From positions 1 through 46,143 of the forward strand of contig JAMCUS010000026.1 of the NCBI GenBank assembly GCA_023379385.1: a DNA stretch of 46,143 nucleotides. Reading direction: 5' to 3'. Origin of the DNA: Thermoplasmatota archaeon. Its GTDB lineage: Archaea > Thermoplasmatota > Thermoplasmata > Lutacidiplasmatales > JAMCUS01. A program made the position numbers and the translations under genes. The notes under the pieces are model-generated. The model had not been told where the DNA came from. It did not search any database and was given only the letters and a program-made list of their open reading frames with translations. This document shows positions 1 through 46,143 of the stretch, in pieces (the stretch's first letter is position 1; each line of letters opens with the position of its first letter).

Positions 1-223
1 CAAACACCTGTCAGTCCACACCTTGAACACTCTTTTGATGTGTTGTATGGATCAACATGGACAACAGGTATTTCAAGTAGTCTGGCTTTGTATTCTATCA
101 TTGCATCTTCCAGGATTGTTACCGAAATAAATGCGAATTCCTTATCCAGTTCAATGAAAAAATTCCTGCCATGTTTTACTTTATAAGTCAGTATCGTTTA
201 TTATCCCTATATGAAAAACATTA
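1..223 (-). pseudogene. Collapsed TnpB-type (IS200/IS605 OrfB) transposase remnant
   Basis: Read on the minus strand, positions 197 down to 1 encode a start-less TnpB fragment: YKVKHGRNFFIELDKEFAFISV, then ILED, then MIEYKARLLEIPVVHVDP and the zinc-ribbon half SKECSRCGLTG. In intact TnpB these blocks are separated by well over 100 residues, so the copy has lost its middle, including most of the RuvC core. The initiator is ACG (197-195) where the homologous fragment at 37156 has ATG. The flank to about 223 is also shared with that copy. The gene continues beyond base 1. It is a dead element or a cargo of short deletions; the family assignment is from the CxxC motif and the HVDPYNTSKECSRCG context. 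Confident as TnpB-derived. Confidence 0.75.
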
Positions 224-308
224 TATATTATACATATATAATTATCGCAATTAATTTCATCCATAAAGGTTGGAGGGTTTCTTGCGAAACGCATGTAACC
301 CATGCAAT

Positions 309-1172
309 TTAATATTTACTCCACCAGGAATCAACATTTTTCTGAATTTCGTCTATAACGGCGTGGTTGTTTTGCAGGTGTTTGAATCTTCCCTGAACTT
401 TTATATAATCACCTACAGGAATTCGTGGGTCTTGCCTGTATGTTATTCGCATCTGTCCGTTAACCACTTCGTACAGTGGGAATATACCTGTTCTGGTTGC
501 TAACTTCATAACCTCAACCGTTTTTGATGGGTCATGTTTCCAGCCAGTAGGACAACCGGCAAGTGCGTTAATAAATCGTGTACCCTTTATACCCAGCGCC
601 TTTTTTATTTTATCTTTAAAGTCATTGAAGAAAGCGATGTTGACCGTTGCTGCGTAAGGTATATTATGGGCAACCATAATATCTGTTATTGGTTTTTTCT
701 TTTCTTTTTTTCCAATAAGATTCTCAGTGCCGATCTCTGATGTAGTAGTCCATGCTCCATAGGGTGTAGCAGAAGATCGCTGAATACCTGTATTCATATA
801 CGCTTCGTTATCATACATTATGTAAAGAACATCGTTACCTCTTTCAGCCATTCCACTCAATGCCTGTAGTCCTATATCTGAGGTAGCACCATCGCCGGCA
901 AAGACTATAATATGTGCATTAAGCAATCCTTTTCTTTTTATTGATGCATCTATACCTGTTGCCGTAGCTGCTGAATTTTCGAATGCTGTATGTATCCATG
1001 GTACCTTCCATGAAGTGTATGGATACGGCGTACTGAATACCTCCAGACATCCAGTAGCATTGACAACAAAAGTATCAGGGCCTGCAATTTTAAGAACCCA
1101 TCTTACAAGAATGGGAACTGAGCATCCTGCACATGCTTTATGCCCACTTACAAAATATTCATTATCATTCAT
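309..1172 (-). CDS. porB: 2-oxoacid:ferredoxin oxidoreductase beta subunit (PorB-like)
   Basis: 287 residues. This is the thiamine-diphosphate subunit of a pyruvate or branched 2-oxoacid:ferredoxin oxidoreductase, which oxidatively decarboxylates 2-oxoacids to acyl-CoA while reducing ferredoxin in the cytoplasm. GHKACAGC at the N-terminus, NATGC further on, and AGCPTGW near residue 206 give the four cysteines expected for the beta-subunit 4Fe-4S cluster. The ThDP/Mg motif is GDGATSD followed by YDNEAYMNTG. The start ATG overlaps the stop of porA (ATGA), so the two are translationally coupled. It is the last gene of a four-gene operon; pyruvate versus 2-oxoisovalerate specificity cannot be read from sequence alone. 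Confidence 0.93.
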   Translation of the reverse strand: MNDNEYFVSGHKACAGCSVPILVRWVLKIAGPDTFVVNATGCLEVFSTPYPYTSWKVPWIHTAFENSAATATGIDASIKRKGLLNAHIIVFAGDGATSDIGLQALSGMAERGNDVLYIMYDNEAYMNTGIQRSSATPYGAWTTTSEIGTENLIGKKEKKKPITDIMVAHNIPYAATVNIAFFNDFKDKIKKALGIKGTRFINALAGCPTGWKHDPSKTVEVMKLATRTGIFPLYEVVNGQMRITYRQDPRIPVGDYIKVQGRFKHLQNNHAVIDEIQKNVDSWWSKY

Positions 1173-2353
1173 GACACATCCTCCCCCAGGGGTTTAAGTT
1201 GTTCCCATACGATATGGTTGCTATCCGCATTCATCTCCATGGCAAGGGTATATATTTTAATAAAATCATCAATAGTCATATCCCTTCCTCCAAGACCAGC
1301 GATGAAGTCAATAATTTCTGGTTTAAAGTCTGAATCATATAAAATAGATCTTAACTCCGCATATAGGACTGAACCATCATAACCCGGCGTAACATTTCTA
1401 TCAATAACAGCTATCTTTACATCCATGGATAAATATTTTTTAATCTGTTGAGATGGAAATGGCCTGAATGCCACCAGTCTCAACAAGCCCGCTTTTTTCC
1501 CCTGTTCCCTCAGTACATCAACTGCATCCTTTATCGTACCTGATACGGCTCCCATTGATACAAAAATAAGTTCTGCGTCATCCAATCTATATGGTTCAAC
1601 AACATCATAGTTCCTGTTGAATCTTTTCTTGAAATCAGAAAAAATATCGAAAATAACTGAATTCGCAGCTTCCATAGCAACTGTAACTTGATGTCTGAAT
1701 TCTGTATAATATTCCGGCGATGCAAAAGAGCCCAGTGTAGCTGGTTTTTCAGTGTCCAATATGATTCTGTTGGTTGTATTCTTACCAATAAAATCAGTTA
1801 CCTCTTTTTTGTCAGGGATATTAATGGCCTCCATGGTATGCGTTAGAAGGAATGCATCCATACAGATCATAACTGGAAGGTGAACCTTCTCATTTTCTGA
1901 TATTTTAAAGGCGGCAATGGTTAAGTCCAATATCTCCTGATTGTTTTCTGCATATAGCTGAATCCATCCGGAATTCCTTTCATCTATGCTATCCTGCTGA
2001 TCATTCCATATATTGAGTGGTGCACTTATAGCCCTGTTACCTATTGCCATTACGATGGGTAATCTCATACCACTTGCTATAGCAAGCATCTCATGCATAT
2101 ATGCCAAACCCTGACTGGCAGTCGCAGTCATAACTCTCGATCCTGATGCGGAAGCTCCTATCGCAACTGAAATGGCAGAATGTTCACTTTCTGTAGGTAT
2201 AAAAGTGGCATTCATCTCCCCATTTGCAATCAGTTCAGAGATCTTTTCTGGAAATAGAGTAGAAGGTGTTATCGGGTAGGCGGGTATTACATCAACGGAA
2301 GAGAGCATGGCTGCATATGCTGTTACCTCATTTCCCTTCATTACTTTATACAT
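1169..2353 (-). CDS. porA: 2-oxoacid:ferredoxin oxidoreductase alpha subunit (PorA-like)
   Basis: 394 residues, the usual length for an archaeal separate alpha chain. It carries the pyrimidine-binding half of the ThDP site plus the C-terminal transketolase-like domain II. The N-terminal block AYPITPSTLFPEKISE and the ESEHSAISVAIGAS block with its conserved Glu are typical of the family, as is TATASQGLAYMHEM. The start lies one base after the porD stop and is preceded by GGAGGAGATC, a strong Shine-Dalgarno sequence inside the end of porD. The 3' end overlaps porB by four bases. The function and partner set follow from the operon; the exact 2-oxoacid used is not resolved. Confidence 0.94.
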   Translation of the reverse strand: MYKVMKGNEVTAYAAMLSSVDVIPAYPITPSTLFPEKISELIANGEMNATFIPTESEHSAISVAIGASASGSRVMTATASQGLAYMHEMLAIASGMRLPIVMAIGNRAISAPLNIWNDQQDSIDERNSGWIQLYAENNQEILDLTIAAFKISENEKVHLPVMICMDAFLLTHTMEAINIPDKKEVTDFIGKNTTNRIILDTEKPATLGSFASPEYYTEFRHQVTVAMEAANSVIFDIFSDFKKRFNRNYDVVEPYRLDDAELIFVSMGAVSGTIKDAVDVLREQGKKAGLLRLVAFRPFPSQQIKKYLSMDVKIAVIDRNVTPGYDGSVLYAELRSILYDSDFKPEIIDFIAGLGGRDMTIDDFIKIYTLAMEMNADSNHIVWEQLKPLGEDVS

Positions 2354-2354
2354 A

Positions 2355-2657
2355 TTAGATCTCCTCCCTGATCATATCTATCGCCTTGGAAACACACTCA
2401 TTTACACATATGCCACATCCTTTACAGAAAGTGTAGTTTATTTTCGGAACCTTCTTTTTTTTCAGTTGACTGTATGGTGCAGAATATGATGTTCCATCTA
2501 CCTTATCTATTGCGATGTCAGGGCAATATGTCCAGCATATATCGCATCTGATACACTTTGAATAATCTATAACCGGTTTCATGGATCTCCAGGAGCCGGT
2601 TTCATTGGCAATACTATTGCCTGTGGATGTTATCGTAGCCCCTTTATTAAAAATCAT
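2355..2657 (-). CDS. porD: 2-oxoacid:ferredoxin oxidoreductase delta subunit, 2x[4Fe-4S] ferredoxin-like
   Basis: 100 residues. It has two classical cluster motifs, CIRCDICWTYCPD and CKGCGICVNECVS, each with CxxCxxCxxxC/P spacing, as in the delta subunit that passes electrons from the ThDP subunits to ferredoxin. An N-terminal extension of about 25 residues precedes the SMKPVIDYSKC start of the fold, which is typical of PorD. The start codon shares one base with the porG stop (TAATG), so translation is coupled. It sits between the gamma and alpha genes, matching the archaeal porGDAB order. Confidence 0.94.
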   Translation of the reverse strand: MIFNKGATITSTGNSIANETGSWRSMKPVIDYSKCIRCDICWTYCPDIAIDKVDGTSYSAPYSQLKKKKVPKINYTFCKGCGICVNECVSKAIDMIREEI

Positions 2658-3211
2658 TAAAACACCCCTGTGACCGTGTTATCAAAAGCCTCTATGGCTG
2701 CATTGAGGTTGTTTTCTGTTTTTATAGTTACATTATCTTTAATGGCATCCAGAATGCTATTCAATTTTACATTTTTTATAACTTTAACATATGCACCCAG
2801 TATCGCAGTATTTACTATGGGTGAATTCTCTGTTCCGAGTTTATTTTTAATGGCTATGGAGGTCGCGTCAACGTAACTAACCCTGTAGCCATTGTATTGT
2901 TCCTGTTTCTCGACACCGCCTCTGTTTATGATGAGATCTCCTCCCTTCTTTAGTCCATATAAAAAATCTATCTCTGATAGCAGCGAATTATCCAGCACAA
3001 TAACTGCATCGGGCGTATATACATTCATTTTAATTCGTATCTTTTTCTTATCCAGGCGTGTATATGCCTCTACTGGAGCACCCCTTCTTTCAACTCCGAA
3101 AAAGGGAAATGACTGCACGTCATACCCATCATTAAAGGCTGCAATAGCAAGTATATTTGCGGCAGTGACTGCACCTTGCCCACCTCTACCATGAAACCTT
3201 ATCTCAAACAT
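2657..3211 (-). CDS. porG: 2-oxoacid:ferredoxin oxidoreductase gamma subunit (PorG-like)
   Basis: 184 residues. The N-terminal FHGRGGQGAVTAA motif is diagnostic of the gamma subunit (CoA-binding domain in fused enzymes), followed by FPFFGVERRGAPVEA. It is the first gene of the operon porG-porD-porA-porB and overlaps porD by one base. The start ATG has a weak AGGT upstream. A TATA-like TTTATATATAC lies at about 3280-3290, implying an unusually long leader of roughly 45 nt for this genome, with a short inverted repeat (atacc/ggtat) at 3212-3227 covering the ribosome-binding region. The role is assembly with PorA, PorB and PorD; regulation through the leader is only a guess. Confidence 0.94.
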   Translation of the reverse strand: MFEIRFHGRGGQGAVTAANILAIAAFNDGYDVQSFPFFGVERRGAPVEAYTRLDKKKIRIKMNVYTPDAVIVLDNSLLSEIDFLYGLKKGGDLIINRGGVEKQEQYNGYRVSYVDATSIAIKNKLGTENSPIVNTAILGAYVKVIKNVKLNSILDAIKDNVTIKTENNLNAAIEAFDNTVTGVF

Positions 3212-3300
3212 ATACCTGTATCGGTATATGAAATCATAAAGATATCTGTTACCGACACTTAAACTCTATATATTGTATATATAAATATAGTTGTTTTATT

Positions 3301-3350
3301 GATAGTGGAGGTATGGTGGATTCTGTAAAGTTCCGTTGCTTTAGGATATG
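3301..3350 (+). mobile_element. Decayed IS200/IS605 right-end / omega-RNA-like fragment A
   Basis: The run GGAGGTATGGTGGATTCTG followed by AAGTTCCGTTGCTTTAGG resembles the sequence at 12866, 30888 and 40627, which have the shape of an IS200/IS605 right end: a G-rich start, then a short stem-loop around CTTTAG. No tnpB lies beside it. It is the most degenerate of the four copies. Confidence 0.4.
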
Positions 3351-3493
3351 TTTATGATTAACATGCTTATCCGTATTAATTAAAACTGAATCAATAAATA
3401 ATTTAAACAGGCTTGTTATTATTTAACACATCCTTAGGGATTACTGAATACTAACATAACAAATATTATTAATAACAATGACACGTAATTGCC

Positions 3494-3622
3494 ATGGATA
3501 ATGATAGGAAGTATGCATGGTTGGTAAAGGCAATTTCTGATGTAGACATGGCAAAGTTAAACATAACACCGCATGAAACTCATCCAAAATGGAACTATAC
3601 AATCCTGCCACAGAAGAGTTGA
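3494..3622 (+). pseudogene. Short transposase C-terminus-like ORF (ISAzo13-type?)
   Basis: A 42-codon ORF from ATG, not followed by any gene. Its second half, DMAKLNITPHETHPKWNYTI, resembles the C-terminal tail I remember from ISAzo13/Rhodopirellula-type transposases, which end in a HxxWNYTI/L.P block. There is no catalytic domain upstream, so if the match is right this is only the tail of a lost element. Neighbouring sequence on both sides looks like insertion-sequence debris. The family name is tentative. Confidence 0.35.
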
Positions 3623-3774
3623 TTATGTTATATTATTATTTGGTAATCCATTAGCTGATGAGAGGATGCCACAACAAATTTGTATCTATAGTACATCAAA
3701 TAAATGAGACTAATTCATAATTAGCATGAGTTTTATGAGTAAACATTATAAAACAGATTGTTTATTTGTATTAC

Positions 3775-4215
3775 GTGTTTATAACATCAAATTACAAAAA
3801 GGAGTATCTGAATCAGATCATGGAGATTGTAGCCGACAGTTTGGGTGAGTTTTACGGGCCAGATTTATATGAAAATCTATCCAGGAACTGGAGAGATGGG
3901 TTTATTGTTTCTACTTATAAAAATATCGTCGTTGGGTTTATACTAGGCGTAATTCCAGCGTCTACAGAAAGTAGAATACTGATGTTTGCTGTCAAAAAAG
4001 AATTCAGAGGTAATGGTATTGGCACAATGTTAATGAATTCCTTTATAGAAAGAAGTGCAAATATAGGTGTTAAAAAAATATCACTTGAGGTCAGAGTATC
4101 AAATAAAATAGCAATCTCTCTTTATATTCATTTTGGATTCACATTTTCTCCTCAGATTATTCCCAAATATTACAGCAACGGCGAAGACGGATATCAGATG
4201 ATAAAATATCTGTGA
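3775..4215 (+). CDS. GNAT family N-acetyltransferase (RimI-like)
   Basis: About 146 residues from GTG 3775; an in-frame TTG at 3766 would add three. The acetyl-CoA pyrophosphate loop appears as FRGNGIG (R-x-x-G-x-G) after the beta-4 strand LMFAVKKE, and motif B as SLYIHFGF, as in RimI and archaeal Ard1/Nat. RimI-type enzymes acetylate protein N-termini; the substrate here is unknown. A TATA-like TTATAAAAC at about 3746-3754 lies some 26 bp before GTG 3775, so a leaderless mRNA starting there is the likeliest arrangement. It stands alone, convergent with the Lon-like gene. Confidence 0.82.
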   Translation: MFITSNYKKEYLNQIMEIVADSLGEFYGPDLYENLSRNWRDGFIVSTYKNIVVGFILGVIPASTESRILMFAVKKEFRGNGIGTMLMNSFIERSANIGVKKISLEVRVSNKIAISLYIHFGFTFSPQIIPKYYSNGEDGYQMIKYL

Positions 4216-4230
4216 TTCTGCGGCGCTCAA

Positions 4231-5739
4231 TCAATCATATCCGTGGGGTTCTTCAGTAACATTCCAGTTATAATAAGGAGTTTTGGTAATCTTGGATACA
4301 GGGGGTTTATCACCCCTTTCAATAGATCTTTTAATTGCCTCCTCTATAGGAATTACCTTCTTGATAGCTGTATTTACATCTGAGGCCTCAATAAGTGGCT
4401 TGTGATTTATCTTTGCCATATCTCCTGCTACTCTTATTACCCCTCCCAGTTCTCTCAATCTCAGCGTTAATCTATTTGGTTTTTCGTCGTAATATTTGGC
4501 TCTTCTTCTAGCTTCATCAATTAGGGCATATATTGCCTCTCTAGATGCATGTGGAATCTTTCCGTCATTGGCAATTTCCTGTGCAATGAACTGCGCTAGC
4601 TTTGATACATTTCTTTCATTATCCTCCATTGTAGTTGAGAGAAGAACTTCGTATCCGTTACCGAGTATTCTTGATCGTAATGGAGGTAATATGTACTGCA
4701 GATCTTCTATATTGGCAGAACCAACAAAAATAAAATCACATGGTACAGCATCTACCCTTACGCTGGCGCCTGAGCTCTGAGGATTCCTACCTGATATGGG
4801 AAACTTTTTTTCCTGCATAGCTGTCAAAATATATCGTTGTAGAATGCCTAGTTGGGGTATCTCGTCTATGAAAAGAACACCTTCATGAGAGTCGTGAATC
4901 ACACCGGCCACTACCCGTTCAAATGGTAATTGACCAAGAGTGGGATGTCCACCATATGGATCATGTCTAACATCTCCCAGAAGTTCTGTTTCACTTGCTC
5001 CTGTGGCAATAACAAACGGTGATCTGTTTATTGGAACAAGTACTTTACTGGGCCTTTTTTTAGCATGTTCTCTTCTCTTTTCAAGAGCCCTTTGATTCAG
5101 TATCTTTATCTTATCCCCCGCTTTTTCATAGGCAACGATCTCTTCCGAACCGTTTACGATCCTAGTTGCTTTTATAGATTCATTTCCAACGGCACGATTC
5201 ATAGTAACTTCAAGTAATCCACCTAGCCCGCCCAGTATGTCTTTAAATGGCCCTTCTGGAATCTTACCTGCTCCACCCTTTATTGTACCGCATGAGGGAC
5301 ATTCAACCTCTGTATAACTGGAATACATGCCACATTTACTACATCTATATCCGAGCTTTTCAGCAATATCGGCAGGTGCATTCTCTGGATCTATAAGGTC
5401 CCCATCCATAGCAAGCTTCGATTCATGTTCAAGGAAAACCTGCTCTTTTGTTAAAACCTCTATAAAGGGTCTTTCATGTGATTCAGGATTATCCACAACT
5501 CTTATTTCGTGTTCCGGTGCCTGTATATGAAATGATATTGCCTGAGCAGTCATGGATTTTCCAATTCCAGGTGGTCCAAAAAGGAGGAGATGTCTTCTCT
5601 GATAGGCAGCAATTCTGGCTGTTTCTACAGCTTCATCCTGTCCTATTATTCTATCCAGCGGATCCTTCGGAATAGCAATATCCTCGCTTGTTTCAATTTC
5701 ATCTATTGTAAATCCTTTTTTTGCATTAAGCGTTTTCAT
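4231..5739 (-). CDS. Lon-like AAA+ ATPase without a protease domain, zinc-ribbon insert
   Basis: 502 residues. The N-terminus IIGQDEAVETARIAAYQ and Walker A GPPGIGKS (residues 55-62) match the AAA+ part of archaeal LonB/RuvB-like proteins. A four-cysteine zinc ribbon (C133, C136, C147, C150) is inserted between Walker A and Walker B. Walker B is LFIDEI (about residue 290), followed by a sensor-1 SANIEDL and the PPLRSRI arginine-finger region. The protein then ends in the helical lid at about 500: there is no Ser-Lys protease domain and no membrane segment, both normal in archaeal LonB. Its start overlaps the dnaG stop by four bases, so it is co-expressed with the primase-like protein. Possible role as an unfoldase or remodeller; substrate unknown. 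Confidence 0.8.
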   Translation of the reverse strand: MKTLNAKKGFTIDEIETSEDIAIPKDPLDRIIGQDEAVETARIAAYQRRHLLLFGPPGIGKSMTAQAISFHIQAPEHEIRVVDNPESHERPFIEVLTKEQVFLEHESKLAMDGDLIDPENAPADIAEKLGYRCSKCGMYSSYTEVECPSCGTIKGGAGKIPEGPFKDILGGLGGLLEVTMNRAVGNESIKATRIVNGSEEIVAYEKAGDKIKILNQRALEKRREHAKKRPSKVLVPINRSPFVIATGASETELLGDVRHDPYGGHPTLGQLPFERVVAGVIHDSHEGVLFIDEIPQLGILQRYILTAMQEKKFPISGRNPQSSGASVRVDAVPCDFIFVGSANIEDLQYILPPLRSRILGNGYEVLLSTTMEDNERNVSKLAQFIAQEIANDGKIPHASREAIYALIDEARRRAKYYDEKPNRLTLRLRELGGVIRVAGDMAKINHKPLIEASDVNTAIKKVIPIEEAIKRSIERGDKPPVSKITKTPYYNWNVTEEPHGYD

Positions 5740-7154
5740 AATCCCAGATCTTTCATATATATTAATTTCATTGTTTCAGGTATCCTTGTTATACTGGAAT
5801 TAGTTCTGCCTACAATGGTTTTTATTCCTTTTGATTCTGATATGTCCAGTAAGTTCTGAGTTATAATCCCATCAAAGATTACTGTGATAATTGCTGCATT
5901 CTCATTAGTTATGGTACTCATAAGGTCTTTAACATCTATCTCCTTAATCACATTATCTAATGAATCAAGAAACCTTGCCTTATGTTTATCTTTTATGTCA
6001 ATCATAAACTTCCTATATTTATCGAACTGTGATGACAAGGCAGGTTTTATATTATCATGGGAAGATACCTTTACTGTGACTGGAGGTAAAGTCTGTGCTT
6101 TTGATAGATTATTAATCGTTTTTTGGGATGGCATATTGCTGTGTGTTGATTGGGACGCAAAACCTTCATGTTCTACGGTAGTCGTGCCTGAAGAACCATG
6201 TTCGTCACTATCGCTTATTGCTTCGTGACGGCTGTTGCTATTTCCATGATGATTGTTTATGTTATTATCGTAATTCTCTTTGTTATCACTACGATTATTG
6301 GCACTGGATGACTCTTCACCGGGATGATATAATTCCAGATATTGCTCCAGAGATATCTTATTTCTTAAACATTTCATAATCTGTTTTTGAGAAAGTTCTT
6401 CCACTTCCTGTCCCATGGGTGCTCTGGCTACATAATCTATCTCTGCAACCTGTAATAATTCTCTAAGAATTAGTTCTCCACCTCTGTCACCATCCACAAA
6501 CACGGTTACAGTTTTTGATTTTGAAAGGTTCTTTATGGTATCCGGAATATTTGTTCCCTCAACAGCGATTGTGTTTTTTATTCCAGATTTAAGCAGGTTA
6601 ATGATATCCGACCTTCCTTCTACAACTATTATAGCATCACTTCCATCTACATTTGGTCCTGCCGGTAATTTCTCTTTGCCATAGCTTTTTATTTCATCTA
6701 CCTGTATGGAACCTCTTACAGCCTCCATGATATCTGAACTTATATTCTTACTATCTTCTATGAGCTTATTGAGCAGTATTTTGGCTTTTTCTATAACCTT
6801 TGCCCTTTTGGATAACCTTACATCCTCTACGTTAATGATCTCTATTGTAGACCTGCATGGTCCTATTCTATCTATCGTTTCCAGAGATGACGCAAGTATA
6901 GCTGTCTCTACCTGATCAAGGCTAGATGGTATAGTTGCCGTACCCTCTGATTTACCTTTTTTTGAGTTTATCTCTACCTCTATCCTTCCTATTCTTCCAC
7001 TTTTTTGCAGGTCTCTGAGATCTAACTCATCACCAAGAAGTCCTTCAGTCTGCCCGAAAATAGCTCCTACAACATCTGGCTTATCTATCACACCATCTGC
7101 TGCAATCTTTGCATGTATCAAATATTTTGTAGTTGTTGAATCCAATTGATTCAT
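5736..7154 (-). CDS. dnaG: Archaeal DnaG-like primase (Toprim, exosome-associated)
   Basis: 472 residues. The N-terminal block KYLIHAKIAADGVIDKPDVV is typical of archaeal DnaG. The Toprim domain spans about 172-250 with the catalytic Glu in VVEGRSD (E179) and the DxD as FVDGDRGG (D221, D223). A polar Asn/Ser/His-rich linker follows (about 280-350), then a conserved C-terminal domain. Archaeal DnaG is known as a subunit of the RNA exosome and has been reported to have primase activity; which role dominates here is unknown. AAGGTG lies just before ATG. The gene overlaps the downstream Lon-like ATPase. Confidence 0.92.
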   Translation of the reverse strand: MNQLDSTTTKYLIHAKIAADGVIDKPDVVGAIFGQTEGLLGDELDLRDLQKSGRIGRIEVEINSKKGKSEGTATIPSSLDQVETAILASSLETIDRIGPCRSTIEIINVEDVRLSKRAKVIEKAKILLNKLIEDSKNISSDIMEAVRGSIQVDEIKSYGKEKLPAGPNVDGSDAIIVVEGRSDIINLLKSGIKNTIAVEGTNIPDTIKNLSKSKTVTVFVDGDRGGELILRELLQVAEIDYVARAPMGQEVEELSQKQIMKCLRNKISLEQYLELYHPGEESSSANNRSDNKENYDNNINNHHGNSNSRHEAISDSDEHGSSGTTTVEHEGFASQSTHSNMPSQKTINNLSKAQTLPPVTVKVSSHDNIKPALSSQFDKYRKFMIDIKDKHKARFLDSLDNVIKEIDVKDLMSTITNENAAIITVIFDGIITQNLLDISESKGIKTIVGRTNSSITRIPETMKLIYMKDLGL

Positions 7155-8087
7155 ATTTTCACCTTTTGTAACCTCTATGCACGAAATAAAATATAGATTG
7201 CTATCCTTTATGCATCTACCTTGCTCCTCTGTACAATAAAATCCTATATTTGATAAAGGAATATAATTTACTTAGAGTGGTAACATGATGATAACTATCA
7301 TACATTTAATATCGCACCTTACAATTACTAGAATAGCTTAACTAATATAAGTGTATTTTGTTACGTTACATGCTAATGTTTATTATACGTGGTTAAAATT
7401 TTTATTCGTATCCTATTACAAATGTTGATTTAACCTGAGTTTGGACATGGTAAAATAAATTCCTAGTAGATTGAACGTGAGCGTTTATAGTATTACCTTT
7501 TTGATAATCATTTTCACTATGCATTACTCCATAATGAATTATTTATGGTGGTATTACTATTACTTATCCATGACTTTTATTTGTGATTTGAAAAAACTAA
7601 GTGATACTGTTCATTACTACCCCGGAAAAAGTGAACGTGTCAATGAAAAGCCAAATGTTGTCATGAATATATGTTTAGGTACTGATGATAAAATCATACA
7701 GGAGAACATGGGAGTGGAAGAAAAGGAGATTGTTAAAATACTTAAGATATACGCTTTAGTTCCGAATTAATTTTAATTAATACTACAAGTTATTACGTAT
7801 GCCAGTAAGAAGTATTTTTTGGTTAATGTCCGAACTCGGGTTTAACTTGCCTGCAATAACATTTAAGGTATTTCCGGTGGTTTTCTTACCCATGTGCCTC
7901 TAAAGGTACAAAATAATTCCTAGAATTTTGAAAAATCACGATTATTGTTAATCGAGTTTACCCAATTATTGAGAACATTTTATAATTCATCATAACTGGG
8001 CAAATCTTCAAATAGAATTTTGTCTAATTCTATACAGTAGTAATTCTCTCTGCTTTCTGATTCATGACTAAATTTACTCTTTGAAAA
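7155..8087. other. AT-rich accessory stretch, mostly without genes
   Basis: After the dnaG leader there is no recognisable gene. A possible small ORF is listed at 7570-7770. A short hairpin-like string GTGCCTCTAAAGGTAC at about 7893 recalls insertion-sequence end hairpins but is too weak to assign. The rest appears to be decayed sequence. Confidence 0.4.
7570..7770 (+). CDS. Hypothetical small protein, doubtful
   Basis: A 66-codon ORF from ATG 7570 (a TTG further up at 7471 would add a Tyr/Ile-rich stretch that looks non-coding). The second half, ICLGTDDKIIQENMGVEEKEIVKIL, looks protein-like, and the ORF is uninterrupted, but there is no recognisable domain, no clear ribosome-binding site and no neighbour to give context. 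It may be a fragment of a longer lost gene or chance. Confidence 0.22.
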   Translation: MTFICDLKKLSDTVHYYPGKSERVNEKPNVVMNICLGTDDKIIQENMGVEEKEIVKILKIYALVPN

Positions 8088-8420
8088 CTACATTTTATAA
8101 TTATAATATTCAAATTTTTTATTTATCAATTTGTAACTTAATTTTATATTTTTATTTTTAATGAGGTAGTAGTAAAGATCATATATATCTCTTGTCCTTT
8201 GTCCGTTAAATATTGCTTTAACCTTCTCAGAGCCAGCCTCATCTAAATTCGTACCCAAAAGATGTTTAATAGGTAGGAAATATTCAGGACGATCTAATTT
8301 TAGAGTTACATTTTTTTCGACAACAGATTCTTGTTTGCTTATTTCAATATAAACTACGTGTCTATCTTTAGCACTTATTTTTAATGATAGCGTTATATTG
8401 TTATCAATTACTACTTTCAA
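8088..8420 (-). pseudogene. Truncated AbiEii/AbiGii-like nucleotidyltransferase toxin
   Basis: 110 residues from TTG 8420, with a stop codon a few codons upstream in frame. The segment EISKQESV, then PEYFLPIKHLLGTNLDEAGSEKVKAIFNGQRTRDIYDLYYYL, resembles the C-terminal half of type IV toxins of the AbiEii family, which end with an R-x-R-D-x-x-D-L block. The N-terminal nucleotidyltransferase half with the GSxxxxD-type motif is missing, and no AbiEi antitoxin is adjacent. So this is most likely a broken toxin. Debris on the plus strand just upstream (8430-8585) may belong to the same former locus. Family call moderate; loss of activity likely. Confidence 0.6.
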
Positions 8421-8793
8421 ATCATTATTTTACAGCCTGTAGAAGAAAAGTTAGATGTATTTGGAATTCAATATCCTAATAAAAGTGCATTTACAGAAGG
8501 TAGAATGGCAAAATTAATCCACTTTGCGGGCAAGCATTCCTAAACAGGAAATTGAAAGGCATTTGAGAGTCATAGATAAATAGGAATTATGGACTTGAAT
8601 CTACGTTGTTATTATGATCAAACTAGTACTTAACTGCATAAGTTACTAATCATATTCCTAAGTTAAAGGATCTCAACATTGGAATGCAATATAGGGTTAG
8701 GTAAAGTATTACGAAAAGAACTGCGCAGGTTATGGGTAGGAAGAGCTAAAACAAATACGAAATATTGATTAACTATGTTGATATGTTTGCTAT
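8421..8793. other. Gap with short coding-like debris
   Basis: On the plus strand 8434-8585 reads EKLDVFGIQYPNKSAFTEG followed, after a stop or frameshift, by SIPKQEIERHLRVIDK. This looks like two frames of one broken gene of unknown kind. The remaining bases to 8793 hold the upstream region of the AAA+ gene; no clear promoter was found. Confidence 0.35.
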
Positions 8794-10326
8794 GTGAGTA
8801 ATATGTCTATTTTATCGTCATCAAAAGGAAAACATCAGGAAGATAAATTTAATGCACAGATGCTTGTGGATCAGGGATATGAAGCAAAAACCCCTGTGGA
8901 GGAGTTGATAAGTAGCGTAGGCATGAAATTATCCATTTTCAGGGAAAAGGGATTTGATAGAGCTGAAGCAATGGCCAATCTATTTCCGGATATTGTTATG
9001 GATTTAGATACTCTGGAAAGTGTTGTCACCTCCATATTATCGGGTACACATATTCTGGTATTTGGTCCTCCCGGATCTGGCAAAACATCTCTTGCAAAAT
9101 CAATCTGGCACCTATATCCAAAGGAGGTGTATGTTGTTGGCGATTGTCCTGTCCTAGACAATCCCATGAGTCTTGTAGATGAAAAATACTGGGAGATCTC
9201 ACCGCCATGTCCATTCTGCAAACATAATTATGCAAAGGAATACAGCGAATTTCATCCAGACTTAGTTGATCCTGAATCTGTACCTGTTAAAAAAATTCTT
9301 TTGCATGAGGGTATGGGGTTTGCAAGAATTCAGGGGAGTTCTGAAGTTTTTCCAGATCACCTCACTGGTAGTATCAATTTACATATGCTTGAAAGAATTG
9401 GGGACCCATTAAGTCCGCTGGTTATTGAGCCAGGAAAGCTTTTACAGGCCAATAGAGGTATACTGGTTATAGATGAAATAGGAAAATTACCGTATGGAAC
9501 ACAAAATGTATTACTACAGGCATTAGAAGAGGGTATTGTAACACCGTCTAAATCACGTGAAACATTTCCATCAATGTTTTTTGCAATAACAACCTCAAAC
9601 ATGGAAGATTTGGATAATATCAATGAACCTCTCAATGACAGGTTAACAAGTATATATATGAATTTTCCATCCTTACATGAAAGTAACATCAGAATTGTAG
9701 ATGTTAATATAAAAAAAAGAAGAATAAGAAGGGCTCCACTTATAATTAAAGAGATTTCATCACGTCTTATAGAAGAGTGGAGAAAGAACTATATGGATCA
9801 TCCAGATCTTGCAGAAGTTGGATCAAACAGAACAATTATAGATATAATAGATCGTTCAATATCATATAGTATTGTTTATAATGGTAGCTATTTACCATCT
9901 GTTAATGAACTAAAAAAAGGTGTTTTAGACTCGATGAGGGGTAGAGTTAGAGCCAGGTCTGGATTAAGTTATAAAGAGAATATTGATATTGTTACCTCTT
10001 ATTTGGATAAATATTTTGATAAGTTCGTAAATTATACCACTCTTCTTATATGGTGTACATACTACAGAAATGAATTAAAAAATGATAAAAGGAAAAGTGA
10101 AGAGCTATTTGCAGAAATAAGAAGGTTATTGGAAGATAAAAAATTACAGAATGAACTTAAAAATGGGAATACAGGAACATTTAAAAACTTCACATCCTTT
10201 GCAAATTATCTTGTTAAAATGGATGATGAAAAAGAGGTAGACCCAATTACTTATGGTTTATGGATCTCTGGTTTCATCATTAACATGCCTGACAAAAAAT
10301 GTAATGAGAGTGATAAAAAGGCATGA
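8794..10326 (+). CDS. MoxR/ChlI-like AAA+ ATPase with cysteine insert
   Basis: 510 residues from GTG 8794 (ATG at 8803 is possible). Walker A is FGPPGSGKTS (about residues 90-99), Walker B GILVIDEIGKL (about 222-232), then a sensor block ITTSNMEDL and a NDRLTSIYMNFP arginine-finger region, as in Mg-chelatase subunit I and MoxR ATPases. Between them sits a CPFC pair (about 139-142) and a DLVDPESVP segment. The C-terminal 200 residues are helical and unassigned. It overlaps the downstream VWA gene by four bases; AAA+/VWA pairs of this kind work as two-part chelatases or protein-remodelling machines in known families. No cobalamin or bacteriochlorophyll genes are nearby, so metal chelation is not implied. 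Confidence 0.85.
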   Translation: MSNMSILSSSKGKHQEDKFNAQMLVDQGYEAKTPVEELISSVGMKLSIFREKGFDRAEAMANLFPDIVMDLDTLESVVTSILSGTHILVFGPPGSGKTSLAKSIWHLYPKEVYVVGDCPVLDNPMSLVDEKYWEISPPCPFCKHNYAKEYSEFHPDLVDPESVPVKKILLHEGMGFARIQGSSEVFPDHLTGSINLHMLERIGDPLSPLVIEPGKLLQANRGILVIDEIGKLPYGTQNVLLQALEEGIVTPSKSRETFPSMFFAITTSNMEDLDNINEPLNDRLTSIYMNFPSLHESNIRIVDVNIKKRRIRRAPLIIKEISSRLIEEWRKNYMDHPDLAEVGSNRTIIDIIDRSISYSIVYNGSYLPSVNELKKGVLDSMRGRVRARSGLSYKENIDIVTSYLDKYFDKFVNYTTLLIWCTYYRNELKNDKRKSEELFAEIRRLLEDKKLQNELKNGNTGTFKNFTSFANYLVKMDDEKEVDPITYGLWISGFIINMPDKKCNESDKKA

Positions 10327-12140
10327 GTTCACCAGAACAATATCTTCCTGATTGTGATAATATTGAACTACCTGCAACTGCTCACATCCTTGATGAAAAG
10401 GGTATAGAGTACATCATTAAAAAAATAGGAAAAGAGGGTATCGGATCTTTATCCGACACTATAAAGGAACTTGAAAAAAATGATAGCTATATCAGAGAAA
10501 GCATAAAATCAATCAGAGATAGATTGAAAAAAGAGATTGAAAGCAGGGTATCCATACTGAACAGAAAATACGACGAAAATTTAGAAAAGATAAAAAGGGA
10601 ATACGGCGAAAATATAAAAATTATAAAAACAGAAAAGGAGAGTATAGATACACTACTGGAAAGTAATTTTGTTCTGGGCAACGTTAAATCCTTTTTTGAT
10701 AATGAAGAAGCTCTGCTTGGCCTGTTGATGGCTGAAAATAAAGGTATCAATAAAAATAAAAGTTATTTGACTAGATTTATTGAATTACTAAAAGCCATGA
10801 TATCGTATTTTAAAAAATTGTTTAAAGGCATATTTAAAAAATCACCAAAAAAAGAGGCTAAAAGGGAAAGTATTGCAATACTGGATACATTGGGGCTTTC
10901 TACCTCAAAAGTTATTCAAATTGCTGTTTCTGGTAGTCCCATAGGCAATCAAATTTTAACAGATATGGCTGAGAGTAAAAACATTTCAAAAGTGAGTTTG
11001 GAGGATAAACGTATAAAAAATCCAGAAGAATATAAAAAAGAGGTTGAAGATTATATTCATAATAGATTTGAAAACATCAATAAAACTGAATTCAACCTGA
11101 AAATCAAAAAAATATTGAAAAAAAGATCTGATAGACTAAGTAAAAAAGAGAAGGAATTGGGGCTGGAAACAGACAAAAAAAAGGATGAAGTAAAGTCCAT
11201 GCAGGAAATGGAGCAAAAAAAGGCTGAGGATAAAATGACCAAAGATATTGATAAAGGGGTTGTATCTGCATCAGCATATGAGCTCAAAACGCTAGGCTAT
11301 CTTAAAGGTACAAATGAGAAAATGGAGGTTACAGCGGCTTTTATAGATAGACTAGGTGAATTGATATTTGAAGAGGAAATAAAAAAAATTCCGGAAAGTT
11401 ACAGGTATTCATTGTATAGTCATGGAATACAAACAGGTATTTATGATAAAAGAAGACTTCGCGACAGGGATGAAATTGCAAAACTGGATATTGTAGATTC
11501 TTTGATAGAAAGTAAGATACACAAATATTCAACAATAGACGTGGATTTGGCATATATATATAACGAGATAGGTGAAATGAACCGGCATTCCATATTACTA
11601 TTTGACAAAAGCGGTAGCATGGATGAAAATGATAAGGTTTATGCCGCCAAAAGAGCGTTAACCTCTCTCTATGTAGCCATTAAAAAACATGATTCTCAGG
11701 CAACAGTAGACGTAATAGCATTTGATTCAAATGTTAAGATAATGGATTTCTATCAGATGTGGGAGGTTAAGGCTGGTGAGTTTACCAATACAGGTGAAGC
11801 AATACTCACAGCATATAAATTATTTAAAAAGGGAAATGTTAAGAGGGACCTGTACATGATAACTGATGGATTGCCTGAAGCATATACAACATCATCTGGT
11901 AGCGTGAAAGCCGGTGATTTCAAAATGAGCATGGAATATGCTGTACAGGCTACAAAATTGCTAAGCAGGTTAAAGGATCTTTCAGTTACCATTGTACTTT
12001 TAAAATCAGATGACAAAAGATACCTTCAGGCTGCAAAAAACATCGCATCTATATGCAACGGTAAAGTAATAGTTACCGAACCGTCAACATTGGCGACAAC
12101 ATTACTTCTGGATTTTGCAAAAAGAAATATGCATAAATGA
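10323..12140 (+). CDS. VWA-domain protein, partner of the AAA+ ATPase
   Basis: 605 residues. A C-terminal von Willebrand A domain (about 420-600) has an intact MIDAS: DKSGS (about 428-432), the Thr in FTNTGEAI and the Asp in MITDGLPE. The N-terminal part is highly charged and mostly helical, with coiled-coil-like stretches at about 35-120 and 225-320. At about 145-185 a cluster of alternating aromatic and Lys residues (SYFKKLFKGIFKK) could form an amphipathic membrane-binding helix. In known MoxR-VWA or ChlI-ChlD pairs the VWA protein binds substrate or target through its metal site and is remodelled by the ATPase. The overlap with the AAA+ gene supports a complex. Target unknown. Confidence 0.86.
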   Translation: MSSPEQYLPDCDNIELPATAHILDEKGIEYIIKKIGKEGIGSLSDTIKELEKNDSYIRESIKSIRDRLKKEIESRVSILNRKYDENLEKIKREYGENIKIIKTEKESIDTLLESNFVLGNVKSFFDNEEALLGLLMAENKGINKNKSYLTRFIELLKAMISYFKKLFKGIFKKSPKKEAKRESIAILDTLGLSTSKVIQIAVSGSPIGNQILTDMAESKNISKVSLEDKRIKNPEEYKKEVEDYIHNRFENINKTEFNLKIKKILKKRSDRLSKKEKELGLETDKKKDEVKSMQEMEQKKAEDKMTKDIDKGVVSASAYELKTLGYLKGTNEKMEVTAAFIDRLGELIFEEEIKKIPESYRYSLYSHGIQTGIYDKRRLRDRDEIAKLDIVDSLIESKIHKYSTIDVDLAYIYNEIGEMNRHSILLFDKSGSMDENDKVYAAKRALTSLYVAIKKHDSQATVDVIAFDSNVKIMDFYQMWEVKAGEFTNTGEAILTAYKLFKKGNVKRDLYMITDGLPEAYTTSSGSVKAGDFKMSMEYAVQATKLLSRLKDLSVTIVLLKSDDKRYLQAAKNIASICNGKVIVTEPSTLATTLLLDFAKRNMHK

Positions 12141-12176
12141 AGTATGCATTCATTTATTATCATTAAAATATGCAGT

Positions 12177-12809
12177 TTAATTAACGATCTCCATTATTTT
12201 ATCCTTTACTTCATGGAAGGTTTCAAAGGAATAAAATGGCAATTTACGTTCCTGCATCATTTCTGATAACTTTCTTCTTGCAAATGTTATGTCAGAACAT
12301 AAAGCGGCGTCTATATCAAGTGAACCATCTCCTATAAACACAATAGTTTTACCAGAAAATTTATTTTTTAATGTTTCAACAAAATTTGCTTTAGAAAAAG
12401 GTATTGATGGAAACCTTATGCTATAATTGTGTCCGTTATATGTAATAGATGGAGAATACGTTTCTACATTCTTCCATTTCATCTTTTCCAAAAATAATTT
12501 TATATAAAAATCAAGACCAGCACTTGCAATAAAAAAAGGTATATCATGTTCGTCACAAAAAATTTTGAATTTTTCAACACCGTCTCTTGCCGTCATATGT
12601 GATAACGCAAAACTGTTCAATTCCTTCAGTGTAGCATTGATAGACATGACAGAACCAGTCATTGCGTCTTCATAGCTCAATATTCCTGTAATCCTCATGT
12701 TTTCAAATTCTTTCCATACCGAACTTCCAAACTTTTCAAAAAGTATGAAATCTACCTGCTCCTCTACAATGGTACCATCAAAATCTGAAATTATAACGAT
12801 CTCTTTCAT
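12177..12809 (-). CDS. HAD-superfamily phosphatase (MtnX/SerB-like)
   Basis: 210 residues. Motif I is ISDFDGTIVEE with both catalytic aspartates; motif II probably the Ser in FFIASAG; motif III/IV the Lys of FSKANF and GDGSLDIDAA. A cap domain lies between. The family includes phosphoserine-type and methylthiopentenyl-phosphate phosphatases; the substrate is not evident. ATG 12827 is six codons further up, but the TATA box TTTATAAATA (12840-12831) lies 27 bp before ATG 12809, and the decayed paralogue at 14385 starts at the same point, so 12809 is the better start with a leaderless mRNA. Confidence 0.82.
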   Translation of the reverse strand: MKEIVIISDFDGTIVEEQVDFILFEKFGSSVWKEFENMRITGILSYEDAMTGSVMSINATLKELNSFALSHMTARDGVEKFKIFCDEHDIPFFIASAGLDFYIKLFLEKMKWKNVETYSPSITYNGHNYSIRFPSIPFSKANFVETLKNKFSGKTIVFIGDGSLDIDAALCSDITFARRKLSEMMQERKLPFYSFETFHEVKDKIMEIVN

Positions 12810-12830
12810 TCCTATTCCATATTTCATTCC

Positions 12831-12840
12831 TATTTATAAA
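12831..12840 (-). promoter_or_regulatory. TATA box of the HAD phosphatase gene
   Basis: On the minus strand this reads TTTATAAATA, centred about 27 bp upstream of ATG 12809, the spacing expected when an archaeal mRNA begins at or next to its start codon. This decides against the upstream ATG at 12827. Confidence 0.55.
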
Positions 12841-12865
12841 TCTTTCATAAATTTATTTATAGATT

Positions 12866-12918
12866 GTTAGGGGTATGGGGGAAGCTATAATACTCCGATG
12901 CTTTAGCATGGAGTAGTT
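12866..12918 (+). mobile_element. Solo IS200/IS605 right-end / omega-RNA-like fragment B
   Basis: TTGTTAGGGGTATGGGGGAAG, then CTATAATACTCCGATGC-TTTA-GCATGGAGTAGTTCAC. The stem (ACTCCgATGC pairing with GCATgGAGT) and the closing TTCAC have the shape of IS200/IS605 right ends, which in living elements overlap the 3' end of the TnpB guide RNA. The upstream TTTATAGATTGTTAG is shared with the copy at 40620. No tnpB is attached. Confidence 0.6.
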
Positions 12919-12946
12919 CACGAATAAAGTACGTTATCATCCGATA

Positions 12947-13573
12947 TTATCCTGTAAGTGTAGCACTTCCAGATACTGTATATGCCCCTATCCCATAGAC
13001 TATGAGATCATAACCATTCAATATATTTATTGGAGGTATTACACCCCCTTTTAAAAACACATGTATTCCTAGATATGCACCTGCTGGAAGGATTGTTGAA
13101 GGGTTACCGTAAGGTGGATAATAATACCACTGTCCTGGTGGTGGTGACCACCACGAAATAGAAAAATAGCCAATGTGTCCAGAACCGCCAGTAGCAGTTG
13201 GATTTGTACCGTATTGACTTGATCCATTGAAGGCATCAACCGCAATGCGTATGCCAGGTATTGCGCTCAATATTGATTCACCTGCAGAATTTATTATAGA
13301 GAATCCTAGATCTCCAACGGGGATGCTGGTCGAAGTTGCTATAACTGGTATCCATTCCCATAGCCCTGACTGATTAGGAAACGATGTTGTCGGTGGCCCG
13401 GAAACACCAAAATATATACGATCTGAATTATTTGAGTTAGGCATTTTTACGACGTTAAAAACAAATACAGTCAATATTGCAACGAGTACAACGGTCATGG
13501 CTACAAGCAGTATCGTAGCTATAACAGGCGTTACACCTCTTCTCCGTCTCAAAAAACTTTTTCCTGCAATCAT
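12947..13573 (-). CDS. Archaeal type IV pilin-like protein
   Basis: 208 residues. The N-terminus ends in RRRRG followed by VTPVIATILLVAMTVVLVA, a class III signal: cleavage after Gly13 by a prepilin peptidase and a hydrophobic helix of about 25 residues that packs in the pilus core. This fits the archaeal pilin N-terminal family common in euryarchaea. The rest (about 50-208) is rich in Gly, Ser, Pro, Tyr and Trp, with no Cys, as for a surface-exposed beta domain. No pilus assembly ATPase or membrane platform gene is nearby, so assembly would use genes elsewhere. An inverted repeat lies directly at the promoter (13591-13610). Confidence 0.8.
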   Translation of the reverse strand: MIAGKSFLRRRRGVTPVIATILLVAMTVVLVAILTVFVFNVVKMPNSNNSDRIYFGVSGPPTTSFPNQSGLWEWIPVIATSTSIPVGDLGFSIINSAGESILSAIPGIRIAVDAFNGSSQYGTNPTATGGSGHIGYFSISWWSPPPGQWYYYPPYGNPSTILPAGAYLGIHVFLKGGVIPPINILNGYDLIVYGIGAYTVSGSATLTG

Positions 13574-13590
13574 AGTTTGATACCTGTGAT

Positions 13591-13620
13591 AGTAAATGGG
13601 TTGATTTACTATTTATATGT
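13591..13620 (-). promoter_or_regulatory. Promoter of the pilin-like gene with operator-like inverted repeat
   Basis: On the minus strand ACATATAAAT (13620-13611) is a TATA box; immediately after it comes AGTAAAT-CAACCC-ATTTACT (13610-13591), a perfect 7-bp inverted repeat. It lies between TATA and the expected transcription start (about 13588), where a bound protein would block polymerase. ATG is at 13573 with AGGT upstream. Confidence 0.5.
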
Positions 13621-13730
13621 TTGTTAATGATAAAATAAAAATGGTTATATGACCATTAGATAAAATTTATTACATCTTATAAAAACAAATAAATTATATA
13701 TACTATGCATATTGTTAGTACATAAAACTG

Positions 13731-13850
13731 ATGGCCAACCTGAAACATATTCAATATTATCTAGACGATCTGAATGCAGATAATTTCAAAAAACATAAAA
13801 TACAGTCAATAAAAACGGTAACTTTATACGAATATAATTTTTTAAGGTAA
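13731..13850 (+). CDS. Hypothetical 39-residue ORF, doubtful
   Basis: ATG 13731 opens 39 codons (MANLKHIQYYLDDLNADNF...) ending in TAA at 13848. The composition is protein-like and charged. An AT-rich TATA-like stretch (ATTATATATAC) precedes it by about 30 bp. There is no recognisable domain. It fills the roughly 300-base gap between the pilin-like gene and the HAD pseudogene, which otherwise shows nothing. It could be a fragment of a longer DNA-binding protein or chance. Confidence 0.25.
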   Translation: MANLKHIQYYLDDLNADNFKKHKIQSIKTVTLYEYNFLR

Positions 13851-13877
13851 AATTTATATTTTATTAAAACATATAAA

Positions 13878-14385
13878 TTAATCAACTAACTCTCTCAGTC
13901 TATTCTCTATATCGTAGAAATTTTCAAAGTAATAAAAGGGTAATTTACGTTCCTGCATAATTCTTGATAACTTTCCTTTCGCAAAAATCATATATGAGCA
14001 TAAAGCGGCATCTATATCCTGCGGGCAATCACTTCCTATAAACACAACGCTTTTTCCAGTGAATTTATTTTTTAGTTGTTCAATAAAATCTGCTTTGGAA
14101 AAGGGTTTAGACGGAAACTTCATATTCGTTACATAAATTCTTGAATTGCCTGAGACCTTCTCTAGCGGTCATGTGTGATAATGCGAACTCATTTAATTCC
14201 TTTGGAGTTGCCTTAATGTACTTAACACAGGCTGTCAGTGTATCTTTATAATCCAATACTCCTGCATACCTGATCTTATTAAACTCTTTGTGTATTAAAC
14301 ATTCAAATCCTTCAAAAAGCAAGGAGGCTACATCCTCTTCAGCAATGATTTTATCAAAATCTGAAATTACAATAAGCTCTTTCAT
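13878..14385 (-). pseudogene. Decayed paralogue of the HAD phosphatase
   Basis: Two fragments match the phosphatase at 12177-12809 end to end. The first (14385-14107) reads MKELIVISDFDKIIAEED and continues to the ALSHMTAREGL block, then shifts frame. The second (14123-13878) resumes at KFPSKPFSKADFIEQLKNKF and runs to the C-terminus. About 45 codons of the cap region are missing at the junction, which lies at 14107-14123 with a frameshift. Motif I has lost its GT (DFDKI) and the GDGSLDIDAA motif has become GSDCPQDIDAA. These are signs of a non-functional duplicate about 1.5 kb from its parent. Confidence 0.8.
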
Positions 14386-14500
14386 TTATCACTCACCCTC
14401 CATTTTGTAATATTTATGATATTTAACTGTCTGTTTTGCCTGTTTTGCTATATAATATTTATTCGTGATTTACCTGCTAAACAACATAAACGATCTATCT

Positions 14501-14510
14501 AATTTATATA
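14501..14510 (+). promoter_or_regulatory. TATA box of the stomatin/SPFH gene
   Basis: AATTTATATA is centred about 27 bp before ATG 14534. This spacing suggests that the transcript begins at the start codon (leaderless). No Shine-Dalgarno sequence is visible in GGAATTC just upstream. Confidence 0.5.
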
Positions 14511-14533
14511 ATCGTTATTCATTATAGGAATTC

Positions 14534-15415
14534 ATGAATAGTGTTGGAGAGACGGTATTAATAATTTTTATAGCTATAATATTCATAGTATTTCTATTAT
14601 ATGCTATAAGAATTGTGAGAGAGTATCAGAGAATTGTTGTTTTCAGATTTGGAAGAGCACTTGCCGAAAAAGGACCTGGTATTGTCTTTATATATCCTAT
14701 AGTTGACCAACCGGTAATGGTTGATCTAAGAGAACGATTTCTTACAATACCTCACCAGACATGCATTACCAGAGATAATGCACCTGTAGATATAGATTTT
14801 ATGATTTATTTTAAAGTGATAAATTCAGCAGACTCAGTTATAAAAATAAATAATTTTGAGGGCGCCGCCACCGGTATTGCAACAACCACGCTTAGAGCAG
14901 TAATAGGAGATATAAACCTTGATGAAGTATTATCTAAACGTGAAAATATAAATTCAATTTTAAGGGTAAAACTTGATGAAATAACCATCAGATGGGGCGT
15001 AAAGGTAACAAACGTAGAAATAAGAGAAATCCTTCCGCCAAAAAATGTATCTGATGCAATGATTCTTCAGATGGCTGCTGAGAGGACTAGAAGAGCTGTA
15101 GTTACAGAATCTGAAGGTAAGAAATCAGCAACTATAACCGTGGCAGAAGGTGACAAACAATCTAACATACTCAGAGCAGAAGGAGACAGGCAGGCGGCCA
15201 TACTCAGAGCAGAAGGGTATTCACTTGCACTTAGTACTGTATTCAATGTAGCCAAGACTATTGATAGTAAAACACTGTCCCTGCAATATCTGGAAATGTT
15301 AAAAGCACTTGGTTCATCAGAATCTACAAAATTTATATTCCCTATGGAATTTACGGAAATAATAAGGCCATTTACCGAAACGCTTAAAAAGGTTTACAAT
15401 GACAACGAAAAATAG
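14534..15415 (+). CDS. SPFH/stomatin-like membrane protein
   Basis: 293 residues. One N-terminal membrane helix (about 7-25) is followed by the SPFH domain, with EYQRIVVFRFGRALAEKGPG and the VDLRERFLTIPHQTCITRDN block, then an alanine- and glutamate-rich helix with repeated RAEGDRQAAILRAEGY, and a short C-terminal tail. Prokaryotic stomatins organise membrane microdomains and are known substrates or partners of NfeD proteases. The next gene overlaps it by 17 bases and encodes a short NfeD, and a convergent NfeD protease follows. In Pyrococcus the long NfeD cleaves the C-terminal hydrophobic tail of stomatin; here the tail IIRPFTETLKKV is short but similar in place. Confidence 0.9.
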   Translation: MNSVGETVLIIFIAIIFIVFLLYAIRIVREYQRIVVFRFGRALAEKGPGIVFIYPIVDQPVMVDLRERFLTIPHQTCITRDNAPVDIDFMIYFKVINSADSVIKINNFEGAATGIATTTLRAVIGDINLDEVLSKRENINSILRVKLDEITIRWGVKVTNVEIREILPPKNVSDAMILQMAAERTRRAVVTESEGKKSATITVAEGDKQSNILRAEGDRQAAILRAEGYSLALSTVFNVAKTIDSKTLSLQYLEMLKALGSSESTKFIFPMEFTEIIRPFTETLKKVYNDNEK

Positions 15416-15830
15416 GAAAGAGTTAACCATTATAGATAGATATGGTTACAGAACCTTCATAATTCTCCTGTTAATACTAATATTTGCAATTTACCTCATA
15501 TACCTCTATTTCTCCACAGGTGAGGTGCATTCCTCCTATCTTTTCTTATCTGTACTGTTTCTCATAATTGCGGTTATTCTTTTCGTAGGATTCAGATTCA
15601 CAATTATAAAAAAGATAGATAAAATATATTTTAATACGAATACCATGATAGGCGAATCCGGTATTGTTATCACGCCAGCATCTGCAGGACTAAAGGGTAC
15701 AGTACGTATTCAGCATGAAGAATGGTCCTTTACATCAAATGAGGATATGCAGGTAAATGATAAGGTAGAGGTTATATCTGTTATGGATGATAAGGTGACA
15801 ATGGTAGTTAGAAAAATTAAATCTTCTTAA
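15399..15830 (+). CDS. Short NfeD-like protein (two TM helices plus OB fold)
   Basis: 143 residues. Two membrane helices (about 17-37 and 46-66) precede a soluble C-terminal domain of the NfeD OB-fold type, with GESGIVITPASAGLKGTVRI and the end VNDKVEVISVMDDKVTMVVRK. The protease half is absent. It overlaps the stomatin gene by 17 bases and thus forms a two-gene operon. Short NfeD proteins are partners of stomatin-class proteins in many prokaryotes. It also overlaps the 3' end of the long NfeD gene on the other strand by 14 bases. Confidence 0.84.
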   Translation: MTTKNRKELTIIDRYGYRTFIILLLILIFAIYLIYLYFSTGEVHSSYLFLSVLFLIIAVILFVGFRFTIIKKIDKIYFNTNTMIGESGIVITPASAGLKGTVRIQHEEWSFTSNEDMQVNDKVEVISVMDDKVTMVVRKIKSS

Positions 15831-17100
15831 CCCTGACCTTTCCATCCACATATTCTACAACCTTTACATGTTCACCCTTCTTAATCGGGCTATCTGATAT
15901 GGCGCTCCAGTCCTCCGCCATAACGTTCACTACACCCTCTTTTAACACCTCTATATCCGTCATAGCTGTTCCAGTCTTTCCTTTTACTATATCAGGACCA
16001 ATTAATTTTGGTTTTTTCATGGCAACTTCCCGTAATTTTATTAGGTATAAAGCACCGATAGGTATTACAGTAGCCTCCAGAACTATAATGATATAGCTTC
16101 CAATATTCATAAATGGAAAATATATCCTGCTGGAATACGTTATTCCATATACCGTTATAATACTGCCCGTTATTACCATCCCCACCCCGGCTGCCATGGC
16201 AGCTCCATGACCCAGTTTAACCTCTACAAATATCAATGCCACTCCGATTATTATCAAAAGAAGTCCCACAACACTACCATTAATTAACTGAGAACCCCAG
16301 AAACCTATTGCCAGTGCAATAACTCCTACCACTGTAAGGTATATTGAACCGTGATAGATATCAAGCATTATTGCAATAGAACCAATCAGTATGAAAAATC
16401 CTGATATTATTGAATTTGATATAAAGGATTCAAATTGCTGATATACATTTTCTGTATACTGTATTAAGGCATAATTTGAATATCCTGATTTTGCTAGAAC
16501 ATCGTTCAGACTGTTGCTTATTCCATTTATAACTGATAGATTATATGCCTCCACATCAGTATAGGCTGTATTGTTATACACCATGGTGGCAACGGCTGAC
16601 ACATTTCTGTGATGTTCTAAAGCAAGTGATTTCATATAAGAGGCAGCGGCATTTATCACATGTTGATTCTCACCGGAAGAACCACCTATTATATATGGCT
16701 GTGATGGCCCTATAAAACTACCGTTACCCATATATATGTAGTTGCTAGCCATAGCAATAAAGGAACCTGCTGATGCACCCATATCACCAGGTGGTATATA
16801 GGTTATGACATTAATAGTGGATTCTGCATTCTGAATTGAATTCACAATACTGAAGGCACTGGAGAGGTATCCTCCCGGTGTATTCATAATTATGATGACA
16901 GGATCATTATTCTGAACAGCATATGATAACGTCTGGTGAAAATAATTTACAGCGCCTGGATCCACTCCATAATCAAAATTTATAATAACAACAGAATGTG
17001 AACTGCTGGCAGACACAGCAGATGCATTTATTACTGAAATAAACGACGCTATGGATATATATAATAATAGAATATAAATAATTTTATTGAATCTAAACAT
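15817..17100 (-). CDS. NfeD-type membrane serine protease (ClpP-like)
   Basis: 427 residues. A signal peptide or anchor (about 6-29) leads into a ClpP-like domain facing outward: the nucleophile is the Ser in GASAGSF (about residue 112), and the general base is the Lys in YMKSLALEHHRN (about 157), as in the Ser-Lys dyad of Pyrococcus PH1510. The intervening NTPGG oxyanion loop is present. Four or more membrane helices follow (about 240-350), and then the OB-fold NfeD domain with GPDIVKGKTGTA and GEHVKVVEYVDGKVRV. It is the probable processing enzyme for the stomatin encoded convergently next to it. Start ATG at 17100; no strong ribosome-binding site. Confidence 0.9.
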   Translation of the reverse strand: MFRFNKIIYILLLYISIASFISVINASAVSASSSHSVVIINFDYGVDPGAVNYFHQTLSYAVQNNDPVIIIMNTPGGYLSSAFSIVNSIQNAESTINVITYIPPGDMGASAGSFIAMASNYIYMGNGSFIGPSQPYIIGGSSGENQHVINAAASYMKSLALEHHRNVSAVATMVYNNTAYTDVEAYNLSVINGISNSLNDVLAKSGYSNYALIQYTENVYQQFESFISNSIISGFFILIGSIAIMLDIYHGSIYLTVVGVIALAIGFWGSQLINGSVVGLLLIIIGVALIFVEVKLGHGAAMAAGVGMVITGSIITVYGITYSSRIYFPFMNIGSYIIIVLEATVIPIGALYLIKLREVAMKKPKLIGPDIVKGKTGTAMTDIEVLKEGVVNVMAEDWSAISDSPIKKGEHVKVVEYVDGKVRVKKI

Positions 17101-17261
17101 ATATTTAATTTATTGTCAATCAAACATATTAACTTTTTGTATTTGACCGAACAGTAAATCATTTAATAAATTTTATTTACTGTAATCTACAAATATTGCA
17201 AATTACAAAATAAGCTTTTCTAAAAATAAGAGTTAAGGTTAGGTTAGAAAAAGTAAAAGGT

Positions 17262-19463
17262 TTAGCTTGAGTAATAAGCTTCGTCATAAGGTTCTGGTTT
17301 CAATCCTTTTCTCGTTCTTATTTCAGCTACTTTGGTATTTAATAATTCTGCAGGAACCTTCTCAAACCCCATATTTTCAGTATTCCACATAACCTTTCCA
17401 GCAGTAGCACTTCTTATTGCATCCGAGAAACCGAACATTTCAGCAACAGGTACCTTTGCGGTTATAGTGGTATAATCCCCTACTGTAGATAAATCAAGTA
17501 TTTCTCCCCTTCTTTTTTGTAATTCTCTGGTAACTGAACTCAGCAGATCCTGGGAGGTGTTCACAATAACCTTTTGCAGTGGCTCCAGCAGTATCCTTTT
17601 ACCCTGACACAGTGCACCATATATTGAATTCCTGACAGCTGGTATAACCTGAGCAGGTCCTCTGTGTATACTGTCTTCATGTAACTTTGCGTCAACAAGT
17701 TTAACCTTAACTTTACTTATCTTTTCTGAAGCTAGAGGCCCTTTGGCCATAACCTCGTCAAAAGCATCTAGACACAGTTCCATTGTTTCATTAAGGTTCT
17801 GAATACCCTTTGTATAGTCTATAAACATGTTGTCTCCGTATACTGCCTGTATACCTTTTGCTTCATCTCTCTCCATTCCAGCCTCTACAAGCTTATTAAT
17901 GATCTGCTTTATATCTTTGAATTTTCTTCCATGCGGTATTTCACCATCTTTTATCAATTTTACTACCTTTTCATCCAACGGAGAGACTTCCAGGTAGAAC
18001 CTGTTGTGTTTATTTGGTGATTTACCTTCAAAAGGTCCACCCTCCTTTAAAACTGATTCTCTATAAACTACAATAGGTTTTGAAACCTCTATGGGGACCT
18101 TGTGATCATTTATTATTCTGTATACAGTAATCTCAAGGTGCAACTCACCCATTCCTGAAAGGAGATGCTCGCCTGTCTCGTTATTTATCTCCACCCTCAG
18201 AGAGGCATCTTCCTTAGCTACCTTTTTCATGGTGTCTATAAGTTTAGGGAGATCCTGTGTGTTTTTAGGTTCTATAGCAATAGTTACGACTGGTTCTGAT
18301 ACATGAACAATCTCTTCAAAAGGTTCCATTTCAGGGTTTGTGGTGAGAGTTACGCCAACAATTGCGTTCTCAAATCCTATTATTGCTGCAACATTTCCTG
18401 CAGTTACCTCCTCCACCATAAGCCTTTCAGGACCCATGAATAGATTTACCTGCTGAACTTTTTCCTTAATTTTCGTACCTGCTATATAGAGCTCCAATCC
18501 TTTTTTTAATTTTCCACTGAATAATCTACCGGTTGCAATTTCACCTGCGTTTGGATCTATTGTTATATCTGTTACCATAAATGCTGTATCTCCGTCAACA
18601 TTGGTGGTTAACATATCTTTGCCTATCTTACTGTTGATATCACCGTGCCATATGTTTGGCGTTCTGTATTTCTGTGCATCGATGGGATCTGGCAGGTGTT
18701 TAACAACCATATCAAATACAACATCATTTATTTTGGCCTTATTTGATATATCCTTTGAATTCCCACTTACAGACAATTCGTAAATATCTTTGAATGATAT
18801 ATTGGTTTTTTTCATATACGGCCATGAAATTGCCCAGTTCTGATATGCAGAACCAAATGCAACGCTTCCGTCCTCTACCCTTACATACCATTTATTCCTA
18901 AATTCAGGTGGAGCCATTTTATAAATCAACTGATTAACCTCTTCTATAATACTGACGAACCTTTCCTGCATCATCTTGGAGGTGAGCTTCAATTCATTGA
19001 TAGCTCTATCCACCTTATTTATAAAAAGAACAGGTTTAACCTTTTCTTTCAGTGCCTGCCTGAGAACTGTTTCAGTTTGAGCCATCACACCTTCAACGGC
19101 ACATACCAGAACAATAGCGCCATCCACAACTCTCATAGCTCTCGTTACATCGCCACCAAAATCTACATGTCCCGGTGTATCTATGAGATTTATTAAATAT
19201 TCCTTTCCTTCATATCCATGAACAATGGATACTGCTGCATTATTTATTGTAAGTTTTCTTTCCTGTTCCTGTTCGTCATAATTAAGATATAACTGCTTTC
19301 CAGCTTTTTCCTCCGAAATCATACCTGCAGCTGCCAACAGATTATCGCTCAACGTTGTCTTTCCATGATGAATATGTGCTACTATTCCTATATTCCTTAT
19401 ATTCTCTTTTTTACGCATCATTGATGGAATTTTTTTAACAAGCTCTTCTCTTAAGTGACCCAT
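17262..19463 (-). CDS. fusA: Translation elongation factor 2 (aEF-2)
   Basis: 733 residues, the normal archaeal length. GTPase motifs are AHIHHGKTTL (G1), DTPGHVDFGG (G3) and NKVDR (G4). The diphthamide histidine lies in SIHRGPAQ near residue 605, with the flanking DAKLHED. EF-2 drives translocation of tRNA-mRNA on the ribosome after GTP hydrolysis. It follows rps12 and rps7 on the same strand; the gap to rps7 is about 40 bp and holds GGAGATAGGT just before ATG. This is the usual archaeal str-like cluster, though EF-1 alpha is not in the next position here. Confidence 0.97.
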   Translation of the reverse strand: MGHLREELVKKIPSMMRKKENIRNIGIVAHIHHGKTTLSDNLLAAAGMISEEKAGKQLYLNYDEQEQERKLTINNAAVSIVHGYEGKEYLINLIDTPGHVDFGGDVTRAMRVVDGAIVLVCAVEGVMAQTETVLRQALKEKVKPVLFINKVDRAINELKLTSKMMQERFVSIIEEVNQLIYKMAPPEFRNKWYVRVEDGSVAFGSAYQNWAISWPYMKKTNISFKDIYELSVSGNSKDISNKAKINDVVFDMVVKHLPDPIDAQKYRTPNIWHGDINSKIGKDMLTTNVDGDTAFMVTDITIDPNAGEIATGRLFSGKLKKGLELYIAGTKIKEKVQQVNLFMGPERLMVEEVTAGNVAAIIGFENAIVGVTLTTNPEMEPFEEIVHVSEPVVTIAIEPKNTQDLPKLIDTMKKVAKEDASLRVEINNETGEHLLSGMGELHLEITVYRIINDHKVPIEVSKPIVVYRESVLKEGGPFEGKSPNKHNRFYLEVSPLDEKVVKLIKDGEIPHGRKFKDIKQIINKLVEAGMERDEAKGIQAVYGDNMFIDYTKGIQNLNETMELCLDAFDEVMAKGPLASEKISKVKVKLVDAKLHEDSIHRGPAQVIPAVRNSIYGALCQGKRILLEPLQKVIVNTSQDLLSSVTRELQKRRGEILDLSTVGDYTTITAKVPVAEMFGFSDAIRSATAGKVMWNTENMGFEKVPAELLNTKVAEIRTRKGLKPEPYDEAYYSS

Positions 19464-19503
19464 ACCTATCTCCTCATTATTAAAATATTCATAACATCCT
19501 TAT

Positions 19504-20121
19504 TTATCTAGCAGATGATGCTATTCGTTCTATCTCTGCCTTCTTACTCACTGCATAAGAGTTTACGTCACCTTTAGAGGCAAGTACAATCTCGTTAGCA
19601 AGAGCTTTTGAAATATCTGTAGTTCTATTTTTTGGTGCTTCTATTGCACCTTTTACTATATTTCTTAAAGATACGCTAATCCTTCTGTATACAGATGAAT
19701 CAACAGCCTTAGGAACAGATATTCCACCATATTGCAATCTGGTAATTTCCTCTCTGGGAGATGACATTGAAATTGCATTCACAAGAACCTGTAATGGATT
19801 TGCATGCGTCCTTTCATGAATTATATCAAAAGCCTTTCTTACAGTATTGTACGCTTTACTCTTTTTACCAGTATATTTTCCACTTTTCATAAGTATGTTT
19901 ATCAGCCTTTCTACAATAGGAACATTTACCTTACCAAATGGCCTGTTTGCATATATTCCTGCAGTATCTATTACAAACATAGGTGCAATATTGATATAAC
20001 GCTTCATACCCTCTTCTGGAATAACTACATCCGTATAGGAATATTTTCCAAAAAGAAGAAATTGTTGTGGTGATTCCACCACATCAACAACCTGCTTATG
20101 CTCTTCTTTATCTACACTCAT
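19504..20121 (-). CDS. rps7: 30S ribosomal protein S7
   Basis: 205 residues, the archaeal/eukaryotic form with an N-terminal extension of about 25 residues. Typical features are VERLINILMKSGKYTGKKSKAY, RTHANPLQVLVNAI and a C-terminal SYAVSKKAEIERIASSAR. S7 binds the 3' major domain of 16S rRNA and begins head assembly. It lies between rps12 (5 bases away) and fusA on one transcript. Confidence 0.96.
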   Translation of the reverse strand: MSVDKEEHKQVVDVVESPQQFLLFGKYSYTDVVIPEEGMKRYINIAPMFVIDTAGIYANRPFGKVNVPIVERLINILMKSGKYTGKKSKAYNTVRKAFDIIHERTHANPLQVLVNAISMSSPREEITRLQYGGISVPKAVDSSVYRRISVSLRNIVKGAIEAPKNRTTDISKALANEIVLASKGDVNSYAVSKKAEIERIASSAR

Positions 20122-20126
20122 ATTAA

Positions 20127-20558
20127 TTACCTCACCGGTTTCTCTTTTCTACCTTTAACAAGTTCTCTTAATGATATGTTATTTACTTTTATTACTTTAT
20201 ATCTAACACCTGGAATATCACCGTATGATCTTCCCATCCTGCCCCCTATTCCTTCAACAACAACCTCATCATGTTCATCAATGAAATTAATAGCACCATC
20301 ACCAACTGCAAATGCAGTAATCTGCCTTCCATTCTTAATAAGCTGAACCTTAACACATTTACGTATTGCAGAGTTTGGCTGTTTTGCCTCTATTCCGACT
20401 TTTTCAATAACTATTCCACGCGCCTGTGGAGCACCCTCCAAAGGATCTGATTTATCTTTTAAATGCAGTACACGCCTTTTATAGTATCTGCTACTCCACC
20501 TTCTTTTCTGGGATGTTTTTTCTAATTTTCTACCTGAATAAATACCTGTAGGTGACAT
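20127..20558 (-). CDS. rps12: 30S ribosomal protein S12
   Basis: 143 residues. The family core is present: [19 protein letters not shown] and [20 protein letters not shown], with the usual archaeal N-terminal RRRRW-like basic stretch. S12 sits at the decoding centre. GAGGT about 8 bases before ATG serves as ribosome-binding site, and a TATA-like ATTAAATAG lies near 20605, so this is probably the first gene of the rps12-rps7-fusA unit. Confidence 0.97.
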
Positions 20559-20794
20559 TTTTTAACCTCTTATGAAAGCATATTACACATTTATTATCAC
20601 TATTTAATGGTTACGTTAGTGTATGCGTTAGTTGGGTGTATGTCTGGTAGTATCACAACACATCTTTCCTGCCTTATTGGTATTTTACCCATTCCAGAAG
20701 CGTAGCTTAATTATTGAAATAGCAATCAGAAAAGAATCTCTAAAACTATGGCATACAGGCGTTTCATAATGAAAATAAGGCATAGTTCAACAAT

Positions 20795-21508
20795 TCACTC
20801 ATTTATCGCTCTTACGAGATCAAATTTACCGTTTTCAAATATAAGTGAATAATAATGTGGGCTGTGATTTGAAGACCTCATTTTAACAATTCTGATCCTT
20901 CTCTGTATATTTATTCCGTCTACATTTTCCATCATAAGGTGTAGCAGACCATCTGCCAAAAATTCCTCTCCGTCTGTTCCGTACTTAGAACCCGTAGCAT
21001 GAATTTCTGAAATTATAAAAACTGTACAATCCAAAGATCTTAGCCATTCAAAAAAATGAAACAATTCATTTCTTAGGTTCTGAAATTCTGCTATAAGTTC
21101 TAATACATTCAATGAATCAATGGCTAAAATTTTATAACCCAGGGATTCTTTGAGATTCTGTGCGTACATCTTAAAGATCTGTATCCATGTCTGTTGACCC
21201 ATATTTTCAAGATTTCTTCTTATCATTGCAAGATCTATTATGCTTACCTTATCCTTGACATCTGAATATTCCAAGCCAATCTCACCCATATGCTGAAGAA
21301 GGCTGTCTCTTCCTTGTTCGAGTGTTATGTATACACTGTTTATATTTGATTTAATGGCGTTTTGATATAACGCATAAAATACAAGGGTAGACTTCATTGT
21401 TCCTGCTTCACCAGATACCAAAACAATATTATTTACAGGAATTCCACCATATAATTTTTCGTCAAGAGAATCAATATATGTCTTAATCTTGGGTACATTT
21501 ACAACCAT
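20795..21508 (-). CDS. KaiC/RadA-like RecA-superfamily ATPase
   Basis: 237 residues, a single RecA/KaiC domain. Walker A is GEAGTMKST (about residues 33-41), the catalytic Glu is in YITLEQGRD, and Walker B is ILAIDSLN. These single-domain archaeal KaiC-like proteins are frequent and their roles largely unknown; some act in signalling or archaellum/motility control. Residues 162-180 (IISEIHATGSKYGTDGEEF) match the family sensor region, which commonly reports on phosphorylation in two-domain KaiC, though no kinase evidence exists here. It stands alone between the S12 leader and the Xaa-Pro peptidase. Confidence 0.85.
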   Translation of the reverse strand: MVVNVPKIKTYIDSLDEKLYGGIPVNNIVLVSGEAGTMKSTLVFYALYQNAIKSNINSVYITLEQGRDSLLQHMGEIGLEYSDVKDKVSIIDLAMIRRNLENMGQQTWIQIFKMYAQNLKESLGYKILAIDSLNVLELIAEFQNLRNELFHFFEWLRSLDCTVFIISEIHATGSKYGTDGEEFLADGLLHLMMENVDGINIQRRIRIVKMRSSNHSPHYYSLIFENGKFDLVRAINE

Positions 21509-21619
21509 TCAATCAACCACCTTTAATAATGTTATTTAATGTAATGCTATCTCATTATAATATATTATTTGATTTATATACACTTTTGTATTGAACTTGT
21601 TATTTTAATTAACAAATAA

Positions 21620-22735
21620 CTATGTTATTGATATATCTTTCCAATTTTTTGGTGCATCTGTTATGATTCTACATCCATTTTTTGTTACGACTACGTCATC
21701 TTCAATTCTAACCCCACCAATGCCTGGTACGTATATGCCTGGTTCAACAGTAATAACCATATTTTCTTCTAGGACTATTTTTGACGAAGGGCCAACTCCA
21801 AATCCATCATGTACAGATAAACCCAATGAATGGCCCAATCCATGTATGAATCTGCCTTTATAAATGCTTTTATCTATTATATCAGATGCTATTCTATGAA
21901 TATCAGAAGATTTTACTCCATTTTTTATATGTTTTATTGCCTCCTTCTGTGCATTCAGAACTATTTCATAAATCTCTTCCATCTTTCTATCTGCATGAAA
22001 AGCAAAGGTTCTCGTTATATCTGAGCAGTAATGGTTATATTTGGCTCCATAATCACATAAAATTAAATCTCCTTTTTTTAATTTATTATGATGGGGTGTA
22101 TAGTGTGGCTCTGCACTATTTTTCCCCATTGCACATATGGTATCAAAAGATGGACCTGAAGCTCCGTTTTTCATCATGGAGTAAGTTATTAACGCAGATA
22201 GGCTTGATTCATTTGCATTTTTATCCTCACTAATACTATTTTTTATATCTTTAAAAGTTAGGGAAGCCATTTTTGCAGCTTTCTCTATATTAGAGATCTC
22301 TTCTTTGTCCTTTACCATTCTTGCATTTTTTATTGCGTCAGAAATGTTTACAAATTTTGTTCCTCTGAATTGTTTTTTTAGATCCATATATGATTCAACA
22401 TCAATTTCTGTACTGTTAAATCCTATTTTTTTAGTATTCTTTATTACTGATTCTAAAATTTTATTTTTTTCTTTCTTTGTTTTATAAATTTCTATATTAA
22501 GGTCTGTTTTCCTGGCGCTCTCTTCTTCCAATATTGATGTAACAAGCGTTATTTTAGAATCCCTGTCAGCTATAACGTATGATTGTTCAAATATTCCAGA
22601 AGTAACCTTTGTAAGATAAAAAAACGTTTGATCTACAAATGGCTCATTGCCATTTTTTATTATGATATGACTTACTTCCTTATCTTCAATATTATCAAAT
22701 ATTCTATCTACTCTCTGTTGCAATAGTTTATCCAT
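21620..22735 (-). CDS. pepQ: Xaa-Pro dipeptidase/aminopeptidase (M24 family)
   Basis: 371 residues. The N-terminal creatinase-like domain (about 1-135) leads to the pita-bread catalytic domain. Metal ligands: Asp in CDYGAK (about 229), Asp in SDITRT (about 238), His in HGLGHSLG (about 302), Glu in EPGIY (about 332) and Glu in VRIEDD (about 344). These enzymes cleave Xaa-Pro bonds and recycle proline from peptides in the cytoplasm, fitting a heterotroph that lives on peptides. Start at ATG 22735; no operon partner is obvious. Family membership is firm, the exact peptide preference (PepQ or PepP) is not. Confidence 0.93.
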   Translation of the reverse strand: MDKLLQQRVDRIFDNIEDKEVSHIIIKNGNEPFVDQTFFYLTKVTSGIFEQSYVIADRDSKITLVTSILEEESARKTDLNIEIYKTKKEKNKILESVIKNTKKIGFNSTEIDVESYMDLKKQFRGTKFVNISDAIKNARMVKDKEEISNIEKAAKMASLTFKDIKNSISEDKNANESSLSALITYSMMKNGASGPSFDTICAMGKNSAEPHYTPHHNKLKKGDLILCDYGAKYNHYCSDITRTFAFHADRKMEEIYEIVLNAQKEAIKHIKNGVKSSDIHRIASDIIDKSIYKGRFIHGLGHSLGLSVHDGFGVGPSSKIVLEENMVITVEPGIYVPGIGGVRIEDDVVVTKNGCRIITDAPKNWKDISIT

Positions 22736-22804
22736 ATACAGCTAATGCATTTTATAATTATAAAACTTATGCAATGAACTGTTTGTTATGAAAAACGTGG
22801 CGTA

Positions 22805-22850
22805 AAATAATGCGTTGGTGAGGGTCTGTAGAAACCTCCATAATATGGAT
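22805..22850 (+). other. Weak right-end-like string in the gap
   Basis: GGTGAGGGTCTGTAGAAACCTCC resembles the TCTGTAGAACTC part of the insertion-sequence fragment at 30888. It is short and lacks the CTTTAG loop, so it may be chance. Confidence 0.2.
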
Positions 22851-23324
22851 TTACAGATGCCTGTTCATATATTCATAAAACTCTTTTTTGAGTTTCTCTA
22901 GATCTTTTCTTAAATCCTCTATGGCCTTTTCTTCTTGATATCTTGAGATAATTGAGGAGGCACTCATATTATTATACAATCTTTCTTCTAGATCACTTAA
23001 TTTTTTATCAATTGCTTCAGGTTCATGTTCAATGTCTAATCCAATTGATATTTTATCAATTTTAGAATAAATATTTTTATAAACATCTTTAGAAAATATT
23101 TTACCATCAATGGTATATTCCACTTTAAATTGATAAAAGTCGCCACCAAAAACACCTGTATCTATTTTTTCAAATGAAACCGTACCATCTGAACCTGTTT
23201 TTTTAGAACCATATATCTTTTTCTTAGAATCCCAGGCGCTGTGATTTATAACTGTAACTTTGGCACCTTCTAAAGGCTTTTTTTTACTGATATCCACTAC
23301 TTTTACTTTAATATTAGCAGACAT
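22851..23324 (-). CDS. Hypothetical protein, carboxypeptidase-regulatory-like fold plus coiled coil
   Basis: 157 residues, no signal peptide. The N-terminal 95 residues look like one Ig-like beta sandwich of the regulatory (transthyretin-like) type: VVDISKKKPLEGAKVTVIN, then TGSDGTVSFEKIDTGVF. The C-terminal 50 residues (DKKLSDLEERLYNNMSASS... KDLEKLKKEFYEYM) form heptad-like helices that may dimerise. Such a fold normally occurs in secreted proteins, so a cytoplasmic copy is unusual. It lies between the Xaa-Pro peptidase and the uracil-DNA glycosylase, with no functional link visible. Confidence 0.6.
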   Translation of the reverse strand: MSANIKVKVVDISKKKPLEGAKVTVINHSAWDSKKKIYGSKKTGSDGTVSFEKIDTGVFGGDFYQFKVEYTIDGKIFSKDVYKNIYSKIDKISIGLDIEHEPEAIDKKLSDLEERLYNNMSASSIISRYQEEKAIEDLRKDLEKLKKEFYEYMNRHL

Positions 23325-23381
23325 TTTAACATCATCTCCTTTATTAAAGTCACGTTTAATCCAATATATTAATGTTTTTGC

Positions 23382-23490
23382 CTACAGCCAGTAATTGCGA
23401 TAAATGGTTGGAGCAATCACAATAAATAATTGAATGATAGTAAACCCCATTGTTGCAGGTAGTACGTACCTGGTATATTGGTTGCTCCAT
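23382..23490 (-). repeat. Degraded repeat shared with 40494-40605 (inverted)
   Basis: The strand read here from about 23490 to 23382 contains ACGTACTACCT, then ATGGGGTTTACTATCATTC and AATTATTTATTGTGATTGCTC. The plus strand at 40520-40590 has the same layout with similar bases. Both carry a peptide of the form GFT-IQLFIVIA-T, like the N-terminus of a pilin. Copy 1 reads MGFTIIQLFIVIAPTI and stops soon. See findings. Confidence 0.55.
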
Positions 23491-23599
23491 GCATGGAATG
23501 ATGTGTCCAGCAACCGGTTGCAATTTAACAGTCCGTAATAAATGCCTATAAAATTTTCAACTATTCCATTAAATACATCATAATATATATTTATATAAA

Positions 23600-24166
23600 A
23601 TGAAAGAAAATGAATGGTCATCATTGAATGAAATGATAAGAATTTGCAGAAAATGTGTAATATCTGGTGAGCGAAAAAATGTAGTTTTATACAGAGGTAG
23701 CCTGCAGGCCTTTGTAATGTTCATAGGAGAGGCACCTGGTAAGGATGAAGATGAAACAGGTGTTCCATTTGTGGGCAGAGCAGGTAAGATTCTTGATAAG
23801 GCTATTGCTGATACCGGTCTAACAGAAAAAGATTTTATAATCGTTAATGTGCTGAAGTGCAGGCCAGCTGGAAATAAATACATGAAGATTTATGAAAAAA
23901 ACTGCATATCATACCTGAATACACAAATAGAGATTATATCCCCTAAGTTGATAGTTACGTTGGGTATGCATGCACTGGCAATATTTAGCAAAGAAAAATT
24001 AATTAAAAATATAGGTATTCCGATCAGACATCAGGAATACACAGTTATTCCTATGTTGCATCCGGCGAGCGTACTTCACGACCCAAGAAAATGGAACTTA
24101 TGGAATGATAGCTGGAATGCATTAAAGACGTATATTGAACATAAAAAAATTATAAATGAAAAATAA
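23600..24166 (+). CDS. udg: Uracil-DNA glycosylase family 4 (Fe-S)
   Basis: 188 residues. Motif 1 is GEAPGKDED (about 43-51), motif 2 [10 protein letters not shown] (about 155-160). Four cysteines, C16 and C19 (CRKC), C87 (LKCRPAG) and C102 (NCIS), match the 4Fe-4S cluster of family 4 enzymes. It removes uracil from DNA, a need of acid-hot environments where cytosine deaminates faster. Start ATG 23600 follows a TATA-like ATATTTATATAAA too closely; ATG 23633 or an upstream TATA near 23545 may be used instead. Confidence 0.93.
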
Positions 24167-24184
24167 AGAATCTGATTTGCATAC

Positions 24185-24934
24185 TTACCGTATTAATTTT
24201 TTTATGTTTTTGATGGTGGTAAGGTCTACAATACCATTTTCATATATTCCATAAACCTCCGCCTCATCAATGTTTTTATTTCTAATAACCGGTGATGTCA
24301 ACGGGTATCTAAGTACGTCTGAACCATATGTCCATGCAGAAAAGGCAGGCAGCACAAGTATTTCTGAACTTCTGAAAAAAAGGTATATGGGCATAGTGTA
24401 CATTGCACCGATCCTGTCTCTGAATGTTATGGATGGGTGTTCATGTCCTATTATAATCCTTTCATCTCTTTCTGTACTCCTGTCCCCATGAAAAACCGTT
24501 ATATTTCCTATATCATAATAATCAACCACAGTAACCCCCATTCTGTATGCAATTGTTGACAAAAAATTATCGTGATTCCCCTTTACAAGAATAATTTCAT
24601 CAATTGAGGTCAGAATACGGTTTAGAAACTGTGTAATCTCATTCCATTCAGAATCACTATTCTTACTGAAGTCATGTTTAAAATCACCGTTCAGAATAAT
24701 TCTCTTTATCGGGTAATCGGTTAACAGTTTGGTAAATTTTTCCATTACTTCGTGTAATTCAAATCGTGGCAGGGATACACCATATTCATTCAACACAGAT
24801 TCAAACCCCAAATGAATATCTGCAACTATTACTGTATCGTTGTCCACAATGGCTACATATTGATCTGTTATTTTTATTCTATCTGTAAGATTAATATCTT
24901 TTATATAATATTCATCATCTTTTGAATGGCTCAT
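24185..24934 (-). CDS. Metallophosphoesterase associated with Lhr
   Basis: 249 residues. The calcineurin-type motifs are present: VADIHLGFE (D-x-H), ILNGDFKHD (GD), VKGNHDN (GNHD), VFHGDR and IIGHEHPSI (GHxH). Five metal-binding positions are intact, so it should be an active, dinuclear-metal phosphodiesterase. It begins one base after the Lhr stop region on the same strand, in the neighbourhood known from bacteria as Lhr-core helicase with the PdeM-type phosphoesterase. The pair is thought to act in DNA repair or damage response; its substrate here is unknown. Confidence 0.88.
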   Translation of the reverse strand: MSHSKDDEYYIKDINLTDRIKITDQYVAIVDNDTVIVADIHLGFESVLNEYGVSLPRFELHEVMEKFTKLLTDYPIKRIILNGDFKHDFSKNSDSEWNEITQFLNRILTSIDEIILVKGNHDNFLSTIAYRMGVTVVDYYDIGNITVFHGDRSTERDERIIIGHEHPSITFRDRIGAMYTMPIYLFFRSSEILVLPAFSAWTYGSDVLRYPLTSPVIRNKNIDEAEVYGIYENGIVDLTTIKNIKKLIR

Positions 24935-24935
24935 T

Positions 24936-27527
24936 CTATCCCTTTTTATCTATCATGGAAATAAGTTTTTTATGAAGCTGCTGAATATACTCTTTTTTAT
25001 CATTCATTAGGATTATGTCTGATACACCTGCCACGTATACATTCAGTCCGAATGGAGACGGAACCTCTAAATTTTTTATGAGTTTTATTTTTATTTTATT
25101 TTTCTTTATTTTATTCCAGTATATGCGTGCATTATCTATGTCCATGGCATCCTCCATAACCTCTCTATAAGCCTCCTTCAATATTGGAAAGTCAGGCATA
25201 TATTTTTTCAATAATTTTATCAGAATTTCTGAGTTGAACTGCTGTCTGTGAACGCTGATGCTATTTCCATTATATCTTTTTAGAATGAGGAATCCTCTTA
25301 CACATGCATGCCTGAACCTTCTTTTAATAATTTCACTATTTTCAAGTGCCTTCTTAAGATTGTCTTCAATATTCGTATTGAATACCTTTTTTATATCATT
25401 AATTTTAAGTTTTATGGGTAAGGTTATCATGAATCCGTTATCGTTAACAGATACCCTGACGTTGCATTTATTATTTGACGTTATAATATATGCAGCAGTT
25501 CTGGATATTGCATCATTTGCTCTTCTGCCTACCATACTGTGGAATATGTAATGGTTCAGGTCCCCCTCCAATACCTCCTCAACCAGCAGCATATCTTCTT
25601 CAGGCACAACAGAATATGATACCTGTTCCATAAAATATGTGATTGTAGCATCAGCAACCATTTCATTTATTTTATATGTAGCAATTAAATATTTTTTAAT
25701 TTCCTCTTTATCTTTATAAAGCATATCTGACATACTTTCTCTGAATTTTGAAATTTCCACGGCTAAATCATAATGAAGAGGTAGCATTTCAGAAAACCAT
25801 TGAGGAACTGTAGGCCTGCTGGTAGGGGTATGCTCTGCCATTACTCTCATATTGGCAGTTTTTATGAATTTATATGTAGTTCCACCAAGCACAAAAACAT
25901 CTCCTGGTAAAAGTTTTTCAACAAATTCTTCTTCAAGTTTACCAATATATTTTGTATCTGTGTTATACACCTTCATAGCCACTTCATCAGGAATCGTACC
26001 TGAATTCATATAATATATAGCTCTGGTCATTTTACCTCTCCTGCCAAATTCGTCGTTTTTCTCGTCAAACCATATCTTTCCGTACACATGATTGTCTGAT
26101 AGCATGGTATACATACCTGATAGATATCTTAGAATTGAAAGATAATCTTCGTAAGATACAGTAGAGTAGCTATAGCTTCTTTTGATGACTTCAAAAGCCT
26201 CTTTTACATTCCATTTTTTTTCCAGAGACATACCTACAATGTGTTGCGAAAGAACATCCAGAGGTGCTTTAGGAATATGTATTTTTTCCAGCTCTCTCGT
26301 TCTTGCATTCTTCGCAAGGACTATTGATTCTATGAGATCATCTCTATCCATTACAACGAGTCTTCCTTTTGATATCTCATGAAGACTGTGTCCGCTTCTT
26401 CCAATTCTCTGTATTGCCCTCGTTACACTTTTTGGGGACCCAAGAAGTATTACAAGATCTACGTATCCTATGTCAATTCCCAGCTCCAGGCTGGTAGAGG
26501 TTACCACTGCTTTAAGATCGCCAACCTTAAGCTTATTTTCAACCTCCAGTCGCACCTCCTTCGAAAGTGAGCTGTGATGCGCGCCTATAAGAGATGCATA
26601 TTTTTCTTTGAATATATTTTTTAAATGAAAGACAACTCTTTCTGTAGCGCTACGTGTATTGGTAAATATCAGGGTTGTTTTATGCGATGATATCAATTTA
26701 TCAAGGGTTGCGTAAAGCATACTATTGACCTCTGTTGCTGGTGTATATATAAAATCCACTACAGGTGATATTACCTCTATATCCTGTTCTTTTGTGTAGT
26801 TTACATCCACAATTGTGCAATTCCTCGGGGTGCCATCTCCATCCAGTCCAACTACAAAAGAGGCAACCTCATTTAAGGGATGCACAGTTGCAGATAATCC
26901 AATACGTTGAGGTTCTGATTTTATCCGTCTAGTAAGTCTTTCCAAGGACAGAGAAAGATGCGTTCCTCTTTTATTCTCTGCAAGGGCATGAACCTCATCA
27001 ATTATTATGGTTTCTATATTTTCAAGCGTTAATGAGAATTTGGGTGCATTAAGGGCTATAGCCATACTTTCGGGGGTAGTAATCAAAATATGCGGTGGTT
27101 TTCTTAACATTTTAGCTTTTTCATTATTGGATGTATCACTGGAACGTATTCCTATTCTGACTTTTGATATATCTGGAAATATTCCCTTGATCTCTTCCAG
27201 TGGCATTTTTAGATTTCTCTCTATATCATTATTGAGTGCCTTTAAAGGTGAAATGTACAGTACATATACTCTGTCCTCAAGAAATCCTTTTTTTATTAAT
27301 TTTACAAGGTTATTCAGGGAGTATAGAAATGCAGTAAGTGTTTTGCCGGATCCTGTAGGTGAAGTTATCAACACATTTTTACCGTTAGCTATCAACTTAA
27401 TACCCATGCTTTGGGGTGGTGTAAAATTTTTAAAATTTTTATGAAACCACTCCGCTATAACAGGATCAAGGGTCTGCAATACCTCTCTATCACTACACAT
27501 TTTTTTTGCGTATGTTATTTTACCCAT
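24936..27527 (-). CDS. lhr: Lhr-type DEXH helicase
   Basis: 863 residues, the typical length of archaeal Lhr core. Motif I is SPTGSGKT, motif II IIDEVHALAENKRG, motif III LSATVHP, and motif VI QRIGRSGHS. The winged-helix and Lhr-specific C-terminal domains are recognisable from SRPTVPQWFSEMLPLHYDLA onward. Archaeal Lhr proteins are ATP-dependent 3'-5' DNA helicases that favour forked or hybrid duplexes and are linked to recombination or repair. It is co-transcribed with the phosphoesterase. ATG 27527 follows a TGGATGAATGGG upstream; the ribosome-binding site is not strong. Confidence 0.93.
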   Translation of the reverse strand: MGKITYAKKMCSDREVLQTLDPVIAEWFHKNFKNFTPPQSMGIKLIANGKNVLITSPTGSGKTLTAFLYSLNNLVKLIKKGFLEDRVYVLYISPLKALNNDIERNLKMPLEEIKGIFPDISKVRIGIRSSDTSNNEKAKMLRKPPHILITTPESMAIALNAPKFSLTLENIETIIIDEVHALAENKRGTHLSLSLERLTRRIKSEPQRIGLSATVHPLNEVASFVVGLDGDGTPRNCTIVDVNYTKEQDIEVISPVVDFIYTPATEVNSMLYATLDKLISSHKTTLIFTNTRSATERVVFHLKNIFKEKYASLIGAHHSSLSKEVRLEVENKLKVGDLKAVVTSTSLELGIDIGYVDLVILLGSPKSVTRAIQRIGRSGHSLHEISKGRLVVMDRDDLIESIVLAKNARTRELEKIHIPKAPLDVLSQHIVGMSLEKKWNVKEAFEVIKRSYSYSTVSYEDYLSILRYLSGMYTMLSDNHVYGKIWFDEKNDEFGRRGKMTRAIYYMNSGTIPDEVAMKVYNTDTKYIGKLEEEFVEKLLPGDVFVLGGTTYKFIKTANMRVMAEHTPTSRPTVPQWFSEMLPLHYDLAVEISKFRESMSDMLYKDKEEIKKYLIATYKINEMVADATITYFMEQVSYSVVPEEDMLLVEEVLEGDLNHYIFHSMVGRRANDAISRTAAYIITSNNKCNVRVSVNDNGFMITLPIKLKINDIKKVFNTNIEDNLKKALENSEIIKRRFRHACVRGFLILKRYNGNSISVHRQQFNSEILIKLLKKYMPDFPILKEAYREVMEDAMDIDNARIYWNKIKKNKIKIKLIKNLEVPSPFGLNVYVAGVSDIILMNDKKEYIQQLHKKLISMIDKKG

Positions 27528-27735
27528 TCATCCACCTGCATACCATTTTGATAAAATTTATCATAACTGAGGCATGATTAACTACTTTAATCTGATTGGC
27601 ATACTTCAAAACATTTTCCATTCTTTATAACAAACCAACAGATATAAGGGTTAAGTCCCAAATGATACTATCAACCATATGATACAATCGTCAAATAGAT
27701 TTAAATATTGGAAACAGGATTATAAATGATAAGTT

Positions 27736-28833
27736 GTGGAACGATTCGATAAGGAAGCTATTAAAAAGTATATTCAAAAAGAGTTTTTATTTGTAATATT
27801 TGCAGTGCTATTTATAATTTTATTAGTTCTTGTTCCTAGAAAAGTTCTACTTTTGAAAAATACTGAATATCAGGTAGTCCTTATTCTGGCATCTATTATA
27901 ATTCTGACTCAGGGGATCAAAGAATCAAAGTATCTGAATGTATCAGCATATAAATTAATATCCAGAGTGGGTAATGGTAGAGTTGTAGGAATTTTTTTAA
28001 TTTTTATAACCTTTATTTTTTCCATGTTTCTAACAAACGATATTGCTTTACTTATAACAATACCCTTTGTAATATCCATAGGGGACATAGCTAAAAAAGA
28101 TATAGATTATATTATAATTCTTCAGGCAATAGCTGCAAATGTTGGCAGCATGCTATTTCCAATAGGAAATCCACAAAATTTGCTTATATGGAAACATTAC
28201 AACATCTCTTTTATTCACTTCATTTCCATGATGGCTCCGGTTGTAATATTGAATACCATCATTTTGGTTCTTTTTTATTTTATAATTGTGGATAGAGAAT
28301 ATTATAAAGTCATAAATGTACCTGCAAATGTAGATAAAAAACTGTTCAATATATCTATTTTAATAATGTTTATTTTTTTCATTCTTATATTTACATATTC
28401 GCTGTATATTGTAGTCTACTTTATCATAATTGCTCTATTCTATGGCATGTACAAAAAAGGTAAAATTATAAAGAATATAGATCTATTTCTAATTTTAACA
28501 TTCATGCTGATTTTCATAGATTTCAATACAATCAGAATATCATTACCTGTATTTCAGACACAAATATCTCCATCCTATTTATATTTCTGGGGTATTGCAC
28601 TCTCACAGGTAGTATCAAATGTACCGGCAACAACTCTGCTAATCTCTCAGCATAATTACAGAATACTAGCATATTCTGTGAATATTGGCGGAAATGGAAC
28701 AGTAATTGGCTCCATAGCCAACCTTATTGCTTTAAAACAGATAAAAAATAGTGGTATGAAAAAATTTCATAAAATATCTTTGGTATTTTTGCTTATCACC
28801 TCTCTAATGGTATATATGGTGTTTATTTTATAA
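27736..28833 (+). CDS. ArsB/CitT-superfamily ion transporter (inner-membrane permease)
   Basis: 365 residues from GTG 27736. Ten or more membrane helices can be counted. The duplicated IT-superfamily motifs are present: SMFLTNDIALLITIPF with AANVGSMLFPIGNPQN, and SNVPATTLLIS near residue 290. These form the paired re-entrant loops of anion/Na+ or arsenite transporters such as ArsB, NhaD or CitT. The length is about 60 residues short of many relatives but both halves are there. No arsenate reductase or regulator is next to it, so the ion is unknown. It precedes glutamate dehydrogenase on the same strand by about 90 bases. Confidence 0.78.
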   Translation: MERFDKEAIKKYIQKEFLFVIFAVLFIILLVLVPRKVLLLKNTEYQVVLILASIIILTQGIKESKYLNVSAYKLISRVGNGRVVGIFLIFITFIFSMFLTNDIALLITIPFVISIGDIAKKDIDYIIILQAIAANVGSMLFPIGNPQNLLIWKHYNISFIHFISMMAPVVILNTIILVLFYFIIVDREYYKVINVPANVDKKLFNISILIMFIFFILIFTYSLYIVVYFIIIALFYGMYKKGKIIKNIDLFLILTFMLIFIDFNTIRISLPVFQTQISPSYLYFWGIALSQVVSNVPATTLLISQHNYRILAYSVNIGGNGTVIGSIANLIALKQIKNSGMKKFHKISLVFLLITSLMVYMVFIL

Positions 28834-28932
28834 TGCAAGCATGTATAAACATCAATAAGTAAATATTAATATGAAAAATAAAAAAACATTCAAATATTTA
28901 GAAGTCCTATCCAATCTAAAAAGGTGAAATAT

Positions 28933-30186
28933 ATGGTTGAAGAATTGAATCCATTTAAAATTGCGCAGGAACAACTGGATAAAGCTGCAAAAATTATGAA
29001 ACTGGAGAAGGAGATTCATGCATTGTTAAGAGTACCGAAACAGATACTGGAGGTATCCATACCTGTAAAGATGGATAACGGCAAGACCGAGGTTTACAGA
29101 GGATTCAGAGTGCATTACAACGATGCGAGGGGTCCTACCAAGGGAGGCATAAGATTCCATCCGGAAGAGACACTGGATACAGTAAAGGCACTGGCGGCAT
29201 GGATGACCTGGAAGACCTCAGTGGTGGATATACCATACGGAGGTGCTAAAGGTGGAGTTATATGCGATCCGAAAAAGATGAGCAACAACGAACTTGAGAG
29301 GCTGGCAAGAGGGTATGTGAGAGCAATAGGTAGATCGTTTATAGGGTCTGAAGTGGATATACCTGCCCCGGATGTATACACAACGCCGCAGATAATGGCG
29401 TGGATGATGGATGAGTACTCAGTGATAGTGGGGCATAACGAGCCAGGAATGATAACAGGAAAGCCGTTGAGTGTAGGGGGGTCATTGGGCAGAGGAGATG
29501 CGACGGCGAAAGGTGGCATGTACTGTCTGAGAGAAGCGGCAAAAAGCATGGGCATGGATCTCAAGAAAGTGAGAGTAGCGATACAGGGATTTGGCAATGC
29601 GGGACAATATGCGCACAAACTGGTAACGGAGATGTTTGGATCAAAGGTAGTGGCAGTGAGTGATTCGAAAGGGGGAATATACAGTGAGGACGGATTGAAT
29701 TACAGCAAGGTAATGGAGCACAAGAATAAGACAGGATCGGTGGTAAACTATCCAGGAGCGAAGAGCATAAGTAACGAGGAGTTACTGGAGCTTGGAGTGG
29801 ATGTATTGATACCGGCGGCATTAGAGAATCAGATAAGAAAAGACAATGCAGGCAAGATAAAAGCAAAGATAGTAGTGGAGCTGGCGAATGGGCCTACTAC
29901 ACCGGAAGCGGATGAGATACTGAACAAGAATAATATACTGGACATACCGGACTTTCTGGCGAATGCAGGAGGAGTAACAGTATCCTATTTTGAATGGGTA
30001 CAGAACATAAACGGGTATTACTGGAGTGAAGAAGAGGTATACGAGAAACTGGACAAGAAGATGACGAAGGCGTTCCATGATGTGATGGAAGCGAAGAAGA
30101 GATACAACACAGATCCGAGAATGGCGGCGTACATAGTAGCTGTTGGGCGTGTAGCAGACGCGGTTAAAATAAGAGGAGTAATCTAA
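28933..30186 (+). CDS. gdhA: Glutamate dehydrogenase (Glu/Leu/Phe/Val family)
   Basis: 417 residues from ATG 28933, with AAGGTG upstream; GTG 28924 sits inside that ribosome-binding site, so the ATG is preferred. The Gly-rich substrate block [11 protein letters not shown] holds the catalytic Lys (GGAKGG), and PAPDVYT follows. The Rossmann motif is GFGNAGQYA. The enzyme interconverts glutamate with 2-oxoglutarate and ammonia using NAD(P)H. Codon use is strikingly different from neighbours (rich in ATA, AAG, GAG, CTG and GCG), and the antisense strand has long open frames as a result, as expected of a highly expressed gene or one acquired recently. A T-tract terminator follows. Confidence 0.95.
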
Positions 30187-30200
30187 ACACCAACATCAAA

Positions 30201-30216
30201 CCTTTTTTTTTATTTT
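30201..30216 (+). terminator. T-tract terminator after gdhA
   Basis: CCTTTTTTTTTATTTT begins about 15 bases after the gdhA stop. A run of eight T followed by another T-rich stretch matches the intrinsic terminators used by archaeal RNA polymerase, which need no hairpin. Confidence 0.55.
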
Positions 30217-30263
30217 AATATATATCTACGTGGTTAATTATTTTTACGACATGGGATGGTTTT

Positions 30264-30545
30264 ATGCATAATGAAGCAGAGGTTATATTTTCAGGCAATG
30301 TTCAAGGTGTAAACTTCAGATCGTACGCAAAGAAAAAAGCGGATCAGCTTGGTGTCTATGGCATAATTGAAAATCTGGAGAATGGTAATGTTCATGCTAT
30401 TTTGCAGGGTGAAAAGGAAAATATAGTAAACCTGATAAATTATCTTATGCATGAACATCCATATGCAACAGTTGAAACGGTTGATATCAAGTGGGTACCT
30501 GAAGAATCAAAAGATATTGTTAGGGAGTTCAGAATAATCAAATAG
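30264..30545 (+). CDS. acyP: Acylphosphatase
   Basis: 93 residues. The phosphate loop with its Arg is GNVQGVNFRSYA, and the catalytic Asn is in the ENLENGNVHA block, as in the acylphosphatase family (usual GxVQGVxFR and GxVxN). The enzyme hydrolyses acyl phosphates such as carbamoyl or acetyl phosphate. It is monocistronic with no obvious partner. ATG is preceded by GGGATGG, a reasonable ribosome-binding site. Confidence 0.93.
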   Translation: MHNEAEVIFSGNVQGVNFRSYAKKKADQLGVYGIIENLENGNVHAILQGEKENIVNLINYLMHEHPYATVETVDIKWVPEESKDIVREFRIIK

Positions 30546-30672
30546 GATAACACTATTTTGGGTTAACATTGAACAGATATTTAACATTACATAATCTATT
30601 ATATATTGTGAATATTATAGATAGTTATAATTAGTATATTACATTTAGTTATTTGAGTGCAAAATTAATGAA

Positions 30673-30853
30673 CAATAGTTTTGCGTTTGTTTCATTGTAT
30701 AAATATTTATTAACTTCTAGATTCAATAAATGACATGTAGTTGTAAAATATTAAATAATCTTTAATATTTTATGATATTTAAAATCAACATCTGATTTTC
30801 AGTAGATAAATAGAAGTAACATTTTTATTTTTATTCTATATGCAAAACTATTG
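30673..30853. repeat. 181-bp inverted-repeat element with central hairpin (MITE-like)
   Basis: CAATAGTTTTGC at 30673-30684 is the exact reverse complement of GCAAAACTATTG at 30842-30853. Midway, 30744-30755 and 30761-30772 pair in a perfect 12-bp A/T stem with a five-base loop. The AT content is extreme, and the hairpin centre (about 30758) is within a few bases of the element centre (30763). A target-site duplication is not obvious. It could be a miniature transposable element; palindromes also occur by chance in such AT-rich DNA. Confidence 0.4.
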
Positions 30854-30887
30854 TGATTTATATTAAACATGATCTTATTGAAAGCAA

Positions 30888-30950
30888 GGGGGTATGTGGA
30901 AATCTGTAGAACTCTAATGCCTTGGCTGAGGAGAGGATGTCACATACACT
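30888..30950 (+). mobile_element. Solo IS200/IS605 right-end / omega-RNA-like fragment C
   Basis: GCAAGGGGGTATGTGGAAATC, then TGTAGAACTCTAATGCC-TTG-GCTGAGGAGAGGATGTCAC. The GGGGGTATG start, the CTTTAG-like loop between paired arms, and the GAGGATGTCAC tail are the features of IS200/IS605 right ends overlapping TnpB guide RNAs. It sits directly next to the 181-bp inverted-repeat element. No tnpB is present upstream. Confidence 0.6.
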
Positions 30951-30993
30951 ACTAACCTAAAATAGATATAGACAATTTGATATCGTAGATACA

Positions 30994-31584
30994 ATGACTC
31001 TATCTGATAAAATCATACCATTAGTAGAATTAAAAAATGGAAGAATATGGAATTCTAATAACTCAAGCTATTATATACGGGATGGTGAGTATCTTGATCC
31101 GTTCGAAATTATGGATGAGCTATCTGAACAATATGAACGATTATATCTAATCGATATAGACGGCATAGAAAATAACAATCCACAACTTGACCTTCTGAAT
31201 GAACTAACGGATTATGCAAAATTATGGATTGATACAGGTCCAAGAAGGTGGGAGGATCTGTTTGATGTTGTTGTTGTGGGCTCTGAAAAGAGTATAATAT
31301 CACTAGATTTTATTCCCTTTGAGGATCTTAAAAAAATTTTAGACTATACTGAACAGATCGGTGTAAAATATCCTGTAAATTATTTTCCTTCACAGGCTGA
31401 CATGAATGCATTGAATAAGTACAATATAATACAGATCATTCATTTTGATGATAAGGGGTATTTTAACAAGATAAATTACTTTGATGAAAATTTTGCATTT
31501 ATAGATGATATAGATTATACCGGTAGCAACTCCAGTTATATCAGTGTTATAAACTCATTCAGATATGTGATTAAAAGGATTTAA
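30994..31584 (+). CDS. HisA/COG1411-like TIM-barrel protein
   Basis: 196 residues. The pattern IIPLVELKNGRIWNS, then DPFEIMDELSEQYERLYLIDIDGIE, DYAKLWIDTGPRRWEDL, VVVVGSEKSI and the closing IDDIDYTGSNSS is that of the archaeal family related to HisA (COG1411). The protein is about 40 residues shorter than HisA, as are several members of that group, and its active-site Asp residues differ, so it is unlikely to be a genuine HisA. Its substrate is unknown. The following DUF2240-like gene starts about 60 bases later on the same strand. Confidence 0.7.
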   Translation: MTLSDKIIPLVELKNGRIWNSNNSSYYIRDGEYLDPFEIMDELSEQYERLYLIDIDGIENNNPQLDLLNELTDYAKLWIDTGPRRWEDLFDVVVVGSEKSIISLDFIPFEDLKKILDYTEQIGVKYPVNYFPSQADMNALNKYNIIQIIHFDDKGYFNKINYFDENFAFIDDIDYTGSNSSYISVINSFRYVIKRI

Positions 31585-31644
31585 GTGTGTGAAATGGCAT
31601 ATAAATAGTACGAAATAAACAAATTTGGTGAATTGGTGGCACAT

Positions 31645-32163
31645 ATGGACATGGATAGATATGTATATTCGTTGATATCAATATTTAAAAAAAGTGGAAA
31701 AGATGAATTGAGTATATCCGATGCTATTAACATAGTATCGTTCAGATTAAATTGGTGTCCCCCAACAGAGGCTAAAAAGTTTATTAATGTAATTCTCAAT
31801 AACAGCTCCAGTATATATGAAAAAAATGAAGACATTATAAAACTAAAAAAAGATTATGAAAATATAGAGATACCATCAACATTTCATCATTTTGATGATA
31901 AAGAAATAGAAAAAATTATAGAAAGTGCAGGTCCTCCTGATACTAATATAAAAGAGGATATTTTCAATACCATATCTTCATCCATAGCAACAAAAATTAA
32001 TTTTACTACATCTGGAATAGTAGGAATGATTGATAAGATATCTGTAGAGAAAAAGATATACAGAGAGGTTGTGGAATTATATTTTGCATATCTATACAAC
32101 ATAGATGTTAGTCTGATATCCTCTCTCAATGAACATATAAATAATATATACTTTAAGATTTAG
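31645..32163 (+). CDS. DUF2240-like conserved archaeal protein
   Basis: 172 residues from ATG 31645; TTG 31633 and GTG 31636 are in-frame alternatives. The N-terminal SLISIFKKSGKDELSISDA followed by IVSFRLNWCPPTEAKKFINVI resembles archaeal DUF2240 proteins, which carry a winged-helix-like start with a LxWxPPxEAxxF segment. The rest is helical and polar. Its function is unknown. Located between the HisA-like and the ammonium transporter genes. Confidence 0.55.
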   Translation: MDMDRYVYSLISIFKKSGKDELSISDAINIVSFRLNWCPPTEAKKFINVILNNSSSIYEKNEDIIKLKKDYENIEIPSTFHHFDDKEIEKIIESAGPPDTNIKEDIFNTISSSIATKINFTTSGIVGMIDKISVEKKIYREVVELYFAYLYNIDVSLISSLNEHINNIYFKI

Positions 32164-32187
32164 CATTGCCAGAAATTGCATATTTTT

Positions 32188-32203
32188 GATATCGTTTGAT
32201 ATC
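32188..32203 (+). promoter_or_regulatory. Paired GATATC motif upstream of the ammonium transporter
   Basis: GATATC-GTTT-GATATC: two self-complementary hexamers ten bases apart, one DNA turn. It is about 90 bp upstream of the likely transporter start, and the flanking TTTGATATCGT also occurs 18 bp before the HisA-like gene at 30976. A regulator site is possible. The TATA box for the transporter is nearer (about 32257). Confidence 0.35.
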
Positions 32204-32288
32204 TGTAGGAATCTGTTTATACTATCTACAAGATAATCATTATGATAAAAAAGATATATTTAAAGAATATACCATTAGTAGTGATAAA

Positions 32289-33584
32289 ATGATTGATTTA
32301 CTGAATAACCTATGGATTTTAATCGCAGGTGTTTTAGTATTTACCATGACAATATCTGTTGGTCTCCTGGAAGCGGGTGAGCTTGGAGATGTTTTTTCTG
32401 ACAGAGTAATTTTGAAATCCATGCTTATTGCAGGAATTTCAGGTATATTTTTCCTTTTGATAGGATTCAATATTGCATTTTCGTCAAGTAGCAATGGATT
32501 CATAGGAAATCCCTTTTTTGCAAATATTTTATCTAATCCTGCTGTTGACGCATCAACATGGTGGTCAACCAATCAGGGATTTGGTGCTGAAGGGTTGTAT
32601 GGTCCCGTATATTTTCTTTTTGAATGGGCGTTTATATCTGTTACACTTGCTCTGGTTAGTGTTCTTGTACTTGATAGAATGAAATTAACAGCCTTCGTTA
32701 TATTTGCAGCGGTCTACTCCTCACTCATATATCCAATACCTGCGTCATGGGTATGGAATCCTTCTGGATTCCTTGCAAACATGGGCATGGTGGATTTTGC
32801 AGGTGGTGTTGTGGTTCATGTTGCAGCAGCTGCTGCAGGTCTTGCAATTATAGTTGAGTTGTATTTAGAAACAAACTCATTGAAAAAAAAAGGATTAATA
32901 ATTAAAAAGAACAATTATAAACCTGATTATAAAATTATTGGCATTGCAGGATTGTTATTGTGGTTGGGGTGGTATGGATTTAATGCTGGATCTGTTCTTC
33001 AGTTTAATGCAGGAACCATAGTTGTCGCTATGACGACTACTATGAGTGCTTCCGGAGCCATGCTGACCTATACTCTGATCAAAAAAATAAAAAATCTTGC
33101 AAGGGTAACAACCCTTGATGCAGTGAATGGCTCTCTTGCAGGTCTCATCATAATAACGCCTATGGCTGGGTTCGTAAGTCCCGTAGTAGCGATATTTGTT
33201 GGTTTCCTTGGTGGTATCGCATTCTATCTATCTGAAAGATGGTTTGAAAAAAAGCATTATTTTGAAGATCCGATAGGCCTTATATCCGGGCATGGCGTTC
33301 TTGGATTCATAGGAATATTCCTTATAGGATTTGTAGGTCAGGCAAGCTACTCCAGGTTAACGGGATTTGAGCCGTCCAATCTTTCTACAGGTAGTTATAA
33401 TCTTCCCAACGGATTGTTTTTCAACGGTGGTATAGCTGCCATACACCTCATAGGTGTAGAGGTATTGGGTGCGATACTCGTTGCATTGTTTGCGTTTGTA
33501 ACGTCATTTATAACGTTGAGAATAATAGCATATATATTGAATGGTATTGTTAAGGAGGAGTCACTCATACCCATATCCAAATAA
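32289..33584 (+). CDS. amt: Ammonium transporter (Amt/Rh family)
   Basis: 431 residues from ATG 32289, which is preceded by a TATA-like TATATTTAAAG near 32257 at a distance consistent with a leaderless mRNA; the frame stays open upstream to 32196, but that stretch is unlikely to be translated. About 11 helices. Family features include the first conserved His in DFAGGVVVHVAAAAAGLA, the GWYGFNAGS signature and the second His in ISGHGVLGF, the pore twin histidines. It imports ammonium for glutamate synthesis. No GlnK regulator gene is adjacent, unlike in many archaea. Confidence 0.94.
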   Translation: MIDLLNNLWILIAGVLVFTMTISVGLLEAGELGDVFSDRVILKSMLIAGISGIFFLLIGFNIAFSSSSNGFIGNPFFANILSNPAVDASTWWSTNQGFGAEGLYGPVYFLFEWAFISVTLALVSVLVLDRMKLTAFVIFAAVYSSLIYPIPASWVWNPSGFLANMGMVDFAGGVVVHVAAAAAGLAIIVELYLETNSLKKKGLIIKKNNYKPDYKIIGIAGLLLWLGWYGFNAGSVLQFNAGTIVVAMTTTMSASGAMLTYTLIKKIKNLARVTTLDAVNGSLAGLIIITPMAGFVSPVVAIFVGFLGGIAFYLSERWFEKKHYFEDPIGLISGHGVLGFIGIFLIGFVGQASYSRLTGFEPSNLSTGSYNLPNGLFFNGGIAAIHLIGVEVLGAILVALFAFVTSFITLRIIAYILNGIVKEESLIPISK

Positions 33585-33587
33585 AAA

Positions 33588-34820
33588 TTAAGATTTTATT
33601 TTACCATATCCTATTAAACGCCATTTTCCATCAACCTTACGGGATATAGCTACTCTATCGCTCTTTTCAACACAGACTGGAATTTTCAATGAAAGGTCTA
33701 TATCATTACCTTTCACTTTGGTAACAATACCCTTTGTCGTTGCAGTGCCTATTGATAACATAAGCCCTTCGTCTTTTTTTATAGATTCTACCTTGGATTC
33801 TGTATGGCTTCCTACAACTCTATCAAGAAGATGTGATTCAACAATTATTGTGCTTGCTACCGGTGGTAACATACCAGGTCTTCCTATAACAGACCCTATC
33901 AGTCCATCAGCTTTGGTTATAGACGGATCAAGTTCCGTCTCTATGCCTATGAGACCTCCTGCCATTACCGTTTTATACGGCATACCACCGCTGTGAAGAT
34001 CACTTACCTTTGCTATTATCGGTATCCATTCATTATTTTTCGTTGGATTAGAAATACCTGGTTTTATCTCTATTTCATCACCAACAGATAACGATCCATC
34101 TTTAATGGTACCACCAATTATTCCACCGACCATACTGTCAATGGAACTACCTGGTTTATTTACATCAAAAGATCTTGCTATATACATTTTAAGATTAGAA
34201 TTTTCTTTATAGGTTGGCTTTGGAATCACTTCCATTATTTTTTCTATCAATACATCAATATTCGCATTATGATTAGCAGACACAGGTACAATAGGTGCAC
34301 CTGCAATAGTGGTGTTTTTTAAGAAATTTTTAATCTCTTTAAAGCTCTCTTCAGCTCTTGCTTCAGATACCAAATCAATCTTGTTCTGTACCACAATAAC
34401 ATGTTTTATACCTACAATTTCTATAGCGAGAAGATGCTCCTTTGTCTGTGGTTGCGGACATTTTTCATTTGCTGCAATGATGAGTAATACGCCATTCATT
34501 ATAGCGGCGCCTGATAACATAGTTGCCATCAAGGTTTCATGTCCGGGTGTATCTACAAACGATACTGTCCTAACAAGATCTCCTTTTGCACCGCATTTGG
34601 GGCATACTTCCGAAGTGGAGTAACAGTCTGGTGAAGGGCAACGTGAACATTTATAAAATGCCGCGTCTGCATAACCTAGCTTTATTGAAATACCTCTTTT
34701 TTTCTCTTCAGAATGGGTATCTGTAAATACATTGGTTAGCGATTTAACCAGCGAAGTCTTACCATGATCAACATGGCCAATCATTCCTATATTGATCTCA
34801 GGTTGCACCGGAACCTTCAT
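33588..34820 (-). CDS. eif2g: Translation initiation factor aIF2 subunit gamma
   Basis: 410 residues. GTPase motifs: GHVDHGKTSL (G1), DTPGHETL (G3), NKIDL (G4). A four-cysteine zinc knuckle CSRCPSPDCYSTSEVCPKCG lies between. It is the GTP-binding core of the heterotrimer that brings Met-tRNAi to the small subunit. It overlaps the stop of rps6e by four bases, the usual archaeal pairing. The alpha subunit is encoded about 1.4 kb away on the other strand. Confidence 0.96.
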   Translation of the reverse strand: MKVPVQPEINIGMIGHVDHGKTSLVKSLTNVFTDTHSEEKKRGISIKLGYADAAFYKCSRCPSPDCYSTSEVCPKCGAKGDLVRTVSFVDTPGHETLMATMLSGAAIMNGVLLIIAANEKCPQPQTKEHLLAIEIVGIKHVIVVQNKIDLVSEARAEESFKEIKNFLKNTTIAGAPIVPVSANHNANIDVLIEKIMEVIPKPTYKENSNLKMYIARSFDVNKPGSSIDSMVGGIIGGTIKDGSLSVGDEIEIKPGISNPTKNNEWIPIIAKVSDLHSGGMPYKTVMAGGLIGIETELDPSITKADGLIGSVIGRPGMLPPVASTIIVESHLLDRVVGSHTESKVESIKKDEGLMLSIGTATTKGIVTKVKGNDIDLSLKIPVCVEKSDRVAISRKVDGKWRLIGYGKIKS

Positions 34821-35239
34821 TTCTTATTCTCCTCAGCCTCTTTCATATTTTTCTCTTTTTCCTGAATTTCCTTAATAATGTCCTCAATAGGCTTATTACC
34901 GTATTTTGTTACCTTAAGGTTTATCTGAACAATATCGTTATAAATAGTATTTCCTCTGAAACTCTTTTTTTTCTTTAAACCTCTTTTATCAGGATGGAAT
35001 CCTAAGCCAACTGTTAAAAGAGTTCTGATTCTTCTACCACCATTAAAGGACTTAGCCATTGGAAATCCCTCTTTATCACTACCTCCTGTTATTTTAAATG
35101 CATATCCAGGGAACTCTATAAAATTTCCATCAATTTCGTCATTAATTTTTTTGCCTATAAGGGTATCCCCTATATCCCCTCTTATATTATGGCTATATGA
35201 TTTACTACTTGCATTTATAACCGCCTTGAACTCAACCAT
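34817..35239 (-). CDS. rps6e: 30S ribosomal protein S6e
   Basis: 140 residues. The core matches S6e: FPGYAFKITGGSDKEGFPM, then RRIRTLLTVGLGFHPDKRGLKKKKSFRGNTI, with a 10- to 15-residue acidic tail. A component of the archaeal small subunit. ATGA overlaps with aif2g. The start ATG follows GGTTTGAAACG, without a strong ribosome-binding site; the divergent sepF/L44e cluster starts about 110 bases away. Confidence 0.95.
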   Translation of the reverse strand: MVEFKAVINASSKSYSHNIRGDIGDTLIGKKINDEIDGNFIEFPGYAFKITGGSDKEGFPMAKSFNGGRRIRTLLTVGLGFHPDKRGLKKKKSFRGNTIYNDIVQINLKVTKYGNKPIEDIIKEIQEKEKNMKEAEENKK

Positions 35240-35363
35240 ATCGTTTCAAACCTCTAAATTACCACATTAGCTACATCAATTTAACTTTATCGTTACAATC
35301 TATGCCTTAACTAATGATAAGGTTTATATTCAATAACAAATATGTGGTATATTGGTGGTTCCA

Positions 35364-35732
35364 ATGGTTGATATATTCCATTCTAGAAAAAAACATGAAT
35401 CGTTTGATCAAAAAGATGATTTCATAGATTTGAGCAACTATGATGTTGGTGGCAGGCTAAGTGGCAACGTAAGATCTGTAAAGGTTGCAGAGATAAATAA
35501 GTACGATGATATGGCAATAATATCAAAGGAGCTCTATGACGGAAATGTCCTTATTATAGATTACAGTGCTATATCAAATGATGAACTATTATGGAAAAGA
35601 GTTGTAAGTGACCTGAAAAAAATTGTAGCAGATACAGGTGGCGATATGGCGGGAGTATCAAGTCATCTCATGATGATTACAAATTCTGACCTAAGGATTA
35701 ATAGAGAAAAATTAAAAATGGAAATGGATTAA
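35364..35732 (+). CDS. sepF: SepF-like cell division protein
   Basis: 122 residues from ATG 35364, which follows a GGTGG ribosome-binding stretch; the TTG at 35352 is a less likely start. The C-terminal domain has YDDMAIISKELYDGNVLIIDYSAIS and the helix-strand tail SSHLMMITNSDL of archaeal SepF. SepF anchors FtsZ to the membrane through an N-terminal amphipathic segment, which here is short. The gene starts the cluster sepF-L44e-S27e-aIF2alpha. Confidence 0.85.
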   Translation: MVDIFHSRKKHESFDQKDDFIDLSNYDVGGRLSGNVRSVKVAEINKYDDMAIISKELYDGNVLIIDYSAISNDELLWKRVVSDLKKIVADTGGDMAGVSSHLMMITNSDLRINREKLKMEMD

Positions 35733-35752
35733 AAACACATTTGGTGATACAA

Positions 35753-36040
35753 TTGAAAATTGCGAAATTCATTAAGGCGTATTGCCCTACCTGTTCCAAG
35801 CATACAGAACAGGAGGTAGAACGTGTAAAAAAAAGAAAAGCATCTGAACTTAAGTGGGGGCAGAGACGATTCAGAAGAGCTACATCAGGGTATGGAAGTT
35901 TTCCCAGACCCAAACCAGAAGGTAGAGAAAAACCTACCAAACGTATCAATCTAAAATACAGATGTACTGTATGCAATAAATATATACAGAGACCATCTTA
36001 TAGAGCTAAGAAGGTTGAAATAGTAGAGGTGGAAGGTTAA
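35753..36040 (+). CDS. rpl44e: 50S ribosomal protein L44e
   Basis: 95 residues from TTG 35753, chosen because GGTGAT lies just before it and the length then matches L44e; the TTG at 35741 adds four residues. A zinc ribbon is formed by YCPTC near the N-terminus and YRCTVCNKY near residue 75. The intervening RRFRRATSGYGSFPRPKPEG block is characteristic. It overlaps the S27e start by one base. Confidence 0.95.
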   Translation: MKIAKFIKAYCPTCSKHTEQEVERVKKRKASELKWGQRRFRRATSGYGSFPRPKPEGREKPTKRINLKYRCTVCNKYIQRPSYRAKKVEIVEVEG

Positions 36041-36204
36041 TGACTGGTAATTTTGTTAAAGTTAAGTGTAAGGACTGCTCTAATGAACTTATTGTTTTTG
36101 TTAAGGCTACAACTACAGTTAAATGCGATGCATGTGGTGCCACCATTACGAAACCAAGTGGTGGGAATGCAAAAATATTTGGTGAAAAAACAGATCTGGA
36201 GTAG
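36040..36204 (+). CDS. rps27e: 30S ribosomal protein S27e
   Basis: 54 residues. Both zinc-binding pairs are seen: KCKDC near residue 10 and KCDACGATI near residue 29, with the family ending FGEKTDLE-like. It begins with ATG overlapping the L44e stop (TAATG) and ends three bases before aIF2 alpha. It is short, as usual for S27e, so it is easily missed by length-limited searches. S27e binds 16S rRNA and is conserved in archaea and eukaryotes. Confidence 0.93.
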   Translation: MTGNFVKVKCKDCSNELIVFVKATTTVKCDACGATITKPSGGNAKIFGEKTDLE

Positions 36205-36206
36205 TT

Positions 36207-36986
36207 ATGGGTAGTAGTGATAATAATTATCCAGAGGTTGGGGAGCATGTTGTATGCACCGTAAAGAATGTAAAAAATTACGGTGCTTTTGTAATACTAG
36301 ATGAATATAAAGGCAAAGAAGGGTTCATACATCTTACTGAAATCTCGACTGGATGGGTTAAATACATCAGAGATTTTGTTAGAGAAGGGCAGAAGATTGT
36401 ATGTAAAGTAATTGGTATTGACCCGTCAAAAGGGCATATAGATCTATCCCTTAAACAGATTAATGATCACCAGAAAAGAGAAAAGATCTCTTCATGGAAA
36501 AATGAGCAAAGGGCATCCAAACTTATGAATATTGTAATCAAAAATATAAATGTGCGTCCTGAAGATATATCTGAAACAATTACCAAATTGATTAAGGAAT
36601 ACGGAACTCTATATTCTGTTTTTGAGAACGCAAGATCTGAACCCGATTCTTTATCTACTTTTATTAAAGATAAAAAATTTTTTGATGAAATTATTAAGAT
36701 ATCCATGGAAAATTTAAGCATTCCAGAGGTTAGCATATCCGGCATTATATCTTTAACCTTTTTAGCTACAAATGGCATTGTTTTGATAAAAGAGATTATT
36801 AAAAAAGCCATGAATATAGATCCAAATATTGACATAAAATATGCTGGTGGAGGTAAATATAGAATTGTTGTAACTGCAAATGATTATAAAAGTGCGGAAG
36901 CTACATTGAAGAATGTTACGGATCTTATTTCTACCTACGCCAAAACACATAAAGGAATTTATACATTTACCAGAGAAGGTCGTTAA
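36207..36986 (+). CDS. eif2a: Translation initiation factor aIF2 subunit alpha
   Basis: 259 residues. The N-terminal S1 domain has VKNVKNYGAFVILDEYKGKEGFIHLTEIS; the helical and the C-terminal alpha-beta domains follow, the latter with IDIKYAGGGKYRIVVTANDYK. It is a subunit of the ternary complex with aIF2-gamma and beta. The gene ends the cluster sepF-L44e-S27e-aIF2alpha. In many archaea Nop10 follows here; it does not in this window. Confidence 0.95.
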   Translation: MGSSDNNYPEVGEHVVCTVKNVKNYGAFVILDEYKGKEGFIHLTEISTGWVKYIRDFVREGQKIVCKVIGIDPSKGHIDLSLKQINDHQKREKISSWKNEQRASKLMNIVIKNINVRPEDISETITKLIKEYGTLYSVFENARSEPDSLSTFIKDKKFFDEIIKISMENLSIPEVSISGIISLTFLATNGIVLIKEIIKKAMNIDPNIDIKYAGGGKYRIVVTANDYKSAEATLKNVTDLISTYAKTHKGIYTFTREGR

Positions 36987-37155
36987 CGTATATGCCATGA
37001 GTATAGATATTACTTGAGTTTTTATCAAAAATGTGTATAATCATTTTTAAGATCACATGAGTTTAACAAGAAAGCTACAACCTTTAGGGAATAGATGAAT
37101 TACAACAATTATATATATAATAAAGTATATAATGTTTTTCATATAGGGATAATAA

Positions 37156-37542
37156 ATGATACTAACTTATAAAGTAAAACATGGCAGGAATTTCTCCATT
37201 GAACTGGATAAAGAAAAGCAGATAACTGAATTTGCTATAAAAACAAAAACATTAACATCAAAAGAGGTTAAACATTTCGGATTAAAAAGCGTAATTTCAA
37301 ACCAGATACACTAAAAATATACCGAAGATAAAAAATGCAAAGAAGTCACTAACATAAAATTAAGTATTTCAGCACAGGGTATAAAATTCAATCATAAAAA
37401 CAGAACAATAACAATTCCTTCGGTTAAACATACATTCTGTTATTATTTCAGGAATGATTTTGAGAAAATAAATCGGATTGAACTGGATAAAGAGTTCGCA
37501 TTCATTTCGGTAAACGGTGGTTACAATAGTATATATCATTAA
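37156..37542 (+). pseudogene. Truncated TnpB-type N-terminus with internal stop
   Basis: 129 codons from ATG 37156, interrupted by TAA at codon 53 (37312-37314). The parts around it read MILTYKVKHGRNFSIELDKEK, then KEVTNIKLSISAQGIKFNH and SVKHTFCYYFRNDFEKINRIELDKEFAFISVNGG, which is the wHTH/N-terminal part of IS200/IS605 TnpB. The RuvC and zinc-ribbon parts are missing. Its first 50 nt upstream and first 60 coding nt are shared with the copy at 1-223. It is a dead remnant. Confidence 0.75.
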
Positions 37543-37648
37543 CAATGAGAATGTATTCGACAGGCCGTAATAGAACAGGATAATTCAATAAAATCTTCAA
37601 AAATTCACACTCAAAAAATGTTTTTTAGGATGAAAATAAGCCGTTTTT

Positions 37649-37680
37649 GGTATTCCCTTACAATGGTATTCCCTTACAAT
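37649..37680 (+). repeat. 16-bp tandem duplication
   Basis: GGTATTCCCTTACAAT is present twice in direct succession, with no mismatch (37649-37664 and 37665-37680). Just after it, stem-loops occur at 37688-37705 and 37710-37734. Confidence 0.8.
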
Positions 37681-37687
37681 ACATTGA

Positions 37688-37734
37688 ATTGTTATAGATA
37701 ACAATATATTGTAGTGGAACAACATTCCACTACA
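37688..37734 (+). other. Two adjacent stem-loops
   Basis: ATTGTTAT-AG-ATAACAAT (37688-37705) and TGTAGTGGAA-CAACA-TTCCACTACA (37710-37734), the second a perfect 10-bp stem with a five-base loop. They lie between the tandem duplication and a transposase-start-like ORF, so could be an insertion-sequence end or a terminator. Confidence 0.5.
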
Positions 37735-37743
37735 TGATCATTA

Positions 37744-37806
37744 TGTCTTACATACGTAAAGTTACACGAAAAAATAAAAATGGTAGTGTGAGAACACCTA
37801 TATAAG
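37744..37806 (+). pseudogene. Transposase N-terminus-like ORF (IS1634-type?)
   Basis: ATG 37744 gives MSYIRKVTRKNKNGSVRTPI and a stop. IS1634/IS4-like transposases of archaea commonly begin with a similar YIRxxxRKNKxG stretch. There is no continuing frame, so this is at most the start of a lost transposase. The family label is from memory and weak. Confidence 0.35.
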
Positions 37807-37961
37807 ATCCATGGGTACGGATCCTGAGGTACCCACTAACATCATCGAAACATCATCTATCCATTTGGATAAAAATTCAAATGACGTTACAGCTATTAAG
37901 TAAAAACAGTGTAAGCAATGATAATGTAGCAAAAGAATGGTTATCTGAGATCTCAACCTAA

Positions 37962-37977
37962 GAGCCGTTTGACGCCA
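37962..37977 (+). repeat. Direct repeat AGAGCCGTTTGACGCC, copy 1
   Basis: AGAGCCGTTTGACGCCAT at 37962 and AGAGCCGTTTGACCCCAT at 38762 differ by one base and have the same orientation. They flank the 146-residue membrane zinc-ribbon gene (38159-38596) and about 800 bp in total. Confidence 0.55.
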
Positions 37978-38170
37978 TATAATTGATAAGTTCTGTTCAT
38001 AGTAAATTATATATATATTATACCAGCATATAATTTATGCAAGGTCAAAATGATAACCTTCATGTCAATCTAGATAATTTTGTCCCAAACTATGGGTTTT
38101 AGAAAGATTTATCTATACATATGCAATAATCATTTTACTAGAATAATCAATATAATTGGTGAATCTTAAA

Positions 38171-38596
38171 ATGAATAAAAAATCTGATGTAAAGAGTAAG
38201 CAAGATGATAATCTTGCTCTTACCAGATATATTATAGGTTTTGTGGTGGTTGCTGTACCAGCTATATTAATAATACTCTTTTTAGGGTCTATAAATGGAT
38301 TTGATAAATATTATGCTTATTTAATATTCTTTATTACTGGCTTTATTATATCCACTGGATTTTCATTGATTATAATAGCTCCAAATAATGTAAATAAAAA
38401 TGAAAAATCTAGCATAGCTCATCCCAAGACAAACACAAACATCTGTATCGTATGTAATGGAAATATATCTCCTACAGATAAGATCTGCCCCAGATGCCAC
38501 ACAGAACTTGATAAAACAGGAGAATGTAGTGTTTGTGGAGAGGAGATAGCTAGAAATGTAACGAAATGTCCTAATTGTAACGCAATATTTACCTAA
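38171..38596 (+). CDS. Membrane protein with double zinc ribbon
   Basis: 141 residues from ATG 38171 (GTG 38159 or TTG 38156 would add up to five). Two membrane helices at about 20-40 and 50-72 precede a double zinc ribbon: CIVCNGNISPTDKICPRC and CSVCGEEIARNVTKCPNC. The protein is likely membrane-anchored with a cytoplasmic zinc domain. Archaea have many such proteins of unknown role, some near secretion or stress genes. Its location between repeats and transposon debris suggests it may be carried as cargo, but nothing proves it. No operon partner. Confidence 0.7.
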   Translation: MNKKSDVKSKQDDNLALTRYIIGFVVVAVPAILIILFLGSINGFDKYYAYLIFFITGFIISTGFSLIIIAPNNVNKNEKSSIAHPKTNTNICIVCNGNISPTDKICPRCHTELDKTGECSVCGEEIARNVTKCPNCNAIFT

Positions 38597-38761
38597 TTTT
38601 TTGAATTTTTTAATGTATAGATGCATATACACATAATTGAAAGATTTTATATGCGTGTAGTTTATTACTTTGTGTTTAATTGCCAGATATAAAAAAATAA
38701 AGACGTTCTAATCTTTAAATAACATAAAAAAATATAACATAAAAAAAAGATAAATTATCTA

Positions 38762-38777
38762 AGAGCCGTTTGACCCC
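38762..38777 (+). repeat. Direct repeat AGAGCCGTTTGACCCC, copy 2
   Basis: Partner of the copy at 37962 (one mismatch). See findings for the interpretation as the ends of a lost mobile element. Confidence 0.55.
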
Positions 38778-38958
38778 ATGTTATCAATTCAGACTGTATC
38801 CTAATAAAAAGACTACTAAAACTTTAAACTATCAGATAGAACTATGCAGGCAATTATACAACCCATTTTCGACAGCAATTTGAACGTAAACACTAAGAGA
38901 TTTCACTTTTCAAAAGTAGTGACAACCAGGAAGGATTACCATTCTTCATTACAGTTTA

Positions 38959-39023
38959 GCTACTACATACGCTAAAAACAGCTCCTTCCCTGAATGATTC
39001 AGCAAGGGGATAGTAGCTTTTTC
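38959..39023 (+). other. Two-tier hairpin followed by T-tract
   Basis: Outer arms GCTACTA (38959-38965) and TAGTAGC (39011-39017) pair perfectly; inside, CTCCTT/AAGGGG and CTGAA-TGA-TTCAG stack with a small bulge. A T-run (TTTTT) follows at 39018. This is a structured element that could be a terminator, a small RNA or the end hairpin of an insertion sequence. The ORF 38844-38975 runs into it. Confidence 0.5.
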
Positions 39024-39246
39024 CTTTGGCAATGGACTTTTTCAGAAACATGAATAATAGAAAGGAATAGTAAGTATAAATAGGTTGTCATTACAATGAT
39101 AAGAGGTTGTCCTACAAAATTAGAATTTTACGAAGGAAAATAAGTGTTTTGTCGAATTTGGGATAGTAATAGTAATTTGTAGTTACGCATTTTTGTATAT
39201 ATGGAAAATTTCAGTATTTATTTAGATCCAGTAAGGTGTATATGGT

Positions 39247-39924
39247 TTACAATTTTAATAATTTGACAATTTTCTCTATTTTGCCCATTTTGGCTATTGT
39301 TAAATAAAGATATATCAATGATGACAATATTGCTAATATGGATGAAAGATATACCAACCAATCTATTCCTGAAAATATTGATATAGAGATGATATAAAAA
39401 ATAAATATAACTGCAGATGTATAAAGAATTGTATTCATAAGATTATTTTTTTTAATTAAATATCCTGTTGTATATCCAACTACGGATAATAGTATAATCC
39501 AACCAGACACGAATAGAAAACCTGCAATAGATAGATAAGTAAATCTTCCTGACACAAGAACGTATAGTTCTTCTCCTCCCTCTACCAAAGCCAGTCCGGA
39601 ACCAAATGCTAATCCATAATATGGATAGTATCTTTTTTTAGGTAGCAGATCACTTTTAAGAATTATGTATATAAGCAGGGTGTGCATGATGGCGATAAGC
39701 ATAAGGGATAATACAAGAACAATAAGTGATAGCGCGTTTACAGATATAATTAATAAATAAAGAGTAGCATATGCCGTTATGAATCCAATTATAATACCTA
39801 CAACAAATAAAATTGCAACATATTTTTGACTATCTGCTGCATTACTTATTTTATTATAACCTAGAAAGTAAAAGGGTATAGCAACAATAAGAAGTGATAC
39901 AATAAATGCAATATCTATGTACAC
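39247..39924 (-). CDS. Multi-pass membrane protein of unknown function
   Basis: 225 residues from GTG 39924. Seven or so membrane helices are evident from the hydrophobic pattern. A polar block in the middle, YYGLAFGSGLALVEGGEELYVL, contains two Glu next to Gly and recalls membrane-protease families with buried Glu (such as PrsW), but no complete motif matches, so no function is claimed. A TATA-like ATTTTATATGAC lies about 26 bp upstream, consistent with leaderless start at GTG. No partner. Confidence 0.6.
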   Translation of the reverse strand: MYIDIAFIVSLLIVAIPFYFLGYNKISNAADSQKYVAILFVVGIIIGFITAYATLYLLIISVNALSLIVLVLSLMLIAIMHTLLIYIILKSDLLPKKRYYPYYGLAFGSGLALVEGGEELYVLVSGRFTYLSIAGFLFVSGWIILLSVVGYTTGYLIKKNNLMNTILYTSAVIFIFYIISISIFSGIDWLVYLSSILAILSSLIYLYLTIAKMGKIEKIVKLLKL

Positions 39925-39979
39925 TAAAAATCACAACAACCTGTCATATAAAATGTAAAATAAATTGGAATCTATTCAA

Positions 39980-40438
39980 TTATGCAACCTCTACACCACT
40001 TGATGGTTTGATACCCTTTGCGTCCTTAGGGTTTATTGCAGGTATAGGTATTGGAGGTGGTAATCTAAGGTCCCTAGATAACATTACAACTTCACTCAGG
40101 CAATTCGCAAGAATGGCACTGTGTACCTCCTGTGCCATTTCATTTGGGATCTGGGAGGTAGTGGACCATGATTTAGAAACGGCATTAGCTTCACAGTCTC
40201 CCCAGACAATATGTCCTTCAATCGTTACAACACCAACACCACCAAAGGTGGTGGTAAACCTGAAATCAATTAATACATCATTCTGGCTTGCCGCCGAAAT
40301 CAGGGTTATGGTGCTATTATGATCAATTTTAATATTCATAATTTTTTCGTTAAGTTTTGAAAATCGTTTTCCTTCTATATTACTAAATTCAAATGACTTT
40401 ATGCTCATTTTAATCCCAATTACATCAGTGTTATTCAT
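39980..40438 (-). CDS. Small conserved archaeal protein (possibly SecB-like)
   Basis: 152 residues. After a short beta-rich part (ITLISAASQNDVLIDFRF, then GVVTIEGHIVWG) comes IPNEMAQEVHSAILANCLSEVVMLSRDLRLPPPIPIPAI, a C-terminal helix-plus-proline-rich tail that I recognise from small archaeal proteins resembling SecB. I cannot name a family with certainty. A TATA box with an inverted repeat next to it (40458-40478) lies upstream. It has no clear operon partner. Confidence 0.5.
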   Translation of the reverse strand: MNNTDVIGIKMSIKSFEFSNIEGKRFSKLNEKIMNIKIDHNSTITLISAASQNDVLIDFRFTTTFGGVGVVTIEGHIVWGDCEANAVSKSWSTTSQIPNEMAQEVHSAILANCLSEVVMLSRDLRLPPPIPIPAINPKDAKGIKPSSGVEVA

Positions 40439-40457
40439 ATATTTAACATATTTCCAT

Positions 40458-40478
40458 AGCCCTACGGGGCTTATAAAT
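40458..40478 (-). promoter_or_regulatory. TATA box plus abutting inverted repeat upstream of the small conserved protein
   Basis: On the minus strand ATTTATAA (40478-40471) is followed at once by AGCCC-CGTA-GGGCT (40471-40458), a 5-bp perfect inverted repeat with a four-base loop. The start codon is 20 bp further. The geometry parallels the promoter at 13591-13620. Confidence 0.45.
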
Positions 40479-40493
40479 CGTTAAATTGCAATT

Positions 40494-40605
40494 GATTGCC
40501 AGATATATCGTTCCACGTACGGTGGTACGTACTACATGAAAAACAGGGTTTACTGGCATTCAATTATTTATCGTGATTGCTCTAACGGTTGTTGTAATCA
40601 CAGCC
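40494..40605 (+). repeat. Degraded repeat shared with 23382-23490 (inverted)
   Basis: Plus-strand GTACGTACTACATG, then GGGTTTACTGGCATTCAATT and ATTTATCGTGATTGCTC align with the minus strand at 23382-23490. The frame, after correcting one base, reads like a pilin start: GFTGIQLFIVIALTVVVITAIAL. See findings. Confidence 0.55.
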
Positions 40606-40626
40606 ATAGCCTTATCTTCATTTATA

Positions 40627-40690
40627 GATTGTTAGTGGGTACGGGGAAGCTATAAAACTCCGTTCTTTAGAAAGGAGATACATGGACTTC
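40627..40690 (+). mobile_element. Solo IS200/IS605 right-end / omega-RNA-like fragment D
   Basis: ATTGTTAGTGGGTACGGGGAAG, then CTATAAAACTCCG-TTCTTTAGAA-AGGAG. The upstream TTTATAGATTGTTAG is shared with copy B. A G-rich start and a CTTTAG loop between paired arms are seen, with the tail changed to GATACATGGAC. No tnpB is adjacent. It lies just downstream of the degraded pilin-like repeat. Confidence 0.6.
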
Positions 40691-40901
40691 CCTCACCTTT
40701 CTTAACAATACTTTTATGGATTAGAGATCCTGTAGCATCAGAATTTCTTGCAAATAAATGGAGTAATGTAGAAAGACTGATGCTTTTAGCTAGAAGCGAG
40801 CGTAGATGATTTGGACATATGAATTGATATGTGTAAAACTCATGTAGGATATAAAAATTGGTGTAATCTGCGTTAAAAGATCGTTAAATAGGTGTTGAAG
40901 A

Positions 40902-42032
40902 ATGAAGTACATTACTCTTTTATCTATCGCCATTACCATATTGTTGGTTGCTCTGAATGGTGCTGCCAGTTCAATCGGTACCTGGACCATGGCCAATGTA
41001 AGCAATGCGAATCTATCCAACAACGAATTGAGGTCTATTAATTTTGTCAATACAAGTTATGGATGGGCTGTAGGAGATAACGGAATGATACTGCACACAG
41101 ATAATGGTGGTATTAACTGGCATAGATATAGTATTCCTTACAACTATAATTTTGAATCTGTTAAATTTGTAGATCCCTTAACAGGATGGATTGTAGGATT
41201 TAATGGAATTATATTATACACACAAAATGGTGGTAATAACTGGAATATTATAAAAGGATATGGTTCATATAACTATACGGATATATTTTTTTCAGATCAA
41301 TCAGATGGCTGGCTGGTTGGTTATAATGGTGCGTCCCATAGTATAATTTACCACACCACAAATGGTTTTAGCTGGTATAATGAAAGTTATATAAATTTAG
41401 AGATCACATCTATTTTTTTTATAAATAGAACAATTGGCTGGGCTGCTGGTGGTGATGCCACGATTTTTCATACCACCAATGGTGGATATTCCTGGGTAAA
41501 GCAGAATAGTGGGACTGGACTTATACTATCCCTGTACATTGTTAATGCAGAGATAGGCTATGCTGCTGGTTATGGAGGTACTATCTATTTGACAAAAAAT
41601 GGAGGCATGAACTGGAGTGTTTTATGGCTTCATATTTTCAATCCCATGCATTCAATATATTTTTTGAATCCTATGTATGGTTGGGTGATAGGTTATGATT
41701 CACAGGTTGCGTATACTGTAAATGGGGGGTATAATTGGTCGTTTGTAGATTTGGGTGTGGATGGATTAAATATCAACAGTATTCTCTTCATTGATTCAAA
41801 CCATGGATATATAGTGGGACAGGATATCTTTACTTATTCAGGATCTGCTGCCATAAATAAAAATAATATGGCAATGCTACCAATCTATAGTTTAGTGGCG
41901 TTAATAATCATTGCATCTTTTGTTATACTATCTGTTGTTATACTATACAAAAAAAGACAATATGCTACCAATAAAACCACAAAAAAGAATTTAAAGCAGA
42001 GCAAAAAAAAGATTAAAAAATTTTTAAAATAG
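40902..42032 (+). CDS. Ycf48-like beta-propeller protein, membrane-anchored
   Basis: 376 residues. An N-terminal signal peptide (about 1-23, ending GAASS) leads to about seven propeller blades repeating the pattern GWAVG-NG-I-HT-NGG-NW (for example YGWAVGDNGMILHTDNGG, then TGWIVGFNGIILYTQNGG). A single C-terminal membrane helix (about 327-350) is followed by a Lys-rich cytoplasmic tail. Ycf48/BNR-like propellers assist photosystem assembly in phototrophs, but archaea and many bacteria have unrelated copies of unknown role. It ends four bases before the convergent phosphoesterase gene. Confidence 0.8.
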   Translation: MKYITLLSIAITILLVALNGAASSIGTWTMANVSNANLSNNELRSINFVNTSYGWAVGDNGMILHTDNGGINWHRYSIPYNYNFESVKFVDPLTGWIVGFNGIILYTQNGGNNWNIIKGYGSYNYTDIFFSDQSDGWLVGYNGASHSIIYHTTNGFSWYNESYINLEITSIFFINRTIGWAAGGDATIFHTTNGGYSWVKQNSGTGLILSLYIVNAEIGYAAGYGGTIYLTKNGGMNWSVLWLHIFNPMHSIYFLNPMYGWVIGYDSQVAYTVNGGYNWSFVDLGVDGLNINSILFIDSNHGYIVGQDIFTYSGSAAINKNNMAMLPIYSLVALIIIASFVILSVVILYKKRQYATNKTTKKNLKQSKKKIKKFLK

Positions 42033-42035
42033 GTT

Positions 42036-45023
42036 TTAATAGTATGCCTGAATAGTAAAGGTTCCATATCCATCTGTTGCATATACATATACGTAATAAC
42101 TTCCACTCCCGGATAAATTAACCTGTATAATAGCATTTGGCCCGGTTGCATAATTGTCATAACTGCTGGTTGATGGAAGGTAGCCATATCCTTCGTAAAG
42201 ATTAAATGGTCCGCCTGAACCACTGTTACCCTGTACTGTACCATCTGTCTCTTTTATGGTTATGTAGTTATACGTATTATATGCATTACTGGAGACATTA
42301 ACCACAAAGAAAGCACCATCGTTTGTGTAATAAAGCGTTCCCGATACCTTGTGGCCATTGGCAGGCATATTTGTCGGTGTATTTGTAACAACGTTCAGTT
42401 CACTGCTCCAAACAGTATTGGAACCTGCTGTAGCTGAAACCCTGAAATAATACGTTACTCCTGGAGCGGCACCTCCTATTGTTATGCTGTGACTCAAACC
42501 GCTGCTGGAATCCGTACCCTGGAATGTACCGTAGTTATAGTTTCCAGATGAACTACCAACCTCTATAGAAGAAGTAGCTGCATCGTTGGAGTTCCAATTC
42601 ACCATAAGGTCTGTGGTGCTTGTATTGATGGTAACATTGGATATAGTCAATGCTCCGTTATTAGGAGCGCTGCTCGCAGATATTTGAGCCGTCGAAGTAG
42701 CCGTGGTACCGGAGTTATCTGTAACAGTTAAGGTTGCTGTGTATGTCCCGGATGAATTGTATACATGGCTTATAGTCTGCCCGGTGCCTGTATTACCATC
42801 TCCGAAGTTCCATGCATAGCTGTATGGTGTGGTACCTCCGGATACACTTCCACTGAAGCTTACTGTCAACGGTGCTGTTCCAGTTGATGGTGTGGCAGAG
42901 ATGCCAGCTACCAGTGGAGCAGAACTGCTCACTGACCTGGCGACTATGGTAACAGAACTTGTTGCATGGTCACCATTTGAATCTGTAACTTTAAGATTTA
43001 CTGTATAAGTTCCCGATATTGGATATGAATGCACAGGGTTCTGGGCAGTGCTGGTAGCACCATCCCCGAAAGTCCATTGCCATGTATATGGAGATATACC
43101 TCCACCCGCATTACCATTAAACTGAACAAAGAGTGTAACATTACCTGACGTTACATTAGAACTGGCAGTAGCAGTCAATGGCGCAATGCTGGAATTACCG
43201 GTGACTGTTATAAGCACAGTACCGGTGGTGGTTTGAGTACTGGCGTCCGTAACTGATACCTCTGACGTGTAATTACCCGCTTTTGTATACGTATGGCTCA
43301 CACTTTGACCATTACCGCTGCCTCCATCACCAAAATTCCAGGCGTAGCTGTACGGTGCTGTACCTCCTGACGCAGTTGCGGTAAAGGTGACTTCCATGGG
43401 AGCAGTTCCACCCGTTGCGTTGGCGGAAACGGAAACGGTAAGTGGTGATGTTGGACTCTTTGCAGTAATTACAAGACTGGAAGTGGCTGAGTTGCCATTA
43501 CTATCTGTAACAGTCAATATAACAGTATAGCTACCAGCTGTGTTGAATGTATGGGCAATGACACCTCCATTACCACTGCCTCCATCACCAAAATTCCAGG
43601 CATAGCTGTACGGTGCTGTACCTCCTGACGCAATTCCTGTGAAATTTACTAAAAGTGGTGTACTTCCGCCCGTTGTATTTGAATTTATTGAAGCTGTTAA
43701 AGTAGATGTTGATGATTGCTTCCATATAGCTTCCAACGGATTTTCCAATGCATAGGAATCGTTGGCGTTCATCGGGAATAATGATAAGCCTCCACCTGCC
43801 TGCCCTGTACCTATCGCAGCTGTGTTCAGTGCGCTGGGATATACATTTGCTATTACTCTTTCCGCAACCGCTATAACATTAGTCGTATTGTAATTCTCCT
43901 GTACAAGCAAATGATGTTTCTCTACTGATGCAGGTGCAATCACAACCATTGGTACACGGTATGAGTTACTGACATGATCAGGTCCATTGGAACCTCCAGA
44001 CGTATCGTCTTCAGTAACTATAATTACAGTATTGTTTGCATATTGTGAATGTTCAATGTAACTGACAATTCTATGAGTCTGTGCATCGTTAATTGCAATT
44101 GTTGCTGGATAGGTCGCTCCCGTTAAGGTGTCTGTTTGACCCTGATGATCATTGAACAACTCGATGTAATTCCAGACAGGCATTCCATAGGTATTTACAT
44201 AATTTATGTAGTTCCCCGCTACTACCTCATCTGGCGTGGTCTGACTATTGTTTGTATAATTGCTATAATCTATCTCCTGTGGTATATTTGTTCCAGGTCT
44301 ATCCACGGGCATCCATCCTACACCATTACCACTGGATGGCATGCTTGCAGCCGTAAAAGCCTGTCCCTTGTTCAATATCCAGTATATATCTCCCGCTTCC
44401 ACCCATGGGATGGTGTTTGCGCTAAATCTGTCAAAAACCGTACCGGTGGATGGATAATTACCTGGTTCACCGTTTATTTTTGCACTGTTGAGATCACCAC
44501 TACCTGGTGTTCCTGTGTAACCACCGGTGCTCGTGTATCCTGAAATTGCAGCTGCAAACAGGTACCAATGGTTAGGACCAGATGCAGGTGGCGTTCCTGA
44601 ATAATAATTATCAAATACTGTATAGTTCCATGCTAGCATGTGAAGATACGGAACATCTGCTATATGGTTAGTAGATTCAACCACCGCATTAGCATTTGGG
44701 TATGCAGCATTGTTTGCACTTTCCCATGTATTGGGCATGGGACTTGCCAGATCTCCTAAATAATCATCAAAAACATGATTTTCTCTGTATATTATTACGA
44801 AATGGGTCAATGTAGACGGAAAGTACGGCTCATTTGAAGAAGCACCTTTTATTCCATTTTTTATGCTATGTATATTTGGTACATATCCTAAAACCAGGTT
44901 ATGATTCATGTAGGCTCTGTCATTGAGACTATTGCTCATTATCAATGCAAATGTAGCCCCAACCATAACTACAACAGCTATCAGCGCTATCAATACTTTT
45001 ACTTTTTCTTGCCAGCGTTCCAT
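42036..45023 (-). CDS. Secreted phosphoesterase (phospholipase C/acid phosphatase-like) with four PKD domains
   Basis: 995 residues. An N-terminal membrane anchor or signal (about 10-32) is followed by a phosphoesterase domain (about 70-435) with the family signature ENHVFDDYLG (about 80-89; compare ENRSFD-Y-G), GPNHWYLF and EDDTSGGSNGPDHV. Four PKD-type repeats follow (about 440-795), each with the NFGDG or TFGDG and SYAW motif, then one fibronectin III-like domain (about 790-885) and a beta-rich C-terminal domain (about 885-995). PKD repeats 1 and 2 are close at DNA level (43578 and 43319). The protein likely acts at the cell surface, cleaving phosphate esters; the acid-stable cell envelope fits Thermoplasmatales. 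Substrate unknown. Confidence 0.88.
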   Translation of the reverse strand: MERWQEKVKVLIALIAVVVMVGATFALIMSNSLNDRAYMNHNLVLGYVPNIHSIKNGIKGASSNEPYFPSTLTHFVIIYRENHVFDDYLGDLASPMPNTWESANNAAYPNANAVVESTNHIADVPYLHMLAWNYTVFDNYYSGTPPASGPNHWYLFAAAISGYTSTGGYTGTPGSGDLNSAKINGEPGNYPSTGTVFDRFSANTIPWVEAGDIYWILNKGQAFTAASMPSSGNGVGWMPVDRPGTNIPQEIDYSNYTNNSQTTPDEVVAGNYINYVNTYGMPVWNYIELFNDHQGQTDTLTGATYPATIAINDAQTHRIVSYIEHSQYANNTVIIVTEDDTSGGSNGPDHVSNSYRVPMVVIAPASVEKHHLLVQENYNTTNVIAVAERVIANVYPSALNTAAIGTGQAGGGLSLFPMNANDSYALENPLEAIWKQSSTSTLTASINSNTTGGSTPLLVNFTGIASGGTAPYSYAWNFGDGGSGNGGVIAHTFNTAGSYTVILTVTDSNGNSATSSLVITAKSPTSPLTVSVSANATGGTAPMEVTFTATASGGTAPYSYAWNFGDGGSGNGQSVSHTYTKAGNYTSEVSVTDASTQTTTGTVLITVTGNSSIAPLTATASSNVTSGNVTLFVQFNGNAGGGISPYTWQWTFGDGATSTAQNPVHSYPISGTYTVNLKVTDSNGDHATSSVTIVARSVSSSAPLVAGISATPSTGTAPLTVSFSGSVSGGTTPYSYAWNFGDGNTGTGQTISHVYNSSGTYTATLTVTDNSGTTATSTAQISASSAPNNGALTISNVTINTSTTDLMVNWNSNDAATSSIEVGSSSGNYNYGTFQGTDSSSGLSHSITIGGAAPGVTYYFRVSATAGSNTVWSSELNVVTNTPTNMPANGHKVSGTLYYTNDGAFFVVNVSSNAYNTYNYITIKETDGTVQGNSGSGGPFNLYEGYGYLPSTSSYDNYATGPNAIIQVNLSGSGSYYVYVYATDGYGTFTIQAYY
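43319..43380 (-). repeat. PKD-coding DNA repeat, copy in PKD 2
   Basis: The roughly 55-bp stretch CTGCCTCCATCACCAAAATT onward at 43319 recurs at 43578 with only a few differences and encodes the SYAWNFGDGGSGNG part of PKD domains 2 and 1. Its near-identity points to recent duplication or gene conversion within the gene. Confidence 0.7.
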
Positions 45024-45196
45024 AACATTGTCACCGAATGTTTTACGATCTATCTATTTATATATATATGTAATAAAGTACCATTTTTAAATTACCAAAA
45101 AACCATCAAATGGTATTCTAAAAAGAAGGTTTAAATACTAAATAGAATACGGGATATTTTTTAAATAATAAAATTAAAATTCTGTTTATCTATAAG

Positions 45197-45976
45197 TCAA
45201 ATAATCTCTTTTAAATATTTTTCAAAATACTGCCTGATGGTCGCCGGTACATTACCCTGAAGTGCCATATATCTCGCTGTGGGTGTCTTTTCCAGCATCT
45301 GCCTGCCTACATCCTCTACAAAATTTTCAAATTGATAGGCAGGTAGTATGTGCCCAAAAGCATATCCATGTTTTATACTGTAATCTGTAAATCTAGGCGC
45401 ATAATGTCCTCCTCCTATTCCTATTGAAACGGGAATATTTACATCTATATTGCCATATAATGATTTTATAACATCTGCAATCAACACATGTGAATCATGG
45501 TTGTTCCATTCTTCAGAACTACTTCCTGTTTCTATAAAAAATGATGGTAGATCTGTGTATGGACCATGATGCGTTGCTTCATATGATACTGTGAAATTTG
45601 GTAATCTATGATGGTACAGGTATCTCAGTGCATAATACATGTATACAGGTGACGATCTGGATAATTTACCCTTTACCCCACCAAAACTATTTATACCATA
45701 ATTACCAACCGGATGAACCGTAAAACTTCTTGTTTCTTTCTGACTCTTGTGTATAGATGGAAATATGACTGTATCAATATTAATATCTGAAAAGATCTCA
45801 TCGACATGTTCCATATATAAATGCTGTTGTTCAGATACCGCAGCCAGTATATTGTCTCCCTTATAAATAGTGTACCCGTATCTTTCGGTGTATAATTTGA
45901 AATGTTCTGTTTCCTGTAAAATTGTGAATACAGCCGTAGCAACTGGATCATTTTCATCAATAATAATAGAAATCAT
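45197..45976 (-). CDS. dtdA: D-aminoacyl-tRNA deacylase (DTD2)
   Basis: 259 residues. The motifs of archaeal/plant DTD2 are visible: FPSIHKSQKETRSFTVHPVGNYG, YEATHHGPYTD, GIGGGHYAPRFTDYS and GHILPAYQ. The enzyme hydrolyses D-amino acids from tRNA, protecting translation. The start lies nine bases after the stop of the APS kinase gene on the same strand. The family normally needs two zinc ions bound by conserved His and Glu residues in these blocks. Confidence 0.92.
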   Translation of the reverse strand: MISIIIDENDPVATAVFTILQETEHFKLYTERYGYTIYKGDNILAAVSEQQHLYMEHVDEIFSDINIDTVIFPSIHKSQKETRSFTVHPVGNYGINSFGGVKGKLSRSSPVYMYYALRYLYHHRLPNFTVSYEATHHGPYTDLPSFFIETGSSSEEWNNHDSHVLIADVIKSLYGNIDVNIPVSIGIGGGHYAPRFTDYSIKHGYAFGHILPAYQFENFVEDVGRQMLEKTPTARYMALQGNVPATIRQYFEKYLKEII

Positions 45977-45985
45977 ATTACTTTT

Positions 45986-46143
45986 TTATACCGGATTTTT
46001 TATTAATTGTACTTTTTTCAGATGTCGTAGTATGTCCCCGGTACACTGTTCTACAGTTCTTTTGTCAGTTTCCACTACTATATCTGGATTATCAGGAACC
46101 TCATAAGGATCATCTATACCTGTAAAACCATGTATCTCTCCAT
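45986..46143 (-). CDS. cysC: Adenylylsulfate (APS) kinase, C-terminal part (5' end outside window)
   Basis: The last 51 codons, ending TAA at 45986-45988. The peptide begins GEIHGFTGIDDPYEVPDNP, the family block following the P-loop kinase core of CysC, and runs to LKKVQLIKNPV. APS kinase phosphorylates adenylylsulfate to PAPS. The 5' part lies beyond base 46143, so the P-loop cannot be seen. It precedes dtdA by nine bases. Confidence 0.88.
   Translation of the reverse strand, partial: GEIHGFTGIDDPYEVPDNPDIVVETDKRTVEQCTGDILRHLKKVQLIKNPV

Follow-up and report, generated by a model that had tools for sequence, protein, structure and literature searches.

PrkA (YeaG), an AAA+ protein of bacteria and haloarchaea, has variously been described as a kinase, as a protease or simply as an AAA+ ATPase, and a 2026 paper describes PrkA of Bacillus anthracis as lacking detectable kinase or protease activity (PMC13001217). 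A comparison published in 2011 found a cluster of two PrkA-like proteins, a DUF444 protein and SpoVR in all haloarchaea and reported that it was not found in other archaea (PMC3102087). In the NorQ-NorD system, the VWA domain sits in the opening of the ATPase ring with a finger reaching into the pore; production of active target requires the MIDAS metal site, whereas binding to the ring does not (PMC9976466; PMC13036017). NorQ acts in metal insertion (PMC9976466), and CbbQ, by the title of its structure entry, acts in Rubisco activation. A membrane-held AAA+/VWA pair has precedent in E. coli, where RavA and ViaA bind inner-membrane lipids (PMC9489729). Our literature search on PrkA and its partners, made by titles and abstract openings and covering subscription papers in part, returned no description of the pair reported here.

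This pair lies in the window, by which we mean the whole 46,143-nucleotide stretch of Thermoplasmatota DNA that was analysed. The window belongs to an order whose name, Lutacidiplasmatales, is taken from PMC9287336. An earlier note had read the two genes as an uncharacterised two-part remodelling machine whose target is open. We compared both proteins with known systems by profile, alignment, structure model and gene neighbourhood.

Architecture of the gene pair

The ATPase gene occupies positions 8794-10326 of the plus strand and encodes 510 amino acids counted from a GTG start, although an in-frame ATG three codons after the GTG is an equally possible start. It is followed on the same strand by the gene for the VWA protein (10323-12140, 605 amino acids), with which it shares the four bases ATGA (10323-10326), an overlap that would fit translational coupling of the two genes. 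Both reading frames and their overlap agree with the earlier note. The proteins were assigned from their ORFs and Pfam matches, and were modelled with pLDDT values of 85.6 (ATPase) and 78.7 (VWA protein). By sequence and alignment, the ATPase has an intact Walker A motif (GPPGSGKT, residues 91-98, 9064-9087) and an intact Walker B motif (LVIDE, residues 224-228, 9463-9477), as had been proposed. Between them stands a cysteine insert (CPVLDNPMSL...CPFC, residues 118-142, 9145-9219) whose cysteines C118, C139 and C142 are, together with the core motifs, invariant in 36 of 36 aligned sequences; the CPFC pair noticed earlier corresponds to residues 139-142. The ATPase also carries a sensor-type TSN and a conserved arginine, R283.

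The model of the VWA protein consists of a helical N-terminal part, a C-terminal VWA domain and a short hairpin near the MIDAS. Two long charged helices are predicted (residues 55-113, 10485-10661, and residues 254-323, 11082-11291), in keeping with the charged helical N-terminus that had been suggested. The MIDAS is intact: the motif DKSGS (residues 428-432, D428-x-S430-x-S432, 11604-11618) was seen in the sequence and the alignment, and D428, S430, S432 and D515, the aspartate in TDGLPE (11865-11867), are invariant in 33 of 33 aligned sequences. The hairpin beside it (residues 519-531, 11877-11915), predicted from the secondary structure of the model, may correspond to the finger of NorD.

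The ATPase is related to PrkA

The window ATPase scored 31.0 bits against the Pfam family AAA_PrkA (PF08298; cut-off 25). This family matched 19 of 19 orthologues and gave the lowest single E-value of any Pfam family (3e-13). Within the window's genome it matched at the ATPase gene only, and across 292 sampled genomes of the phylum it exceeded its cut-off in 37, which are the same 37 that carry the ATPase family. Moreover, hhalign aligned the ATPase family with eight bacterial PrkA proteins at a probability of 98.7 (E 4.7e-16) over 238 columns that run through the insert; haloarchaeal PrkA proteins were left out of all comparisons. A serine protein kinase structure (PDB 9xip) was matched by sequence search at E 0.025 and was not among the rows shown by the structure searches, an absence to which we attach no meaning. 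The Pfam and hhalign results show the homology of the ATPase to PrkA, with which it shares the AAA+ core and a VWA-type gene downstream. There are also clear differences. PrkA proteins are mostly about 600-650 amino acids long, whereas the archaeal ATPase has 510 and the C-terminal, kinase-like domain of PrkA was found in 0 of 19 orthologues among Pfam matches at E <= 0.001. In addition, the PrkA references have VE or QE in Walker B where the archaeal ATPase has the canonical DE.

The description of the ATPase as MoxR/ChlI-like in the earlier note was too coarse. A rival explanation, which we regard as doubtful, is that the two genes encode a generic MoxR/chelatase-type ATPase-VWA couple for putting metal into an enzyme or a cofactor, with the likeness to PrkA reflecting only the general AAA+ core and a convergent cysteine motif. 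The ATPase does pass the Pfam cut-offs of Mg_chelatase, Sigma54_activat, MCM, AAA_2, AAA_3, AAA_5 and AAA; Mg_chelatase is its top-scoring family (42.1 bits), and Sigma54_activat (40.7) likewise scores above AAA_PrkA. It reaches 35.0 bits with AAA_3 (PF07726; cut-off 27), which we take to be the MoxR-type model, and it is genetically linked to a VWA partner with a MIDAS, as is expected of a MoxR AAA+/VWA pair. The hhalign probability was 97.2 against a single haloarchaeal chelatase-like (ChlID-like) protein and 94.3 against BchI. The top structural rows for the ATPase model were NorQ, of metal insertion (PMC9976466), and CbbQ, of Rubisco activation by its entry title, with Z 15.7-15.0 and rmsd 2.7-3.5 over 222-240 aligned residues; Lon, at Z 14.8, falls within one unit of NorQ. 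However, the chelatase equivalogs were all missed by far (TIGR02030, 20.7 against 466.95 bits; TIGR02031, 32.4 against 499.55; TIGR02442, 29.8 against 779.45). A Pfam scan of 30 other window proteins, made at E limits of 1e-5 or more permissive and taking in part of the small ORFs, showed no gene of a metal-cofactor pathway, in agreement with the earlier note.

Other candidate relatives were set aside. The LonB protease model TIGR00764 was missed (33.1 against 516.6 bits), and a first fold search that ranked Lon first by E-value gave TM-scores of about 0.35 and an rmsd of about 9, so its ranking was not used. A LonB-like ATPase encoded elsewhere in the window (4231-5739, minus strand) was considered as a close paralogue and rejected: hhalign gave 79.6 over 68 columns and 62.0 over 70 columns, and this protein also lacks the insert motif. 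In a phylogenetic tree, from which YehL was missing since the pattern used for cutting the core did not catch it, the nine PrkA rows formed their own branch (100/100) that excludes the 12 archaeal rows. The tree left the deep position of the archaeal ATPase open and came with a long-branch warning; because of these long branches we do not claim sisterhood to PrkA from it.

The cysteine insert

The CPFC pair proved to be half of an insert of the form CP-x4-P-[FLMY]...CP-x-C that is common to part of the bacterial PrkA proteins, and at the level of sequence it is the segment separating the two Walker motifs that discriminates the ATPase. The archaeal CPVLDNPMSL...CPFCKH aligns with CPMHEDPLHL...CPSC of Paenibacillus PrkA, and the same insert occurs in the PrkA proteins of Priestia (CPINEDPLHL...CPFCKH) and Thermomicrobium (CPMHEEPLHL...CPWC). 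At this site E. coli YeaG reads SPVNDHPF...SPWA and one archaeal relative (L219) reads DPLQTDPFSL...PPSPWAK; it seems that each of these two proteins lost the cysteines on its own and retained the element.

Of the 224 ORFs that the ATPase profile matches, 192 have the strict motif; among the 9234 ORFs outside the profile a single one has it, and this is Thermomicrobium PrkA. Overlapping loci were counted more than once in these numbers, which are not independent. Thirty of the 36 aligned family members have the strict motif and the other six still keep the three cysteines. Among PrkA-type references 4 of 9 have it and 5 do not, and it is therefore not universal in PrkA. None of seven other AAA+ controls, a set that did not include NorQ or CbbQ sequences, contains the motif, which speaks against a generic metal-inserting couple with a convergent cysteine pair. 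Judging from their invariance, C118, C139 and C142 probably bind zinc and would thereby stiffen the PrkA-type insert.

The VWA partner

The VWA-type protein encoded directly downstream of PrkA-type ATPases elsewhere is YeaH/YhbH (DUF444, PF04285), and we asked how far the archaeal partner resembles it. DUF444 exceeded its cut-off in 0 of the 106 genomes of the window's order. Sub-threshold matches occurred in 7 of the 106; the four that were fetched belong to the VWA partner family by the family profile, and the other three lie directly downstream of the ATPase by position. Such weak profile matches hint at distant kinship and no more. Unlike YeaH/YhbH, the archaeal VWA protein falls below the DUF444 cut-off; it has 605 residues and contains charged helices as well as a cationic amphipathic helix. 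With hhalign, YeaH (71.8) did no better than YehP (79.9), and a PDB sequence search with the VWA profile returned two weak matches only, both outside the VWA domain. The structural comparison put 4fx5, a VWA protein from a bacterium, first for the VWA model (Z 21.8, rmsd 1.6, 164 aligned residues); NorD had Z 19.2 and rmsd 4.3. The VWA fold on its own therefore does not point to NorD in particular.

These results bear on a second explanation, namely that the pair is a genuine PrkA-YeaH system, highly diverged and deprived of SpoVR, whose job is still the one it has in bacteria and haloarchaea. The homology of the ATPase to PrkA, the landing of sub-threshold DUF444 matches on the VWA partner, and a gene order of ATPase then VWA as in bacterial records are all in its favour. 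We nevertheless judge it improbable. SpoVR (PF04293), the usual companion of PrkA, was found in none of the 106 order genomes and in none of the 292 from the phylum by a search whose control matched in 4 of 14 genomes; alongside stand the missing PrkA C-terminal domain, the DUF444 result, the separate PrkA clade and the hhalign values for YeaH and YehP. The earlier note had named orthology to a PrkA/YeaH-type system as the finding that would overturn its reading. The homologous ATPase goes some way in that direction, but the lack of the C-terminal domain, of DUF444 above cut-off and of SpoVR does not. In sum, the pair is PrkA-related, and orthology to PrkA/YeaH/SpoVR is not supported. The word "uncharacterised" used in that note needs qualifying, since the ATPase is related to PrkA.

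The Lys/aromatic segment that had been singled out as a possible membrane binder lies at residues 146-174 (10758-10844) and is a cationic amphipathic helix by property tests, in a region where the model has low confidence (pLDDT about 40-70). Its sequence varies widely among relatives, but the cationic amphipathic property stays: in 31 of 33 sequences amphipathicity exceeded that of same-residue shuffles (p<0.05), and all 33 have a net charge between +3 and +9, with 2 to 12 aromatic residues. The hydrophobicity of the segment in one relative (L123) suggests a helix that spans the membrane or is inserted deeply into it. A lipid-binding discriminant scored other stretches of the VWA protein equally high in many relatives, from charge alone. 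We consider the segment a candidate membrane-binding element.

Distribution and pairing

Strong relatives of the ATPase (E <= 1e-50) were present in 90 of the 106 genomes of the window's order (1/1, 0/2 and 89/103 in its families f1, f2 and f3), and for this reason the pair is more than a chance arrangement. In the 292-genome sample of the phylum, the 37 genomes with the ATPase come from f1 and f3 and from 13 families that carry the labels of other classes; none falls in the listed families of the same class (f4-f7). The earlier note had pointed to Thermoplasmatales, which is not quite right: the relatives lie in the order holding Candidatus Lutacidiplasma and in those 13 families, and the same-class families listed lack them. 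When genome contigs were searched with the single protein no relative was found, whereas alignment A1 as query returned 80 loci. No relative was found on the viral contigs scanned, and the VWA protein had no match on plasmids.

The VWA family occurs in 36 of the 292 genomes, 35 of which also have the ATPase. Two genomes have the ATPase only, one has the VWA gene only and 254 have neither, so that co-occurrence is near-perfect. The three unpaired genomes can be explained by contig ends or incompleteness: in the two with the ATPase only (G141, G158) the contig ends inside a frame matching the VWA family, and the one with the VWA gene only (G150) is 75% complete. Three of the 35 paired genomes (G005, G006, G114) carry the two genes on separate contigs and keep both; this retention without linkage is the best evidence of a common task. 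We give no probability for the co-occurrence because shared ancestry inflates such counts.

The gene order also recurs, inside the order and in other families, as the neighbourhood analysis called for by the earlier note showed. The VWA gene follows the ATPase gene in 20 of 21 regions (the window counted in) and in 73 of the 80 loci, as 66 complete ORFs and 7 cut by contig ends; among 20 regions taken from other families, some of which a contig end cuts short, it does so in 19. Of the seven remaining loci, three have fewer than 700 bases to the contig end, whereas in four there is enough space but the VWA gene is missing. A third conserved partner was sought by all-against-all comparison. In 20 regions of the order, an eS1 ribosomal protein gene, identified by assigning one member with Pfam, is the recurrent upstream neighbour on the other strand; in 20 regions of other families only the ATPase-VWA pair recurs widely; the neighbour listings also contain many antisense ORFs, which were put aside by eye.

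MoxR-vWA couples are described as driving ternary conflict systems (PMC7159879), but we think it very improbable that the present pair is a conflict or defence module of this kind, as the bpMoxR model scored 13.1 against a cut-off of 27 bits, the VWA protein had no PADLOC match, strong relatives are spread through most genomes of the order, and the pair adjoins the eS1 gene in many of the regions examined, unlike a mobile defence island. In PHROGs and PADLOC the ATPase had weak matches, mostly of the P-loop, and PHROGs likewise gave nothing for the VWA protein.

Discussion

We favour, as the probable explanation, a membrane-associated remodelling machine made of a PrkA-related AAA+ ring ATPase and one dedicated VWA adaptor, comparable to NorQ-NorD or RavA-ViaA and a distant, SpoVR-free relative of PrkA-YeaH-SpoVR. 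A two-part remodelling machine with an open target, as first proposed, is supported by conservation, co-occurrence and fold; the leading structural rows for the ATPase model, NorQ and CbbQ, are both of the MoxR/VWA type and count in favour of this reading too. The pair resembles NorQ-NorD and CbbQ-CbbO in its AAA+ fold, in having a VWA adaptor with a C-terminal MIDAS and in being a two-gene machine, but we found no close sequence relationship to them. It resembles RavA-ViaA in being an AAA+ plus VWA pair, and in E. coli both RavA and ViaA bind membrane lipids (PMC9489729); in contrast, hhalign gave only 32.0 for RavA and 5.9 for ViaA, and homology of the lipid-binding parts is not known.

In the machine that we favour, the ATPase would form a hexamer, and the VWA domain may dock within its pore or on top of it. 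The metal site of the MIDAS could then grip an acidic surface of the target, which ATP hydrolysis would strain via the VWA adaptor. The cationic amphipathic helix in the N-terminal part of the adaptor would hold the machine at the membrane; with the helix placed there, the target is likely to be membrane-bound or membrane-near.

A more tentative reading, which we would not put above a modest possibility, makes the pair an archaeal sister of PrkA in its own right, with an ancestral two-part core retained: a canonical Walker B, a zinc-bound insert and a membrane-anchored VWA adaptor. If this were true, PrkA-YeaH-SpoVR would have arisen from such a core by adding the C-terminal domain and SpoVR, and the job common to both would be the remodelling of a membrane-associated target. 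A relative that has neither the PrkA C-terminal domain nor SpoVR, yet is consistently kept with a VWA partner, hints at the ATPase-VWA couple as the part that does the work, and it offers a smaller system for testing.

Variation and unlinked copies in the ATPase family

The ATPase and VWA genes are both retained on separate contigs in genomes G005 and G006 (loci L172 and L173), and the same arrangement was found in G114, where they lie on contigs C199 and C253. At locus L219 (genome G130), the ATPase encoded at 7743-9497 carries an insert that is devoid of cysteines (DPLQTDPFSL...PPSPWAK), a loss that parallels YeaG, the PrkA of E. coli. The cysteine insert is kept in two short PrkA-like proteins from Bacillota plasmids, one of 468 aa (L209, 3710-5116) and the other of 466 aa (L167, about 3914-5311), which group as their own pair in the tree.

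Genes surrounding the pair

Within the window, two overlapping genes occupy the minus strand at 4231-7154. One encodes an AAA+ ATPase (502 aa) that is LonB-like, whose insert contains four cysteines (YRCSKCGMY...VECPSCG) and whose Pfam matches did not include a Lon protease domain. The other encodes a Toprim protein, which appears to resemble archaeal DnaG. An intact HAD phosphatase is encoded at 12177-12827. Two short ORFs in separate frames at 13878-14385 (minus strand), for which a Pfam scan returned no match, are similar to this phosphatase by eye and, on that basis, look like a degenerate second copy of it. Also near the ATPase-VWA pair is a neighbourhood of the stomatin-NfeD type (14534-17100), in which an SPFH/Band 7 protein gene is followed by an NfeD protein gene, with a separate NfeD1b protein encoded on the opposite strand.
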